Of a stretch of 64,000 bases of DNA, positions 1 to 64,000 are shown in pieces. Numbering within the stretch: position 1 is the stretch's first letter; the number at the start of each line of letters is the position of its first letter. A program made the translations under genes and the position numbers. The notes under the pieces are model-generated. The model was not told where the DNA came from, did not search any database, and saw nothing but the letters and a program-made list of their open reading frames with translations. This DNA is from Beggiatoa alba B18LD (GTDB lineage Bacteria > Pseudomonadota > Gammaproteobacteria > Beggiatoales > Beggiatoaceae), in contig NZ_JH600070.1 in assembly GCF_000245015.1 (NCBI RefSeq), positions 3,145,252 through 3,209,251 on the forward strand, written 5' to 3'.

Positions 1-1452
1 GTTGAAATGAGGTACAAGCCAGTCGCGGCTGGGGCGTTCGTCTTTGGCGGCGAGAATTTCGACTTGGTCGCCACTTTTTAAAATGTAGTTGAGTGAAACA
101 ATGCGGTTGTTGATTTTCGCGCCACGGCAACGATGTCCAAGGCTGGTGTGGATATGGTAGGCGAAATCGAGCGGGGTTGAGCCTGTGGGCAGGTCTAGGA
201 CTTTGCCTTGTGGGGACATAACATAGACGCGGTCATCTAAAATTTCGGATTTAAATTGGTCGATAAAATCGACATCCCCTTCGGTATTTTCCTCTTTCAT
301 TTTGAGGACTTTGCGAAGCCAGCCAATTTTTTGCTCGAAATTTTTATCGTAGCCTAAGCTATTTTCTTTATATCGCCAGTGTGAGGCAACGCCTAATTCG
401 GCGTGGTGGTGCATGGCTTCTGTTCTAATTTGTACTTCAAAGACTTTATCTTCAGGACCATAAACGGCGGTGTGTAATGATTGGTAGTTATTTGGTTTAG
501 GATTGCTGATGTAGTCGTCAAATTCGCTGGGCAGGTGTTTCCATTTGCTGTGTATCAGTCCTAGGGCTAAATAGCAGTCGTGAACATTGTGAACGAGCAC
601 GCGCACGGCGCGGATGTCGTAAATGCGGTCAAAATCTAAGTTCTTTTTTTGCATTTTGCGCCAAATGCTGTAAATGTGCTTAGGTCTCCCCATCACATCG
701 CCTTTTATCCCAGCTTGGCGGAGTTCTTCTTGTAAGATTTGAATCACTTGGGCGATATAACGCTCTCTATCGACGCGCTTTTCATCCAGTTTACGTGCAA
801 TTTCTTGGTATTCATCAGCATGTAAGTAGCGTAGGGCAAGGTCTTCTAATTCCCATTTTATTTGCCAAATGCCTAAGCGGTTTGCTAAGGGGACGAAAAT
901 ATCAAGGGTGTCTTGGGCAAAACGTTTTTGGACATCAATCGGTAAATGTTTGAGGGTGCGCATGTTGTGCAAGCGGTCAGCAAGTTTGATGAGCACAACG
1001 CGCACATCTTCGACCATTGCCAATAACATTTTGCGCAAGCCTTCAGCTTCTTGAGATTCTTCAGAAAATTTTTGATATTCAATGAGGTTATCAATAAAAC
1101 GCATTTTATTGACACCGTCTAATAAATTGGTGACGACTTTACCAAAGCGGTTTTGTATCGTTTCTAGGGAAAAATGTTGATCTAGGGCTTCATGCAGGAT
1201 AGCTGCAACTAATACATCTGTATCCATGCCTAAATCTGCCAAAATATCGGCAACGGTTAAGACATGTATTAAATAAGGTTCTCCCGATGGGCGGGTTTGT
1301 TCTTGATAAATTTCGCAGGCGAATTGATACGCTTGTTGAATAGCCTGTTGTTCAGACGCGGAGCGACCTTTCATGATGAGTGTCAACCAGTTGTTGACAT
1401 TGAGTGTATTCCCCATAACGGGCAATAAAAGCGGGTCTTTAACGCTTACCAT
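1..1452 (-). CDS. relA: RelA-type (p)ppGpp synthetase, C-terminal part beyond window
   Basis: Makes (p)ppGpp from ATP and GTP/GDP in the stringent response, on stalled ribosomes. The 484 visible residues read from ATG at 1452 to the window edge, so most of the TGS and all later domains lie outside. The synthetase domain carries the RelA-class charged motif EFDDY followed by NPKPNNYQSLHT; SpoT/Rel enzymes have RxKD there. The N-terminal pseudo-hydrolase domain is only half decayed: it keeps IH, LADRLHNMRTL and an LHE in place of the catalytic LHD, while the usual ED pair reads DQ. I infer a monofunctional synthetase with an inactive or weak hydrolase. Start MVSVKD resembles the family start; no strong ribosome binding site is visible. 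Confidence 0.93.
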   Translation of the reverse strand, partial: MVSVKDPLLLPVMGNTLNVNNWLTLIMKGRSASEQQAIQQAYQFACEIYQEQTRPSGEPYLIHVLTVADILADLGMDTDVLVAAILHEALDQHFSLETIQNRFGKVVTNLLDGVNKMRFIDNLIEYQKFSEESQEAEGLRKMLLAMVEDVRVVLIKLADRLHNMRTLKHLPIDVQKRFAQDTLDIFVPLANRLGIWQIKWELEDLALRYLHADEYQEIARKLDEKRVDRERYIAQVIQILQEELRQAGIKGDVMGRPKHIYSIWRKMQKKNLDFDRIYDIRAVRVLVHNVHDCYLALGLIHSKWKHLPSEFDDYISNPKPNNYQSLHTAVYGPEDKVFEVQIRTEAMHHHAELGVASHWRYKENSLGYDKNFEQKIGWLRKVLKMKEENTEGDVDFIDQFKSEILDDRVYVMSPQGKVLDLPTGSTPLDFAYHIHTSLGHRCRGAKINNRIVSLNYILKSGDQVEILAAKDERPSRDWLVPHFN

Positions 1453-2144
1453 TGTTGAAACTCGGTGTAGGAAAGAACACGGAAAACATTAAGCCTGTCG
1501 GATAGCGCGTATCCAGTCTAAATACGTTGTTAGCACTATAAGGGTGAATTGTTCGTTGAAAAGGGGAAATCCCTATTTACGATGATTTGTTTTCTATTGC
1601 CCCAAAATGGGATTGCATCTAATTTTGTGTCGTGAGATAACATCATACTAATATTTTGATATGTATAGTATAATTGCTAAGTTTAACAGGGTGATCAGCA
1701 TATGATACCAAAAGCGATATAGGGATTACAGTAATCGTGCCAACATTTGTCGGTATGATTTTTGACTTGCTTTATAAGCAAATGTTTGGGGGAGGGTCTT
1801 TGTCGCAGGCGGTTGAAAATGGTGCTGTGTGTATCGGAATCAATCACAGACTTTTCTTGTCGGAATTTTTGCAACCGATGATTATAAAAAATTTGTAGGC
1901 ATCTTTTTAAAAAAACTCTTAGAATACACAAGACCTATCAATTATCTAAAATTCAAACTTCAAGTATTTTCTTCGCTTAATATATTTATCTGCTAAAAAC
2001 ATCCAGTTTTCTGAATAGTGTCGATGTCTGTTTGTTTAAGCGGGTATAACTGAATAACTTGCTAGTCAATAACTCGTTATCCGTGAATACTTCCTGCGTT
2101 TCAATACCATAAAAGTAGAAAGTAAAAATTAAAGAGGTGTTTAC
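1453..2144. other. Long intergenic gap, divergent relA / STAND gene
   Basis: About 690 bases between the divergent relA and STAND genes. It presumably holds both promoters; a TATAAT-like hexamer lies near 1668 but without a convincing -35. A 78-codon minus-strand reading frame (1695-1931) has no recognisable family, no ribosome binding site and biased composition, so it is not called. No repeat of the dispersed family is present here. Confidence 0.5.
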
Positions 2145-3836
2145 ATGTCTGATGAATTCACATTAGAACAAGAAATTACATTATTAAAACAAGATACTAC
2201 ATTATTAAATGAATCCTTAGCGGAGTTACAGCAGAAGTTAGCGCAGGAAAAAAATGAGGCACAGCATCTTGTATTAGTAGGGAAAATTAATGATATTCAG
2301 CAAGAGCTTGTCGAGGCTCAAAAGAAATTAGTCACGCTAACAGCACAGCAATCGGGGGGGGATAAAGAGGATGAGCAAAAATTAGGCGCGCCTGCTAAAT
2401 TACATGGCGTTCCTGCCTTACCTGATTATTGCCTACCTGCACCGATTTTTAATGAGCTAAAAGCTAAATTAGTGGTTAAACCTACGCTTGCTGAAGGCGC
2501 AGATGGGCAAAAAAATCCTATTTTATTCCTCGCCCCAAGCGGTCGTGGTAAATCTTTGCAAGCAATTGTATTGGCACATGATATTTCTGTTCGTCGCGCT
2601 TTTTCTGAGGGGATTTTCTGGATTAATATGGGGTCGCAGCCTGATATTATTGCTCATCAGCAAGCCTTGATTCGGGCATTTAATATTTCTGCAATCGGTA
2701 CACCTGAATTTATCAGTGCAGAGGAAGGATTAACGATTTTACGCGGGATTGGAAAAGGGAGAGCCTGCTTATTTATTCTCGATGATGTTTATGATGTACG
2801 CGATGTCATGGCTTTTTCAGGGTTGGGAAAAGCTTGTCAATTACTGATTACGTCCTGTCATCCTGAAATTGCTGACGATTTAAAGCATTTCATGCCCAGT
2901 TTACAAAGCTATACCTTAGAGGCATTTACGAAAGAGCAGGCAATTGATTATTTTAAACAATGTTACACGCAACCTTTACCAGAGCCATTACCCGCTGATT
3001 TGACAGCACTGTTTAACACCTGCGAATATTCCCCCACTGCCCTAAAATTATCTGCCCAACTTGCGAAAGCCACCGCAAAACCAGATTGGACAGGTTTATT
3101 AACACAGTTACAAGATAGAACCCTTGATTTTCCTGAAGCGCATCCAGTCTCTTTATTACAAGCACTACATCTCAATGTAGAAGCCTTAGGCGATTATGGC
3201 GAGTATTACTTAACCTTAGGCGTATTTGCAGACTATACAAAAATTCCGCAAGCTGCCATCGTCTTACTCTGGCGTTATCTCTATCATCTGCCCGATGAAA
3301 CCGCTTATAACTTTATTCAACAACTCAATGCACAAGGCTTGTTATATTTCAACAGCGATTCACCCCGTAGCGATGTGCATCTACATCCCTATCAACATGA
3401 TTATTTATGTGAATTTGCAGACTTAGATAAATTGCATACACACTTGCTTGCCGCTTATCGCCGTTACTGCCAACCTCATGGCTGGGCAAAAGGACCCGAT
3501 GATGGTTATTTCTTTGAATATCTCTGCTTACACCTGCTCGCAGCTGAAAGAACGCGCGAACTTAAAACCCTGTTGATGGATTTTGATTGGCTGAATAACA
3601 AACTACGGGCAACTTATCTGCATAATTTAATACAAGATTTTGACCTACTAGAAGACGATACTGATGTCACGACGGTTAAACAGGCACTACAACGCGCTGC
3701 TAATGTTTTAGTCAAAGATAAGCACAAATTGGCGGACAAATTGCTTGAGCAACTTTGGGGCAAACCCTCATCCGATATTCAGACCTTACTCAATCAAGCA
3801 AAAGAAGTAACACCAGATTGGCATCCCCCAACCTAA
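2145..3836 (+). CDS. STAND / NB-ARC ATPase lacking a sensor domain
   Basis: 563 residues, start ATG behind the Shine-Dalgarno AAAGAGGTG. Residues 1-70 form a probable coiled coil rich in Leu, Gln, Lys and Glu. An NB-ARC module follows: P-loop APSGRGKS at 130-137, Walker B with LFILDD near 209-214, and an LLITS sensor-1 segment near 233-237. A winged-helix region follows at about 340-420 with an HPYQHDY stretch in the MHD position. Residues about 485-545 match the helical linker (DFDWL, KLRAT, LIQDFDLL) that in many bacterial STAND proteins directly precedes WD40 repeats. The protein ends about 30 residues later with no repeat. STAND proteins are ligand-triggered oligomeric switches in signalling or defence. 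Here the effector and sensor must be supplied in trans or be missing. Family call is firm, role unknown. Confidence 0.85.
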   Translation: MSDEFTLEQEITLLKQDTTLLNESLAELQQKLAQEKNEAQHLVLVGKINDIQQELVEAQKKLVTLTAQQSGGDKEDEQKLGAPAKLHGVPALPDYCLPAPIFNELKAKLVVKPTLAEGADGQKNPILFLAPSGRGKSLQAIVLAHDISVRRAFSEGIFWINMGSQPDIIAHQQALIRAFNISAIGTPEFISAEEGLTILRGIGKGRACLFILDDVYDVRDVMAFSGLGKACQLLITSCHPEIADDLKHFMPSLQSYTLEAFTKEQAIDYFKQCYTQPLPEPLPADLTALFNTCEYSPTALKLSAQLAKATAKPDWTGLLTQLQDRTLDFPEAHPVSLLQALHLNVEALGDYGEYYLTLGVFADYTKIPQAAIVLLWRYLYHLPDETAYNFIQQLNAQGLLYFNSDSPRSDVHLHPYQHDYLCEFADLDKLHTHLLAAYRRYCQPHGWAKGPDDGYFFEYLCLHLLAAERTRELKTLLMDFDWLNNKLRATYLHNLIQDFDLLEDDTDVTTVKQALQRAANVLVKDKHKLADKLLEQLWGKPSSDIQTLLNQAKEVTPDWHPPT

Positions 3837-3945
3837 ACACTGACAGAAACGCAGGACAGCAGGGGGAGTTTTGTCTCATCATCTATAAAGACAAACCGTC
3901 TATTTAATAGACGAGATACACCATAAAAGAGGTGTTGAAGGTGCT

Positions 3946-5088
3946 ATGGCTGATAGCAAATCAACCAACAAAAAACAACCGCTAAAAATTCCTAAAGCGC
4001 GTAATAATAACGCCCACACATCCATGATGAATTATTTCGACCGAATTTTTCATAGCTTGGAAGAGCGGCTTTATGAATTTATGAATATGCGGAAATATAT
4101 GCGCCTATACGAAGAGTCGCAGAAACTTCTCAGCATAGAACGCACCATGAATTTAGCGGCGGCAAGCATCTATGAAATAAATTTAGAAAATAAAGTAGAT
4201 TGTGCCGCCTTACATCAATCAATGGTGACTTTAAATCAATACAATAAACATTTAAAACTAGAACAAACCCGTAGCCTGCCTGCGACACAACAAAAGCTTC
4301 TCAAAGAACTCACCCATAATATAGACAATATCGTCCTCAGTATTATTAAAACGACCCGTAATATCCTATGGATTAACAAACTAACCCCTGTGATTAAAGT
4401 CTTATTAAAAACCAAAGATAAAGAGGAAGAAGACTACAACACCGATTTAGTGCTGATAGAAATCACGAACGCCTTACTCGGCAAATTAGAAGACCCCCAA
4501 TTAACAAATATTATTAATGCATTAGAACACAATAACGCGAGCTTAAAACAGCTAGATGCTAAATTACAATTTGAACATATTAACGATGTAAGTGATAAAC
4601 TCATTGGCTTGCTCAATGATAAACTGCTCATCGTTATTGGCATTTCCGAAACCCTGATTGACGGGACAGAAGGGGATGATGTCGGCGATATCCCTGCGGA
4701 TAAACGCTTACCTGATGAATTAAAAGTCTTATTTCTTGCATCCAGCGTATTAAATATTTTGTTTAAACTCAAAGAAATTCGTGAAAATATCAAATTACTC
4801 TATCGCAGCGTCAAAAATTACTTAAAACTGAGTGAACATGAAAGTTTAGCTAATAAATACAAAGCAATCCTTAAAAATGGAGAACGTAATCCACACGATA
4901 TTATTGTGCACTCCACCCAAAAACTGAATCGTATCAAAAGCACCATTATTGAACTTTCCGCAGGCATCGATGCCTTTGAACTAAAATTACGTTTAGATGC
5001 CCTAGACTTAGAAACCGTCATAAATATGACATACAGTCTCATTTATGAAAAATCACGCCGTACATGGATTAATCCTTACTACCATTGA
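3946..5088 (+). CDS. Unrecognised all-helical protein, STAND neighbour
   Basis: 380 residues, no family recognised. The sequence is almost wholly amphipathic helix with Leu/Ile/Lys/Glu-rich segments, a basic N-terminus (residues 1-25), and no signal peptide or convincing membrane span. It starts 109 bases after the STAND gene. Its leader repeats the 11-base AAAGAGGTGTT found before that gene, and an AAGGTG also lies just before the ATG. The short gap and shared strand suggest co-transcription, so it is a candidate partner of the STAND ATPase; that link is inferred from position only. A 7-bp hairpin (CGTCTAT/ATAGACG, 3897-3913) sits in the gap. Confidence 0.75.
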   Translation: MADSKSTNKKQPLKIPKARNNNAHTSMMNYFDRIFHSLEERLYEFMNMRKYMRLYEESQKLLSIERTMNLAAASIYEINLENKVDCAALHQSMVTLNQYNKHLKLEQTRSLPATQQKLLKELTHNIDNIVLSIIKTTRNILWINKLTPVIKVLLKTKDKEEEDYNTDLVLIEITNALLGKLEDPQLTNIINALEHNNASLKQLDAKLQFEHINDVSDKLIGLLNDKLLIVIGISETLIDGTEGDDVGDIPADKRLPDELKVLFLASSVLNILFKLKEIRENIKLLYRSVKNYLKLSEHESLANKYKAILKNGERNPHDIIVHSTQKLNRIKSTIIELSAGIDAFELKLRLDALDLETVINMTYSLIYEKSRRTWINPYYH

Positions 5089-5118
5089 ATTTTGAAATCT
5101 TGACCCATCAATAAAAAA

Positions 5119-5649
5119 ATGAAAAAAAAAGTATTAATTACCTATGCCAGTCGTGCAGGCTCTACACAAGGAATTGCCCAAGCCATTGGAGAAGTCTTTG
5201 TTCGGCATGGGGCAGATGTTGAACTCCGTTTTATCTTAGATGTTAAAGACCTACAAACTTACGACATCGTCATTATTGGTAGCCCTATTCGTGATATGGC
5301 TTGGCTACCTGAAGCACTCCGCTTTATCGTTGTTCACCAACAAGTGCTTAAACATAAACAAATTGCTTATTTCATTGTCGGTATGACCCTGCGCGAAGAC
5401 ACGCAAACGACCCGAGAAAAAGCCCTCACTGTCCTAAACCCCATCAAAGACCTATTACACCCTGTAGAAATTGGACTCTTTGCAGGCGCACTTGTCCGCG
5501 ATAAACGCTTAAAATACTTCTGGTGGCTAGTCGCAAAAATAACAGGACTCCCTGAAGGCGATTATCGCAACTTCCACAGTGTGCGCGAATGGGCAGACCA
5601 ATTAGCAAAACGCCTGCTACCGCCCCCCTCTCAACCCACAGAAAAATGA
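5119..5649 (+). CDS. Flavodoxin-domain protein, HemG-like
   Basis: 176 residues with a flavodoxin fold. The N-terminal YASRAGSTQGIA is the FMN phosphate-binding loop, and IIGSPIRD is the second flavin loop. A C-terminal GDYRNFHSVREWA segment resembles the end of menaquinone-dependent protoporphyrinogen IX dehydrogenase HemG (flavodoxin_5 family). HemG oxidises protoporphyrinogen IX using quinone at the inner membrane; WWLVAK and nearby aromatic residues could serve membrane contact. Starts 30 bases after the helical protein gene, so may share its transcript. Whether it is a true HemG or another redox protein is not settled by sequence. Confidence 0.75.
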   Translation: MKKKVLITYASRAGSTQGIAQAIGEVFVRHGADVELRFILDVKDLQTYDIVIIGSPIRDMAWLPEALRFIVVHQQVLKHKQIAYFIVGMTLREDTQTTREKALTVLNPIKDLLHPVEIGLFAGALVRDKRLKYFWWLVAKITGLPEGDYRNFHSVREWADQLAKRLLPPPSQPTEK

Positions 5650-5755
5650 CTTTTAACCCCCTACCAAATCGTTAAATTTTTTTAATCTCAGCATAATTAA
5701 CCCTATAAAATAGACATAAATATTGATTTATACAAAATAAACCGCATTTTACGCT

Positions 5756-5791
5756 AAAATGATTTACATCATTTTCAAGGGACACTATAAT
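5756..5791 (+). promoter_or_regulatory. FNR/CRP-like dyad next to a -10 hexamer
   Basis: A perfect 8+8 dyad (AAAATGAT, spacer TTAC, ATCATTTT, 5756-5775) matches the FNR-family core TGAT-N4-ATCA. A TATAAT hexamer follows at 5786-5791. The spacing would place the dyad over the -35 region of a promoter for the FKBP gene, leaving a leader of about 215 bases. This is pattern matching in AT-rich DNA. Confidence 0.35.
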
Positions 5792-6012
5792 TACCTGTTC
5801 TTATTAACTGTTCTACTAACTGATTAGCTAATAGAAACTAAAATGCAATTATAAAAATGCACCTTTTCGTTTTTTTAAGACAATCAGCTTAATTAATGGT
5901 CAGCAGAGACAACAGCTAACTGATAAATCCTGTTTATCCTACTGACATGAGAAACAACAGTGACACCAAATTACTTGCAACCAACCCAAAACTCATTTTC
6001 TGGATAAACTCA

Positions 6013-6786
6013 ATGAAATTACGTTATCTTTCTGTCTTAACTGCTAGTTTATTAAGCACCCAACTCGTCCTTGCTGAAGAAGCTGCTAAAGCCCCTGAAG
6101 ACAAACTCAGCTACACCATTGGTCATCAAGTCGGTAGTAACATCAAAAAACAAGACCTCAAAGTCAATGTTGACACCGTCATGCAAGGCTTGCGCGATGC
6201 ATATGAAGGCAAAACCGCCGCACTGACAGAAGAACAAATGCAAGAAACCATCGCGACTTTCCAAAAAGAGCGCATGGCACAACTCGAAGCCAAACGTAAA
6301 GCCACCGCCGAAAAAAATCAGGCTGAAGGCGACAAGTTCCTAGAAGAAAATAAAAAGAAAGAAGGCGTTACCACATTGCCCAGTGGCTTACAATACAAAG
6401 TCATCACTGAAGGTGCTGGGAAAACCCCCAAATTAACCGACACCGTGACCACTCACTACAAAGGCACGTTAATCAACGGCAAAGAGTTCGACAGCTCTTA
6501 TTCTCGTGGTCAACCCGCTACTTTCCCTGTTAATGGCGTGATTGCAGGCTGGACAGAAGCCTTACAACTCATGAAAGAAGGCTCTAAATGGCAATTATTT
6601 ATTCCTGCCAAATTAGCCTATGGCGAACGCGCAATGGGCGAAACCATTGAGCCTAATTCAACATTAATATTCGACATCGAATTATTATCCGTTGGCGAAG
6701 AGAAGAAAGAAGAAACCTCAAAAGAGGAAAAAATTGACTTAAAAGATTTAAAAATTGAACAAAAAACTGAGCCTGCTAAACAATAA
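6013..6786 (+). CDS. Periplasmic FKBP-type peptidyl-prolyl isomerase (FkpA/Mip-like)
   Basis: Catalyses cis-trans isomerisation of Xaa-Pro bonds in the periplasm. I choose the internal ATG at 6013 over the upstream one at 5947 because it begins a clean signal peptide (MKLRYLSVLTAS..., cleavage after VLA near residue 21). Next comes the helical FKBP N-terminal dimerisation domain (about 30-110), a Lys/Glu linker, and the FKBP domain with VTTHYKGTLINGKEFDSS, VIAGWTEAL and LAYGERA. The last 30 residues form an unusual Lys/Glu-rich tail not needed for catalysis. It is followed by a clear terminator, so it is probably monocistronic. Confidence 0.92.
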   Translation: MKLRYLSVLTASLLSTQLVLAEEAAKAPEDKLSYTIGHQVGSNIKKQDLKVNVDTVMQGLRDAYEGKTAALTEEQMQETIATFQKERMAQLEAKRKATAEKNQAEGDKFLEENKKKEGVTTLPSGLQYKVITEGAGKTPKLTDTVTTHYKGTLINGKEFDSSYSRGQPATFPVNGVIAGWTEALQLMKEGSKWQLFIPAKLAYGERAMGETIEPNSTLIFDIELLSVGEEKKEETSKEEKIDLKDLKIEQKTEPAKQ

Positions 6787-6844
6787 CCATTTGTCAACGG
6801 GCTATTAACTAACACAATGTCTTTAAATCATTGTGTTATTAAAG

Positions 6845-6880
6845 ACCTAGCAGATACTTAAAAATCTGCTGGGTTTTTTT
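6845..6880 (+). terminator. Intrinsic terminator after the FKBP gene
   Basis: Stem ACCTAGCAGAT / ATCTGCTGGGT (one G-U pair) closes over ACTTAAAA and runs into seven T residues. It lies 58 bases after the stop codon. The stem shares the CTAGCAG word with the dispersed repeat family hairpin. Confidence 0.85.
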
Positions 6881-6921
6881 ATGTACTTTTTTTCTCTGTT
6901 TCCTGCTTAATATGCTAAAGA

Positions 6922-7103
6922 AACTTGAGTTCGGCGAGTTTTATAAAATAAAACAGAGACCTGCTAGGTTTTCAAAACCTAGCAGGTCTGTCGGAACACG
7001 CGAAAAGGGTTGAAGGACTGGCAGAGATTATTCTCTTGTTTTTCATCGGAATTCACCAGACAAGCTGTTGTCTTTTTAAAAGAATCTCGCCGAACTCAGG
7101 TTA
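6922..7103. repeat. Dispersed repeat copy 1, both terminal inverted repeats
   Basis: Left end AACTTGAGTTCGGCGAG and right end CTCGCCGAACTCAGGTT are near-perfect inverted repeats. Inside lie TTATAAAATAAAACAGA, the hairpin CCTGCTAGGTTTTC / AAAACCTAGCAGG, the ACACGCGAAAAG word shared with copy 5, and AGACAAGCTGTTGTCTTTTTAAAAGA shared in part with copies 4 and 5. The AATCCTG core of the other copies is missing; a GAAGGACTGGCAG word sits there instead. Length 182 bases, no coding capacity. Together with the terminator before it, this accounts for the 474-base gap. Confidence 0.8.
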
Positions 7104-7260
7104 AAGAAAGACAAAAATCCTCGATAGAATAAGTTTAATCTACGCTTTCACACCAAGCAGATTTATAATGAATCTTCTCATTTGCCCTGAATAAACCCAT
7201 TATTTTCACAATTTCGCGTAAATACAACACAATCTTTGAGAAAATGCCTTAAGAAATCGG

Positions 7261-10260
7261 ATGAAAACAAGCAACCTCCCCAAACAAACCCCACTAGATT
7301 TACTGTATTTACTCCAATTAAAAAAAATTGCTAATCAAAATAAAATATTAACAGTTGAGTTATGCTATCCCCATCAGACTAACCAATCTCCCTCCTTTTC
7401 ATTGAATACTCTGCGCCCTCATCCTTTGTCCACTATCGATGAGGACATCATTAATTCGCTGAGAGAAATTAATCAAATTCGTTCCACTGAATCTATTAAA
7501 ACATTCTCGTTAATGCCCACTGACCATGTAACAACTGAAATTTTAAGCAAAATTTTAAAAACAGCACGTTGTCATTGGGAAAAACTCAATACCCCCGCAC
7601 TCATACAAGGCAAAGCCCGTCAAGCAACACTCCATTGGACAGAACAGCCCAATAAAACCCACATGCTACATTTTACTTTTCAAGGGGATAATAACGCGCA
7701 TATTCTTCCTTTAATGCCGCTGTGGTACATCGATACGACAACGCACGAGTGTGGCGAACTGATAACAGGCTTACCGAACCCTGTCGCGCTGATGGTTACT
7801 AGAGCCCCTGTTTTAAAAACAGAAGAAGCAACACAAGTTTGCATTCAATTAGAACATCTAGTCCCAACGCTCACCATTCCCAAACCCATTTTTAACTATC
7901 AAGACCGCCAAGAAACTGACCCCCCTAAAATTCGTCTCATCTTATTTAATCAAGCTGTTGTCCCTGCTATACAAAATCGCGCCCATAAATTTCATGAAAG
8001 TGTCCCTTTTGCAAAACTCTATTTTTGCTATAAAAATAAAACCATTGATAGCCTAATTCCACAAGCGGAGACATTTTCATATTTAGATACGCTCAATGAA
8101 GTACGCATTACCATCACCCGTGATGTCAAAACAGAACAAGCTGCCCGAGAAAAATTACAAGAACTGCAATTTATTCCTGTCCATGAACACCCTGAAAATA
8201 TTCAACTGTTTGCAACACCACAACGCTACGCCTTTAATTATTTGCCCAATGTTTCCCTGCTACGCGATTCTTACCGTTTAGAAGAACATCTGTCCCACTT
8301 TTTCATGTATGCCCTGCCCCAATTACAAGCAGAAGGTTGGGAAATTGATATCGATAAAAATTACCAGTATCACACTGTACGCCCTGAATCTATTGAAGAA
8401 TGGTATGGCGAAATTGACGAAACCACAGGCATGGATTGGTTTAGCCTATCATTAGGTATCAAAATTGATGGTAAGCGGATAAATCTTTTACCGCTCTTAG
8501 TGCAACTGCTGAAAAAAACGGCAACTACGCAAGAGTTATATAAATTATTAAACCTACCTGATAATACAACCTTACCGATTCGTTTAGCTGATAACCGTTT
8601 ATTACCAATTGCGGTTGGACGGGTGCGCAATATTCTCAGCGTCTTAATTGAACTGCTAGACGACACTGTCTTAGATGAAACAGGACGCTTACAACTCAAC
8701 CATTTACAAGCGGCGCAATTGATAGAATTAGAAGCTAGCTTAGGCGCGATTCAACTGCGCTGGTTTGGCGGAGAAAAACTACTGGCGTTAGGACGTAAAC
8801 TAAGGGATTTTCAAGGCATTAAAACCATTCATTTACCAAGCCAATTTCACGCAACGCTAAGACCTTATCAACAACATGGTGTCAATTGGCTACAATTTCT
8901 CCGCGAATATCAACTCGGTGGCATTCTTGCCGATGATATGGGACTTGGTAAAACGGTACAAACCTTAGGACATATCGCCATTGAAAAATATCAAGGACGT
9001 TTGACTAAACCCTGCTTAATTGTTGCCCCCACCAGTTTAATGGGCAATTGGCGAGCTGAAGCTCATCGATTTGTTCCTACCTTGCGCGTACTCATTTTGC
9101 AAGGATTGCAACGCAAAGAACAATTTGAACAAATTCATGAGCATGATTTAATTCTCACGACTTACCCATTACTGGCTCGTGATAAGGTTTTTTTACTACA
9201 ACACGAATATCACTTATTAATCCTAGATGAAGCGCAAAATATTAAAAATCCTAATGCGAAAGCAACATTAGTTGCGCATCAAATCAAAGCTAATCATCGT
9301 CTTTGCTTAACAGGCACACCGCTAGAAAATCATTTAGGCGAAATTTGGTCATTGTTTCATTTTCTCATGCCAGGTTTACTCAGCACTAAAAAATATTTCC
9401 ATCAACACTTCCGTAAACCGATTGAAAAAGAAGGGGATACTTTACGTCATCAAGCCTTATCCAAACGCATTAAACCCTTTATGCTGCGTCGGACAAAAGA
9501 GCATGTTATCAGCGAATTACCCGAAAAAAATGAAATTATCCGCATGATTAACCTAGAAGGGGCGCAATTAGACCTATACGAAACAATTCGCCTTGCAATG
9601 CATGATAAAGTCCGTAAAGAAATTGCAGAAAGAGGCATGGCAAAAAGTCAATTGATTATCCTTGATGCCCTATTAAAACTCAGACAAGTTTGTTGTGACC
9701 CGCGTCTGGTCTCACTCCCCAGTGCGAAAAAAGTAAAACAATCGGCAAAACTCAATTTATTGATGGATTTAGTTCCAGAAATGATAGAGGAAGGGCGGAA
9801 AATTCTTATATTTTCACAATTTACCAGCATGTTAAGCCTTATCGCGGATGCTTTTCAGCAAGTCTCAATTCCTTACGTCAGCTTAACGGGGCAAACACAA
9901 AAACGGAGCGAAGTGATTGCCCGTTTTCAGGAGCAAGACGTGCCTGTTTTTCTTATCAGTCTTAAAGCGGGCGGTACAGGGCTGAATTTAACCGCCGCTG
10001 ATACAGTGATACATTATGACCCGTGGTGGAATCCTGCGGTTGAAGAGCAGGCAACTGACCGCGCTCATCGGATTGGACAAGATAAAAATGTTTTTGTTTA
10101 TAAATTCATCACGACAGGCACGGTTGAAGAAAAAATTCAGGCATTACAAGAGCGTAAAAAACAATTGGCAGATGCATTATTTGCAGGAACAGGACAAGGC
10201 GCGTTGCAACTGTCTCCCGCTGATTTAGATGCTTTGTTTGAGCCTTTGAGTCCTGCTTAA
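7261..10260 (+). CDS. SNF2-family ATP-dependent helicase/translocase
   Basis: 999 residues. The C-terminal half is a full SNF2 motor: motif I ADDMGLGKT near residue 558, motif Ia IVAPTSLMGNW, motif II LDEAQN near 654, motif III LTGTPLEN, motif IV ILIFSQFTSM, and motifs V-VI SLKAGGTGLNLTAAD and ATDRAHRIGQ near 930. These proteins translocate on double-stranded DNA and remodel DNA-protein complexes. The N-terminal 500 residues carry no SWIM zinc finger and are divergent; residues about 340-440 resemble the accessory region common to bacterial SNF2 proteins. No restriction or defence genes adjoin it. Its end overlaps the convergent PLP-enzyme gene by 4 bases. Confidence 0.93.
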   Translation: MKTSNLPKQTPLDLLYLLQLKKIANQNKILTVELCYPHQTNQSPSFSLNTLRPHPLSTIDEDIINSLREINQIRSTESIKTFSLMPTDHVTTEILSKILKTARCHWEKLNTPALIQGKARQATLHWTEQPNKTHMLHFTFQGDNNAHILPLMPLWYIDTTTHECGELITGLPNPVALMVTRAPVLKTEEATQVCIQLEHLVPTLTIPKPIFNYQDRQETDPPKIRLILFNQAVVPAIQNRAHKFHESVPFAKLYFCYKNKTIDSLIPQAETFSYLDTLNEVRITITRDVKTEQAAREKLQELQFIPVHEHPENIQLFATPQRYAFNYLPNVSLLRDSYRLEEHLSHFFMYALPQLQAEGWEIDIDKNYQYHTVRPESIEEWYGEIDETTGMDWFSLSLGIKIDGKRINLLPLLVQLLKKTATTQELYKLLNLPDNTTLPIRLADNRLLPIAVGRVRNILSVLIELLDDTVLDETGRLQLNHLQAAQLIELEASLGAIQLRWFGGEKLLALGRKLRDFQGIKTIHLPSQFHATLRPYQQHGVNWLQFLREYQLGGILADDMGLGKTVQTLGHIAIEKYQGRLTKPCLIVAPTSLMGNWRAEAHRFVPTLRVLILQGLQRKEQFEQIHEHDLILTTYPLLARDKVFLLQHEYHLLILDEAQNIKNPNAKATLVAHQIKANHRLCLTGTPLENHLGEIWSLFHFLMPGLLSTKKYFHQHFRKPIEKEGDTLRHQALSKRIKPFMLRRTKEHVISELPEKNEIIRMINLEGAQLDLYETIRLAMHDKVRKEIAERGMAKSQLIILDALLKLRQVCCDPRLVSLPSAKKVKQSAKLNLLMDLVPEMIEEGRKILIFSQFTSMLSLIADAFQQVSIPYVSLTGQTQKRSEVIARFQEQDVPVFLISLKAGGTGLNLTAADTVIHYDPWWNPAVEEQATDRAHRIGQDKNVFVYKFITTGTVEEKIQALQERKKQLADALFAGTGQGALQLSPADLDALFEPLSPA

Positions 10261-11150
10261 GAACGAGGGCGTAACAATCGCTGATAACGTGCCAACATGC
10301 TTGGATTACCCGTTAATCCACCACAATGAATATAAATCAATTGGTTGGGTAATGTCGCTTGATGAGTTTGTAACGCTAACCAACCTAAAGGGTCGTACAA
10401 TAAATCAAATTCAATACCCGTCTTTGCACAACATTCTTGCCAAATTGCGAATAAAGTTGGGTCAGGTTTACCAAAAGTACGTTTTTGAGGCTGTTCTAAA
10501 ATAATGGGATAACGTGCGTTTTGTTCAATCGCTAATTGGCAAAAACTATCTTGCAAATAAGCAGAAGAACCAACACAAGGCGTTGTATAAACTGGATAAT
10601 CACAAAACTGTTGTAAATAAAAAGCGGTCGCGCCTGTCCCAGAGGGGACAAAAATCCCGACATCGGTTAATTGTTTTTCCTGAATAAAAATTGTTAATTC
10701 ATCCGCTAAGGTTTGTAACCCCCAACTGGCTTCAGCACTCGCGCCCCCTTGTGGTATCCATAAATCAGTTGGTGCTAAATGAATCTGTGAAAAATCCATG
10801 ATTTCTCGATAATTCATACCTAACGCGACGGCTTGTTGAAAATTACCATGTGTTTGTTGATGTAATGCTTGTGGTAATGGCTTGAGATAGTAGCAAAATT
10901 GCCACTGTTTTAATTGCGCAAGTATTGCTAACGCCAGCATGGCATTGGATTGATTGCCCCCACAGGAAACCAATGTTGTTTTATTGGGGAAATCATGTTG
11001 CAAGTAATACAGTAATTTGCGGGCTTTATTGCCGTTAAGTGTTGGGTGTAGTAAATCGTCGCGTTTTACCCAGCATTGTTTATCAGCCCATGTGATTGCT
11101 TGCAGAGGGGAAGGGGAAAAGGTGAACATCTCGTCTTTTCTTTGGCTCAC
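10257..11150 (-). CDS. PLP-dependent ACC deaminase / D-cysteine desulfhydrase family protein
   Basis: 297 residues from GTG at 11150; an in-frame ATG at 11129 (residue 8) is an equally plausible start. Fold type II PLP enzyme: NGNKARKL supplies the Schiff-base lysine (K42 from the GTG) and SCGGNQSNA the following substrate/phosphate loop, with PSGTGAT as the phosphate-binding glycine loop. Relatives deaminate 1-aminocyclopropane-1-carboxylate or desulfurate D-cysteine to pyruvate, ammonia and sulfide. Sequence alone does not pick the substrate. Convergent with the SNF2 gene, upstream neighbour trpS on the same strand. Confidence 0.85.
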   Translation of the reverse strand: MSQRKDEMFTFSPSPLQAITWADKQCWVKRDDLLHPTLNGNKARKLLYYLQHDFPNKTTLVSCGGNQSNAMLALAILAQLKQWQFCYYLKPLPQALHQQTHGNFQQAVALGMNYREIMDFSQIHLAPTDLWIPQGGASAEASWGLQTLADELTIFIQEKQLTDVGIFVPSGTGATAFYLQQFCDYPVYTTPCVGSSAYLQDSFCQLAIEQNARYPIILEQPQKRTFGKPDPTLFAIWQECCAKTGIEFDLLYDPLGWLALQTHQATLPNQLIYIHCGGLTGNPSMLARYQRLLRPRS

Positions 11151-11155
11151 ATCGG

Positions 11156-11349
11156 AAAAAACCTGCTAGGTTTTGAAAACCTAGCAGGTTTTTTTTGTCT
11201 GAATCAGAATTCACAGAATTTTCAGAATTAGCAGGATTAAAAAGCGTGATTCGCATTACTTGGTTTAAGAGGTTTAAAGCCTGTTAATCCTGAAAATCCT
11301 GATTGAGACAAATGCTTGTCTTTTTAAAAATCTCGCCGAACTCAGGTTA
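11156..11349. repeat. Dispersed repeat copy 2, right terminal repeat only
   Basis: Begins with a near-perfect hairpin ACCTGCTAGGTTTT / AAAACCTAGCAGGT flanked by A-run and T-run, so it can end transcription in either direction and likely terminates trpS on the minus strand. Next come TTGTCTGAATCAGAATTCACAG, AGAATTAGCAGGATT, AATCCTGAAAATCCTGATT and the right end CTCGCCGAACTCAGGTTA. No left terminal repeat is visible. Confidence 0.8.
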
Positions 11350-11355
11350 GGCTAA

Positions 11356-12567
11356 CTAACGATAAGATAAGCCCATGACTTGACGAACTTCTTCTAACGT
11401 TTCCCGTGCGACTGCGCGGGCTTTTTCACAGCCTTCGCTCATAATCGCACGCACGGTTTCAGGCGATTCTTGATAACGGCGACATTTTTCTTGAATTGGT
11501 GTTAATTCTGCTTTAATTCCTTCAATTACAGGCTGTTTACACTCAATACAGCCAATGGTCGCGCTTCTACAGCCTTCTTGTACCCACGCTTTAACATCTT
11601 CAGGTGAATAGATTTTATGTAATTGCCAAACGGGACATTTTTCAGGCTCGCCCGCATCTGTGCGCCGAATTCGGGCGGGGTCGGTTGGCATCGTGCGAAC
11701 TTTTTGCTCAACATTGACAGGCGTATCGCGCAAAGTAATGGTATTGCCATACGATTTGGACATTTTTTGCCCATCTAAACCAGGCATTTTTGAGGTTTCT
11801 GTCAATAACGCTTCAGGCTCAGGCAGAATCGTACGGGTTTCCCCTTCTAAGAAGCCTAACAGGCGTTTTTTATCGCCTAAGCTGATATTTTGCTGGGCAT
11901 TCACTAACACTTGTGCGGTGCTTAAGGCTTCTGCATCGCCTTGTTCTTGGTAACGCTTGCGCAACTCATTGTATAAATTAGCGTTCTTTTTCCCCATTTT
12001 CCGTATAGCTTCTTTCGCTTTTTCTTGAAAATCAGGTTCACGACCATAGAGGAAATTAAAACGGCGGGCTAATTCGCGGGTGATTTCAATATGTGCAACT
12101 TGGTCTTCACCAACGGGCACAAGCCCTGCTTTATAAACTAAAATGTCCGCACTTTGTAATAAGGGATAGCCGAGAAAACCATAAGTTGATAAATCTTTAT
12201 CTTTTAACTTCTGTTGTTGGTCTTTGTAGGTCGGGACACGTTCTAACCAACTTAGGGGCGTGGACATAGAGAGCAATAAATGCAATTCAGCATGTTCAGG
12301 CACTTTAGATTGAATAAAAATAGTTGCTTCACTGGGATTCACCCCAACGGAGAGCCAATCGATGAGCATATCCCAAACATTGGACGCTATCATGCTGACA
12401 TCATCATATTGTGTGGTTAAAGCGTGCCAATCAGCCGCAAAGAAAAAACAGCGGTATTCGTATTGCAGTTTTATCCAATTTTTTAACACACCGTGATAAT
12501 GTCCTAGGTGTAGTTGACCTGTCGGTCTCATGCCAGACAGTACCCTTTGTGAAGTCACTAAACTCAA
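11356..12567 (-). CDS. trpS: Tryptophanyl-tRNA synthetase
   Basis: Charges tRNA-Trp with tryptophan in the cytoplasm. 403 residues with class I signatures: HIGH variant HLGH at residues 20-23 and KMSKS near residue 268. It is longer than the 334-residue E. coli enzyme owing to an insertion of about 65 residues (roughly 195-260, Lys/Arg-rich then Gln-rich) before the KMSKS loop, a form seen in other gammaproteobacteria such as pseudomonads. The start is TTG at 12567, supported by AAGGAG eight bases before. Flanked downstream by repeat copy 2. Confidence 0.95.
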   Translation of the reverse strand: MSLVTSQRVLSGMRPTGQLHLGHYHGVLKNWIKLQYEYRCFFFAADWHALTTQYDDVSMIASNVWDMLIDWLSVGVNPSEATIFIQSKVPEHAELHLLLSMSTPLSWLERVPTYKDQQQKLKDKDLSTYGFLGYPLLQSADILVYKAGLVPVGEDQVAHIEITRELARRFNFLYGREPDFQEKAKEAIRKMGKKNANLYNELRKRYQEQGDAEALSTAQVLVNAQQNISLGDKKRLLGFLEGETRTILPEPEALLTETSKMPGLDGQKMSKSYGNTITLRDTPVNVEQKVRTMPTDPARIRRTDAGEPEKCPVWQLHKIYSPEDVKAWVQEGCRSATIGCIECKQPVIEGIKAELTPIQEKCRRYQESPETVRAIMSEGCEKARAVARETLEEVRQVMGLSYR

Positions 12568-12828
12568 CCCTGTTCTCCTTAGATTTTTATAGAAAAATCA
12601 GAAAATTGACCTTTCAAAACTGAAAAGCAAAGAAATTATTGTAAGGTTTTATGTATGACAAATAAATTGCTTCTTTGTAAAGACGCTGTATTTTCACATT
12701 CAGCCATTGTAATGGATAGCAGGTAATGTTCAAAACAAGTGATGGCATATGAAACCTTTGGTCATTGTGGATAAATAGCGTGAGCTATAGATAACCCTGT
12801 GTAAATGTTCACATGGTAAATCGATGCT

Positions 12829-13464
12829 TTATGAACTGCTGCTACTGCTGGATGAGCGGCTTGTACTCCCTGCTAAATTACGTGTTGACGTGGAGGACGA
12901 GGAGGTAGAAGACGGCGAATTGTTGCTATAGCTAGATGAGGAATAAGAGGTAGAGCTACTGCTTTGATTTCCGCTATAACTGCCCGTCGTTGAACTATTA
13001 TTGCTGTAATTCTCGGCATATTTTCCTGCAAAGTTACTTGTAGAAATCGCACGACGGGGCGTTATATCTGTTGTTACATCCGCAGGCACATACCAGCGGG
13101 AAAAGCCGTTAGTGCTTAGGGTAGAAGAACTGCCTGTATTGCTAAAAGATGAACTTGTTGCGGTATTTTGGGTTAGTGGGGCAATGGGGCGAACATTACG
13201 TAGAGGCATCCAATACGCTTGCCCTTGCCATGCAGTTGTTTCACATTTGCCAACGCCTGCATAGTTTTCGCAGGCTTCGCGTTTTTCAAACATGGGGCGA
13301 GATTGGGAAACAATTTTGTCACATTCATGACTGCTGTAATAAATGCTGCATTCATCACGGTCTTTAAAGCTCAGGTCTTTAGGGACATTGTTGTCAGAGC
13401 AACCGATTAGGGTCAATGCGCTTGGGGCAATGAGTAAGAGTGATATAGAGGTAGATTTTTTCAT
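12829..13464 (-). CDS. DUF1190-like lipoprotein with serine-rich tail
   Basis: 211 residues, lipoprotein signal with lipobox LIGC (Cys22). Residues about 25-80 hold the Cys-spaced segment DRDECSIYYSSHECDKIV ... CENYAGVGKCE typical of the YgiB/DUF1190 family, followed by a YWMPLRNV stretch. The last 60 residues are low-complexity Ser/Thr/Asn ending in eight serines, with no defined fold expected. YgiB usually neighbours the ATP-grasp YgiC, which is absent here. Lies 76 bases downstream of roxA on the same strand. Function of the family is poorly known. Confidence 0.75.
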   Translation of the reverse strand: MKKSTSISLLLIAPSALTLIGCSDNNVPKDLSFKDRDECSIYYSSHECDKIVSQSRPMFEKREACENYAGVGKCETTAWQGQAYWMPLRNVRPIAPLTQNTATSSSFSNTGSSSTLSTNGFSRWYVPADVTTDITPRRAISTSNFAGKYAENYSNNSSTTGSYSGNQSSSSTSYSSSSYSNNSPSSTSSSSTSTRNLAGSTSRSSSSSSSS

Positions 13465-13540
13465 CAGGGAACGCGCTCATTTTGTGATGGGAAAATGGCA
13501 GGCGGTCAGTTTTTTATCCTTTAGTCACGATTATTTTTGC

Positions 13541-14704
13541 TTATTCAATAAAGTATAAATAGCCTGCGTTGGTAAAGTCAGTAAACAATTGCACAAATTC
13601 CATGTCATTAAAATAAGGTTTTAATGCTATATAGGTTAGCTCACGTTGTTCTGTTAGGAGGGGGGCAACAAAGGCAAGTTTTTTAATTAATGGATAAGCA
13701 GCCCCTTGGGCAAAGAGCGTGATATTGTCGCCTTCACGAATAAATGCCATGCGAGCAGCGCGACGTAAGCAAGGGGTTTGTGCAAATTCGGCTAACCATT
13801 CATCTGGCGAGTATGGCGGTTCTGGGCAGTCAAATTCTCCCCCTTCGTGGTGTCGTCCTTCGGTAATAAAGCAACCAAACCATTGGTTAATACTGTGTTT
13901 GTCGGTTGGTAGGCTATGGATAATGGGGTAGATTTTATCGAGGGCAGCTTGGCTGATTTCGCCTTGTTCGTTTTGTAGGCTTAAATCGGGGTCGGTATAA
14001 CGGTGGTCGGAGTCTAATTGCATCACGGTATGTGTGACATAGTTGTTTAACATATCGGTGTGTGAGGGCGCGAGAAAGCCGATAGAGAAGGTCATGCATT
14101 CGTCAATAGCAACACCGTGATGGGCGACATTAGGCGGTAAATAGAGCATGTCACCTGGTTCGAGTATCCATTCTTCTTCGGGGGTAAATTCGCGCAGAAT
14201 GCGTAATTCTAAATCAGGAATAAAGTCACCTTGTTGGCGACTAATTTGCCAGCGACGTTTGCCGTGGGCTTGGAGTAAAAACACGTCGTAACTGTCTAAA
14301 TGAGGGCCGACAGAGCCTTCAGGTACAGCATAGCTCATCATTAAGTCATCAATTCGCCAATTCGGGATAAAGCGGAATTGGTCTAAAATATCCTCAGCAT
14401 CGGTAAAATAGCGGTTTGTCTCTTGAACTAAAACTGTCCAATGCGTTTTAGGGAGGCGTTTAAATTGCTTTTTTTCTAACGGGCTATAATGTACTTCCCA
14501 AGGATTTTTCCCGCCTTTTTCTAAAATTAAGCGGGATTCGACACTTTCTTCGCAAGCGAGGTCGATTAATTCTTTTGGCGTAATGGGACTTTTAAAATTG
14601 GGGATGGCTTGGCGAATCAAGAGCGGACGTTTTTGCCAATAGTATTTTAAGAAGTCAGCAGGCGTTAATGACGCGCCTAAGGAAATGGTGTGAGTCAGTG
14701 ACAT
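13541..14704 (-). CDS. roxA: Ribosomal protein L16 arginine hydroxylase (RoxA/YcfD)
   Basis: Fe(II)/2-oxoglutarate oxygenase of the JmjC/cupin_4 type that hydroxylates an arginine of ribosomal protein L16. The metal triad is visible as HLD (H135, D137) in GPHLDSYDVFLLQ and the distal histidine in PNVAHHG (H195/196). The C-terminal winged-helix region ends in NAGYLYFIE, matching E. coli RoxA. I use the ATG at 14704 (MSLTHTIS) because E. coli RoxA aligns from there; an upstream ATG at 14746 would add 14 residues. The L16 gene in this window keeps the target motif EVRMGKGKG. Confidence 0.9.
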   Translation of the reverse strand: MSLTHTISLGASLTPADFLKYYWQKRPLLIRQAIPNFKSPITPKELIDLACEESVESRLILEKGGKNPWEVHYSPLEKKQFKRLPKTHWTVLVQETNRYFTDAEDILDQFRFIPNWRIDDLMMSYAVPEGSVGPHLDSYDVFLLQAHGKRRWQISRQQGDFIPDLELRILREFTPEEEWILEPGDMLYLPPNVAHHGVAIDECMTFSIGFLAPSHTDMLNNYVTHTVMQLDSDHRYTDPDLSLQNEQGEISQAALDKIYPIIHSLPTDKHSINQWFGCFITEGRHHEGGEFDCPEPPYSPDEWLAEFAQTPCLRRAARMAFIREGDNITLFAQGAAYPLIKKLAFVAPLLTEQRELTYIALKPYFNDMEFVQLFTDFTNAGYLYFIE

Positions 14705-14893
14705 AGTGAATGGTGATAAGCAACGCAGAAAAAAGAGATATGCCATTATGACATAATTCTTGCGGAATCTTACTGTTGCAAGATGGATTTTCTAGCGTGT
14801 TTAGTGGGTTTTCGCCTGTTTGCGTGGAATAAAAATAAGCGTAAACAGCGGGAGCACTTTCAGCAATCGCAATGCACTTAAGGATTAAAACCC

Positions 14894-15658
14894 ATGCGAT
14901 ATGTGAGATATTTGCTTTATAGCATTGTATTTTTTTGGATATTGTTGTCAGGACCTATTATGGTGCTGATTTTTGGCAATCTGAGCAGTAATAATGAAAA
15001 TTGGCAGGCATTTCAAGACCAACGCGCAAAGCTCGCACCTCCGCCCAGCACGGAACAAGCAATTATCCAAGTTTATGCCGCGCGTTCGTTTGGTTGGCAA
15101 GGGGCCTTTAGTGTGCATACGTGGATAGCTTGCAAACGCCAAGCAGAGAAGCAATACAAACTTTATCAAGTTGTGGGTTGGTATAAGCAGATGAATACCA
15201 GCGTTTTAAGTATGCAACTATTGCCTGAAAATGATACCCCTGATGTGTATTGGTATGGACAAGCACCTCAACGTTTAGTGGATGTTCGTGGAGCTGGCGA
15301 GATTGATGCCTTGATAGACCGATTGGATCAGGTGGTGATAAGTTATCCCTACAAAAATCATTACCGCGCATGGTTTGGTCCTAACAGTAATACATTTACG
15401 GCTTACGTTGCCCGTGCATTACCTGAATTACGCCTTGATTTACCAAGTACAGCGATGGGTAAAGATTATTTATCTGATGGTACTTTTTTCGCTATAGCCC
15501 CCAGTGGAACAGGCGGACAAGTTTCTTTATTTGGCATCGTCAGCGCGACTCTTGCGACTGAGGAGGGCTTAGAACTGAACTTATTAGGCTTACACTTTGG
15601 GCTAGACTTACTCGATATAACTATCCGCTTTCCAGGAATTGGACGGATAGGATTTTAA
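14894..15658 (+). CDS. DUF3750 membrane-anchored protein
   Basis: 254 residues. One N-terminal membrane segment (about 6-27) precedes a soluble, probably periplasmic domain with the family words FSVHTWIA, YPYKNHYRAWFGPNSNTF and GKDYL of DUF3750. No catalytic role is established for the family. Start ATG follows AAGGA. Divergent from roxA and 36 bases upstream of the first possible start of the Na/Pi cotransporter. Confidence 0.78.
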   Translation: MRYVRYLLYSIVFFWILLSGPIMVLIFGNLSSNNENWQAFQDQRAKLAPPPSTEQAIIQVYAARSFGWQGAFSVHTWIACKRQAEKQYKLYQVVGWYKQMNTSVLSMQLLPENDTPDVYWYGQAPQRLVDVRGAGEIDALIDRLDQVVISYPYKNHYRAWFGPNSNTFTAYVARALPELRLDLPSTAMGKDYLSDGTFFAIAPSGTGGQVSLFGIVSATLATEEGLELNLLGLHFGLDLLDITIRFPGIGRIGF

Positions 15659-15747
15659 AGCAGACGGTGCAATGCTGGTTTGCTAACAACTGAATGATAA
15701 ATAAAAAAGATGTTTTCATAACATCTGCATCAATAAGAAAAATAACA

Positions 15748-17511
15748 ATGAACAGATATTCAAAACACACACAAGGTTTTCTACAATTTTCGCGATGGTT
15801 TGGCTTACTAGCGAGTTTCTGCTTTTTGCCCGCCGTATTTGCACTTGATACGGCGACATCCCCACTAACTTTCTCCCTGTTTGATATGAGTATGGGTTTG
15901 CTGGGTGGTTTAGCCCTGTTTTTATATGGCATGGATATGCTCTCCGTCGCGCTCAAACGCATTGCAGGTGAACGGATGCAAGTGATTTTAGCTAAACTCA
16001 CTAAAAATCCTGCTATGGGCGCATTTACGGGCACGGTGGTTACTGCTGTTGTACAATCCTCCTCCGTTACAACCGTTTTAGTTGTTGGCTTTGTCGCAGG
16101 TAATTTACTCACTCTTAACCAAGCGGTCAGCATTATTATTGGTGCACAACTTGGCTCGACCATTACCGCACAAATTATTGCGTTTAAAATTACCAAATAT
16201 GCCCTATTGATGCTCGCTATTGGCTTTCTAATGCAATTCCTAGCCAAACGTGACAACTTAATTGAATACGGTAGAAGTTTGATGGGGTTGGGATTATTAT
16301 TTTTTGGGATGGGTGTGATGAGCGACGCGATGCAACCACTACGCACTTATCCGCCGTTTTTAAGCTTTCTTACGCATTTAGACAATGTTTGGTTAAGCAT
16401 TTTTATCGGTTGGTTATTTACTGCCTTAATCCAATCCTCTGCCGCAACATTGGGGATTTTATTGATTCTTGCAGGACAAGGCTTAATTACTTTACCTGTC
16501 GCTATTGCCATTTCTTTTGGCGCACATATTGGAACTTGCCTCACGGCTCTACTGGCTGCCATTGGGCGACCACGTGAAGCGGTACGTGCTGCCGTTGCGC
16601 ATTTATTCACCAGCATATTAGGCGTTATCTTATGGGTTGCCTTTATCGACGATTTAGCACAATTAACCGTCGCGTTTTCGCCCGCTAGCACAGATATAGA
16701 AAAACAAGCAGTGGAAGTACCGCGTCAAATAGCAAACGCCTACACTCTCTTTAACCTTATAAATTTACTAATTTTCGTCTGGTTTACAAGCACGATTACT
16801 CGTATTATTTACTGGATAATCCCAGAAAAACCCGAAGGCGATATCCGCATAAAACCCAAATACCTCGATAGCTTATTACTTGAAACACCCTCATTAGCCC
16901 TAGAAGCTGTTCGCCACGAACTACAACACTTAGGCAAACGCATCAATGAGATGTTTGCTGCTATCATGCCCGCCCTATTGAGTAGCGACTATCAAGCCTT
17001 AACCAATATTGCAGGTATGGATAATGATATCGACACCCTGCACGGAGACATCATTTACTACTTAGGCGAAATTAGTAAACGCTCCTTAACCAATAAACAA
17101 ACGCAAGACCTTTTAAATCTCATTGATGCCACTAACAGCCTAGAAAATATTGGCGATTTATTAGAAACAGACTTAGTTGTCTTAGGACAAAAACGCTTAA
17201 GCCATCACATCAGTTTTAGTCCTGAAACCCAAGAAATTTTAAGACAAGTTCACCACACTATCGGCGATTTACTAAAAACCGCTATAGAAGGCTTGGTCGA
17301 ACAAGATACTGAAAAAACTAAACAAGTTATTAATATGAAAGACCGCTTACACGAATTAATCAACCACGCAGGACAAAACCAAGTAGAAAGATTAGTTGCA
17401 ACCCAACAAGAACCTGCACAACGTGTGATGTCATACACCATTAAAACAGACATCTTAGAAAAATTCCGCCGTGTTTACTACTTTGCAAAACGCATTGCAA
17501 AAGCAGTATAA
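15748..17511 (+). CDS. Na+/phosphate cotransporter with PhoU-like tail
   Basis: Inner-membrane symporter of the NptA/YjbB (Na/Pi cotransporter II) family. Two inverted QSS repeats are visible: VVQSSSVTTVLVVGFV and ALIQSSAATLGI, each followed by a GA(H/Q)xG segment. The membrane part runs to about residue 370; the rest is helical and PhoU-like, with repeated regular Glu/Lys heptads. I prefer ATG 15748 over 15694 because it starts a plausible signal sequence (MNRYSKHTQ... LPAVFA). About eight or nine membrane helices are expected. No pst or pho genes adjoin it. Confidence 0.88.
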   Translation: MNRYSKHTQGFLQFSRWFGLLASFCFLPAVFALDTATSPLTFSLFDMSMGLLGGLALFLYGMDMLSVALKRIAGERMQVILAKLTKNPAMGAFTGTVVTAVVQSSSVTTVLVVGFVAGNLLTLNQAVSIIIGAQLGSTITAQIIAFKITKYALLMLAIGFLMQFLAKRDNLIEYGRSLMGLGLLFFGMGVMSDAMQPLRTYPPFLSFLTHLDNVWLSIFIGWLFTALIQSSAATLGILLILAGQGLITLPVAIAISFGAHIGTCLTALLAAIGRPREAVRAAVAHLFTSILGVILWVAFIDDLAQLTVAFSPASTDIEKQAVEVPRQIANAYTLFNLINLLIFVWFTSTITRIIYWIIPEKPEGDIRIKPKYLDSLLLETPSLALEAVRHELQHLGKRINEMFAAIMPALLSSDYQALTNIAGMDNDIDTLHGDIIYYLGEISKRSLTNKQTQDLLNLIDATNSLENIGDLLETDLVVLGQKRLSHHISFSPETQEILRQVHHTIGDLLKTAIEGLVEQDTEKTKQVINMKDRLHELINHAGQNQVERLVATQQEPAQRVMSYTIKTDILEKFRRVYYFAKRIAKAV

Positions 17512-17572
17512 ACCCCAACGATAAAGCTATTCACTACACCCACACACATCTAAAAAAAGAAGGAGTTCACCA

Positions 17573-17875
17573 ATGGACGAACAAACCCGCCTCGAACTTG
17601 AAGCCGCTGCCTTTCGCCAACTCGTCCAACACTTACGCGAAAGAACAGACGTACAAAATATTGATTTAATGAACTTAGCAGGCTTTTGTCGCAACTGTTT
17701 ATCAAAATGGTACAAAGCTGCCGCAGAAGAAAAAGGCATGAGCATGGACTATGAAGAAGCCCGTGAAATCGTTTATGGAATGCCTTACGAAGAATGGAAA
17801 AAATGCTATCAAACCGAAGCTACAGCAGAACAAAAAGCTAAATATGACGCTGTACAAGCACAATCAGCCCATTAA
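17573..17875 (+). CDS. DUF1244 protein
   Basis: 100 residues with the signature NIDLMNLAGFCRNCLSKWY and a later YGMPYEEWK, which define the small DUF1244 family common in proteobacteria. The two Cys of CRNC could bind metal, but no function is established. Start ATG follows a strong AAGGAG. It is followed after 27 bases by the Sel1 protein gene. Confidence 0.88.
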   Translation: MDEQTRLELEAAAFRQLVQHLRERTDVQNIDLMNLAGFCRNCLSKWYKAAAEEKGMSMDYEEAREIVYGMPYEEWKKCYQTEATAEQKAKYDAVQAQSAH

Positions 17876-17902
17876 TAATGCGGTCAATGGCGGGGCATCA
17901 TC

Positions 17903-18439
17903 ATGAATAATATGAATAAACTCATGATTCATTGTGTAAGTGCAACACTGCTGAGTTTCTACAGCGTAAACTCCTACGCCCAAACCGAAACCGACCCCGC
18001 CAAACGGGGCTTATTGGCCACTTATGCCTATCAAGCCTTTAAATCAGGCGACTACGCACAAGCCATTGAAGTCTGGAGTCAGCTTGCAGAAACTAATCAC
18101 ATCCCCTCTTTACTCTTATTAGGCATGTTATATGAAGAAGGATTAGGCGTACCGCAAGATATACAAATCGCCGTCGCATGGTATCAAAAGGCCGCAGAAT
18201 TAGGCGATGCCATTACGCAATACAATTTAGGCGTGATGTATGCCCAAGGTCGCCCTAACCTACCACCAGACTTAAATCTTGCCCGCCATTGGCTCAATAT
18301 TGCAGCCCGTCAAGGCGATGCAGACGCGATAAAAGCCTTACAAGAACTCATAGCAGGTAAACCCGTTACGTCTATCGTCACCCCGCGCGAGTTTCCCAGT
18401 TTCCCAACCCACTTGGAAGTTGTTGCCCCCAGACGTTGA
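17903..18439 (+). CDS. Exported Sel1-repeat protein
   Basis: 178 residues. Signal peptide (about residues 1-26, ending NSYA), then a TPR-like helix and at least two Sel1 repeats: LLLGMLYEEGLGVPQDIQIAVAWYQKAAELGD and YNLGVMYAQGRP...ARHWLNIAARQGD (fragments shown in order). Sel1 repeats mediate protein-protein contacts in the envelope. The partner is unknown. Followed by a shared terminator with rplQ. Confidence 0.8.
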   Translation: MNNMNKLMIHCVSATLLSFYSVNSYAQTETDPAKRGLLATYAYQAFKSGDYAQAIEVWSQLAETNHIPSLLLLGMLYEEGLGVPQDIQIAVAWYQKAAELGDAITQYNLGVMYAQGRPNLPPDLNLARHWLNIAARQGDADAIKALQELIAGKPVTSIVTPREFPSFPTHLEVVAPRR

Positions 18440-18486
18440 ACAAGTCATTAAACCTAAAACCTATAGGTTTAATCAGTATTAAACAT

Positions 18487-18524
18487 AAAAAAAGCCGAAC
18501 TGAATTGCTTAAGTTCGGCTTTTT
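18487..18524. terminator. Bidirectional terminator between Sel1 gene and rplQ
   Basis: Stem AAAAAGCCGAACT / AGTTCGGCTTTTT with loop of about 10 bases. The A-run on one side and T-run on the other let it stop the plus-strand Sel1 transcript and the minus-strand ribosomal supercluster. Confidence 0.9.
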
Positions 18525-18542
18525 AACAGCAAAGCATTATTT

Positions 18543-18932
18543 TTACTCTGCTTCTACAGGCTCAACAGTCATTTCTGGTCTATCAACCAACTCGACAATA
18601 GCCATAGGAGCTTTGTCACCAGCTCTAAAACCACATTTCAGGATACGTAAATATCCACCTGGACGCTCTTTATAACGAGGACCTAATTCATTAAATAACT
18701 TGGTAACAATTTCCCGATCACGCAGTCTTGCAAACGCTAAACGACGTTTAGCGACGCTATCTTCTTTCGCTAACGTGATTAAAGGTTCAGCAACACGACG
18801 TAACTCTTTCGCTTTGGGCAATGTTGTTTTGATGATTTCGTGACGCATCAAGGAAGCCGCCATATTCTTAAACATGGCTTTTCGATGACTGCTGTTACGA
18901 CTCAGCTGTCTGCCCGCATTACGATGACGCAT
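18543..18932 (-). CDS. rplQ: 50S ribosomal protein L17
   Basis: 129 residues. Opens [20 protein letters not shown], the invariant L17 start, with [19 protein letters not shown] in the middle. It ends with the acidic tail EPVEAE. Last gene of the alpha operon (rpsM-rpsK-rpsD-rpoA-rplQ) and of the whole supercluster; a terminator lies 19 bases on. Located near the peptide exit of the large subunit. Confidence 0.98.
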
Positions 18933-18968
18933 GATTTTTATCCTAAGTACAAATGTTCAAAACCAATT

Positions 18969-19964
18969 TTAAGAACCTGACGGTTGTTCGTCATATAAGC
19001 CTACAGGAGGCCAGTTCTCTAAACGCATACCCAAAGAGAGCCCACGTGACGCTAATACGTCCTTGATTTCTGTTAAAGATTTTTTCCCTAAATTGGGAGT
19101 CTTTAACAACTCGCTTTCTGTTTTTTGAATTAAATCACCGATATAGTAAATACTTTCGGCTTTTAAACAATTAGCGGAGCGAACAGTTAGTTCTAATTCA
19201 TCAACAGGACGCAATAAAATCGGATCGATGTCGACTTCTTGCTTTGGCATTTCAACTTGCGGCTTGCCTTTCAAGTCCGCAATAATGGACAACTGATCCA
19301 TTAGAATGGAAGCTGCTTGTTTCACAGCTGATTCTGGATCAATTGTGCCATTTGTTTCTAACTCAATAATTAATCTATCTAAGTTAGTCCGTTGCTCTAC
19401 ACGCGCATTTTCTACGGTATAAGCAACCCGTTTAATAGGACTAAAGGAAGCATCAAGTTTTAAGACACCAATAGCACTATCTTCTTCTTCCGAATAACGT
19501 TGACTAGAAGGTTGATAACCGCGACCTATCTTGACTTTGAGCGTCATACTCAATTCACCCTTAGTCAGGTGAGCCAGTTCATAGTCACGGTTAATGATTT
19601 CTACATCATGATCCAACACAATATCAGACGCACAAACAACACCAGGCCCTTTTTTATTCAATTGCAAGGTCACTTCAGAGCGACCATGCATTTTGATTGC
19701 AAGCCCTTTGAGGTTTAACAGGATTTCTACAACATCTTCCTGTACGCCTTCAATACTGGTGTACTCGTGTAAAACACCTTCAATGGTTGCCTCTACAACG
19801 GCTGAACCGGGTAAGGATGAGAGTAAAACACGTCTTAGGGCATTACCTAAGGTATATCCAAACCCTCGTTCCAACGGCTCCAACGTAATTTTCGCTATCG
19901 TTTCAGTAATACGTTCGACATCAACAATACGTGGTTTTAATAATTCCGTGACGTGGGATTGCAT
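18969..19964 (-). CDS. rpoA: RNA polymerase alpha subunit
   Basis: 331 residues. The N-terminal dimerisation domain shows [27 protein letters not shown] linker leads to the C-terminal domain with [10 protein letters not shown], holding the conserved Arg that contacts UP elements (R265 in E. coli), and [18 protein letters not shown]. Nucleates core RNA polymerase assembly. It is co-transcribed with S4, S11, S13 and L17, as in E. coli, where S4 represses the operon translationally. Confidence 0.98.
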
Positions 19965-19988
19965 AGCATGTCCTCTTAAGACAAAGGA

Positions 19989-20609
19989 TTACTTGGAGTA
20001 CAGTTCGACAACTAATTGTTCATTGATGTCGCTAGGCAATTCCATCCGTGCAGGAGCTGTTTTGAAAACTCCTTGCATTTTACTTACATCCACATCAACC
20101 CACTCAGGAAAACCATACTCTTCTGCGCTTGACAATGCACTTTTAATCCGTAATTGGTTACGGCTTTTTTCGCGCACAGCAACAACATCACCTGCTTTGA
20201 CTTGATAAGAAGGAATGTTGACACATTGCTCATTAATCACAATGGCTTTATGGCTGACTAACTGTCTTGCTTCTGCACGTGTGGCAGCAAACCCCATGCG
20301 ATACACCACGTTATCTAAACGGCATTCTAACAAGTGCAATAAGTTTTCACCTGTAGAGCCTTTCATAGAGCTGGCTTTGGTATAGTAGTTATGGAACTGA
20401 CGTTCTAAAATGCCATAAATACGACGGAGTTTTTGTTTTTCCCGTAACTGAGAAGCATAGTCAGATAAACGCTGACGTTTGTCACCGTGTTGACCAGGTA
20501 CTTTATCTAATTTGCATTTAGAATCTAAAGCACGAGCGCGGCTTTTTAAAAATAAGTCTGTCCCTTCACGACGACTTAACTTACATTTAGGACCAAGATA
20601 TCTTGCCAT
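19989..20609 (-). CDS. rpsD: 30S ribosomal protein S4
   Basis: 206 residues from ATG 20609 ([16 protein letters not shown]); the longer frame to 20654 overlaps rpsK and is rejected. An S4 RNA-binding domain spans about residues 97-160 ([23 protein letters not shown]). Binds 16S rRNA early in assembly. By family knowledge it also feeds back on the alpha operon mRNA. Confidence 0.98.
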
Positions 20610-20623
20610 TTCGGTTCTCCTGA

Positions 20624-21013
20624 CTAGACGCGGCGACGTTTGGGAGGACGACAACCATTATGAGGAATCGGTGTTGCGTCAGTAATACTGATGATTTTAA
20701 AACCACTGTTATTTAGTGCGCGAACAGCTGATTCACGACCAGGACCCGGTCCTTTAATACGTACTTCTAAATTCTTGACACCATATTCTTTGATGGCAGC
20801 ACCTGCTTTTTCAGCAGCAACCTGTGCGGCAAACGGGGTACTTTTCCGTGAACCACGGAAACCCGTACCACCCGCAGTCGCCCATGCTAGGGTGTTTCCC
20901 TGACGATCAGTGATGGTGATAATGGTGTTGTTAAAAGAGGCATGAACGTGTGCAATGCCATCCGTAACATTCTTTTTAACCCGTTTACGAACACGGGGAG
21001 CTGCTTTTGCCAT
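20624..21013 (-). CDS. rpsK: 30S ribosomal protein S11
   Basis: 129 residues with [22 protein letters not shown] and the conserved C-terminal [11 protein letters not shown]. Forms the platform of the 30S subunit at the Shine-Dalgarno helix. Placed between rpsM and rpsD in the alpha operon order. Confidence 0.98.
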
Positions 21014-21049
21014 AGTATTTCCTGATTTTATTAATGCTGGAGTTGTTTA

Positions 21050-21406
21050 CTATTTCTTAATCGCTTTGCGGGGTCCCTTACGGGTACGTGCATTGGTGCG
21101 GGTTCTTTGACCATGTACAGTTAACCCACGACGGTGACGCAAGCCGCGATAACAACCCAAATCCATTAAACGTTTAATATTCATGGCAACCTCGCGGCGC
21201 AAATCACCTTCGACGTTGTATTTTGCAACTTCTGTCCGCAAACTTTCTAATTCACTTTCTGTCAGGTCTTTGACCTTTCTATCAGGTGCAATGCCACTCG
21301 CTTCGCAAATACTTTTTGCTCTTGTACGACCAATCCCATAAATGGCGGTCAAAGCGATAACGGTATGCTTTTGTACCGGGATATTGATGCCGGCAATACG
21401 TGCCAT
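21050..21406 (-). CDS. rpsM: 30S ribosomal protein S13
   Basis: 118 residues: [26 protein letters not shown] at the start (helix-two-turn-helix), and the basic C-terminal [24 protein letters not shown] tail that contacts P-site tRNA. First gene of the alpha operon after rpmJ. In E. coli the rpsM leader is the S4 control site; a pseudoknot here was not worked out. Confidence 0.98.
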
Positions 21407-21467
21407 ATCTATTCCTCTAACCTAAACTGTTGATTATCCGCTATAACACTTTGCAAATGCAAAATGA

Positions 21468-21581
21468 TTAACCTTGTTTTTGCTTGTGCCGTTTATCGCT
21501 ACAAATTATCCGTACTGAACCATTACGACGGATAATCTTACAGTTGCGGCAAATCTTTTTTACAGATGCTCTGACTTTCAT
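21468..21581 (-). CDS. rpmJ: 50S ribosomal protein L36 (zinc-ribbon form)
   Basis: 37 residues: [20 protein letters not shown] then [17 protein letters not shown]. Zinc ligands C11, C14, C27 and H32 are all present, so this is the Cys-containing form. It lies between secY and rpsM, the standard spc operon end. Too short for simple gene finders. Confidence 0.95.
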
Positions 21582-21589
21582 GATGAGTT

Positions 21590-21660
21590 ACCAGTTATCA
21601 GTGATGTTGATTACCAGCTATCTGTGCTTCTTGCAAATGCTAAAGCCTCTGATAACTGGT
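21590..21660. repeat. 12-bp inverted repeat between secY and rpmJ
   Basis: ACCAGTTATCAG (21590-21601) and CTGATAACTGGT (21649-21660) are perfect complements. A third degenerate direct copy (ACCAGCTATCTG, from 21613) lies between them. The structure fills nearly the whole secY-rpmJ gap and could fold in the minus-strand mRNA. No T-run follows, so it is not a standard terminator. Confidence 0.6.
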
Positions 21661-21668
21661 CATGTTGG

Positions 21669-23000
21669 TCAACGCAACATAGGGTTACGCCCATGTCCTT
21701 TTAAGTTTGCTTTCTTTAATAAGCCTTCATATTGGTGTGACATTAAATGTGCTTGTACTTGTGCCATGAAATCCATAACCACAACGACAATAATGAGTAA
21801 TGATGTACCACCAAAGTAGAAAGGAACACTAAATTCCAAAATTAAAAATTCTGGAAGCAAGCAAACCGCCGTAATATAAACCGCACCCGCCATTGTAAGA
21901 CGTGACATTACTCTATCAATATAATCAGCTGTTTGTTTACCAGGACGAACGCCAGGTATAAAAGCCCCTGATTTTTTAAGGTTGTCAGCGGTCTCTTTCG
22001 GATTAAAAACCAATGCAGTATAGAAGAAACAGAAAAACACAATGGCTACTGCATATAGCATTACATAAAGCGGTTGACCAGGTGATAGAGTTTGTGACAG
22101 GGTTTGTAACCATCCCATGCCTTCTGCACTGCCAAACCATCCCCCCAATGTTGCTGGGAAGAGAATGATACTAGAGGCGAAAATAGGAGGAATTACACCA
22201 GCCATATTTAACTTTAACGGTAAATGACTGGTTTGTCCTGCATATAACCGATTACCAACTTGGCGTTTTGCATAATTGACGGTAATACGACGTTGTCCGC
22301 GTTCCACAAATACAACAAATGCGGTCACAGCTAAGACAATGCCAAATAAAAGTAAGACAGTTAGAATATGCAATTGACCTGTTCGTGCTAATTCCAATGT
22401 TCCACCAACTGCAGCGGGTAAACCTGCAATAATACCTGAAAAAATGATAATAGAAATCCCATTACCAATTCCACGCTCACTGACTTGTTCCCCTAACCAC
22501 ATCAGGAACATTGTACCCGTTACTAATGCTGCAACTGTCGTAATCCGAAATGCATATCCAGGATCAAGAACGACATTTTGACTTTCTAAGGCAATAGCCA
22601 CGCCTAATGCTTGAAACAGGGCTAAACCAAGCGTGCCATAACGCGTGTATTGCGTCATTTTACGTCTGCCAGATTCGCCTTCTTTCTTTAATTGTTCGAG
22701 CTTAGGATGCACAACACTCAGCAACTGGATAATAATAGATGCAGAGATGTAGGGCATAATCCCAATCGCAAACACAGAAAACCGTGTCAATGCACCACCA
22801 GAGAACATGTTAAACATATCAATGATAGTACCACGTTGTTGTTCAAACATTTGCGCAAGTGCAACAGGGTCAATCCCTGGCACTGGGATGAATGTACCCA
22901 CACGAAAGACAATAATCGCGCCTAGTACAAACAACAGTCTATTTTTTAGTTCAGTAAGTCTACCTAACTTACCCAGTTCGCTGATGCTGTTCGTCGTCAA
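21669..23000 (-). CDS. secY: Sec translocon channel subunit SecY
   Basis: 443 residues with ten predicted membrane helices. The plug/TM2 region has [21 protein letters not shown], and cytosolic loop C5 near residue 355 has [11 protein letters not shown] with the conserved Arg. Forms the protein-conducting channel with SecE and SecG. It sits between rplO and rpmJ in the spc operon, as in most bacteria. Confidence 0.98.
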
Positions 23001-23005
23001 ACGAT

Positions 23006-23440
23006 TTAGCCCTCGATGCTACCACCCGCCGCTTCAATCGCTGCGCGTGCGCCTTTAGTCACAAGAATACCACGTAAATGAACTGCTTTTTCTAATTGTC
23101 CAGAGGCAATGACTTTTGCACGTAAACAAGCTTGTGGAACAATTTTAGCAGCCTTTAAGTCAGCTAATTCAATCACATCTTTTTGTACTTTCATTAACTC
23201 GTGCAAACGAACTTCAGCTGTTTCTGCTTGCTTTAAGGAAACGAAACCCCGTTTAGGTGTTCGTCTTTGTAAAGGCATTTGACCGCCTTCAAAACCAACT
23301 TTGTGGAAACCACCAGCGCGCGCATGTTGACCTTTATGCCCGCGACCGCAGGTTTTTCCTAAGCCAGAACCAATACCGCGACCAACACGTGCCGCTGTTT
23401 TCTTTGCCCCTTGGGCAGGCTTAATGGTGTTTAAGTACAT
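23006..23440 (-). CDS. rplO: 50S ribosomal protein L15
   Basis: 144 residues. The extended Gly-rich N-terminus ([32 protein letters not shown]) and a globular C-terminal domain ending [12 protein letters not shown] are typical. Late-assembly protein of the 50S subunit. Its gene ends 5 bases before secY. Confidence 0.98.
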
Positions 23441-23442
23441 CG

Positions 23443-23625
23443 TTACACTTCCTCAACTTTCAAGAGGTAAGCCACTTTATTAATCATGCCTCGTACGGCT
23501 GGCGTGTCTTCCACTTGTACAGTATGGTGCATACGGCGCAAACCTAAACCAGCAACACATGCTCTGTGCTTAGGTAAGCGTCCAAATACGCTTTTAATTT
23601 GCGTTACTTTTAGCATCTTTTTCAT
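23443..23625 (-). CDS. rpmD: 50S ribosomal protein L30
   Basis: 60 residues: [28 protein letters not shown] is the L30 core, with a conserved C-terminal [15 protein letters not shown]. Short bacterial form. Two bases separate its stop from the rplO start, implying tight translational coupling. Confidence 0.97.
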
Positions 23626-23669
23626 ACAACACCCAGTCTTTAGCAGAACCTTAAATGATTCTGTCGATA

Positions 23670-24185
23670 TTAACCTTGAAGTTCTTCTAAAGTTTTACCG
23701 CGCTTTGCCGCAATATAATCAGGGCTAGAAACATCGGTTAATGCCTTAAAGGTTGCACGCACAACATTCATAGGGTTAGATGAGCCAAAACTCTTTGCTA
23801 ATACGTCACGAATGCCGACAGCATCAAGCACAGCACGCATTGCGCCACCAGCAATAACCCCTGTCCCTTCAGAAGCGGGCTGCATATAAACTTTAGATGC
23901 ACCATGTTCTGCACTAACGGGATAGTATAAAGTTGTGCCTTTTAAAGAAACGGTCTTCATGTTTTTACGAGCACTTTCCATTGCTTTTTGAATAGCTGCA
24001 GGCACTTCACGGGCTTTACCATAACCAAAGCCAATCTTGCCCTTACCATCACCTACAACAGTTAATGCCGTAAAACTGAATATACGTCCACCTTTTACAA
24101 CTTTTGCGACACGATTAACAGCAACCAACTTCTCGACTAAGTCATCGTTTTTTGTGGTTGGAATATCGTAATTATTCGTTGCCAT
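23670..24185 (-). CDS. rpsE: 30S ribosomal protein S5
   Basis: 171 residues. Double-stranded RNA-binding N-terminal domain ([40 protein letters not shown]), followed by the C-terminal domain with [19 protein letters not shown]. Contributes to decoding fidelity and mRNA entry. Lies between rplR and rpmD. Confidence 0.98.
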
Positions 24186-24196
24186 ATTGACTTTAC

Positions 24197-24550
24197 CTAG
24201 AAGTTCAGACCATTTTCACGTGCGGCATCTGCTAATGCTTTAACACGGCCATGATATTTAAAGCCAGAGCGATCAAATGCAATTTCGCTGACACCAGCGG
24301 CTTTTGCGCGTTCTGCAATTGCTTTACCCACTGCGACAGCGGCAGCGATGTTCCCGCCATAACCGATTTGCTCACGCAGTGTTTTATCTAATGTAGATGC
24401 ACTGGCTAACACTTTATCCCCTTCAGGGGTAATCACTTGAGCATAAATATGGCGTGGTGTTTTATGGACACATAATCTGTGCGAACCGAGCACCTTAATT
24501 TTGGCACGAGTCCGTTGCGCACGACGTAAACGGGCAGTTTTCTTATCCAT
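24197..24550 (-). CDS. rplR: 50S ribosomal protein L18
   Basis: 117 residues with the basic start [19 protein letters not shown] and the conserved end [20 protein letters not shown]. Binds 5S rRNA with L5 and L25 to build the central protuberance. Eleven bases from rpsE. Confidence 0.98.
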
Positions 24551-24555
24551 AGTGA

Positions 24556-25089
24556 TTATTTCTTCTTCACTTCTTTCATGATGATGACTTCGTCAGCATA
24601 ACGCACACCTTTGCCTTTATAAGGTTCTGGCGGACGGTAAGCGCGAATATTAGCAGCAACCTGCCCTACTTGTTGTCTGTCAGCACCTTTCACAATAACT
24701 TCTGTTTGTGAAGGCGTTTCAATGGTAATACCTGTAGGGATTGCGAAGTTAACGGGATGAGAGAATCCTAAGGTTAAATTCAGTGTTGTACCTTGCACTT
24801 GGGCACGGTATCCAACGCCGACTAACGTTAATTTTTTCTCAAATCCTTTACTTGCACCAACAACCATATTATTGACAAGTGCGCGGGTTGTTCCTGCTAG
24901 TGCATTGGACTCTTTGGTTTCTTTCCGAGGCGCGAACGTTAAAACATTTTCTGTTAACGTCACTTCTACATCCTCGTGAATTTCATGTTCTAAAGCACCT
25001 TTAGTACCTTTGATTTTTAAGAGTTGCCCTTGCAGATTAACATCTGTACCTTTAGGGACAGTCACAGGATTTTTTGCAATTCTTGACAT
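24556..25089 (-). CDS. rplF: 50S ribosomal protein L6
   Basis: 177 residues with two L6 repeats. The conserved C-terminal signature [14 protein letters not shown] ends in a Lys-rich tail. Binds near the sarcin-ricin loop and the EF-G landing site. Six bases from rplR. Confidence 0.98.
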
Positions 25090-25101
25090 GATTCGCGACT
25101 C

Positions 25102-25494
25102 CTATGACACGATGCACAAGACTTCACCACCGTGTCCTTGCACACGCGCAACACGGTCAGTCATCAAGCCTTTAGAAGTAGAAACAATCGCAATACCCAA
25201 GCCATTTAGAACTTTAGGTAAGCTATCTTTATCTCTATAAATCCGTAAACCTGGGCGGCTAATCCGTTTAATTTCGGAAATAACGGGTTTATTTAAATAA
25301 TATTTTAAATCTAAAGTTAAAATTGCTTTAATGCCATCAGAAATACGATAGTCATTAATGTAACCCTCTGCTTTGAGGATTTTGGCAACTTCTACTTTAA
25401 TTTTAGAAACAGGCATTTCAACAGTCTGTTTTCTGGTTGATTGCGCATTACGGATGCGCGTCAACATATCAGCAATCGGATCAGTCATGCTCAT
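25102..25494 (-). CDS. rpsH: 30S ribosomal protein S8
   Basis: 130 residues: [18 protein letters not shown] start, C-terminal [20 protein letters not shown]. Binds helix 21 of 16S rRNA. In E. coli it is also the translational repressor of the spc operon through a site at rplE; that site was not resolved here. Confidence 0.98.
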
Positions 25495-25507
25495 AGCAAT
25501 TTCCCCT

Positions 25508-25813
25508 TTACCAACTGGCCTTGACTAAACCGGGGATATAGCCCAGCATTGCCATTTCACGTAATTTATTACGTGCCAATCCAAATTTTCTATAAACGCC
25601 ATGCGGACGACCTGTAATACGACAACGATTACGGATACGGCATGGACTTGAATCACGTGGTAACGCTTGTAATTGTTGACGTGCTAAGTCACGTTCTTCA
25701 TCACTGATTTTCATATCAAGGATGGTTGTTTTTAACTTCGCACGTTTTTCCGCGTATTTTTGCACCATTTTCTTGCGCTTAACTTCGCGGTTAATCATAG
25801 ATGACTTTGCCAT
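25508..25813 (-). CDS. rpsN: 30S ribosomal protein S14 (zinc-free form)
   Basis: 101 residues, the long form without the CxxC zinc motif. Conserved [20 protein letters not shown] and [11 protein letters not shown] segments are present. Part of the 30S head. Position between rplE and rpsH is standard. Confidence 0.98.
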
Positions 25814-25829
25814 AACTCTGTCTCGTCGC

Positions 25830-26366
25830 TTATCTAAATGGGAATTGGAAAGCTTTCAACAAGGCGCGACCTTCTTCATCAGTTTGTGCCGTTGTTGTGA
25901 TAGTAATATTCATCCCACGAATTGCATCGATTTTGTCATAATCAATTTCGGGGAAAATAATTTGCTCACGCACACCCATACTGTAGTTGCCTTGACCATC
26001 AAATGCTTTTGAACTAAAGCCACGGAAGTCGCGAATACGAGGAATAGCAATCGTTACCAAACGATCTAAGAATTCATACATCTGATTACTACGTAAAGTA
26101 ACTTTACAACCAATTGGCCAGCCTTCACGAATTTTGAAGCCTGCAATAGATTTACGTGCAACAGTGACTACGGGTTTTTGACCAGCAATTGCGGTCATAT
26201 CGCCAACCGCTTTTTCGATAATTTTCTTATCGCCAACGGCTTCGCCTAATCCCATATTTAACGTAATTTTTGTAATACGTGGCACTTGCATTACGTTTTT
26301 GTAGCCAAACTTTTCCATCAATTGCTTGATGACGGTTTCGCGGTAATATGTTTGTAATCTCGCCAT
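25830..26366 (-). CDS. rplE: 50S ribosomal protein L5
   Basis: 178 residues with [21 protein letters not shown] and the P-site loop [19 protein letters not shown]. The C-terminus carries [19 protein letters not shown]. Binds 5S rRNA and contacts P-site tRNA. First target gene of S8 control in E. coli. Confidence 0.98.
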
Positions 26367-26375
26367 GTTAAAAAC

Positions 26376-26696
26376 CTACACGTCAACGACTTCGCCAGTG
26401 GATTTAAAATAACGGACTTTTTTACCGTCTTCTAAGAATTTGAAACCAACCTTATCTTTCTTGTTGGTATTCGCGTTGACAATAGCCACATTGGAAATGT
26501 GGATGGACAACTCTTTATCAACAATGCCACCGGGTTTATTTTGATATGGGTTACCACGTGTATGGCGTTTTACCATATTGATATTTTCAACCACGACACG
26601 ATCGGTTGAAGACATAACACGAACAACTTTACCGCGTTTGCCTTTATCTTTACCTGTGATGACTTCGACTTCATCACCTGTTTTAATTTTGCGCAT
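26376..26696 (-). CDS. rplX: 50S ribosomal protein L24
   Basis: 106 residues with a KOW motif near the N-terminus ([20 protein letters not shown]) and conserved [19 protein letters not shown]. An assembly initiator of the 50S subunit near the exit tunnel. Nine bases before rplE. Confidence 0.98.
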
Positions 26697-26709
26697 TACC
26701 TAAGTCCTC

Positions 26710-27078
26710 TTACAGCACTTCGGGTGCCAGAGAGATGATCTTCATGAAACTTTCTGTTCTCAGTTCACGCGTCACTGGTCCGAATATGCGAGTTCCAATA
26801 GGTTGTTTTTGATTGTTCAATAATACTGCTGCATTAGTATCGAAACGAATCACCGAACCATCTGAACGACGAATACCCTTACGGGTTCTTACGACCACTG
26901 CGTTGTAAACTTCGCCTTTTTTTACTTTACCACGCGGTATCGCTTCTTTTACGCTAACTTTAATAACATCACCAATATTTGCGTAGCGGCGATGTGAACC
27001 ACCCAACACCTTGATGCACATTAAACGTCGTGCACCACTGTTGTCTGCCGCCTCAAGCATTGTTTGCATTTGTATCAT
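26710..27078 (-). CDS. rplN: 50S ribosomal protein L14
   Basis: 122 residues: [20 protein letters not shown] start, [19 protein letters not shown] and the end [12 protein letters not shown]. Sits at the subunit interface and binds RsfS. First gene of the spc operon, 188 bases after rpsQ, which marks the operon boundary. Confidence 0.98.
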
Positions 27079-27094
27079 GGCATATGCTCCACAT

Positions 27095-27128
27095 CATATC
27101 CTGTATAGCCCACCGCAAATAAAGACAA
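27095..27128 (-). promoter_or_regulatory. Candidate spc operon promoter
   Basis: On the minus strand TTGTCT (27123-27128) is followed after 15 bases by TATACA, and rplN starts a few dozen bases later. E. coli has its Pspc promoter in the same rpsQ-rplN gap. The spacing is short and the hexamers imperfect, so the position is tentative. Confidence 0.35.
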
Positions 27129-27163
27129 TAATGATAACATTATTTTTTTTGAATGAAAAGAGC

Positions 27164-27206
27164 CACCACCTTTCTTAAACACTGAATCGGTTTAAAAAAG
27201 GTGGTG
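27164..27206 (-). terminator. Long hairpin at the S10/spc operon junction
   Basis: 17-base arms (CACCACCTTTCTTAAAC, 27164-27180, and GTTTAAAAAAGGTGGTG, 27190-27206) pair with a single mismatch. In the minus-strand transcript the stem is followed by GGCTCTTTTC, a weak U-run. It could be a partial terminator after rpsQ or a processing site. A second hairpin lies just before it in transcript order. Confidence 0.55.
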
Positions 27207-27248
27207 CGCGGCAGGTAACTCGTTGTTAATCAATTGTAAAGTGTACTA

Positions 27249-27268
27249 AATCACAATATTTTGTGATT
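27249..27268 (-). terminator. 8-bp hairpin overlapping the rpsQ stop codon
   Basis: AATCACAA / TTGTGATT with a four-base loop is perfect. The rpsQ stop TAA (27269-27267) forms the edge of the stem. No strong U-run follows, so it may protect the S10 transcript end rather than terminate. Confidence 0.4.
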
Positions 27269-27539
27269 AAGCTTCAGCACGGGTGACTACCTTATTTAAT
27301 CGCCATGCTTTCGTTTTAGAAATGGGACGACACTCTTCGATGAGAACGACATCGCCTTCTTGGCAGGTGTTTTCTTCATCGTGAACATGCAGTTTGGTAG
27401 AACGTTTAATGTACTTACCATATTTAGGGTGCTTAACCATCCGCTCAATCAGGACTGTAATGGTTTTATCCATTTTGTTACTGACGACACGTCCAGTCAG
27501 GGTACGCACTTTATCCGTTTGTTCACCTTGTTCTGTCAT
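27267..27539 (-). CDS. rpsQ: 30S ribosomal protein S17
   Basis: 90 residues with an OB fold: [40 protein letters not shown] and the end [13 protein letters not shown]. Primary 16S rRNA binder. Last gene of the S10 operon. Its start overlaps the rpmC stop as ATGA. Confidence 0.98.
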
Positions 27540-27730
27540 ACGTGTTTACCTTTCTCAGTTAACAGGGTTTTAATGCGAGCGATATCGCGTCGAACCACTT
27601 TAAATTGGCTATAACGCTTAAGCTGATCGTTTGCCTTTTGCATCCGCAAGTTAAATTGCTCGCGTAATAAAGCTAACAACTCATCATTTAATTCTGCGAT
27701 GCTTTTTTGTCTTAATTCGCTTGCTTTCAT
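27536..27730 (-). CDS. rpmC: 50S ribosomal protein L29
   Basis: 64 residues from ATG 27730 ([19 protein letters not shown]). A GTG one codon earlier is possible, but the ATG overlaps the rplP stop as TGATG, the usual coupled arrangement. Two-helix protein at the exit tunnel, docking SRP and trigger factor; conserved [15 protein letters not shown] end. Confidence 0.96.
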
Positions 27731-28143
27731 CACATCACCGTCCGACTAACAAAGGTAGTAGGGACAGAGAGTTTCGCCGATGCAAGGCGGAACGCTTCCC
27801 GTGCCATTTCTTCTGGTACACCTTCAATTTCATACAACATTTTACCAGGTTGAATGAGAGCAACCCAATATTCTACGTTCCCTTTTCCTTTACCCATACG
27901 CACTTCTAATGGCTTTTGAGTAATTGGTTTATCAGGGAAAACCCGTATCCATAACTTTCCACCCCGCTTAACATAACGGGAAATGGTACGACGTGCCGCT
28001 TCAATTTGACGGGCGGTCAACTGACCCCGTCCGATGGCTTTTAAACCATACTCGCCAAAGCTCACTTTATTACCACGCTGGGCAAGACCACGATTCCTGC
28101 CCTTCATTTGCTTTCTAAACTTAGTCCGCTTCGGTTGTAACAT
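27730..28143 (-). CDS. rplP: 50S ribosomal protein L16
   Basis: 137 residues, [20 protein letters not shown] start. [21 protein letters not shown] holds the arginine (R82 here, R81 in E. coli) hydroxylated by RoxA, whose gene is at 13541-14704. Organises the A-site and peptidyl-transferase surroundings. One residue longer than the E. coli protein because of RGN in place of GT near residue 23. Confidence 0.98.
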
Positions 28144-28165
28144 GACCGCTTATCCTTAATCACTC

Positions 28166-28185
28166 CTATAGCAACATTGCTATAG
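28166..28185 (-). promoter_or_regulatory. Small hairpin in the rpsC-rplP gap
   Basis: CTATAGCA / TGCTATAG with a four-base loop lies in the 74-base gap between rpsC and rplP. Most neighbouring gaps are under 20 bases, so this is one of the few spaces in the S10 operon. No U-run follows. Role unknown. Confidence 0.4.
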
Positions 28186-28217
28186 AAGTCACACATCAGA
28201 AAACATGCCGCTTGTGG

Positions 28218-28883
28218 TTAATTATCCTTGCTGGCAGTGGTTTCCTGTGGTTGTTTGCCAATAATCTCACCTTTGAAAATCCATACCTTAACGCCAATAA
28301 CGCCGTATGTGGTATGAGCCTCAGCAAAACCATAATCAATGTCTGCACGTAAGGTATGTAAAGGCACGCGACCTTCACGATACCATTCCATTCGTGCGAT
28401 TTCGGCACCGTTTAAACGACCGCTGACATTGATACGAATGCCTTGAGCACCTAAGCGTAACGCGTTGCTGACGGCACGTTTCATGGCGCGTCTAAACATA
28501 ATACGCCGCTCTAACTGTTGGGCGACACTAATGGCTACTAAGGTTGCATCAATTTCGGGCTTACGAACTTCTTCAACACCAACATGAACAGGTACGCCCA
28601 TCATGTCAGAGACTTCTTTCCGTAAACTATCGATATCTTCACCTTTCTTCCCAATCACAATGCCGGGACGAGCGGTGTGGATAACAATACGCGCATTACG
28701 TGCTGGTCTTTCAATACGGACTTCACTGACAGAAGCTTGTATTAATTTCTTTTTAATGAACTCACGTACTTTTAAATCGGTATTTAAGTAATTTGCGTAA
28801 TCTTTTGTATTCGCATACCACTTAGATGACCAATCTTTGATCACACCTAAGCGTATGCCTGTTGGATGGACTTTCTGACCCAT
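28218..28883 (-). CDS. rpsC: 30S ribosomal protein S3
   Basis: 221 residues. [18 protein letters not shown] start, KH domain with [20 protein letters not shown] (GxxG loop), and a C-terminal domain with [20 protein letters not shown]. Lines the mRNA entry tunnel with helicase activity. Ends in a short Thr/Ser/Asp tail. Confidence 0.98.
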
Positions 28884-28894
28884 AACTTATTCTC

Positions 28895-29227
28895 TCAACG
28901 ATCGGCAACTGCCACCGTAATGTGACTGGTACGTTTAGTAATCCGATTGCCCCGCCCTTTTGCACGAGCGTGCATCCGCTTCATGACAGGACCTTCGTCA
29001 ATGCAGATACGAGAAACTTTCAACTCGTCTACATCAGCCCCTTCATTATGTTCGGCATTTGCGATAGCAGCTTCTAAGGCTTTTTTCACCATTAAAGCTG
29101 CTTTTTTGTTGCTGAAATTAAGAACATCGAGGGCTTTATCAACGGATAAACCACGAATTAAGTCAGCGACCAAGCGACATTTCTGTGGAGAAATGTGAGC
29201 GTACTTATATTTGCTAACAATTTCCAT
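28895..29227 (-). CDS. rplV: 50S ribosomal protein L22
   Basis: 110 residues from ATG 29227 ([19 protein letters not shown]), the same length as E. coli L22. An upstream GTG (29239) would add four residues but the GAGG preceding the ATG favours the shorter form. A long beta-hairpin ([20 protein letters not shown]) lines the exit tunnel. Confidence 0.96.
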
Positions 29228-29235
29228 GATATCCC

Positions 29236-29514
29236 TCACTTCTTACCAGCTTTTTTATCCGCAACATGCCCACGATAGGTACGGGTTGCAGCGAATTCAC
29301 CGAGCTTATGTCCGACCATGTTTTCATTAACAAACACAGGGACATGTTGCTTACCGTTATGAACGGCAATCGTCATGCCTACCATATCTGGAATGATCAT
29401 TGAGCGGCGTGACCATGTTTTAATAGGACGTTTGTTTGCAACACCCTGCAATGCCTCTACTTTTTTAAGTAAGTGCAGGTCTATAAACGGCCCTTTTTTA
29501 ATTGAACGTGGCAT
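29236..29514 (-). CDS. rpsS: 30S ribosomal protein S19
   Basis: 92 residues: [20 protein letters not shown] start, [20 protein letters not shown] and the end [13 protein letters not shown]. Head of the 30S subunit near A-site tRNA. Its end lies nine bases from the rplV start. Confidence 0.98.
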
Positions 29515-29548
29515 AGTGTTTTAATCCCGTTACTATGATCTAGTGATA

Positions 29549-30370
29549 TTATTTACGGCGACGCACGATCATATTATCAGTGCGTTTATTGTGCCGTGTC
29601 TTAGCACCCTTCGTTGGGAAGCCCCAAGGCGTAACAGGGTGACGACCACCAGAAGTTCTTCCTTCGCCCCCACCATGTGGGTGGTCAACAGGGTTCATTG
29701 CAACCCCACGTACCGTTGGGCGAACACCACGCCAACGTTTTGCACCAGCTTTACCTAAAGAAATCAGGTTATGTTCGCTGTTGCCAACTTCACCAATAAC
29801 CGCACGGCAATCTACTAACACTTTACGCATTTCACCAGAGCGTAAACGCAATGTTGCATATTGACCTTCACGAGCAACTAATTGCACAGCAGCTCCTGCG
29901 CTGCGGGCTAATTGAGCACCCTTATTGGGTTTTAATTCGATGCAATGCACCATGCTACCAACAGGAATGCTGCGCAGTGGCATACAATTGCCTGCTTTAA
30001 TCGGGGCATGTGCACCCGACATAATGGCATCACCCGCTTTAACATCTTTAGGGGCGATAATATAGCGACGTTCGCCATCCGCATATAAAACTAATGCAAT
30101 GTTCGCGCTACGGTTTGGATCATATTCAATACGTTCAACTTTAGCGGGAATATCATCTTTATCCCGTTTAAAATCAATCAAACGATAATGTTGCTTATGC
30201 CCGCCCCCCTGATGACGCACAGTAATGCGTCCAAAGTTATTGCGTCCACCATTTTTAGATTGTTTATCTAATAAGGGCGCATGTGGCTTGCCTTTATGCA
30301 GTTCAGCGGTTTTTACGCGAACAACAAAACGGCGTCCAGGAGAGGTCGGTTTTGCTTTAACAAGTGCCAT
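29549..30370 (-). CDS. rplB: 50S ribosomal protein L2
   Basis: 273 residues. [21 protein letters not shown] and the C-terminal [20 protein letters not shown] with the essential histidine near position 229 are present. Needed for subunit association and peptidyl transfer. S10 operon position between rplW and rpsS. Confidence 0.98.
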
Positions 30371-30413
30371 GACTATATCCTTAACTGAGTTAACGGCAAT
30401 TTCACGTTATTGC

Positions 30414-30707
30414 TCAGTTCCCACTGAAGTTAATATCAAATCCTTCCTGTAATCCCACGTAAGCTTTTTTCCAATCAGAACGTTTGCCACGGGTGCGTCC
30501 GAAATTCTTACGCTTACCTTTAGCACAAACGGTTTGGACGTTGGTCACTTTTACGTTAAACAGCAACTCAACCGCTTCTTTGATTTCTTGCTTAGTTGCA
30601 GTAGGGAGAACTTGAAATACATATTGTTGGTTTTTATCAGTTGCTTGTGTTGCTTTTTCTGAAATATGGGGTGCCAACAATACTTGCATTAAACGTGCTT
30701 TATTCAT
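30414..30707 (-). CDS. rplW: 50S ribosomal protein L23
   Basis: 97 residues with [41 protein letters not shown] and the loop [20 protein letters not shown]. Exit-tunnel docking site for trigger factor and SRP. Its ATG overlaps the rplD stop by four bases. Confidence 0.98.
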
Positions 30708-31324
30708 GCTAATCGTTCCTCAATTTGCTTCAGGGCTGATAGCGTTACTAGCACTTTTTCAAAACCGACCAAGCTAACTGGGTCAACAGTTTTTGCGTCG
30801 CTTACGTCAACATTGTATAGATTCCGTGCAGCAAGATATAAATTCATATCGTCTTGATCGGTAATAATCAGTACATTGTCTAAATTTAAGTTCTGCAATT
30901 GACCTAATAACGCTTTGGTTTTAGGTGTTTCTATGCTGAATTTTTCGACGATAACAAAGCGTTCTTGACGAATTAATTCAGAAAAAATTGAACATAATGC
31001 ACCACGGTACATTTTTTTGTTCAATTTAACGCTATGGTCACGAGGTTGAGCAGCGAAAGTAACACCACCACCCCGCCAAATTGGTCCTCTGCTTGTGCCC
31101 GCACGCGCACGCCCCGTTCCTTTTTGACGCCATGGCTTAATCCCACCACCGCGAACCATTGCACGGGTTTTTTGTGCTTTTGTGCCTGACCGTCCACCTG
31201 CTAAATAAGCAACAACGGCTTGATGAATAAGAGGCTCATTATATTTAGCCCCAAACACTGCTTCTGATACATTGACTACACCGGCAGTGGCGGTACTTGT
31301 CGTAGACTGTAAATTCAGTTCCAT
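30704..31324 (-). CDS. rplD: 50S ribosomal protein L4
   Basis: 206 residues. The basic tunnel loop [20 protein letters not shown] is intact, followed by [18 protein letters not shown]. In E. coli L4 represses the S10 operon by acting on the rpsJ leader. Here rpsJ follows tufA directly by 66 bases, leaving little room for that leader. Confidence 0.98.
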
Positions 31325-31335
31325 GACGTTACCCT

Positions 31336-31977
31336 CTAACGTGATTTAACAGCAGGACGTACAATCACGTCGCCACCTGTCGCGCCAGGTACAGCACCTT
31401 TAACGAGCAATAAATTTCTTTCTACGTCGACACGGATAACTTCGAGGTTTTGAATACTGCAACGCTCGTTACCCATATGACCAGACATCCGTTTACCTTT
31501 GAAAACACGTCCAGGTGTTTGACGTTGACCTGTAGAACCTGGTACGCGGTGTGACACGGAGTTACCATGTGTTGCGTCTTGACCTCTAAAGTTGTGACGC
31601 TTAATTGTCCCTGCATAACCTTTACCTTTGGTTACGCCAGTCACATCAACTTTTTGACCTGTTTCAAAGATATCTACTTTAATTTCATTACCAGGCTGAA
31701 GTTCGGAGCTTTCCCCTTCTTTGAGGCGAAACTCCCATAAATTGCGTCCCGGTTCTACGCTTGCTTTAGTAAAATGCCCAGCCAGTGCTTTGTTAACACG
31801 TACCGCACGGCGAGTGCCGCAGGTCACTTGAACTGCACTGTAGCCATCATTTTCTAGCGTTTTAACTTGTGTCACACGATTAGGTTCTGCTTCAATCACT
31901 GTGACCGGAACAGCACGCCCGTCCTCTTTAAAAACGCGGGTCATACCGCATTTTCGACCGACAATTCCGATTGCCAT
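31336..31977 (-). CDS. rplC: 50S ribosomal protein L3
   Basis: 213 residues. [16 protein letters not shown] start; [20 protein letters not shown] contains the glutamine methylated by PrmB in E. coli (GSxGQxQTPG). A primary assembly protein whose extension reaches the peptidyl-transferase centre. Confidence 0.98.
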
Positions 31978-32002
31978 TGTTTTAACCTTTATAACATCTC
32001 GA

Positions 32003-32314
32003 CTAATTCAACTTTATTTGTACGTCAACACCGGCCGCCAAATCCAATTTCATCAATGAATCCACTGTTTTATCAGTCGGATCGATGATGTCTAATAAGC
32101 GTTTATGGGTGCGAATTTCATACTGGTCACGCGCATCTTTATTGACATGCGGAGAAATCAAGACGGTGAATTTTTCTTTCTTCGTCGGCAGAGGAATAGG
32201 TCCCCGTAGTTGTGCTCCAGTGCGCTTCGCGGTTTCCACGATTTCGCGTGCGGATTGATCAATCAAGCGATGATCAAACGCCTTGAGTCGGATACGAATT
32301 CTTTGATTTGCCAT
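32003..32314 (-). CDS. rpsJ: 30S ribosomal protein S10 (NusE)
   Basis: 103 residues: [20 protein letters not shown] start, [20 protein letters not shown] and [20 protein letters not shown]. Besides its 30S head role it is the NusE antitermination factor that binds NusB and NusG. First gene of the S10 set, downstream of tufA. Confidence 0.98.
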
Positions 32315-32344
32315 AATTAATTACTGTTCCAATCACTATGTGTG

Positions 32345-32367
32345 AGAAGAGGGTTAGACCCTCTTCT
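32345..32367 (-). promoter_or_regulatory. Stem-loop between tufA and rpsJ
   Basis: AGAAGAGGGT / ACCCTCTTCT pair perfectly around a three-base loop within the 66-base gap. In the minus-strand transcript the stem is followed by CACACATAGTG, not by U, so it is not a plain terminator. It may be an mRNA processing or attenuation element separating str and S10 expression. Confidence 0.5.
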
Positions 32368-32380
32368 TTATTTTTCGTTA

Positions 32381-33571
32381 TTACTCAATAACCTTAGTAA
32401 CAACACCAGCACCAACGGTGCGACCACCTTCACGAATTGCAAAGCGTAAACCTTCGGTCATTGCAATCGGGTTAATCAATTTCACAGTTAACTTCACGTT
32501 ATCACCAGGCATCACCATTTCTACGCCTGCGGGTAAGTCACATGCGCCTGTTACGTCGGTGGTACGGAAGTAGAATTGCGGACGGTAGCCGTTGAAAAAT
32601 GGCGTATGACGACCACCTTCTTCTTTGCTTAATACGTAAACTTCTGTTTCAAAACGGGTATGTGGGGTGATTGTGCCAGGTTTCGCTAACACTTGACCGC
32701 GTTCTACGTCATCCCGTTTCGTTCCCCGTAATAACACGCCAACGTTGTCCCCTGCGACACCTTCGTCTAACAGTTTGCGGAACATTTCAACCCCTGTGCA
32801 GGTGGTTTTGGTGGTCGGACGAATACCAACAATTTCTACTTCTTCGCCAACTTTTACTTTGCCTTGTTCTACACGTCCCGTCACGACTGTTCCGCGACCA
32901 GAGATGGAGAATACGTCTTCAATCGGCATTAAGAAGGGTTTGTCGGTTTCACGAACAGGTTCAGGAATGTATCTGTCCATTTCTGCAACCAGTTTGTAAA
33001 TGGCATTTACACCAATATCACTGCTATCACCTTCTAAGGCTTTTAAGGCAGAGCCGATAACAACGGGGGTGTCGTCACCAGGGAATTGATACTTGTCTAA
33101 TAATTCACGGACTTCCATCTCGACGAGTTCTAATAACTCGGCGTCGTCAACCATGTCAGCTTTGTTCATGAACACAACAATGTAAGGCACGCCAACTTGA
33201 CGGGCTAACAGGATGTGTTCGCGCGTTTGAGGCATAGGGCCGTCAGCAGCGGAAACCACGAGAATCGCGCCGTCCATTTGGGCAGCCCCTGTAATCATGT
33301 TTTTGACGTAGTCAGCATGACCTGGGCAGTCAACGTGGGCGTAGTGACGGGTTTCTGATTGGTATTCAACGTGGGCAGTTGCAATGGTAATCCCACGAGC
33401 GCGTTCTTCAGGCGCTTTGTCAATTTGGTCGTAGGCTTTGAATTCGCCACCGAATTTTTCTGCCATACATTTGGTTAATGCCGCTGTCAGGGTCGTTTTG
33501 CCATGGTCAACGTGGCCGATTGTACCTACGTTTACGTGCGGCTTAGTGCGTTCAAATTTTGCCTTGGACAT
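32381..33571 (-). CDS. tufA: Elongation factor Tu
   Basis: 396 residues. GTPase motifs: G1 GHVDHGKT, G3 DCPGH, G4 NKAD, with the effector-loop [12 protein letters not shown] and catalytic His in [10 protein letters not shown]. Domains II and III are complete, ending [10 protein letters not shown]. Delivers aminoacyl-tRNA to the ribosome. Fourth gene of the str set (rpsL-rpsG-fusA-tufA). Whether a second tuf exists cannot be told from this window. Confidence 0.98.
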
Positions 33572-33699
33572 CAGTTATATCCTCTACGATTTCTGATTTA
33601 CGATGTAAACCTAACCGGAAAAATAAAATAATGATTTTTGACTTTTGAGCAACATGAAGTAGCCGCAAAAATCAAAAACCAAAAATTAAAACGAATGAA

Positions 33700-35805
33700 T
33701 TAATTGCTGGCGGCTTTCTTAATGACAGTTTCAGCAACGTTATTGGGGGCTTCACTGTACTTCGTGAACTGCATGGTGTAACTGGCACGTCCTTGAGATA
33801 AGGAGCGTAAGTCAGTTGCATAACCAAACATTTCACCTAGTGGTACTTCTGCCTTAATGGTTTTCCCTGTGGGGGTGTCATCCATCCCTTGCAGGATACC
33901 GCGACGACGGTTTAAGTCGCCCATTACGTCGCCCATATAGTCTTCAGGAGTTTCAACTTCTACCGCCATGATAGGTTCAAGGAGGACAGGCTTGGCTTTT
34001 TTAGCACCATCTTTGAACGCCATAGAGCCTGCGATTTTGAATGCCATTTCGTTAGAGTCCACTTCATGGAATGAACCATCAATAATGGTAACTTTAACGT
34101 CAACAACGGGGAATCCAGCAATAACCCCATTTTGCATTTGTTCTTGGACACCTTTGTCGACAGCAGGAATGTACTCTTTAGGTACAACACCACCAACAAT
34201 GGCGTTAACAAATGTGTAGCCCGTACCTGGTTCTTGAGGTTCGAGGCGAAGCCAAACGTGACCGTATTGACCACGACCACCTGATTGGCGAACAAATTTG
34301 CCTTCTTGTTCAACATTTGTACGAATAGTTTCACGGTAGGCGACTTGAGGTGCGCCGATATTCGCTTCAACGTTAAATTCACGTTTCATACGGTCGATAA
34401 TGATTTCGAGATGTAATTCACCCATCCCTGAAATAATGGTTTGCCCAGTTTCTTCATCGGTACGAACGCGGAAAGAGGGGTCTTCAGCAGCCAGTTTAGA
34501 CAATGCCACGCCCATTTTTTCTTGGTCAGCTTTAGTTTTAGGTTCAATAGCGACAGAAATAACGGGTTCTGGGAAGTCCATTCTTTCTAACGTAATGATG
34601 TTATTAACATCACATAAGGTCTCACCCGTGGTAACATCTTTTAAACCAATGGCGGCCGCAATATCACCTGCACGAACTTCTTTGATTTCTTCGCGGGTAT
34701 TTGCGTGCATTTGCACGATACGACCAACCCGTTCCTTTTTACCTTTCACGGCGTTGTAAATGGTATCACCAGAATTTAAGACACCAGAATAGACGCGGAA
34801 AAAGGTTAATGAACCGACGAAGGGGTCTGTTGCAATTTTGAAAGCTAATGCAGAGAAAGGCTCATCATCACTCGCATGACGTTCTGCTTCTGTTTGTGCA
34901 GCATCATCAAGCGTTCCTTTCACTGGCGGAATGTCCACAGGGGAAGGCATATATTCAACAACAGCATCCAACATGGCTTGCACGCCTTTATTTTTAAAGG
35001 CAGAACCGCAAATCATGGGGACGATTTCATTGGCTAAAGTACGTACTCGTATGCCTTGCTTGATTTCTTCTACGGATAAATCCCCACCGTTAAGGTATTT
35101 ATCCATCAGCTCTTCACTGGCTTCCGCAGCAGATTCTATTAACTTTTCACGCCATGCTTCACAGTCGGCTAACATGTCGGCAGCAATTTCACGCTCTTCA
35201 AAACGCATTCCTTGAGATTCATTATCCCAATAAATGGCTTTCATTTTGATGAGGTCGACAACCCCTTCAAATTTATCTTCTTGACCGATAGGTAGCTGTA
35301 ATACAACAGGATTACCTGCTAAACGAGTCTTGATTTGCTCAACCACTTTTAGGAAGTTCGCGCCAGCACGGTCCATTTTATTAACGAACGCTAAACGAGG
35401 AACGCGATACTTATTTGCTTGTCTCCAAACGGTTTCGGATTGGGGCTGAACACCACCCACAGCACAAAAGACTGCACATGCACCGTCTAGCACCCGTAAG
35501 GAACGTTCGACTTCAATCGTAAAGTCAACGTGACCAGGGGTGTCAATAATGTTAATGCGATGTTCATCGAATTGTTGACCCATACCACGCCAGAAACATG
35601 TTACCGCCGCAGAGGTAATGGTAATCCCACGCTCTTGCTCTTGCACCATCCAGTCTGTGGTTGCTGCGCCATCATGTACTTCACCGATTTTGTGGGAACG
35701 ACCTGTATAGAACAATACACGTTCGGTCGTTGTTGTTTTACCCGCATCGATGTGCGCCATAATACCGATATTGCGGTATCGCTCAATGGGTGTTTTTCGT
35801 GCCAC
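33700..35805 (-). CDS. fusA: Elongation factor G
   Basis: 701 residues, five-domain translocase. G1 [15 protein letters not shown], effector [15 protein letters not shown]3 DTPGHVDF, G4 NKMDRAGA. Domain IV contains [16 protein letters not shown] and domain [20 protein letters not shown]. Moves tRNAs and mRNA on GTP hydrolysis and, with RRF, recycles ribosomes. A 128-base AT-rich gap to tufA contains a weak TGATTTTTG / CAAAAATCA pairing. Confidence 0.98.
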
Positions 35806-35850
35806 GTTAAGAACCTTTTAAACAAGCAGTTAATGGTTGAGCCAAATAAA

Positions 35851-36321
35851 TTACCAGCGGAAATGCGAAAAGGCTTTATTCGCTTCTGCCATACGATGAA
35901 CGTCTTCACGTTTTTTAATTGCGGAACCTTTGTTTTCAAAGGCATCTAAAATTTCACCCGCTAAACGCAGACCCATAGATTTTTCACCGCGACTCCGTGC
36001 ACAGTCAGCTAACCAACGCATGGCTAAGGCAGTACGACGGACAGGACGGACTTCTACAGGCACTTGATAGTTAGAACCGCCTACCCGTCTGGATTTAACT
36101 TCGACAACAGGTCTGACGTTATCAAGGGCTTTAATAAAAATCTCTAAAGGATCACCTTTGTTCTTTTCGGCAATTTGGTCTAACGCACCATAAACAATGC
36201 GTTCAGCAACCGATTTTTTACCACTTTTCATGACTATATTGATAAATTTAGCAACGGTTTCGTTACCGAATTTAGGATCAGGTAATATAGCGCGTTTTGC
36301 GACGACTCTTCTTCTTGGCAT
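35851..36321 (-). CDS. rpsG: 30S ribosomal protein S7
   Basis: 156 residues: [20 protein letters not shown] start, [20 protein letters not shown] core and end [14 protein letters not shown]. Primary binder of the 3' domain of 16S rRNA. In E. coli S7 represses the str operon at the rpsL-rpsG junction; that gap is 53 bases here. Confidence 0.98.
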
Positions 36322-36374
36322 AAAATTGAACTCAACTTTTAGCTTTAATCAATACTTAGAAACGGATGACAGCA

Positions 36375-36749
36375 TTAGGATTTAGGACGCTTCGCGCCGT
36401 ACTTGGAACGTCCTTGCCGTCTTGCGTTTACACCAGAGGTATCTAAACACCCGCGTACTGTGTGATAACGCACACCGGGTAAGTCTTTCACACGTCCACC
36501 ACGAATCAACACGACGGAGTGCTCTTGTAAGTTATGTCCTTCCCCACCAATGTAGGTCGTTACTTCCATACCGTTTGTTAACCGCACACGCGCAACTTTA
36601 CGCATCGCAGAGTTTGGCTTTTTGGGGGTAGTGGTATAAACACGCGTACACACGCCCCGCTTTTGCGGACACCCATTAAGGGCAGGCACATTGCTCTTAG
36701 TCTGTGGCGATTTGCGCGGTTTACGCACTAACTGATTAATTGTTGCCAT
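36375..36749 (-). CDS. rpsL: 30S ribosomal protein S12
   Basis: 124 residues. [20 protein letters not shown] carries the streptomycin-determining Lys (E. coli K43) in wild-type form. [17 protein letters not shown] holds the Asp that RimO methylthiolates in E. coli. Controls decoding accuracy. First gene of the supercluster, preceded by the promoter and leader described separately. Confidence 0.98.
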
Positions 36750-36820
36750 AATTGCTCCGAATACAGGGGCTGGTACTACGTACAGACGACTTAAAAGCTC
36801 ATCTGTTAAGAAATCAATGA

Positions 36821-36866
36821 AATAAAAACGAGCTGAAATTTTAACAGAATTCCAGCTCTTTAGAGC
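36821..36866 (-). promoter_or_regulatory. Attenuator-like competing hairpins in the rpsL leader
   Basis: In the minus-strand transcript GAGCTGGAATT (36858-36848) pairs with AATTTCAGCTC (36840-36830) and is followed by GTTTTTATTTC, which looks like an intrinsic terminator. A few bases earlier GCTCT-AA-AGAGC (36866-36855) can form a smaller hairpin that uses the same AGAGC, so the two folds exclude each other. The expected transcript start is about 36866, putting this at the very 5' end. Confidence 0.55.
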
Positions 36867-36872
36867 CGAAGG

Positions 36873-36901
36873 ATAATAATGATGTTTTATTGCGCTGTCA
36901 A
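36873..36901 (-). promoter_or_regulatory. Canonical sigma70 promoter of the str operon
   Basis: On the minus strand TTGACA (36901-36896), a 17-base spacer and TATTAT (36878-36873) give an essentially ideal promoter, about 120 bases upstream of rpsL. It is the strongest promoter match seen in the window, as expected for the head of a ribosomal protein supercluster. Confidence 0.8.
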
Positions 36902-37104
36902 GTCTTTAAAAAGAAAACTTTTAAGTATTTTGTGGAGTTGTAAGACATAAAAATTTTTTAACGAGATAATTTAGAAGGAATGATTTTGTTGCACTTCAAG
37001 TGCGTATGTACTGTAAAAATGAATTGAAGCTATTTTTTTATTTTAAAAAATGGCGTGTATATGACTTGACATTCTTAATTTAACCTCGTTTAATCGCCCG
37101 CGAC

Positions 37105-37287
37105 TTAATAGGGGTGAGTGTATCACTCACGATTCTGGGAAATTGGTGCAAAGCCAATACTGCCCCCGCAACGGTAAGTTCAGTTAAACGTCAGTTCAAA
37201 AACCACTGTGCCTAAATCGCATGGGAAGGGAACTTGATGAGGATAATTATCATTATTCGCTGACAAGTCCGGATACCGACCTATTAA
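37105..37287 (+). promoter_or_regulatory. Cobalamin riboswitch before btuB
   Basis: The closing stem P1 is TTAATAGG (37105-37112) with CCTATTAA (37280-37287), a perfect 8-bp pairing. Inside are the aptamer words GGGAAATTGGTGCAAAGCC, GCCCCCGCAACGGT, AACCACTGTG, ATGGGAAGG and the B12 box AGTCCGGATACCGACC. Adenosylcobalamin binding should reduce btuB expression. Downstream, TGTTGC-GGAGG-GCAACA (from about 37300) may belong to the expression platform, but I could not assign the switching helix. Confidence 0.93.
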
Positions 37288-37413
37288 GGGTGTACTGTCG
37301 TGTTGCGGAGGGCAACAGGCTGATGCGTGGTTTACGTTTTTTTATGTGTCATTGCGTCCGTTTTTTACCTCTGCACACTTTCATGATAATTCGATGAAGT
37401 AAGGAAGTGTGTC

Positions 37414-39240
37414 ATGTCTTTTGGGTTTTATTCACGTTTTTTCCCTGTAATGATAATCGGGTTGCCATTATCAGCGATGGCGGCAGATGAAAAGGTTCAG
37501 CCAACTGTTGTTGTGACCGCAACACGTACTGTACAAAGTGTTGATGAAACACTCGCGTCTGTGACTGTTATCGACCGCAAAATGATTGAGCAGAGTCAGG
37601 CATTAACCGTAACGGAGTTATTAAAAGGGGTTGCGGGTGTCGATATTGTCAGTAGTGGCGGTGTCGGACAAGTGACATCGGTTTTTGTGCGAGGAGCTGA
37701 ATCTGATCATGTTTTAGTCTTAGTCAATGGCATTAAAGTGGGTTCTGCCAGTTTGGGCACAACCGCTTTTCAATATTTACCGCCCAGTCAAATTGAACGC
37801 ATTGAAATCGTGCGTGGGACACGCTCATCGCTGTACGGTTCAGAAGCCATTGGTGGGGTCATTCAAATTTTTACCCGCCAAGGGAATGCGCCAAGCACCC
37901 AGTTAAGTATTGGAGCGGGTGATCATCAAACTTATCAAGCAACTGCCAGCCATAGCGGTAAAAATCAACAAACCAGTTATAGCGTTACCGCAGACTATAC
38001 CAGTAGTGATGGATTTAATGCGTGTAATGGTGCTGAATCCCGTGCTTGTTACACCACAGAACCTGATGCTGATGGCTATGACAATACGTCATTTAGTGCG
38101 CAAGTGAATCACCAAGTTAGCAACCAATTACAAGCCAGTCTATATGCTTTACGGGCAACGGGTAATAATCAGTACGATTCGATGTTTGCGAATGAAATTG
38201 ATTTTACGCAACAAGTTATCGGGGCTAAAGCGTTATATCATGTTTCTCAAACATGGGATATGTCGCTGAATATTGGGCAAAGTCAGGATGAACAAGATAG
38301 TTTTGGACACGAAACTGACCCCAGCAATTACCAAACTAAACGCAATAATGCGATTTGGCAAAATGATTGGAGTATTGGAAATAATCAAATCATGACATTG
38401 GGTTATGATTATTTAAAAGATGAATTAGACAGTAACACCGCTTACGACGAAACATCACGGCAAAATCACGGCATTTTTACCCAATACCAAGGACAGTGGG
38501 ACGCATGGCGGTTAATTCTGGGCGGACGTTATGATGATAACGAACAATTTGGCGGACAAAGTACGGGCAATATTAATCTTGGTTATGACATTAACCCAAC
38601 ATTACAAACATTTGTTGCTTATGGAACAGCGTTTAAAGCCCCTTCATTTAATGAACTTTACTACCCTTATTTTGGTAGTCCAAATTTAGACCCTGAGGAA
38701 GCGGATAGCATAGAATTTGGTTTACGGGGTCATGAAACGGCTTACCATTGGTCACTGAATTTATATCGAAACCAAGTGAAAAAACTGATTGCAACCAGCT
38801 ACGATGCAAGCACTGACAGCTATTTACCCATGAATTTAAATAAAGCAACGATTCAAGGAGTTGAAGCAGAAATCGGTACGACATGGGGCGCGTGGCAATT
38901 AGCTGGTAATGCAACATGGTTAGACCACGAAGATGATGCGACAAGTAACTGGCTACCGCGTCGGGCAAAACAATCTGCAAAACTCAGTCTGAATTACACA
39001 TTTAATCAAGGACGTATTGGGGCAGAAGTGTTAGCACAAGGGAAACGTTATGAAGATACAGCCAATCAACGCCAAGTTGCGGGCTATGGTTTGTTAAACC
39101 TTAATAGCGAATATAAGCTCAATCAACAATGGTTAATTCGCGCAACCGTGAATAATGTTCTTGATAAAGATTATGAGCTTGCTCAATATTATCATACTGC
39201 TGGGCGAGGCTTTTTTATTAGCTTACATTACAACGACTAA
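37414..39240 (+). CDS. btuB: TonB-dependent vitamin B12 receptor
   Basis: 608 residues. Signal peptide (about 1-23), TonB box PTVVVTATR right after it, a plug domain with LLKGVAGVDIVSSGGVGQVTS and GSEAIGGVIQIFT, and a 22-strand barrel ending GRGFFISLHYND. Imports cobalamin across the outer membrane with TonB energy. The B12 riboswitch upstream and the BtuB-like plug support the substrate. No btuCDF genes are nearby. Start ATG follows AAGGAAG. Confidence 0.92.
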   Translation: MSFGFYSRFFPVMIIGLPLSAMAADEKVQPTVVVTATRTVQSVDETLASVTVIDRKMIEQSQALTVTELLKGVAGVDIVSSGGVGQVTSVFVRGAESDHVLVLVNGIKVGSASLGTTAFQYLPPSQIERIEIVRGTRSSLYGSEAIGGVIQIFTRQGNAPSTQLSIGAGDHQTYQATASHSGKNQQTSYSVTADYTSSDGFNACNGAESRACYTTEPDADGYDNTSFSAQVNHQVSNQLQASLYALRATGNNQYDSMFANEIDFTQQVIGAKALYHVSQTWDMSLNIGQSQDEQDSFGHETDPSNYQTKRNNAIWQNDWSIGNNQIMTLGYDYLKDELDSNTAYDETSRQNHGIFTQYQGQWDAWRLILGGRYDDNEQFGGQSTGNINLGYDINPTLQTFVAYGTAFKAPSFNELYYPYFGSPNLDPEEADSIEFGLRGHETAYHWSLNLYRNQVKKLIATSYDASTDSYLPMNLNKATIQGVEAEIGTTWGAWQLAGNATWLDHEDDATSNWLPRRAKQSAKLSLNYTFNQGRIGAEVLAQGKRYEDTANQRQVAGYGLLNLNSEYKLNQQWLIRATVNNVLDKDYELAQYYHTAGRGFFISLHYND

Positions 39241-39258
39241 AGTGAGTAACTGAGTTTC

Positions 39259-39294
39259 AGGACTGCCAGTCCTTCAAGGACTGGCGGTTCTTTT
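39259..39294 (+). terminator. Terminator after btuB
   Basis: Stem ACTGCCAGTCC / GGACTGGCGGT, with one G-U pair, closes over a short loop and runs into TTCTTTT. It lies 18 bases after the btuB stop. The word AGGACTGCCAGTCCTTC recurs near 48313 and, inverted, inside repeat copy 1. Confidence 0.8.
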
Positions 39295-39307
39295 GCTGGA
39301 AACAGTA

Positions 39308-39856
39308 TTAAGTTAATTTCTCTTTTAAAGCTGGCGTGATTTGCGCTAACCACTGCTTAAGACGTTCCTCAGTCAGCATACCTTGAGTACGTTGATCAAT
39401 CACGAGTCCAACAAAACGCCCATCACGCACAGCATCCGAGTGCTTAAAGGTATAGCCCTCAGTACTCCAGTCGCCAATTATCTCCGCGCCCAAAGATTCA
39501 AACACGGTGTATAAAGCCATCAACGAGCTGGCAAACTGTTCGGAATAACGCTCTTGCGCACCAAGTCCAAAGAAGGCAATGCGCTTGCCACTAAGGTCTG
39601 GTTTGCCAAAGGTGGTCAAAAACTCTTCCCAGTTAGGTTCAAAACAACCCGCAGCGTTTTTGCCCGGAATATCGCCGATGCCATAGCTGGGAGTGCCGAG
39701 AATCAGTGCATCGTATGCTAGCATGTCTTCAGGCTGGATACGGTTGACATTAACGGGTTTATCCGCAAGGTCTGCGCCTAGGAGTTGATGAAGTTTTTTA
39801 GCGACCAATCGCGTAGTGCCAGTTTCAGTGCCAAAAAAAATGCCGATTTTGTTCAT
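39308..39856 (-). CDS. Long-chain flavodoxin, NifF-like
   Basis: 182 residues. FMN phosphate loop GTETGTT at 9-15, first flavin loop LGTPSYGIGD and second FGLGAQERYSEQF. The segments NVNRIQPEDM, WEEFL and IIGDWSTEGYTF are closer to Azotobacter NifF than to E. coli FldA, from memory. A low-potential one-electron carrier that could feed nitrogenase or other reductases. Tyr rather than Trp stacks in the first loop. Start follows AGAGGATG. Convergent with btuB, no nif genes in the window. Confidence 0.88.
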   Translation of the reverse strand: MNKIGIFFGTETGTTRLVAKKLHQLLGADLADKPVNVNRIQPEDMLAYDALILGTPSYGIGDIPGKNAAGCFEPNWEEFLTTFGKPDLSGKRIAFFGLGAQERYSEQFASSLMALYTVFESLGAEIIGDWSTEGYTFKHSDAVRDGRFVGLVIDQRTQGMLTEERLKQWLAQITPALKEKLT

Positions 39857-40055
39857 ATCATCCTCTGAATTGTGTTGTCCCTTGTGTTGCGCGACAAGTT
39901 CAAAGTGGTTTGTCGGATAAGTGCTCTTGCTATTATGACGTAACGCTATGTTTTTTTCTGCTCACAGTGTGTGACTAACTCAGCTTTTACTTCCTCAATT
40001 TACTTACCCAACGCACGTTTATGCGCGGGAATGGTTTCTAATGCTTAAATTTGTA
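39857..40055. other. Intergenic region upstream of the flavodoxin gene
   Basis: The 560-base gap between the divergent flavodoxin and pyrG genes holds flavodoxin promoter sequence here, repeat copy 3 next, then about 150 bases with the pyrG promoter. Apart from copy 3 and the AATGCCCCTAT word at 40261, no structure was recognised. Confidence 0.4.
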
Positions 40056-40259
40056 TTAACCTGAGTTCGGCGAGTTTCTTTTAAAAAAGACAACAGCTTG
40101 TCTGAATCAGAATTCACAGAATTTTCAGAATTAGCAGAATTAAAAAGCGTGATTTACCTCAATTTTTTGGTTTTAGGGTTTTAAATCCTGTTAATCCTGA
40201 TTCAGACAAGGTTTTAATCTTGTCTAGTGAATCCCGATAATCTTGATTCAGATTATTAA
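40056..40259. repeat. Dispersed repeat copy 3, left terminal repeat only
   Basis: Starts TTAACCTGAGTTCGGCGAG, then AGACAACAGCTTGTCTGAATC, a core with AGAATTTTCAGAATTAGC and AATCCTGTTAATCCTGATT and AGACAAG, then a degenerate second half. No CCTGCTAGG hairpin and no right terminal repeat. Lies upstream of pyrG rather than behind a gene. Confidence 0.75.
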
Positions 40260-40404
40260 AAATGCCCCTATGATTAACGAAAAATAATCCCGTTATAACT
40301 ATCACAACGATTTTAAAATCTTATCTTACAAGTTTTTTTCACATTGAGAAGCCTTAGCAAATTTGCTATTTTTAATTGCTTTTGTCCTTCTACTCACTAG
40401 CTAG

Positions 40405-42057
<1,653 letters not shown>

Positions 42058-42065
42058 TTAATCTA

Positions 42066-42288
42066 TAACCTGAATTCGGCGATTTTTATAAAATAAAACA
42101 GAAACCTGCTAGGTTTTCAAAACTTAGCGGGTCTTTTTTTGTCTGAATCAGAATTCACAGAATTTTCAGAATTAGCGGAATTAAAAAACGTTATTCACCT
42201 GACTTTTGGGTTTGAGGGTTTTAAATCCTGTTAATCCTGATTCAGACAAGCTGTTATCGTTTAAAAGAAACTCGCCGAACTCAGGTTA
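42066..42288. repeat. Dispersed repeat copy 4, most complete copy
   Basis: 223 bases with left end AACCTGAATTCGGCGAT and right end CTCGCCGAACTCAGGTT. Order inside: TTATAAAATAAAACAGA, hairpin CCTGCTAGGTTTTC / AAAACTTAGCGGGT followed by seven T, TTGTCTGAATCAGAATTCAC, GAATTAGCGGAATT, AATCCTGTTAATCCTGATT, CAGACAAGCTGTTATC. It has no reading frame of note. It serves as the reference copy for the family in this window. Confidence 0.85.
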
Positions 42289-42294
42289 ATCCAT

Positions 42295-42331
42295 AAAAAA
42301 GGGCTGGCAGCTCTTTAAAAACTGCCAGCCC
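42295..42331 (-). terminator. Terminator of the SHOCT protein gene
   Basis: GGGCTGGCAG / CTGCCAGCCC is a perfect 10-bp stem. In minus-strand sense it runs into six T residues. It lies 17 bases after the stop codon of the SHOCT gene. Confidence 0.88.
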
Positions 42332-42347
42332 TGATGCTTACTTAACG

Positions 42348-43106
42348 TTATAAACGACTTAACAACTCGGCTTTCTTAGTGAAAAACTCTTCTTCAGACA
42401 GAATATTTTTAGCGCGTAAATCGGCTAATTTTTGAACTTTTTCAAAAATATCTTCTGCCGCCTGTGTTGAGCTTGATGAAGGAGCGTTCGTTGAATTAAA
42501 GCTATTCATTGGAACAGGTTGCGGTTGTTGGATGTTAGATGAATTATTGCTATTAAATAAAGTGCCTAAAGTCCCTTGCCCTGATAACAATGGCAGGTTT
42601 AAAACATCCACAGTGCCGTATTGACTGCTAAAGAGCAAGGAACTCCCGCCCCCTTGCTGTTGTGAAAAACCACCAATTTGATGGTTTAACGTGTCATAAA
42701 CGGAAACTTGTCCGTTAATTTCCACCGCTAACCGACATGCATTCGCAAAATAAGCGTAACGAATCCCATTTTGTGAACCGCTTGCGTTAGGCGAACCTAA
42801 TTCTTTAGGATACCATGTTGATGTTGGACTGATAACAAATGGTTGAGTATAAAGTAACTGACTTAAATCATTACATAAACCATTGACGATATTTTTTAAA
42901 TTGTAATTAAACATATCGCCCAACATCAACATCCCGCCCTGCATCCACTGCCCCGACCCGCCTAATTCAGGATGACTAAACTGCGCCATCGAGCCGTTAC
43001 CTTGTGAGACTGCATATAATAAGGTCGTCACTGCATCAACGCTAACCCCGTAACGTTGCGCGAGTTGTTGAACTTGTTGTTGTGCAGCAGGTGTTAAAGA
43101 TTGCAT
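42348..43106 (-). CDS. SHOCT-domain protein of unknown role
   Basis: 252 residues. The N-terminal half has a conserved-looking block (AVSQGNGSMAQFSHPELGG, GQWMQGGMLMLGDMFN). A central beta-rich part contains ACRLAVEINGQVSVYDTL. The C-terminal 35 residues form a SHOCT motif (VQKLADLRAKNILSEEEF), a short oligomerisation element. No signal peptide. Other proteobacteria have such proteins but no function is known to me. Downstream of the protease gene on the same strand, 61 bases apart. Confidence 0.75.
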   Translation of the reverse strand: MQSLTPAAQQQVQQLAQRYGVSVDAVTTLLYAVSQGNGSMAQFSHPELGGSGQWMQGGMLMLGDMFNYNLKNIVNGLCNDLSQLLYTQPFVISPTSTWYPKELGSPNASGSQNGIRYAYFANACRLAVEINGQVSVYDTLNHQIGGFSQQQGGGSSLLFSSQYGTVDVLNLPLLSGQGTLGTLFNSNNSSNIQQPQPVPMNSFNSTNAPSSSSTQAAEDIFEKVQKLADLRAKNILSEEEFFTKKAELLSRL

Positions 43107-43167
43107 ATTGTTGATTCCAACGTGGGTGTACTAACAGTACATGTGGGAATAAAGGAAAATAACAAGC

Positions 43168-44511
43168 TTAACGCACTAATATATTAAAAATTTCACCATT
43201 ACGGTCAATTTGTACGCTAAAACTACGCACATTCCCATCTAATAAAGCCTGTATCCCTGCAATATCTTTCACAACACGTCGACTAATACCAACAATCACA
43301 TCCCCTTTACGAAAACCCAATTGCCACGCACTACTATTCTTTTTAATATCATGCACAACTACCCCTTGCGAATCCTCTTTCAAGCGCATTCCTGCCAAAA
43401 AGCGGTTAATACTCTCTGCTTGAATAGTTTCTGTGCCATCAATTTTAGCCTTTACAGTCATTAGCTTACCATTACGAATAAACCCAATATTGATTTTTTC
43501 CTGAATGCGTAATAACCCAATACGGTTGCGCAACTCCGTTGCGTTACTGACAGGTTTATCATTGACGCTAATAATTACATCTCCCGCCTGCAAACCTGCT
43601 TGTTCAGCGGCTGACCCGCGTTCTACCCCTGTAATTGCCGCCCCTTTATTCTCTTTTAAGCCAAAAGCATTCGCTAATTCTGCATTAATATCCTGAATTC
43701 TAATGCCCAAAGTCCCACGCTGGACTTCACCATACTCAATTAAATGCTGAATAATCTGATTCATCATATTCGTTGGAATGGCAAACCCAATACCGATATT
43801 TCCCCCGTTACCGCCCGGTGCAAGAATCGCCGTATTAATACCTATCAATTCCCCGCGCAAATTCACCAACGCCCCGCCAGAATTCCCCGGATTAATAGAC
43901 GCATCGGTTTGAATAAAATCCTCATAATCCTCAATACCAATACTCCGTCCTAACGCGCTGACAATTCCAGACGTAACGGTTTGCCCTAAGCCAAAAGGAT
44001 TCCCAATGGCTACCACAAAATCACCAACCCGTACACTATCGGAATTTGCCAATGGAATCGCAACCAAATTTTCAGGTAAGATTTTTAATAACGCTAAATC
44101 CGTTTGTGGGTCTGTGCCAACTAATTTCGCACTTAACTGACGACCATCGCGTAACGTCACCGAAATTTCATCAGCCGCCTCAATCACGTGATTATTGGTA
44201 ACGACATAGCCTAAACTAGCATTAATCACCACCCCAGAGCCTAAACTTTGATTGATTTTCTCACGCGGTTGCTCAGGTAACTCGAAAAAATGCCGAAAAA
44301 AAGGGTCATTAAATAACGGATTCTCTTGAATACGCTCCCGCCCTTTTGTAGAAATATTAACAACAGCTGGGGTAATTTTTTCCAACATCGGCGCAAGACT
44401 TGGGACAGGTTGTCCATCTACAGCAACAGGCAAATATGCAAAACTGGCAAAACTACTGCAAGCCAATAAAATAAAACTAAGAAACGCAGATAAACGTGAC
44501 AGTATTAACAT
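43168..44511 (-). CDS. degQ: Periplasmic serine protease, DegQ/HtrA family
   Basis: 447 residues with a signal peptide (about 1-25). The trypsin-like triad is H108 (NNHVIEAAD), D138 (TDLALLK) and S211 (NPGNSGGAL), and two PDZ domains follow (about 255-345 and 360-445). It degrades or refolds misfolded periplasmic proteins as an oligomer. The short LA loop (about 60-88) fits DegQ/MucD better than DegP. Symbol given on that basis; MucD is the main alternative. Confidence 0.9.
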   Translation of the reverse strand: MLILSRLSAFLSFILLACSSFASFAYLPVAVDGQPVPSLAPMLEKITPAVVNISTKGRERIQENPLFNDPFFRHFFELPEQPREKINQSLGSGVVINASLGYVVTNNHVIEAADEISVTLRDGRQLSAKLVGTDPQTDLALLKILPENLVAIPLANSDSVRVGDFVVAIGNPFGLGQTVTSGIVSALGRSIGIEDYEDFIQTDASINPGNSGGALVNLRGELIGINTAILAPGGNGGNIGIGFAIPTNMMNQIIQHLIEYGEVQRGTLGIRIQDINAELANAFGLKENKGAAITGVERGSAAEQAGLQAGDVIISVNDKPVSNATELRNRIGLLRIQEKINIGFIRNGKLMTVKAKIDGTETIQAESINRFLAGMRLKEDSQGVVVHDIKKNSSAWQLGFRKGDVIVGISRRVVKDIAGIQALLDGNVRSFSVQIDRNGEIFNILVR

Positions 44512-44706
44512 AATCCCTCCATGAATCCATCAGCAAACTAGCATAGAAAATAAGGCAGAAGCGACAGATTTAAAGAGAAGTCGACAGGGTTAAATCATGG
44601 CTTTAACCAGTTGAAAATAACGCTTCTACCCGCTTGAATGCTAGAATAACTAACAGAATTTTAATAAATTAAATTAACTTCATGACTTACAAAGGAAACA
44701 AAGCAC

Positions 44707-46269
44707 TTGAGCGAGGAAATTCTCATCAATGTCACCCCTCGAGAAACCCGTGTTGCCATGGTGGAAAACGGGATGTTGCAAGAGGTTGTGATTGAACGCA
44801 CCCGTAAAAGAGGTATCGTTAGTAATATCTACAAAGGACGTGTTTGTCGGGTTCTACCTGGTATGCAAGCCGCTTTTGTCGATATTGGACTAGAACGCGC
44901 CGCTTTTCTACACGCCTCTGATATTTTACCCCCACCTATCGCGGGGGATTCTAAAGAGGAATGGAAAATTAATGAGTTATTGTATGAAGGACAAAACCTA
45001 TTAGTACAGGTTATTAAAGACCCATTAGGGACAAAAGGCGCGCGTTTAACCACGCAAATATCTATTCCCTCACGTTATGTCGTCTTAATCCCCTATTCTG
45101 CCAATACTATCGGCGTTTCCACCCGCATTGAAAAAGAAGATGAACGCAGACGTTTAAAAGAAATTGTATTGCGTCATATGGGTATGGTTGAACAAGGTGT
45201 AATAGACAACCAAAACGACCGCGAAACTTTTGCAACCCGCCCCGCTGAAAATTCGACAGGGACAAATATACGCCCTTGCTTAAATTATGGCTTTATCATT
45301 CGTACCGCAGCGGAAGGCGTTTCAGAAGAAATGCTCTGCGCAGATATGGATTTTTTATGTCGACTTTGGCAAGAGATTTTAGAAAAGTCGAGCGAATCTA
45401 AACCCTGCTCACGGGTTTACGAAGATTTTTCCCTTGTTATTCGTACTATCCGTGATTTAATGGGAGGAAGTATCGAAAAAGTGCGAATTGATTCACGCGA
45501 AACTTATCGAGAGGTTATTAGTTTTGCTGAAAAGTTTATTCCACACATTGTTCCCCTTATAGAACACTATCCTGGTGAACGTCCGATTTTCGATTTATAC
45601 AATATTGAAGACGAAATTAACCGCGCTTTAGCACGTAAAGTCCCTTTAAAATCTGGTGGTTATCTAGTAATAGACCAAACCGAAGCGATGACTACAATAG
45701 ATGTGAATACAGGCGCATTTGTTGGAACGCGGAACTTAGAAGAGACGATTTTCAAGACCAATTTAGAAGCAGCACAAGCCATTGCGCGTCAATTACGCTT
45801 GCGCAATTTAGGTGGCATTATCATCCTCGATTTTATCGACATGATAGACGCTGAACATAAACGCCAAGTTTTAAAAACCTTGGAAAAGTGTTTAGAAAAA
45901 GACCATACCAAGAGCCACATTATCGCCAGTGAAGTCTCTTCTTTAGGCTTAGTACAAATGACACGCAAGCGTACCCGCGAAAGTTTGGAGCATGTGCTGT
46001 GTGAAACCTGCCCGACGTGTCAAGGGCGTAGCTCCGTAAAAACAGCGGAAACAGTTTGTTATGAAATTTTCCGTGAAATCCTCCGCGAAGCGCGTCAATT
46101 TGAAAACCAAGAGTTTTTAGTACTCGCCTCGCAAGATGTTGTTGATATGATGATAGATGAAGAATCCAATAGCGTTGCCGAATTAGAAACCTTTATTCAA
46201 CGTTCTATCCGTTTCCAAGTCGAAACTTCTTACACACAAGAACAATTTGATATTGTGTTATTGCGTTAA
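44707..46269 (+). CDS. rng: Ribonuclease G
   Basis: 520 residues from TTG 44707, supported by AAAGGA and by alignment with the E. coli start (TAELLVNVTPSETRV-like). S1 domain (IYKGRVCRVLPGMQAAFVDIG), RNase H-like and DNase I-like domains with catalytic Asp in TTIDVNTGAF and in ILDFIDM, and the zinc link CETCPTC. Processes 16S rRNA 5' ends and some mRNAs. A 30-residue insertion (about 161-192) precedes YGFIIRTAAEG, relative to E. coli RNase G. Long RNase E scaffold tail is absent. Confidence 0.95.
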   Translation: MSEEILINVTPRETRVAMVENGMLQEVVIERTRKRGIVSNIYKGRVCRVLPGMQAAFVDIGLERAAFLHASDILPPPIAGDSKEEWKINELLYEGQNLLVQVIKDPLGTKGARLTTQISIPSRYVVLIPYSANTIGVSTRIEKEDERRRLKEIVLRHMGMVEQGVIDNQNDRETFATRPAENSTGTNIRPCLNYGFIIRTAAEGVSEEMLCADMDFLCRLWQEILEKSSESKPCSRVYEDFSLVIRTIRDLMGGSIEKVRIDSRETYREVISFAEKFIPHIVPLIEHYPGERPIFDLYNIEDEINRALARKVPLKSGGYLVIDQTEAMTTIDVNTGAFVGTRNLEETIFKTNLEAAQAIARQLRLRNLGGIIILDFIDMIDAEHKRQVLKTLEKCLEKDHTKSHIIASEVSSLGLVQMTRKRTRESLEHVLCETCPTCQGRSSVKTAETVCYEIFREILREARQFENQEFLVLASQDVVDMMIDEESNSVAELETFIQRSIRFQVETSYTQEQFDIVLLR

Positions 46270-46292
46270 TTCATAGCTTATCGCCATCCATC

Positions 46293-46510
46293 ACAGAGAC
46301 CTACTAGGTTTTTAAAACCTAGTAGGTCTGTCCAAACACGCGAAAAGATTAAAACCTTGTCTGAATCAGGATTTTCAGGATTAGCAGGATTTAAAATCCT
46401 CAAACCCAAAAGTCAGGTGAATCACGCTTTTTAATCCTGAAAATCCTGCTGTTAATCCTGATTGAGACAAGCTGTTGTCTTTTTAAAAGAAACTCACCGA
46501 ACTCAGGTTA
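46293..46510. repeat. Dispersed repeat copy 5, right terminal repeat only
   Basis: Follows rng. Hairpin GACCTACTAGGTTTTT / AAAACCTAGTAGGTC (compensatory C-to-A and G-to-T change against copies 1, 2 and 4), the ACACGCGAAAAG word of copy 1, TTGTCTGAATCAGGATTTTC, AATCCTGAAAATCCTGC, AGACAAGCTGTTGTC and right end CTCACCGAACTCAGGTTA. The paired changes in the stem suggest the hairpin is maintained. Confidence 0.8.
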
Positions 46511-46624
46511 TCTATAAAATCTTCTGATTATTCAATCAGATTAACTCTGAAAAAATTTCATCAACTCTAGGAAATTTACCTACTTTACAAAGTTGTATTT
46601 CTAAACTAAGATAGTTTCATATAG

Positions 46625-46644
46625 AGAATAAGTTTATTTATTCT
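46625..46644 (+). promoter_or_regulatory. Leader hairpin before the nicotinamidase-like gene
   Basis: AGAATAA / TTATTCT with a six-base loop, about 25 bases upstream of the AGGAGGG ribosome binding site. AT-only stem, so weak. With repeat copy 5 this is the only structure seen in the 409-base gap after rng. Confidence 0.3.
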
Positions 46645-46678
46645 TATATTTTCACCCACAACGCAGGAGGGTATCACG

Positions 46679-47470
46679 ATGAACTTACAATTTTTAATCA
46701 TTGACCCACAAAACGACTTTGCGAATCCTAAAGGCAATTTATTTGTAGCGGGGGCGGATAAAGATTCTGAACGTTTAGCCGCTATGTTAAAACGGCATTT
46801 AGACAAAATTGATGACATTCACGTCACTTTAGATTCGCATCACTGGGTAGATATCGCACATCCTGTTTTTTGGGTGGACAGTAAAGGCAATCATCCCGCG
46901 CCATTTACCACGATTACGGTGGATGATGTGCAAACAGGTAAATGGCGAACCACACAACCCAATTGCCAAGCCCGTGCTTTAAATTATGTACAAGCCTTAA
47001 AGACAGGTGGTCGTTATGATTTAACCATTTGGCCTCCTCACTGTTTAATCGGACATTATGGGCATAATGTGGTTGACCCTATCGCTAAAACTTTAATTGA
47101 GTGGGAAAATCAATTAGCTATCGTCGATATGGTGACAAAAGGCTCTAACCCTTGGACAGAGCACTACAGCGCGGTACAAGCCGATGTGCCAGACCCAGAA
47201 GACCCCAGCACACAATTAAATACCCGATTGATTAGCACACTAGAAGATGCAGATTTAATTGCCTTATCAGGACAAGCCTTATCCCACTGTGTTGCGAATA
47301 CAATTCGAGATATTGCCAATAATTTTGGGGAAGCCAATATTTCCAAAATGGTGTTAATTGAAGATACGACTTCACCCGTATCAGGTTTTGAAGCCTTAGC
47401 CGATCAATTTTTGCGGGAAATGAAAGGGCGCGGTATGAGAACGGCAAAATCAACCGAGTTTTTAGTCTAA
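46679..47470 (+). CDS. Isochorismatase-fold cysteine hydrolase, nicotinamidase-like
   Basis: 263 residues. Catalytic triad of the family: D9 in IIDPQNDF, K154 in TKGSNPW, C204 in GQALSHCVANT. Metal-site residues D52, H54 and H61 (LDSHHWVDIAHPVFW) point to the PncA/nicotinamidase branch, which turns nicotinamide into nicotinate for NAD salvage. It is longer than PncA (about 210). Strong AGGAGGG site. The vWA gene follows after 25 bases, so they form an operon. Substrate unproven. Confidence 0.82.
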   Translation: MNLQFLIIDPQNDFANPKGNLFVAGADKDSERLAAMLKRHLDKIDDIHVTLDSHHWVDIAHPVFWVDSKGNHPAPFTTITVDDVQTGKWRTTQPNCQARALNYVQALKTGGRYDLTIWPPHCLIGHYGHNVVDPIAKTLIEWENQLAIVDMVTKGSNPWTEHYSAVQADVPDPEDPSTQLNTRLISTLEDADLIALSGQALSHCVANTIRDIANNFGEANISKMVLIEDTTSPVSGFEALADQFLREMKGRGMRTAKSTEFLV

Positions 47471-47495
47471 AAGACTCCGCTTAAGGGGAAAAATC

Positions 47496-48233
47496 ATGCC
47501 TAAATTTAATGATATGCAAACGACAACTTTAGCAGGCGGTGGTAATTTCCAATTTTCAGCCATCCGTCCTGATAAGTTGGGCGCGACAGAATACACTTTA
47601 GTCACCATTGTGGTTGATATTAGTTGGAGCGTGGACGGTTTTAAAAAAGCTTTGTTAGCGTGTATTAAATCTATTATTCAAGGCTGTCAACGTAGCCCTA
47701 GAGCCGATAATTTAATGGTGCGTTTATTGACCTTTAACGACAATCGCCAAGAAGTACATGGGTTTGTCCCTTTAAATCAAATAGACCCGAATAGTTATCC
47801 TGAGTTGCAGTGTAGTGGCTCAACAGCGTTATATGACGCTTGTTATGATGCGATTGGTGCGACGAATACTTATGGCAAAACCTTGTTCGACCAAGATTTC
47901 GGGGTTAATGCAGCGGTTTATATCATTACTGATGGTGAAGATAATCGCTCAACCGTTACGCCGAAAATGATTGCTAAACAAGTGTATGACATCAGCAAAG
48001 ATGAGTTTTTAGAATCGATGATAACGGTCTTAGTGGGGGTTAATACGGGGAATAGTACCGCATCAGGTTATTTACAGATTTTTCAAACAGAAGCGGGCTT
48101 GAATCAATTTGTTGAAATTGATGCGGCAACGCCTGACAAATTAGCCAAACTTGCGGCATTTGTGGATAAAAGTATTCGTTCACAAAGCCAAGCGTTAGGC
48201 ACAGGTTCAGCGTCGCAATTGTTGACATTCTAA
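47496..48233 (+). CDS. von Willebrand factor A domain protein, TerY-like
   Basis: 245 residues, almost entirely one vWA domain. The MIDAS metal site is complete: DISWS (D41, S43, S45), T110 in CSGSTALYDA and D146 in ITDGEDN. No signal peptide or membrane helix, so cytoplasmic. Stand-alone vWA proteins of this kind (TerY group) occur in Ter stress systems, and a TerB-like gene lies just beyond, convergent. Metal-dependent partner binding is expected; partner unknown. Confidence 0.82.
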   Translation: MPKFNDMQTTTLAGGGNFQFSAIRPDKLGATEYTLVTIVVDISWSVDGFKKALLACIKSIIQGCQRSPRADNLMVRLLTFNDNRQEVHGFVPLNQIDPNSYPELQCSGSTALYDACYDAIGATNTYGKTLFDQDFGVNAAVYIITDGEDNRSTVTPKMIAKQVYDISKDEFLESMITVLVGVNTGNSTASGYLQIFQTEAGLNQFVEIDAATPDKLAKLAAFVDKSIRSQSQALGTGSASQLLTF

Positions 48234-48258
48234 GCAGAAAGAGAAAGGTAAAACTATC

Positions 48259-48371
48259 AATGCCCCTATATTATCAAATATAGTAACCGTACCATAAAGT
48301 GATTTAAATCTAGGACTGCCAGTCCTTCATGTCGTTTTATAATACGTTTGCTATAGATAAATAGGGGCATT
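48259..48371. repeat. Segment bounded by 11-bp inverted repeats
   Basis: AATGCCCCTAT (48259-48269) and ATAGGGGCATT (48361-48371) are perfect inverted repeats. Between them lie CTATATT-ATCA-AATATAG and AGGACTGCCAGTCCTTC, the latter shared with the btuB terminator. The segment fills the gap between the convergent vWA and TerB genes. The same word also occurs at 40261 and, inverted, at 61765. Confidence 0.55.
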
Positions 48372-48377
48372 TTTATA

Positions 48378-48881
48378 TTACAGGCTTAATTTGACTTGAT
48401 AAGCAGGGTCATTTTTTGGATGGGATTGGTTAGTAAAGACAGAGCGGTCATTTTTTAAGGCAATCACTTCAAAGAACGGGGTAAAACGTGCTTCGCTGAT
48501 GCCGAAAGCTTGTAAAATCTTCCCAAATAAAGCTTGTTCTTGTGGTTCTGCTTGTCCGTCAGATAATGAGGAGTCAATCAGATTCGTTAAAATACACATT
48601 TTTTGGGCATCACTTAATAACGGTGTTGCTTCGGCTAAGAAATCATCAATAGAGTGACTTCTCATGTAACGTTGCGCACTTTCTAAGAGTTGACGACTAT
48701 TTGCGCCAACACCAATAGAACCGCCACTATTTTCCCCGCCTAATACTGCCAGCAATTGCCCAACTTCTTCGTTATCGATTTCTCCATCTGCGCTAATCAT
48801 GTATAACAACGCGGTTGCAAATGCTAAATGCGGTGTCATGGCTGCGCCTGAATCCCCTTTGAACATATCGAATAAACCCAT
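48378..48881 (-). CDS. TerB-like protein
   Basis: 167 residues. Helical TerB-type domain with paired acidic motifs: ISADGEIDNEEVGQLL (about 30-45) and LSDGQAEPQEQALFGKIL (about 115-132). A Gly-rich insert (GGENSGGSIGVGAN) interrupts the first half. TerB proteins bind metal and take part in tellurite or envelope stress complexes. Convergent with the vWA gene. Start ATG follows an AAAAGGAG-like sequence. Confidence 0.72.
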   Translation of the reverse strand: MGLFDMFKGDSGAAMTPHLAFATALLYMISADGEIDNEEVGQLLAVLGGENSGGSIGVGANSRQLLESAQRYMRSHSIDDFLAEATPLLSDAQKMCILTNLIDSSLSDGQAEPQEQALFGKILQAFGISEARFTPFFEVIALKNDRSVFTNQSHPKNDPAYQVKLSL

Positions 48882-49176
48882 CTTGCTGACTCCTTTTATA
48901 ATTTCAGTGAGTAATTAAATGTTACACGATTGTGTGATGACATAATATGGCTAGTTTTATCGATCTCAATATGTAAGAAATTACAAAAAATTTATATTTA
49001 ATAATAATTATTATTAAATCAGCTAATTAGCTTGATTTTTTGGCGGTATAAGGCTTTGTTTGTTCTGATTCTTATAAAAACACGGTATAACCTAACAACA
49101 AGCTGTGTATTGGAATATATCAAGTAAAATTATTGGTAGTGCTAAACAAGAAAGGTTTTAGACAGCTAAAACCTTC
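48882..49176. other. AT-rich intergenic DNA with a 24-bp palindrome
   Basis: The 550-base gap between the TerB gene and the next gene contains a perfect AT-only palindrome at 48996-49019 (ATTTAATAATAA and its complement), then repeat copy 6. The palindrome could be an operator or cruciform, but in DNA this AT-rich it may be chance. No gene was found. Confidence 0.4.
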
Positions 49177-49278
49177 TTGTCAGAATCAGGATTTTCAGGA
49201 TTAACAGGATTTAGAACGCTAAAATAAAAAAACAACGCAAATAAATCTTTTAAATCCTGAAAATCCTGATTCTGACAA
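49177..49278. repeat. Dispersed repeat copy 6, isolated core as a perfect 26-bp hairpin
   Basis: 49177-49202 (beginning TTGTCAGAATCAGGATTTTC) and 49253-49278 are perfect reverse complements over 26 bases, with a 50-base spacer. These are the AATCCTG core modules of the dispersed family without the outer terminal repeats or the CCTGCTAGG hairpin. It lies about 150 bases upstream of the 49432 gene. Confidence 0.85.
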
Positions 49279-49431
49279 ACGTCAATCATTTTTATAAGGC
49301 AAGGTGATAAAGGTTGTTCATTAAGGATGAATCCTTATAACGCTAGCAATAGGATGATTGATTCTTATCATGCTGTTTGTAGAGTAAATGAGTGTACGTT
49401 ATAAACAGTGTTTTTCCAAAAGGATAGAACC

Positions 49432-49974
49432 ATGGGTAAACATACTGATCATGAAAACATCTCATCAGCGAGAGGTGTTTCATTAGATAAACGGGTTTCT
49501 GCCATTGAGTTAGAGCAATTACGTCAGCAAAAAGATGTAACAGAAATTACCTTAGCATTTCATGAAGCGGGGAATTTATTGGGCACTGATTTGGTGTTAG
49601 ACACAGTGATTGAGGATGTCGGCAAAACATCATTTACGGATATTTTAGATGAGGAAACAGCCTTAGCATTGGCAAATATGCCACCGTTAGAAACAACACG
49701 GAATACAGTGCCAAATATTAATGTTGCTGAAGCCCTCGCCGAAGAAATGCCTACAACAAAATCGCAATCTACTGTGGTAACTGGAGAATATGTGATTCGC
49801 TTTCAATTTGGTGTGGGCGCACCTATCAGTGAGTGGAATGAGGAAACATTAGGATGGCGCGAAGCAGGGCAAGGAACTCGTTTTCAAGATATGGAATATC
49901 CGCGTTTACGAATTGTTCAGCTTAAAAATAAGTGGCCTGATTATCCTATCGAATTATATAAATTACCTGATTAG
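49432..49974 (+). CDS. Hypothetical protein, no family recognised
   Basis: 180 residues from ATG 49432, preceded by AAAGGAT; a GTG at 49408 would add eight residues but would bury that site. Acidic, soluble, no signal peptide. The N-terminal 40 residues are charged and probably helical. A compact C-terminal region (about 115-180) includes YVIRFQFGVGAPISEWNEET and YPRLRIVQLKNKW. It stands alone between repeat copy 6 and the convergent cca gene. Confidence 0.7.
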   Translation: MGKHTDHENISSARGVSLDKRVSAIELEQLRQQKDVTEITLAFHEAGNLLGTDLVLDTVIEDVGKTSFTDILDEETALALANMPPLETTRNTVPNINVAEALAEEMPTTKSQSTVVTGEYVIRFQFGVGAPISEWNEETLGWREAGQGTRFQDMEYPRLRIVQLKNKWPDYPIELYKLPD

Positions 49975-50069
49975 CTTGCTGATAATTATCAGTATTTATT
50001 AAGATTAAAATGTTGTCACGCGCTTGTTTTTGTCCCGCTTCTTGTAGAGACAGTAAGTGGTGGCATTAT

Positions 50070-51317
50070 TCAGGTTTTTTCTTGTGTTAAATCATGTAGA
50101 ACTGTTTGTTGTTTTTTCCATGTTTTGATGGCGAAGAGTTGGCGTAGTCTTAACTCTTCACTGATTGCCGCGCCTTTAAACCCTTCAGCAATAATATCTT
50201 TCACTGTAATATGTTTTGCAGTTTCAAATGCTTGATAAAAAAAATCAGCTTGTGGATAGACTTTTTCTTCGTGACCAGTACGTCCTTTAAAATCAGCTTG
50301 ACAGGCTAATAAAAATTGTTCAAACCGTTGAGGACGGCGGAAAGCATCTAATGCAAGTAAGGTTTCTAATAAAGTTTTTGCTTTTAAATTATAAACTTGA
50401 TGACAGTGTGTGTGATAACGCGCAACCAGAATGGCTAATTCTCGATAGTGTGTTGGAACATGAAATTGTGTACATAATGCCTCGATGAGTGAAACGCCTT
50501 TTTCCTCATGACCATAGTGATGTGGCAAAATATCGGGGTTGGTTAAACCCTTGCCAACATCGTGGAGCAATACGGCAAAGATGACACTTGGGTCGGTTGT
50601 GAGTTGGCGTGCAGCTTGTAAACACAATAGTGTGTGTATGCCTGTATCAATCTCAGGATGATATTTTTCAGGTTGTGGTACGCCAAATAAGCAATGAATG
50701 GCAGGAAAAATTCGCGCTAAAGCCCCGCATTGGTAAAGCACTTCAAAAAAGCGTTGTGGTTTTGCTTCGCCTAAAGCCCGTTGGGTTTCTTGCCAAACAC
50801 GTTCAGGCACTAAAGCATCTACTTCGCCATTTTCAACCATTGTTTGCATTAAAAATTGTGTTTCTTCCGCAACGTGAAAATCAAAGCGTGCAGCAAAACG
50901 CGCAACCCGCAAAATACGGACAGGGTCTTCAATAAATGCAGGAGAAATATGGCGTAAAACGCCTTGTGCTAAGTCCGCACGTCCGTTAAAAGGGTCGTAA
51001 ATTTGTCCCTCACTGTCTTCTGCAATTGCATTAATCGTTAAATCTCGGCGTTGTAAATCTTCTTCTAACGTTACGTTTGCATCGGCATAAACGGTAAAGC
51101 CTGTATAACCTTTGCCTATTTTTCGTTCAGTACGCGCCAGTGCATATTCTTCCTTAGTTTCTGGGTGCAAAAAAACGGGAAAATCTTTGCCGACTTGTTG
51201 ATAACCCATTGCTAATAGTTGTGTGGGTGTTGCACCAACAACAACCCAATCTTTATCTTGGACAGGGCGGTTGAGCAGTTTATCGCGTACTGCACCACCT
51301 ACTTGGTAAATCTTCAC
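50070..51317 (-). CDS. cca: Multifunctional CCA-adding tRNA nucleotidyltransferase
   Basis: 415 residues from GTG 51317. Adds or repairs the 3' CCA of tRNAs. Nucleotidyltransferase head GGAVRDKLL and DKDWVVVG with [10 protein letters not shown], then [14 protein letters not shown]-terminal HD phosphohydrolase domain ([17 protein letters not shown]) gives the 2',3'-cyclic phosphodiesterase activity of the gammaproteobacterial long form. An AAGG about 10 bases before the GTG supports the start. Confidence 0.96.
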
Positions 51318-51429
51318 TTTTATATAACCTTAAGAAAACATGAGCTAAATTAATTTCTGTTTTTTAACATAACACAGTCTAATGATGATGAAGGAAAGAC
51401 TGCAACGGTTGCAATGCTTTTTGCGGACT

Positions 51430-52968
51430 TCATTTTTTCCATATATCAAACTTTTTAACCAACGCATTTGCTTTATCAAACACCAGTTGCCCCGCTTTTT
51501 TAGCTTGAGTCACTAATAATTGACGGGTTTCAAGTTTTTGATAAGTTTCCATACAGCGAATATAGTGATGATTTTGTGCTGTTGGGAGATGATTCAATAA
51601 TTGTTGTAGTAAACCCTCCTCAATATTATAACGTCGGTCTGGCGCACTATTGACGGCAATAATGTCGAGGAAACTATCTTGTAATTCGTGATGAATCACG
51701 TCTAAAACTGCACAAATCGCTTGGGCTTTTTTTGAACTTTGTGGATTAACAAGGTTATAAGGTGGATTCCATTCTTGAACGGGACTCAGTTTGTCTATAT
51801 GAGTGACCACTAAAATAATGGGCGGTAGTGGGTGATATTGTGATTCAACAACTTGATAATGTTTGTAGATTTCGGTTAATGCGGCTTTATCAGCATCACG
51901 TGCGGCATTATTGGCGGCGCAAGTTAATAGAATAAAATCTGCATTTAATAATTCCGTTTTTAAACGCTTCATCAGTTGTTTGGCTTCTTCCGCTGTTTCG
52001 TAGCCTTGTGTTTCTATCAGCAGGCTTTTAAGTCCGTCTAACTCAAATGGATAGCTAGTAACTGTTTGAATATTTGGTAAAACAGTTGTTTCAGGTTGAT
52101 TTAACAGTGCGTCGATTAAGCTGGATTTACCGACTCCCACTTGTCCAATGATTAAAATGCGTAGCGGTTCAGCGGCAAAAATAGGTTTTTGTATTTCTTC
52201 AACTTGTTTAATCGCTTGCGGGTCTTGCAATAGTAATGTGCCACTATACAAGCGAATACTGTAATGTCCAACTTGTTCAATATAACTTTTGAGTACCCAT
52301 GCTTTTACATTGCTGGAGACAGACCCCATCATTTTTTCTACTGCAAAACTGCGGGCTTCTCGTAGTAATGCGTTGACAGGATTTACAGGCACAGAGGCGA
52401 TACGGTAAAGGTTGTAATATTTACTCGCAGCGTTCATCCATTGGTAGCCTTGAAATAAGTTAGAAATACTCACAGTGTGACTCAGCGGAATATTTTGCGA
52501 TAAGGTTTTTTGTAAGTCTGCGCTGACTAATTCAGCAATACGGAGTAAGTGCGGGAGAGATATATCTAAAATAGGATGTGTTGCATTGGGTTTGTAATGA
52601 TTCGCAACTTTTTGTAAAACCGTTTCTGTTAGGACTATGAGTTTATTAAAATCTTCTAGGGGATATTCGTCAGGATTTACCGCGTTTGCCATTTCTGTGA
52701 TTTCTTGCCATAACACGGTTGTTTCTGGTGTTGTGGGAATATCTGTCGGCATTGAATTTGTTTTGGTATTAGCAATATATTTTTTGTGATAGTCATAACG
52801 TAAATAGAGAATCCATGCCCATGCTAATCCTGCCCAGACAAAACTGATAAATAGCCATTGTCTAAATAGTTCATGTTCCCATAACCATAAAAAACCTAAA
52901 ACTAACACGATGACTAGGGGCAATACTAATAAACTCAGGGCAATCATCAAACGGGTAAAAAAACTCAT
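51430..52968 (-). CDS. Membrane-anchored P-loop GTPase
   Basis: 512 residues. Two N-terminal membrane helices (about 7-29 and 37-57), a long helical middle, then a TRAFAC-type GTPase domain: G1 GQVGVGKSSL near 272-281, G3 replaced by ETQGYE where DxxG is usual, G4 as THID rather than NKxD. The C-terminal part is basic and helical. The nearest families are YcjX/EngA-like membrane GTPases of unknown role. Ends 22 bases after the exoprotein gene upstream, so probably co-transcribed with it. Confidence 0.78.
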   Translation of the reverse strand: MSFFTRLMIALSLLVLPLVIVLVLGFLWLWEHELFRQWLFISFVWAGLAWAWILYLRYDYHKKYIANTKTNSMPTDIPTTPETTVLWQEITEMANAVNPDEYPLEDFNKLIVLTETVLQKVANHYKPNATHPILDISLPHLLRIAELVSADLQKTLSQNIPLSHTVSISNLFQGYQWMNAASKYYNLYRIASVPVNPVNALLREARSFAVEKMMGSVSSNVKAWVLKSYIEQVGHYSIRLYSGTLLLQDPQAIKQVEEIQKPIFAAEPLRILIIGQVGVGKSSLIDALLNQPETTVLPNIQTVTSYPFELDGLKSLLIETQGYETAEEAKQLMKRLKTELLNADFILLTCAANNAARDADKAALTEIYKHYQVVESQYHPLPPIILVVTHIDKLSPVQEWNPPYNLVNPQSSKKAQAICAVLDVIHHELQDSFLDIIAVNSAPDRRYNIEEGLLQQLLNHLPTAQNHHYIRCMETYQKLETRQLLVTQAKKAGQLVFDKANALVKKFDIWKK

Positions 52969-52990
52969 GATTTAGCTTTCTTCCTCTTAA

Positions 52991-54997
52991 TCAGTATGGT
53001 GATTGTAGAAAAAGTGGGAAATAACTTTGTAAATCTTCAGGAGCATTGGGTAAACCACCGCGTCCGATTAATACAAAACTACTCACTTGGTCATCTGAGC
53101 GTGCAGCACAACGTTGTTGAATCAAGTTGACTGCGTCTAAAAAATTAACGGGTAAGGCAGTCATATTAACAGTCGGAATATCAATTTGAATCCGTCCGTC
53201 CGCGCCTGTTTCTGAGCTGGCAGTGATTTCACTACCTAACGCGCTCAAAGGTAAATCGGTAATGATTAAAATTGACCCGCCATTACCTTCTTTTGCATTC
53301 GCAATGATTTTACTATCAGTTAAACGAAACAAATGCGGGTTGGAAATGGCAATATTACCGCCGTTGCCTGTGCCACCACTGACAGTGGTACTCACCTCGC
53401 CCGTGTTAATATCTAAGCTTTTTCGAACATTAAGAATAATATTCCCGCCATTTGCTTGCGTTGCTTTACTGGAAATAAAGGCATTTTGTAGGCTCAATTC
53501 GGCGGTATTAATAGTAATTGCGCCTGCATTCCCTGTTCCACGGCTATCTGCTGAGATTGAAGTATTGCTATCTAACTGTAAGCGGTCAGTGATATTAAGA
53601 GTGATATTCCCCCCTTGCCCTGAACCTAACGTGCTGTTATCAATGCGAGTATTATTGCCATTTAAAGTTAAATTACGTGCATTGACAATAATTCGACCTG
53701 CATTACCTGCCACGCCTTCTGTTTGTTCTGAACGGGCTTGAACGCTACTGGTCGGCAGTAATAGACCGCCAACAGTGGTTAAATTAAAATTTTTAGCAAT
53801 GTTTAGGGTAATATCCCCGCCTTGTCCTGCCCCGTAAGTTGTTGTACTAATAGTACTATTAGTCATGTCTAAGCAATCTGCCCATAAGCTAATATCTCCT
53901 GCATTCCCTGCCTGCGCTTCGGTGCTTCGTGCGGTTGTGAAAATATTGCTATTTGACAAGGTTGCTTGTTGTCGAACTTGAATAGAGACATCGCCCCCAT
54001 TCGCTGAACCTAAGGTACGACTATCGATATTAGCGTTATTCATGGTCAATGTATTAGTCTCAATCGAAACAATACCGCCATCATGTTCCATGACATTAGC
54101 GATAATATCGCTATTGGTTAATTCAAATTGTTCTGCACGAATATAAATACTGCCACCGCCTTCTATTCCAACATCGATAACGGAGTTATTGGTTAAACGA
54201 ATTGTACCTGCTTGTATCAATTCATCAGCGGTGGGAATGAGCTGATTATTAAAAGCAATCGCTTGTAGTTTTACCGTCCCTGATGGTGCAGAAATTTGCG
54301 CGCCATTGAGATTAATTGCATTAGCTGATAATGACAAAGTATGTTCAATATCGGTATCTAATAGACTATTTTGTAAATCAATTGCGGCAGGCTGTGGGCT
54401 AAAAAAACCAAATTCGCTGGGGGCAGCACTGGCAAGAATGCTGGGCTGGTCTAATGTGCTGTAAAAAACGCCTTTATCGCCTAAATACAATTCGCTGGCT
54501 GTTGTAATCACAACATCGCCTGTTGTGTTTAAAACGGCGTTAGGACCAAAAATAAAACCGCTACTGTTGATTAAATATAAGTTTGCATCAGGAATGCTGT
54601 TGTAAATCGTGCCATCAATAGAAGAACGTTCTCCCCCAGTGATGCGAGCAATCACATTATTGGTATTGTTACTGCCTGTAAAACGGACACTTTCTTCTTT
54701 ATTTAAATTAAAGACTGAAAAACTATGAAATAAATTGCTTCCAACTTGTTTACCCATATCGGCAGATACTTCCATTTCTGTACCTGTTAACGTGTCAGTA
54801 CGTCCTAAAGACCCATCTAAGATAATTTCGGCATTGCTAGGTGTAGTGAATAACAATAGAAGTAAAAAAGTTGCAGGAAAATAATGCATTATAAGTGCAA
54901 CGATGCGGCTTTTATTGGATAAAGTCATGGGGTGTATTGCTATCGTAGGGGCAGCAAATACGATAACTTTTTTGAATCGTTGAAAAATAAATGACAT
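52991..54997 (-). CDS. Two-partner-secretion exoprotein (filamentous haemagglutinin N-domain)
   Basis: 668 residues. After a long N-terminal signal region (the segment FPATFLLLLLFTTPSNA is the core), a haemagglutination-activity TPS domain begins (EIILDGSLGRTD, GSNLFHSFSVFNLN, INSSGFIFGPNAVLNTTGDV). Beta-helix repeats rich in Asn, Gly and Ile follow (GGNITLN, GNAGAI and similar), then a C-terminal CAARSD segment. It would be exported by a TpsB barrel, which is not in the window. Start uncertain: ATGs at 54928 and 54889 give shorter signals and none has a good ribosome binding site. Confidence 0.85.
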   Translation of the reverse strand: MSFIFQRFKKVIVFAAPTIAIHPMTLSNKSRIVALIMHYFPATFLLLLLFTTPSNAEIILDGSLGRTDTLTGTEMEVSADMGKQVGSNLFHSFSVFNLNKEESVRFTGSNNTNNVIARITGGERSSIDGTIYNSIPDANLYLINSSGFIFGPNAVLNTTGDVVITTASELYLGDKGVFYSTLDQPSILASAAPSEFGFFSPQPAAIDLQNSLLDTDIEHTLSLSANAINLNGAQISAPSGTVKLQAIAFNNQLIPTADELIQAGTIRLTNNSVIDVGIEGGGSIYIRAEQFELTNSDIIANVMEHDGGIVSIETNTLTMNNANIDSRTLGSANGGDVSIQVRQQATLSNSNIFTTARSTEAQAGNAGDISLWADCLDMTNSTISTTTYGAGQGGDITLNIAKNFNLTTVGGLLLPTSSVQARSEQTEGVAGNAGRIIVNARNLTLNGNNTRIDNSTLGSGQGGNITLNITDRLQLDSNTSISADSRGTGNAGAITINTAELSLQNAFISSKATQANGGNIILNVRKSLDINTGEVSTTVSGGTGNGGNIAISNPHLFRLTDSKIIANAKEGNGGSILIITDLPLSALGSEITASSETGADGRIQIDIPTVNMTALPVNFLDAVNLIQQRCAARSDDQVSSFVLIGRGGLPNAPEDLQSYFPLFLQSPY

Positions 54998-55199
54998 GCA
55001 TGTTAGTGAGTGTTTACAGTTATCGTCAAATTGACGCGGGGGATATGCTGCAAAAATGATTCCCTATCGTTTATATTCATCTATACCGTTGAATTATAAA
55101 CAGGGTTAAAGCCTATTTTGCAAAGGCAATAAGATAGTATTTCAATAGGAAAACTGGTCATTACTCAAGAATGACCAGTATTTGAGTTATAGATAACGA

Positions 55200-56174
55200 T
55201 TAAGCAACTTGGCTTTGTGTTTGTCCTATGCTGGGAGTCACACCAAAATAAGTGGTAGAGATTTGGTCATGCACACCAGCTAAACCAATTTGCAACTCAT
55301 CAATAAATTCATGCAAGCCTGAGTGTGCAAGGGTATAGACATCAGCAGATTGGACTTGGCGTTGTAAACGGGCAAGAGTACGTAAGGGCATGTCGTTTTT
55401 GGGTAAATTCGTCAGATAACTTTCTACCATGCGTAGGCAGTAGCGCACAGCACGGGGGAATTGTTCATCTTGTAACAGGAATTTCAGCACGTCTGAACCT
55501 TTTACGCCTAAACGAATGTGTTGGCGATACATTTGATAAGCTGTCAGTGATTTTAATACGCTAACCCATTGAATATTTTGAAAGGGAGTGAGGCTTAAAT
55601 TTGCGTCGTCGCCTTGTTTGGGGAGTAAATTTGCCGCCCGCACGTCTAAAATACGGGTAGTCATATCTGCCCGCTCTAAATATAAGCCTGTGCGTAAAAA
55701 GCTATAGGCTGCGCCTCGGCTCATAGTGCCTGTGGTTAATCCTGTCAGGAGTTGACAGCCTGTAATCACTTCTTTCAGTACTTCAAAGCGGTTATTTTTG
55801 GTAAGCCCTTTTTCTACCCGTGTTTTTACCAATAAGTAGAGGTTGTTCAAATGTTCCCATAAGTCATTTGGGACTATATCGCGTGTGGTGCGCATGTTTT
55901 CACGGGCAAAGCTTAAACTACTTAAAATCGAGCTGGGGTTATTGATGTCGCTGATTAAGAACTTGCTAACATTGCGTTCATTGGCTTCTTTGTATTGTTC
56001 ATAAAACAGGCTTTCGCTGCCTGTGATGGTTAAAAGCGGTTGCCAGCCTGTGGTTAGGCTTTTGGGTAAATCGAGCAATAAATTGCTGGTGACAATCACT
56101 AAGCGTGCTGTATCTTCAACTCGTTCAATGTAACGCCCTGACCAGTAAACCGTATTTGCAACTCTGGATAACAT
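55200..56174 (-). CDS. Alpha-E domain protein
   Basis: 324 residues, all-helical alpha-E family: MLSRVANTVYWSGRYIERVE start, GAAYSFLRTGLYLERADMTTRILD with conserved Arg/Glu pairs. Known to occur with circularly permuted ATP-grasp and transglutaminase proteins in a predicted peptide-synthesis or modification system. Its ATG directly follows the ATP-grasp stop codon, so translation is coupled. Activity unproven. Confidence 0.92.
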   Translation of the reverse strand: MLSRVANTVYWSGRYIERVEDTARLVIVTSNLLLDLPKSLTTGWQPLLTITGSESLFYEQYKEANERNVSKFLISDINNPSSILSSLSFARENMRTTRDIVPNDLWEHLNNLYLLVKTRVEKGLTKNNRFEVLKEVITGCQLLTGLTTGTMSRGAAYSFLRTGLYLERADMTTRILDVRAANLLPKQGDDANLSLTPFQNIQWVSVLKSLTAYQMYRQHIRLGVKGSDVLKFLLQDEQFPRAVRYCLRMVESYLTNLPKNDMPLRTLARLQRQVQSADVYTLAHSGLHEFIDELQIGLAGVHDQISTTYFGVTPSIGQTQSQVA

Positions 56175-57629
56175 TTATTTACCCTCCATATCAACAATCC
56201 AAGTATCTTTACTCCCGCCCCCTTGTGAAGAGTTCACAACCAACGACCCTTTGCGTAAAGCAACCCGTGTGAGTCCGCCTGTGGTGACATAGGTCGTATT
56301 GCTGGAGAGTATAAACGGGCGCAGGTCAACGTGGCGCGGTTCAATTTGGTTATCACCGCATAATGTCGGCGTGGTGGATAAACTCAGCGCGGGTTGTGCG
56401 ATGTAATTGCGGGGGTCTTTTTTCACATATTCGGCAAATTGTTTGCGTTCTTTTGCGGTGGAGTGAGGGCCAACCAACATGCCATAGCCACCTGATTCAT
56501 TAGCAGGTTTAACAACGAGCTTTTCTAAGTTGGCAAGAACGTAGTTGAGTTGTTTGCTTTCCATACAGCGGTAGGTTTCAACATTGGGAATAATTGGGTC
56601 TTCATCTAAGTAGTATTTGATGATGTCAGGAACGTAAGAGTAAACCACTTTGTCATCAGCTACGCCTGCACCTGGTGCGTTTGCTAAGGCAACATTGCCT
56701 TTTTTCCATGCACGCAGGAGTCCTTTAACGCCTAAAATCGAGTCGGGGTTAAAGGCTTCTGGGTCTAAGAATACGTCATCAATGCGACGGTAAATAACGT
56801 CAACCCGTTTTAAGCCTTCGATATTGCGCATATAAACACAGTCATCATCACCGACGACTAAGTCAGTGCCTTCTACTAATTCCGCGCCCATATTTTGTGC
56901 TAAATAGGCGTGTTCAAAATAGGCAGAGTTATAAATACCAGGGGTTAAAACGACGACTTGTGGGTAATCTAACGGGCGCGGAGAAATCGACGCGAGCATG
57001 TCGTACAATTTTGAAGGGTAATCGTCAACAGGAAGAATAGTCTGATTTTCAAATAATTCTGGCAATATCCGTTTCATCACAGAGCGATTTTCGAGCATGT
57101 AGGAAACGCCTGAAGGAACGCGCAAATTATCTTCTAAAACGTACATTGTGCCGTCTTTGTCGCGGACTAAATCGCTACCACAAATATGCGCCCAAATGTT
57201 AAGCGGTGGGGTAACACCAACACATTGTTCACGAAAATTTTTAGAATTTTTTAATAATTCAGCAGGAAAGCGTTTATCTTTGATGATTTTTTGCTTGTGA
57301 TATAAATCATCAATAAACATATTTAAGGCAGTAACCCGTTGTTTTAATCCTGCTTCGGTTTTATCCCATTCTTGTTTAGGAATAATGCGCGGAATCAGGT
57401 CAAATGGCCATGCACGGTCTATGGTTGTACCTTCAAAATAAACGGTAAAGGTAATGCCCATGACGATAATAGCTAATTCGCCCGCATTTTTACGCTCTTT
57501 AATATCGTCTTCCGTTAGGCTACTTAAATATTTACAGAGCTCAGCGGCGGCGTGGCGCGGTATTCCCTTATGATCAATTAACTCATCATAAAAATGTTGA
57601 GTTTGATAAGTACTCCAGTTAATCGACAT
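56175..57629 (-). CDS. Circularly permuted type 2 ATP-grasp protein
   Basis: 484 residues. Contains the family blocks DLVRDKDGTMYVLEDNLRVPSGVSYM (in part), YRRIDDVFLDPEAF, LANAPGAGVADDK and VVKPANESGGYGMLVGP. ATP-grasp enzymes form amide bonds through acyl-phosphates; this branch is thought to ligate peptides or glutamate-like units. Middle gene of the transglutaminase - ATP-grasp - alpha-E operon. No Anbu-type peptidase, an occasional partner of such clusters, was seen nearby. Confidence 0.93.
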   Translation of the reverse strand: MSINWSTYQTQHFYDELIDHKGIPRHAAAELCKYLSSLTEDDIKERKNAGELAIIVMGITFTVYFEGTTIDRAWPFDLIPRIIPKQEWDKTEAGLKQRVTALNMFIDDLYHKQKIIKDKRFPAELLKNSKNFREQCVGVTPPLNIWAHICGSDLVRDKDGTMYVLEDNLRVPSGVSYMLENRSVMKRILPELFENQTILPVDDYPSKLYDMLASISPRPLDYPQVVVLTPGIYNSAYFEHAYLAQNMGAELVEGTDLVVGDDDCVYMRNIEGLKRVDVIYRRIDDVFLDPEAFNPDSILGVKGLLRAWKKGNVALANAPGAGVADDKVVYSYVPDIIKYYLDEDPIIPNVETYRCMESKQLNYVLANLEKLVVKPANESGGYGMLVGPHSTAKERKQFAEYVKKDPRNYIAQPALSLSTTPTLCGDNQIEPRHVDLRPFILSSNTTYVTTGGLTRVALRKGSLVVNSSQGGGSKDTWIVDMEGK

Positions 57630-57651
57630 TGTATTTATCTCCTGTCATGTT

Positions 57652-57712
57652 GCGTAGTTTTACCTACCTCAACCTTGCCCTGTGATTGATTGTGTTTACT
57701 TTAAAACTACGC
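57652..57712 (-). promoter_or_regulatory. Inverted repeat overlapping the transglutaminase stop codon
   Basis: GCGTAGTTTTA (57652-57662) and TAAAACTACGC (57702-57712) are perfect 11-bp complements. In transcript sense the first arm contains the TAG stop (57709-57707) of the transglutaminase gene. The hairpin fills the 77-base gap before the ATP-grasp gene and could tune the ratio of the two products. No U-run. Confidence 0.45.
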
Positions 57713-58597
57713 GTCTATTCTTTCTACATCTACCGCGACGGTTAACATATGATCACCTCCACCAAAAATAACCCCTTTTAAAGGCGTTACATCACTATAA
57801 TCACGTCCCCAAGCAGTTGTTATGTGCTGATTCATTGGAATTTGGTTATTGGTGGGGTCAAAATCTATCCACCCTAATTCGGGCACATAAACGGCAAGCC
57901 AAGCGTGAGAGGCATCACTGCCTTGTAGTTTTACCTGTCCAGTCGGTGGTAAGGTTTCTAAATAACCACTGACATAACGCGCAGCTAATCCTAAGGCGCG
58001 TAAACAACCTATCATTAAGTGCGCAAAATCCTGACAAACCCCCCGTTTATGTTCTAAAACATCTAAAACGGGAGTCACAATAGTGGTAAAACTTGGGTCA
58101 TATTTAAATTCTGTAAATATCCGTTGCATCAAGTCTAAACTGGCTTCTAATATCGGACGATTCGGAGTAAAAGAGACTTCTGCAAAAGTCTTTAATTGGG
58201 GATGAAACGGAATAAAGGGCGAATCGAGCAGATATTCGCGGGCTTCTATCATCGCTGTTTGTAATTGCTGACGGTCTTGCAATGAATGACGCACAGACTC
58301 CCATGAGGGCGAACTTTTAATTGCCGCAGGCGTTAAAGGTAATTGATTAATATCCACTTCGCTAATAGCCGTCACTGTCAATACTTTGTGCGGTGATTGA
58401 ATGGCAAAATAACTAACTGAATTACCAAAATAATCAACATGTTCATATTGAATAGCAGGTATTGGTTTGACAGATAACTTGCTTTTTAGACAGGTTTGAT
58501 AAAGGGAACTGCGTGGAGAAAGATGGGCTTCGTTATGACATAAAGACACAGGTGCATTGTAGCTATAAAGTGTTTTATGCGTGACGCGATACTTCAT
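57707..58597 (-). CDS. Transglutaminase-like cysteine protease/ligase family protein
   Basis: 296 residues. N-terminal beta domain (bact_transglu_N type, MKYRVTHKTLYSYNAPVSLC), then a transglutaminase core with Cys188 (KRGVCQDFAHLMIG), His231 (DASHAWLAVYV) and an Asp in WIDFDPTNN. Cytoplasmic, no signal. First gene of the three-gene cluster with ATP-grasp and alpha-E; it may hydrolyse the peptides those proteins make. Family call firm, substrate unknown. Confidence 0.93.
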   Translation of the reverse strand: MKYRVTHKTLYSYNAPVSLCHNEAHLSPRSSLYQTCLKSKLSVKPIPAIQYEHVDYFGNSVSYFAIQSPHKVLTVTAISEVDINQLPLTPAAIKSSPSWESVRHSLQDRQQLQTAMIEAREYLLDSPFIPFHPQLKTFAEVSFTPNRPILEASLDLMQRIFTEFKYDPSFTTIVTPVLDVLEHKRGVCQDFAHLMIGCLRALGLAARYVSGYLETLPPTGQVKLQGSDASHAWLAVYVPELGWIDFDPTNNQIPMNQHITTAWGRDYSDVTPLKGVIFGGGDHMLTVAVDVERIDA

Positions 58598-58858
58598 TGA
58601 CGATTCCTTGCAAAACGGCGAAAGCGTGTATATACGGAGAATATTACCTGAAGCCTTACTAACTTTGAATGTGCTTTTTTGAATAAAGTAAATCTGTTCG
58701 TTGCCATCGTAATGAGCACAGGTTTTTTACGGATGATGAATGAAGGTTAAAAAATTTTTGTAGATGCAACGGTTTTTATAACAGCGGTTCGTATAAATCA
58801 ATACAACATACCTGAATCAAGGTATTTTCTATACAACTTTTCTTATTGAGGAATTATT

Positions 58859-59176
58859 ATGAAACGCGCTCTGTTATCTACCGTTGCTTTATTCGCCGTA
58901 TTAACCACAAATGTTGTGATGGCTGAAGGTCGTACTCCTCCCTCTCCCGAAAAAATCAAGGAGATGAAAACAGAGATGTTCAAAAAAATTGATACTAACA
59001 GCGATGGTGCTATCTCTAAAGAAGAACTAGCCGCTGCCCCCGTACCGAAACATGCGGATGAGCAAAAGGCGGAAAAACGTCGCGAAATGGCATTTGAAAA
59101 AATCGATGCCAACAACGACGGTTCCATCTCTCTGGAAGAGTTCTTAGCTGTAGAACGCCCTAGAAAAATGCAATAA
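58859..59176 (+). CDS. Exported EF-hand calcium-binding protein
   Basis: 105 residues. Signal peptide (about 1-22, ending VMA), then two canonical EF-hands: DTNSDGAISKEE (45-56) and DANNDGSISLEE (83-94), each with all calcium ligands. Small periplasmic calcium sensors or buffers of this type are common in proteobacteria. Single gene with its own terminator. Confidence 0.9.
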   Translation: MKRALLSTVALFAVLTTNVVMAEGRTPPSPEKIKEMKTEMFKKIDTNSDGAISKEELAAAPVPKHADEQKAEKRREMAFEKIDANNDGSISLEEFLAVERPRKMQ

Positions 59177-59213
59177 TGCTTATTTGAAGGCATGTTCTCG
59201 CTTTAGGTAAAAT

Positions 59214-59251
59214 AAAAAGAGTTCAAGATTCCATACTTGAACTCTTTTTTT
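59214..59251 (+). terminator. Terminator after the EF-hand gene
   Basis: AAAAAGAGTTCAAG / CTTGAACTCTTTTT stem with an eight-base loop and a seven-T tail. It lies 38 bases after the stop. The remaining 300 bases up to mlaA are AT-rich with no further structure recognised. Confidence 0.9.
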
Positions 59252-59550
59252 ATGCGTGAAGTAAGGTTTTTCTCAAGCATATTTTTTGCGTGAACATTTG
59301 TTGCAATTACGGCAACTATAGTGTTACTAATTTATGAGATTAGTAATAATCTGTTTTTACAGTTAATTTTTAAACAGAAATTCACAGAATTGAATGTGAC
59401 GTATTTAAAATTAATAGCGGGGCATTTAAAAATTAAAAATCAGTCGTAGAATAAACAACTGTCTACATGATTGAACATTAATAAGCAATACTTTATGCTT
59501 TTTACATGAAAAACGTTTTCTAATATTACTTTCCCAACTGTACCGATTTT

Positions 59551-60354
59551 ATGCTAACTGCTCACATCCGCCCCCTTTCCTGTCTTATTACATTCGCTGC
59601 CGTATCAAGTCTTTCAGGTTGTGCAACTGTTACTGCTGACAATGTCGACCCTTATGAACCAATAAATCGTAAGATTTACGCATTTAATGAAGCCATTGAT
59701 GATGCGGTTTTACGACCTGTAGCAATGACCTATAAGGAAATTACGCCACGCCCTATTAACGAAGGAGTTTCTAATATATTTAGCAATGTTGGCGATGTTG
59801 TAGTAGTTGTGAATGATTTATTGCAGTTCAAAGGAAAACAAGCCGCATCAGACTCAATGCGTTTATTATTTAATTCTACTATTGGCATTTTTGGTATTTT
59901 AGATGTGGGTACAGCCTTCGGTTTTCCTAAACATTATGAAGATTTTGGACAAACATTAGGTTATTGGGGCGTTGGTAGCGGTTCTTATATTGTGTTGCCT
60001 TTTTTTGGACCTAGCTCAACTCGAGATACGGTAGGCTGGGCGGGTGATTTAGCCCTAGACCCACGTTGGTATATTGGTGAAGGTGAACGTACTCGTAATT
60101 TTATTGCGGTTACTAATGTTGTTAGTGCTGTTGATAAACGGGCGGATTTAATTGGGGTAGAAAAAGTACTCGACCAAGGCGCGTTAGACCAATATACCTA
60201 TGTTCGCAATGCCTACTTACAGCGTCGTGAATTCCTCGTTTATGATGGCAATCCACCTAAAAAAGAATCCTCTGAGGAATTAGATGATTTGTTCAGTGAT
60301 ATAGAAGATAATAAGGACAAGCCCAAAGCCAGCACTCAGCCCGCCACTAAATAA
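59551..60354 (+). CDS. mlaA: Outer-membrane lipoprotein MlaA (VacJ)
   Basis: 267 residues. Lipobox LSGC with Cys24, then the VacJ core: DPYEPINRKIYAFNEAIDDAV, YEDFGQTLGYWGVGSGSYIVLPFFGPSS. It removes mislocalised phospholipids from the outer leaflet and passes them to MlaC and MlaFEDB. The mlaBCDEF genes are not adjacent. The tail after residue 235 is acidic and disordered. Confidence 0.95.
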   Translation: MLTAHIRPLSCLITFAAVSSLSGCATVTADNVDPYEPINRKIYAFNEAIDDAVLRPVAMTYKEITPRPINEGVSNIFSNVGDVVVVVNDLLQFKGKQAASDSMRLLFNSTIGIFGILDVGTAFGFPKHYEDFGQTLGYWGVGSGSYIVLPFFGPSSTRDTVGWAGDLALDPRWYIGEGERTRNFIAVTNVVSAVDKRADLIGVEKVLDQGALDQYTYVRNAYLQRREFLVYDGNPPKKESSEELDDLFSDIEDNKDKPKASTQPATK

Positions 60355-60442
60355 GTGCATCACTGAGTTGCAATGCCTGTTTTTTAGCCTATTCAATCCT
60401 TGTGGATTTCCCTTAGAAAAAATCATAAGAAGCTAGAAACCA

Positions 60443-60652
60443 ATGGAAAATGCTGAACTACGATTACTTGAAACCCGTCTTGATGAGTTGCTAACAGTTT
60501 GCGCACAATTAGCAAATGAAAATCAGCAGTTGCGACAAACACAGGAGCAATTATTGATTGAGCGCGATATTTTAATTGAAAAAAACCAGTTAGCCCGTAA
60601 CCGTGTTGAAGCCATGATTGAACGTTTAAAAACGTTGGAATTAAATGTATGA
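60443..60652 (+). CDS. TIGR02449-type small coiled-coil protein
   Basis: 69 residues, one continuous heptad coiled coil (LETRLDELLTVCAQLANENQ onward). Matches the small protein family (TIGR02449) found just upstream of zapA in many gammaproteobacteria. It resembles ZapB in size and build, suggesting a division role with ZapA. Its stop overlaps the zapA start by four bases (ATGA). Confidence 0.85.
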   Translation: MENAELRLLETRLDELLTVCAQLANENQQLRQTQEQLLIERDILIEKNQLARNRVEAMIERLKTLELNV

Positions 60653-60963
60653 CTGTACACAGTGGTAAAACAATTCCTGTTAATTTACATATTCTCGATA
60701 AGGATTATGTGATTGCTTGCCCTGAAGAAGAACGAGAAACGCTCCTTGCCTCTGCGGATTATCTGAATAAAAAAGTGAAGGAAGTACGGGATGGTGGCAA
60801 AATAGTTAGCACTGAACGTATTGTTGTTGTGAGTGCGCTGAACATCATTCATGAATATTTTCGGTATAAACAAAATCATGAAATTGAGAGTAGCTCATTG
60901 AAAGATAAGGTGGTTTCTTTGCAGTCAAAAATTGAGCTTGCCTTACAAGAAATAAAGCGGTAG
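60649..60963 (+). CDS. zapA: Cell division protein ZapA
   Basis: 104 residues. N-terminal ZapA fold (VNLHILDKDYVIACPEEERE, LASADYLNKKVKEVRD) and a C-terminal coiled coil. It bundles FtsZ filaments at the division site. Coupled to the TIGR02449 gene and followed by the probable 6S RNA, the usual gammaproteobacterial order. Confidence 0.95.
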   Translation: MTVHSGKTIPVNLHILDKDYVIACPEEERETLLASADYLNKKVKEVRDGGKIVSTERIVVVSALNIIHEYFRYKQNHEIESSSLKDKVVSLQSKIELALQEIKR

Positions 60964-61024
60964 TCTTAAATCAAGTCTTTTCTTTATTGTGTTAGAAAAG
61001 CAAAGTTAGTCACGTAAATAACGG

Positions 61025-61225
61025 TTTCGGCATCCCCTGCTTAGGTTGTGAAAGCTTGTAATACTCTTGAACCTATAATTTTGCATCTCGGGAATAAAGA
61101 GTTACTGATTTTGTTGTGCATGCCCACCTTGAAGTGGGAAGTCTGATAAATCGCTCGATATACCCACTTGAACCACACGGTTCAGAGATGTCGCCGTAAC
61201 AAACTGGGTAGGTGGGTGCTTTTAG
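61025..61225 (+). ncRNA. ssrS: Probable 6S RNA
   Basis: The 353-base region after zapA is where gammaproteobacteria keep 6S RNA. Closing pairing: GCATCCCCT (61030-61038) with GGTGGGTGC (61211-61219), one mismatch. Inside are CCCCTGCTTAGG, the family-like CCACCTTGAAGTGGG hairpin and a second CACTTGAACC-ACAC-GGTTCA hairpin, comparable with the CACCUUGAACC segment of E. coli and Pseudomonas 6S. Length about 200 bases fits. 6S binds and inhibits the sigma70 holoenzyme. Exact ends are estimated; the downstream ygfA gene usual in enterics is missing. Confidence 0.62.
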
Positions 61226-61248
61226 CCCCACAAGATAATGAGACCATA

Positions 61249-61280
61249 GCCTTTATCTTTTCATTGCCTTAAATAAAGGC
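61249..61280. terminator. Weak hairpin between 6S region and FKBP gene
   Basis: GCCTTTAT / ATAAAGGC arms (61249-61256 and 61273-61280) with a 16-base loop lie between the convergent 6S candidate and FKBP gene. No long T-run on either side, so termination is only possible, not clear. Confidence 0.35.
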
Positions 61281-61316
61281 GCAGTCAAATCCACGCCTTT
61301 TCTTATCTTTAACTGG

Positions 61317-61661
61317 TTATAAAATAGCCAGCAATTCAACTTCAAATATTAATGTTGCATTTGGCGGAATTACGCCACCCGCACCCCGTGCGCCATAGCC
61401 TAATTGTGGTGGAATGGTTAGTTTACGAGTTCCCCCGATTTTCATACCTTGCACTCCTTCATCCCAACCAGCAATAACATGTCTCCCTCCTAAGATGAAT
61501 TGAAAGGGTTCATTTCGTTTTTTGCTGGAATCAAATAATTGTCCATTGGTTAGCCAACCCGTGTAGTGGACAGAGACTTTTTTGCCCGCAATGGCTTCAG
61601 CACCAGTACCAACGATTGTATCTTCGTAAATTAAACCACTATTTGTTGTAATTTCAGCCAT
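61317..61661 (-). CDS. Small FKBP-type peptidyl-prolyl isomerase
   Basis: 114 residues, a single FKBP domain without signal peptide: VSVHYTGWLTNGQLFDSS, HVIAGWDEGVQGMKIGG, LGYGARGAGGVIPPNATLIF. All active-site aromatic positions (Tyr, Phe, Trp) are present. Cytoplasmic isomerase, the counterpart of the exported FKBP at 6013. Convergent with the zapA-6S unit. Confidence 0.95.
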   Translation of the reverse strand: MAEITTNSGLIYEDTIVGTGAEAIAGKKVSVHYTGWLTNGQLFDSSKKRNEPFQFILGGRHVIAGWDEGVQGMKIGGTRKLTIPPQLGYGARGAGGVIPPNATLIFEVELLAIL

Positions 61662-61967
61662 CTTTTATCCTCGCCTCAAGGCTAATAGTAAGGGAAAATA
61701 ATAAGTACAACACAAACAGATGAACTGATGCAACTTTCAAGATTTTTCTTGATGTATTTATTTGATAGGGGCATAAATACGCCATAGAATAGAGGGGAAT
61801 TAACTGATAGAGAATTAGGGTTATTCTTCGAGTCCAGATTTTTCTTGCCTTATAATTAAGCCATTTCAAACTTTATACGCACTATTATGGTGCATCAAAT
61901 AAATTATCCTTTCCTAATTAAGTGAATATCTATAAATAGCAGGTTGATTTTTATATAAAAAAAAGCG
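61662..61967. other. Intergenic region before glnK, first half
   Basis: AT-rich spacer between the divergent FKBP and glnK genes. It holds the word ATAGGGGCAT at 61765-61774 (see the repeat at 48259) and a TATGGTGCATCA at about 61887 that resembles half of an NtrC site. No coding region was supported; a 71-codon minus frame here lacks any recognisable feature. Confidence 0.4.
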
Positions 61968-61982
61968 TGGCATAATTATTGT
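61968..61982 (+). promoter_or_regulatory. glnK: Candidate sigma54 promoter of glnK-amtB
   Basis: TGGCATAATTATTGT fits the sigma54 pattern TGGCAC-N5-TTGC with exact GG/G spacing and mismatches only at the C of TGGCAC and the C of TTGC. It lies about 280 bases before glnK, which is usually NtrC/sigma54 controlled. The long leader and AT-rich context lower certainty. Confidence 0.42.
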
Positions 61983-62252
61983 AAATGGGTAAACGCTACA
62001 AAATAACCTGCTTAGTTTTGAATCAAATTGGTTAATCGCTCTGGATGGGATTGATTCACCTAATTAGATTTAGCCCACTTTTAGAAACAAGAATTTTTTA
62101 CTGGCGGTTCGTTCGCTGTTTTATTTATTTCTGCTGTAACATAATACGCACGTTTTTTTGTGTCTTATGGCTACTTAAGTAATGATGTTCGTTCATGTTA
62201 GATGAATACATTTTTATGCTAAGGGCTTTTATTTTCATTTATTGACTGTTAG

Positions 62253-62603
<351 letters not shown>

Positions 62604-62649
62604 TTCTTAATAAATCCCTTTTCTATTTAAATCTATAGGGAGTTTCACA

Positions 62650-63933
62650 ATGCCTTTAGATGTCGCAAGTGCCACTATCGAAACTCGATATGCACTGGAT
62701 ACTTTTTATTTATTATTGACAGGCGTACTTGTGATGTTTATGGCGGCAGGCTTTGCAATGTTAGAGTCTGGCTTAGTTCGCGCCAAAAACACAGCTGAAA
62801 TCCTGACAAAAAATATTACGTTATATGCAATCGCTTGCATTATGTACATGCTAGTGGGTTACAACCTCATGTATCCTAGCGGTGAGGGGATTATTGCAGG
62901 TATTATTCCGCATTTAAGTTTTATGCTAGGCAGTGAGCAAACAGCCGAGAGTGTGTTAAATGGGACTGCTAGCAAAGGCTATGCATTAAGAGCGGATTTC
63001 TTTTTCCAAGTTGTCTTTGTTGCAACTGCGATGTCTGTCGTTTCTGGTGCTGTCGCGGAGCGCATGAAATTATGGGCGTTTTTGCTATTTGCAATTGTTA
63101 TGACAGCGTTCATTTATCCCATTCAAGGCTATTGGAAATGGGGGGCAGGTTGGTTAGATGCTATTCCTTTCTTAAATGGCGCGTCTTTTAAAGATTTCGC
63201 AGGTTCAGGTATTGTCCATTTATGTGGTGCAACGGCTGCTTTAGCAGGGGTTTTATTACTGGGTGCACGTAAAGGCAAATATGGTTCTAACGGACAAGTC
63301 AACCCTATGCCAGGGGCAAATTTACCCTTAGCCACTTTAGGAACGATGATTTTATGGTTTGGTTGGTTTGGGTTTAATGGTGGTTCTCAATTAAAGCTCA
63401 GTACTATCAATGATGCTAATGCAATTGCGTCAGTCATTGTGAATACCAACATGGCAGCGGCAGGGGGATTAGTCGCAGCAACATTAGTGTCGCGTATTCT
63501 CTTCGGTAAAGCGGATTTAACCATGATACTCAATGGTGCATTAGCTGGTTTAGTTGCCATTACCGCAGAACCTTCTACGCCAACCCCTTCTTTTGCAGTG
63601 ATGATTGGGGCTGTTGGTGGTGTGTTGGTAATATTTTCTATTGTCACTTTGGATAAGATGCGGATTGATGATCCTGTTGGTGCTATTTCTGTGCATGGTG
63701 TCGCAGGGATTTGGGGGTTATTAGCTGTTCCTATTACCAATACAGCGGCTAAATTCTCTGCCCAATTTGTCGGTATTATTGCTATTTTCTCTTGGGTATT
63801 TATTACTAGCTTTATTGTCTGGTTTATCTTAAAGCTCACGATTGGTATTCGCATGTCAGAAGAGGAAGAATATGAAGGCGCGGATATTTCAGAGTGTGGT
63901 TTAGAAGCTTATCCAGAGTTTATGCATAAGTAA
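62650..63933 (+). CDS. amtB: Ammonium transporter AmtB
   Basis: 427 residues, 11 predicted membrane helices. Conserved AMLESGLVRAKN, FAGSGIVHLCGA (first of the twin pore histidines) and AISVHGVAGIWG (second). The cytosolic C-terminal tail (about 395-427) that docks GlnK is present. It carries NH4+/NH3 across the inner membrane when ammonium is scarce. No cleavable signal is obvious, unlike the E. coli precursor. Confidence 0.97.
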   Translation: MPLDVASATIETRYALDTFYLLLTGVLVMFMAAGFAMLESGLVRAKNTAEILTKNITLYAIACIMYMLVGYNLMYPSGEGIIAGIIPHLSFMLGSEQTAESVLNGTASKGYALRADFFFQVVFVATAMSVVSGAVAERMKLWAFLLFAIVMTAFIYPIQGYWKWGAGWLDAIPFLNGASFKDFAGSGIVHLCGATAALAGVLLLGARKGKYGSNGQVNPMPGANLPLATLGTMILWFGWFGFNGGSQLKLSTINDANAIASVIVNTNMAAAGGLVAATLVSRILFGKADLTMILNGALAGLVAITAEPSTPTPSFAVMIGAVGGVLVIFSIVTLDKMRIDDPVGAISVHGVAGIWGLLAVPITNTAAKFSAQFVGIIAIFSWVFITSFIVWFILKLTIGIRMSEEEEYEGADISECGLEAYPEFMHK

Positions 63934-63940
63934 TTCTTTA

Positions 63941-63967
63941 TTAAGAGGACATGTGATGTTCTCTTAA
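63941..63967 (+). terminator. Hairpin after amtB
   Basis: TTAAGAGGACAT / ATGTTCTCTTAA with one G-U pair and a three-base loop, 8 bases after the stop. An AC rather than a T-run follows, so it may end or stabilise the glnK-amtB transcript. Confidence 0.5.
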
Positions 63968-64000
63968 ACAAATTTAATGTAAGTTTGTTTTGACCTTTGT

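Follow-up and report, generated by a model that had tools for sequence, protein, structure and literature searches.

A terminator-like hairpin close behind the str promoter of Beggiatoa alba and its recurrence in other rpsL leaders

Introduction

Naville and Gautheret (2010) predicted intrinsic terminators in 5′ rpsL leaders from several genera and, in the available text of their study, call these elements multiform (PMC2965389); attenuators in rpsL leaders were also predicted by Merino and Yanofsky (2005), as cited in the same text. In Escherichia coli, the control that is documented in the available part of PMC10931766 is translational, with S7 acting as a repressor at the rpsL-rpsG spacer. 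A shorter rpsL RNA has been detected by RNAtag-seq and northern blot in enteropathogenic E. coli in stationary phase and is ascribed, in the authors' words, to 'premature termination or processing' (PMC10687069); the available text of that study does not give the position at which the RNA ends, and it may therefore not correspond to the hairpin described below. Term-seq data from E. coli reveal that 5′ leaders of ribosomal-protein operons contain defined 3′ ends, with rpsL unnamed in the main text (PMC7815308). In the available portions of two further reports, a screen in Shewanella includes rpsL among the ribosomal-protein leaders (PMC2659441) and Pelagibacter has a different rpsL motif (PMC2704228). 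No rpsL leader appears in the available text of two other studies, a survey of newly described ribosomal leaders (PMC7247131) and an analysis of 3′ ends in P. aeruginosa (PMC8297930).

Here we describe the rpsL leader of Beggiatoa alba B18LD on a stretch of 64,000 nucleotides (contig NZ_JH600070.1, positions 3,145,252 to 3,209,251), which is called the window throughout and to which all positions refer, and compare it with rpsL leaders of relatives and of other bacteria.

Results and Discussion

Promoter and leader upstream of rpsL

The rpsL gene (S12, Pfam PF00164) is located at 36375-36749 on the minus strand with its start codon at 36749. We take it to be the first gene of a str-S10-spc-alpha cluster that presumably extends as far as a frame at 18543, which we identify as rplQ, and we read the same-strand frames behind it as rpsG, fusA and tuf, followed by the S10, spc and alpha groups. 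Pfam support within the cluster was obtained for rpsL only, and the other gene names were assigned from the translations. The upstream neighbour of rpsL is a divergent gene for a TonB-dependent receptor (PF00593/PF07715), which is itself preceded by a cobalamin riboswitch (37093-37298). Further along the window a 6S RNA gene was found at 61035-61214. Two other hairpins on the minus strand were seen within the cluster, namely a terminator-like one between the fusA and tuf frames (33632-33681, -20 kcal/mol, tail TTATTTTAT) and a strong one at 27162-27209 (-26.5 kcal/mol, tail TCTTTTCAT). The latter is directly upstream of a frame of 122 amino acids (26710-27078), which we read as rplN, near the S10-spc junction.

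An earlier note on this DNA had described a promoter of the form TTGACA-17-TATTAT ahead of rpsL with a terminator-like hairpin and U-run right behind it, and both features are present where it placed them. The -35 box TTGACA (36896-36901) and the -10 box TATTAT (36873-36878) are separated by 17 bp on the minus strand, and the promoter as a whole (36901-36873) has 11 of 12 consensus bases; similar promoters recur ahead of rpsL in relatives. With a spacing of 7 nt after the -10 box we infer a start at about 36866, within a region (36863-36867, minus strand) where the profile of the 69 leaders described below also places the beginning of a pyrimidine-rich tract. The terminator-like hairpin, GAGCTGGAATT-CTGTTAA-AATTTCAGCTC, follows at 36858-36830 on the minus strand with 11 bp and -13.4 kcal/mol, a stability that none of 200 shuffles of the 31-nt hairpin piece reached. 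It is trailed by the U-run GTTTTTATTT (36820-36829, minus strand), and together they lie 80 nt ahead of the rpsL start codon. G-C pairs are few in this stem, and the U-run is interrupted by G and A. Downstream, also on the minus strand, the leader fold contains a second hairpin, ACAGAUGA/UCGUCUGU (36782-36806), which is kept in the congener, and a third hairpin with the Shine-Dalgarno motif GGAGC (36754-36780).

Neither string is exceptional when taken alone. Promoter strings with at least 11 of 12 consensus bases occur at 2 sites on both strands of the 64-kb window versus 1.8 expected from shuffles, so that the rpsL promoter as a string is within chance, and terminator-like hairpins of -10 kcal/mol or below number 110 on both strands versus 68 to 86 in five shuffles. 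The point of the finding is the combination of promoter and hairpin and its recurrence.

Recurrence of the hairpin and U-run in rpsL leaders

The comparison was based on 123 rpsL leaders from the window's genome and its relatives, from 80 loci of named genome contigs (some of them outside the Gammaproteobacteria) and from E. coli K-12, after removal of one locus without rpsL (L119) and one repeat (L122, identical to L042). The best promoter per leader was picked without regard to hairpins, and 69 leaders had one with at least 10 of 12 consensus bases and with its -10 box ending 40-260 nt before the ATG; the other 54 of the 123 were left out. Hairpins were counted if they had -7.5 kcal/mol or less, were followed by a U-run and started within 30 nt of the -10 box. 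Such hairpins were present in 31 of the 69 leaders versus 7.2 expected from dinucleotide shuffles. The excess was found both in the window's genome and its relatives (11/25 versus 3.0) and in the remaining loci (20/44 versus 4.2). When the leaders were divided into bins of 30 nt past the -10 box, hairpins were counted in 30 of 69 leaders in the first bin and in 6/68, 6/45, 2/27 and 3/12 in the following ones, with none in the few leaders that extend beyond the fifth (the first bin holds 30 and not 31 because hairpins were merged over the whole leader in this count). Admission of promoters down to 9 of 12 bases raised the number of hairpin-bearing leaders to 42, and in 30 of these the stem starts 9-16 nt past the -10 box. 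At the settings used, 38 of the 69 leaders lack an early hairpin with U-run, among them the family members L009, L013 and L026, and the hairpin is therefore not essential; that of L037 is poor.

Leaders of other ribosomal-protein genes served as controls. In rplM leaders of the same family, a promoter with at least 10 of 12 bases was found in 27 of 30, and only one of these 27 carries the hairpin, compared with 10 of 22 rpsL leaders of the family (36 leaders given, 14 without a promoter). Most of the rplM controls are too short for such a hairpin, 16 of 27 being under 60 nt; among leaders of at least 60 nt the counts are 1/11 for rplM versus 10/21 for rpsL (one-sided Fisher p 0.03), and the length-matched difference is modest. 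For rplK, rpsB and rplU none of the five recognisable promoters was accompanied by the hairpin, in a set with too few control promoters to compare (rplK 1 in 22 readable leaders from 30 loci, rpsB 0/30, rplU 4/30). The rplK leaders themselves display GGGGAGC followed by ACCC shortly before the gene in 16 of 21 cases (by eye, in the last 60 nt), a pattern that resembles a ribosomal-protein leader.

Stem pairing and U-runs of the early hairpins

Pairing was assessed by comparing how well a segment pairs with the downstream sequence of its own leader and with that of other leaders, using 63 leaders that were picked blind to hairpins and thinned of near-identical members. Positions 15-22 pair better with their own downstream sequence (z -8.7; z -9.4 on a 69-leader set that includes leaders picked for a hairpin). 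The stem sequences differ among the leaders while the pairing is preserved, and the covariation in relatives that the earlier note had proposed as a check is thereby found for the terminator stem. In the congener (L002) all 11 pairs are kept, with an identical 5′ arm and two one-sided changes in the 3′ arm (G-U to G-C and U-A to U-G). From the -35 box to the ATG, 134 of 153 columns agree between the two, versus 136 of 250 immediately upstream.

U-runs also follow such hairpins more often than expected. Among the 63 leaders, stable early hairpins have at least 5 T in the 8 positions behind them in 15 of 49 cases versus 2.7 expected. The search without a U-run condition often fuses neighbouring hairpins and was therefore used only for this count. 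These numbers bear on the alternative that the hairpin is a 5′-terminal stem-loop that shields the mRNA from decay initiated at its 5′ end, which we regard as unlikely. Such stem-loops stabilise mRNA in E. coli, where few unpaired 5′ bases are tolerated. The stems do lie near the predicted start, beginning 9-16 nt past the -10 box in most of the 42 hairpin-bearing leaders and only 3-4 nt past it in those of the E. coli type, and in the window the terminator-like hairpin belongs to the fold of the full-length leader. However, stabilisation needs no U-run, and 8 nt separate the predicted start from the stem in the window, which is above the few unpaired bases tolerated, even if 4 of the 8 could pair in a mini-hairpin.

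It might also be argued that the hairpin terminates an upstream unit and lies downstream of the rpsL promoter by chance. Co-directional tRNA genes are indeed found upstream in L004 and L034 (and in others by eye), rpoC in L012 and L039, and tusB in E. coli. Gene direction judged by ORF length is unreliable in loci of high G+C content, where the antisense frame may be open, so that only cases checked with Pfam were used. Among these, the nearest recognised upstream gene is divergent, with no tRNA gene in between, in the window, L002, L003, L025 and L037, all of which have the hairpin. As the upstream gene of the window is divergent, the hairpin there does not serve an upstream operon, and for this locus the explanation is largely refuted. 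Moreover, polymerases from the rpsL promoter must pass the hairpin regardless of what lies upstream. For the leaders in general we consider a role in ending an upstream unit very improbable.

Compared with three hairpins just past gene ends in the window, the leader hairpin is weaker, with -12.0 in the scan versus -16.1 (at 42104), -23.5 (at 39260) and -25.8 (at 42332), which would fit a leaky stop. Two known types of control were considered and set aside. Antitermination by Nus factors at a boxA has little to act on, since the best match to the boxA consensus in the window's own leader is 6/11 and at least 9/11 is reached in only 1 of the 69 leaders; the mean best match of 6.0, versus 5.3 in shuffles (sd 0.12), is what a pyrimidine tract would give. 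Attenuation by reiterative transcription of the B. subtilis pyrG type features a G-run at the start and a C-rich arm, and the start found here has neither.

The competing 5′ hairpin

The earlier note had further pointed to a small hairpin at the extreme 5′ end that shares an arm with the terminator-like hairpin, and this observation is correct. The small hairpin, TTCGGCTC-TAAA-GAGCTGGA, spans 36851-36870 on the minus strand and would have -10.1 kcal/mol if it were transcribed whole. Positions 36858-36851 are common to both structures, which makes the two folds mutually exclusive. The note took this as attenuation of the whole str cluster. In a true switch of this type the 5′ hairpin would act as antiterminator. 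Apart from the overlap itself, several observations are in line with such a switch. The congener has GGCTCTAAAGAGCTGG unchanged, several Pseudomonas leaders have a CCCC at the start that can pair with the GGGG of the terminator arm, and an early competing fold of -2 kcal/mol or less is possible in 28 of the 42 hairpin-bearing leaders. Furthermore, the tract at the start favours the downstream sequence of its own leader over that of others, both across the 63 blind-chosen leaders (z -3.5 to -4.6) and in the set including hairpin-picked leaders (z -3.6 to -5.0), both of which contain E. coli-type leaders whose tract is itself the terminator arm.

Against this, the 5′ hairpin lies partly upstream of the predicted start. 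An RNA beginning at 36866 would hold only GCUC/GAGC (36866-36855), a competitor of 4 bp with -4.5 kcal/mol versus -13.4 kcal/mol for the terminator, and when the complete leader is folded to minimum energy the terminator-like hairpin stays intact. Across the leaders, competing folds average -2.9 versus -2.25 in shuffles. In the 24 hairpin-bearing leaders with a stem at least 9 nt past the -10 box, the tract shows marginal specificity, whether it is set against its own terminator arm (z from -0.7 to -1.8, p from 0.04 to 0.24) or against all of the sequence that precedes the 3′ arm (z from -0.6 to -1.7, p from 0.05 to 0.26). This test is blind to a competitor whose generic pairing is common to all leaders. 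On this measure the 5′ hairpin is not clearly conserved. The tract has a simpler interpretation as well. A G+C-rich discriminator is common to the 69 rpsL leaders, as is a pyrimidine tract that covers positions 7-11 past the -10 box, and the tract that supplies the 5′ arm is also present at rplM, where the hairpin is rare, with 4.11 pyrimidines of 5 versus 4.55 at rpsL. It therefore seems to belong generally to ribosomal-protein promoters of this type and only happens to provide the 5′ arm.

In view of the weak competitor, the marginal specificity of pairing and a leader fold that keeps the terminator, we do not think that the two RNA folds alone form a switch, and we give that proposal little credence. 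What stands of the attenuation claim is a terminator near the promoter with the potential to attenuate the entire cluster, for which the enrichment at rpsL, the lower frequency at rplM, the covariation of the stem and the U-runs all speak. A different contact of the 5′ end is seen in both congeners, where the terminal GCUC is complementary to a GAGC in the Shine-Dalgarno region, a pairing that would close a three-hairpin leader (36754-36866). Over the 69 leaders, own partners do only marginally better than swapped ones in the corresponding comparison (z -1.1 to -2.3, p 0.13 to 0.01).

A probable leaky terminator behind the str promoter

Judged from the sequence features described above, the hairpin with its U-run is probably a leaky intrinsic terminator, that is an attenuator, close behind the str promoter. 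It would occupy about +9 to +46 of the transcript of the str cluster. RNA polymerase would leave the strong promoter, synthesize about 45 nt and meet the hairpin and U-run, where a fraction of the polymerases would stop and release a short RNA and the rest would go on to transcribe rpsL and the genes behind it. Read-through might amount to a fixed fraction, or it might be set by a factor acting on the polymerase or on the nascent hairpin; either a factor or a plain fixed leak seems likelier than a switch made from two RNA folds alone. If active, such a terminator would be a transcriptional gate on a ribosomal-protein and EF-G/EF-Tu cluster of 18 kb, which is among the largest investments that the cell makes; textbooks describe the control of this operon as translational. 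More tentatively, and with rather more doubt than confidence on our side, a terminator less than 50 nt into the str transcript may be a widespread control point of Gammaproteobacteria, E. coli included, at which transcription of the whole cluster (here str-S10-spc-alpha) would be set before translational feedback by S7, with stem sequences that drift while hairpin and U-run stay.

Comparison with known systems

The closest described elements are the attenuators of Naville and Gautheret. As in the window, a terminator was predicted in the rpsL leader and no globally conserved sequence was reported in the available text of that study (PMC2965389). The same text proposes an antiterminator for each variant, whereas the only overlapping fold of the window is weak and not clearly conserved, and it names no example from the Thiotrichales. 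On its sequence, the element of the window would be of the same kind as these published rpsL-leader attenuators, a known and still poorly tested kind.

No meaningful Rfam match was obtained for the rpsL leader of the window; in particular, RF01773 (rpsL_pseudo) gave no score above its gathering cut-off in the window, and it is not among the three matches that a search of 36700-36950 gave with E values up to 10. The family does match in 3 of the 4 Pseudomonas loci given. In one of them (L073, match at 1366-1501) the third hairpin of RF01773 and the U-run are placed like those of the window relative to the promoter and rpsL, while the first two hairpins overlap the inferred -35 box TTGACT and -10 box TAGACT. 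The proposed antiterminator may therefore be untranscribed promoter DNA. All nine loci titled Pseudomonas have a promoter with 17-bp spacing beside the hairpin; 8 of the nine score only 9/12, and these promoters were picked jointly with the hairpin. We suggest a re-examination of the RF01773 model, since its upstream hairpins seem to coincide in part with promoter DNA.

The earlier note had also contrasted the proposed attenuation with the translational control by S7 in E. coli. A contrast with E. coli is wrong, since E. coli K-12 has the same layout, with a promoter TTGACA-17-TAAAAT followed by GCGTCCTCATATTGTGTGAGGACGT and TTTATTACG, so that its transcript opens with a hairpin and TTTTATTA. 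Control by S7 takes place at another point of this operon and is compatible with a promoter-proximal terminator. The two leaders differ in that the E. coli stem starts 3 nt past the -10 box versus 14 nt in the window, and in that a separate competing 5′ hairpin was not found in the E. coli K-12 leader. The shared layout of promoter, hairpin and U-run makes the element directly testable in a laboratory strain.
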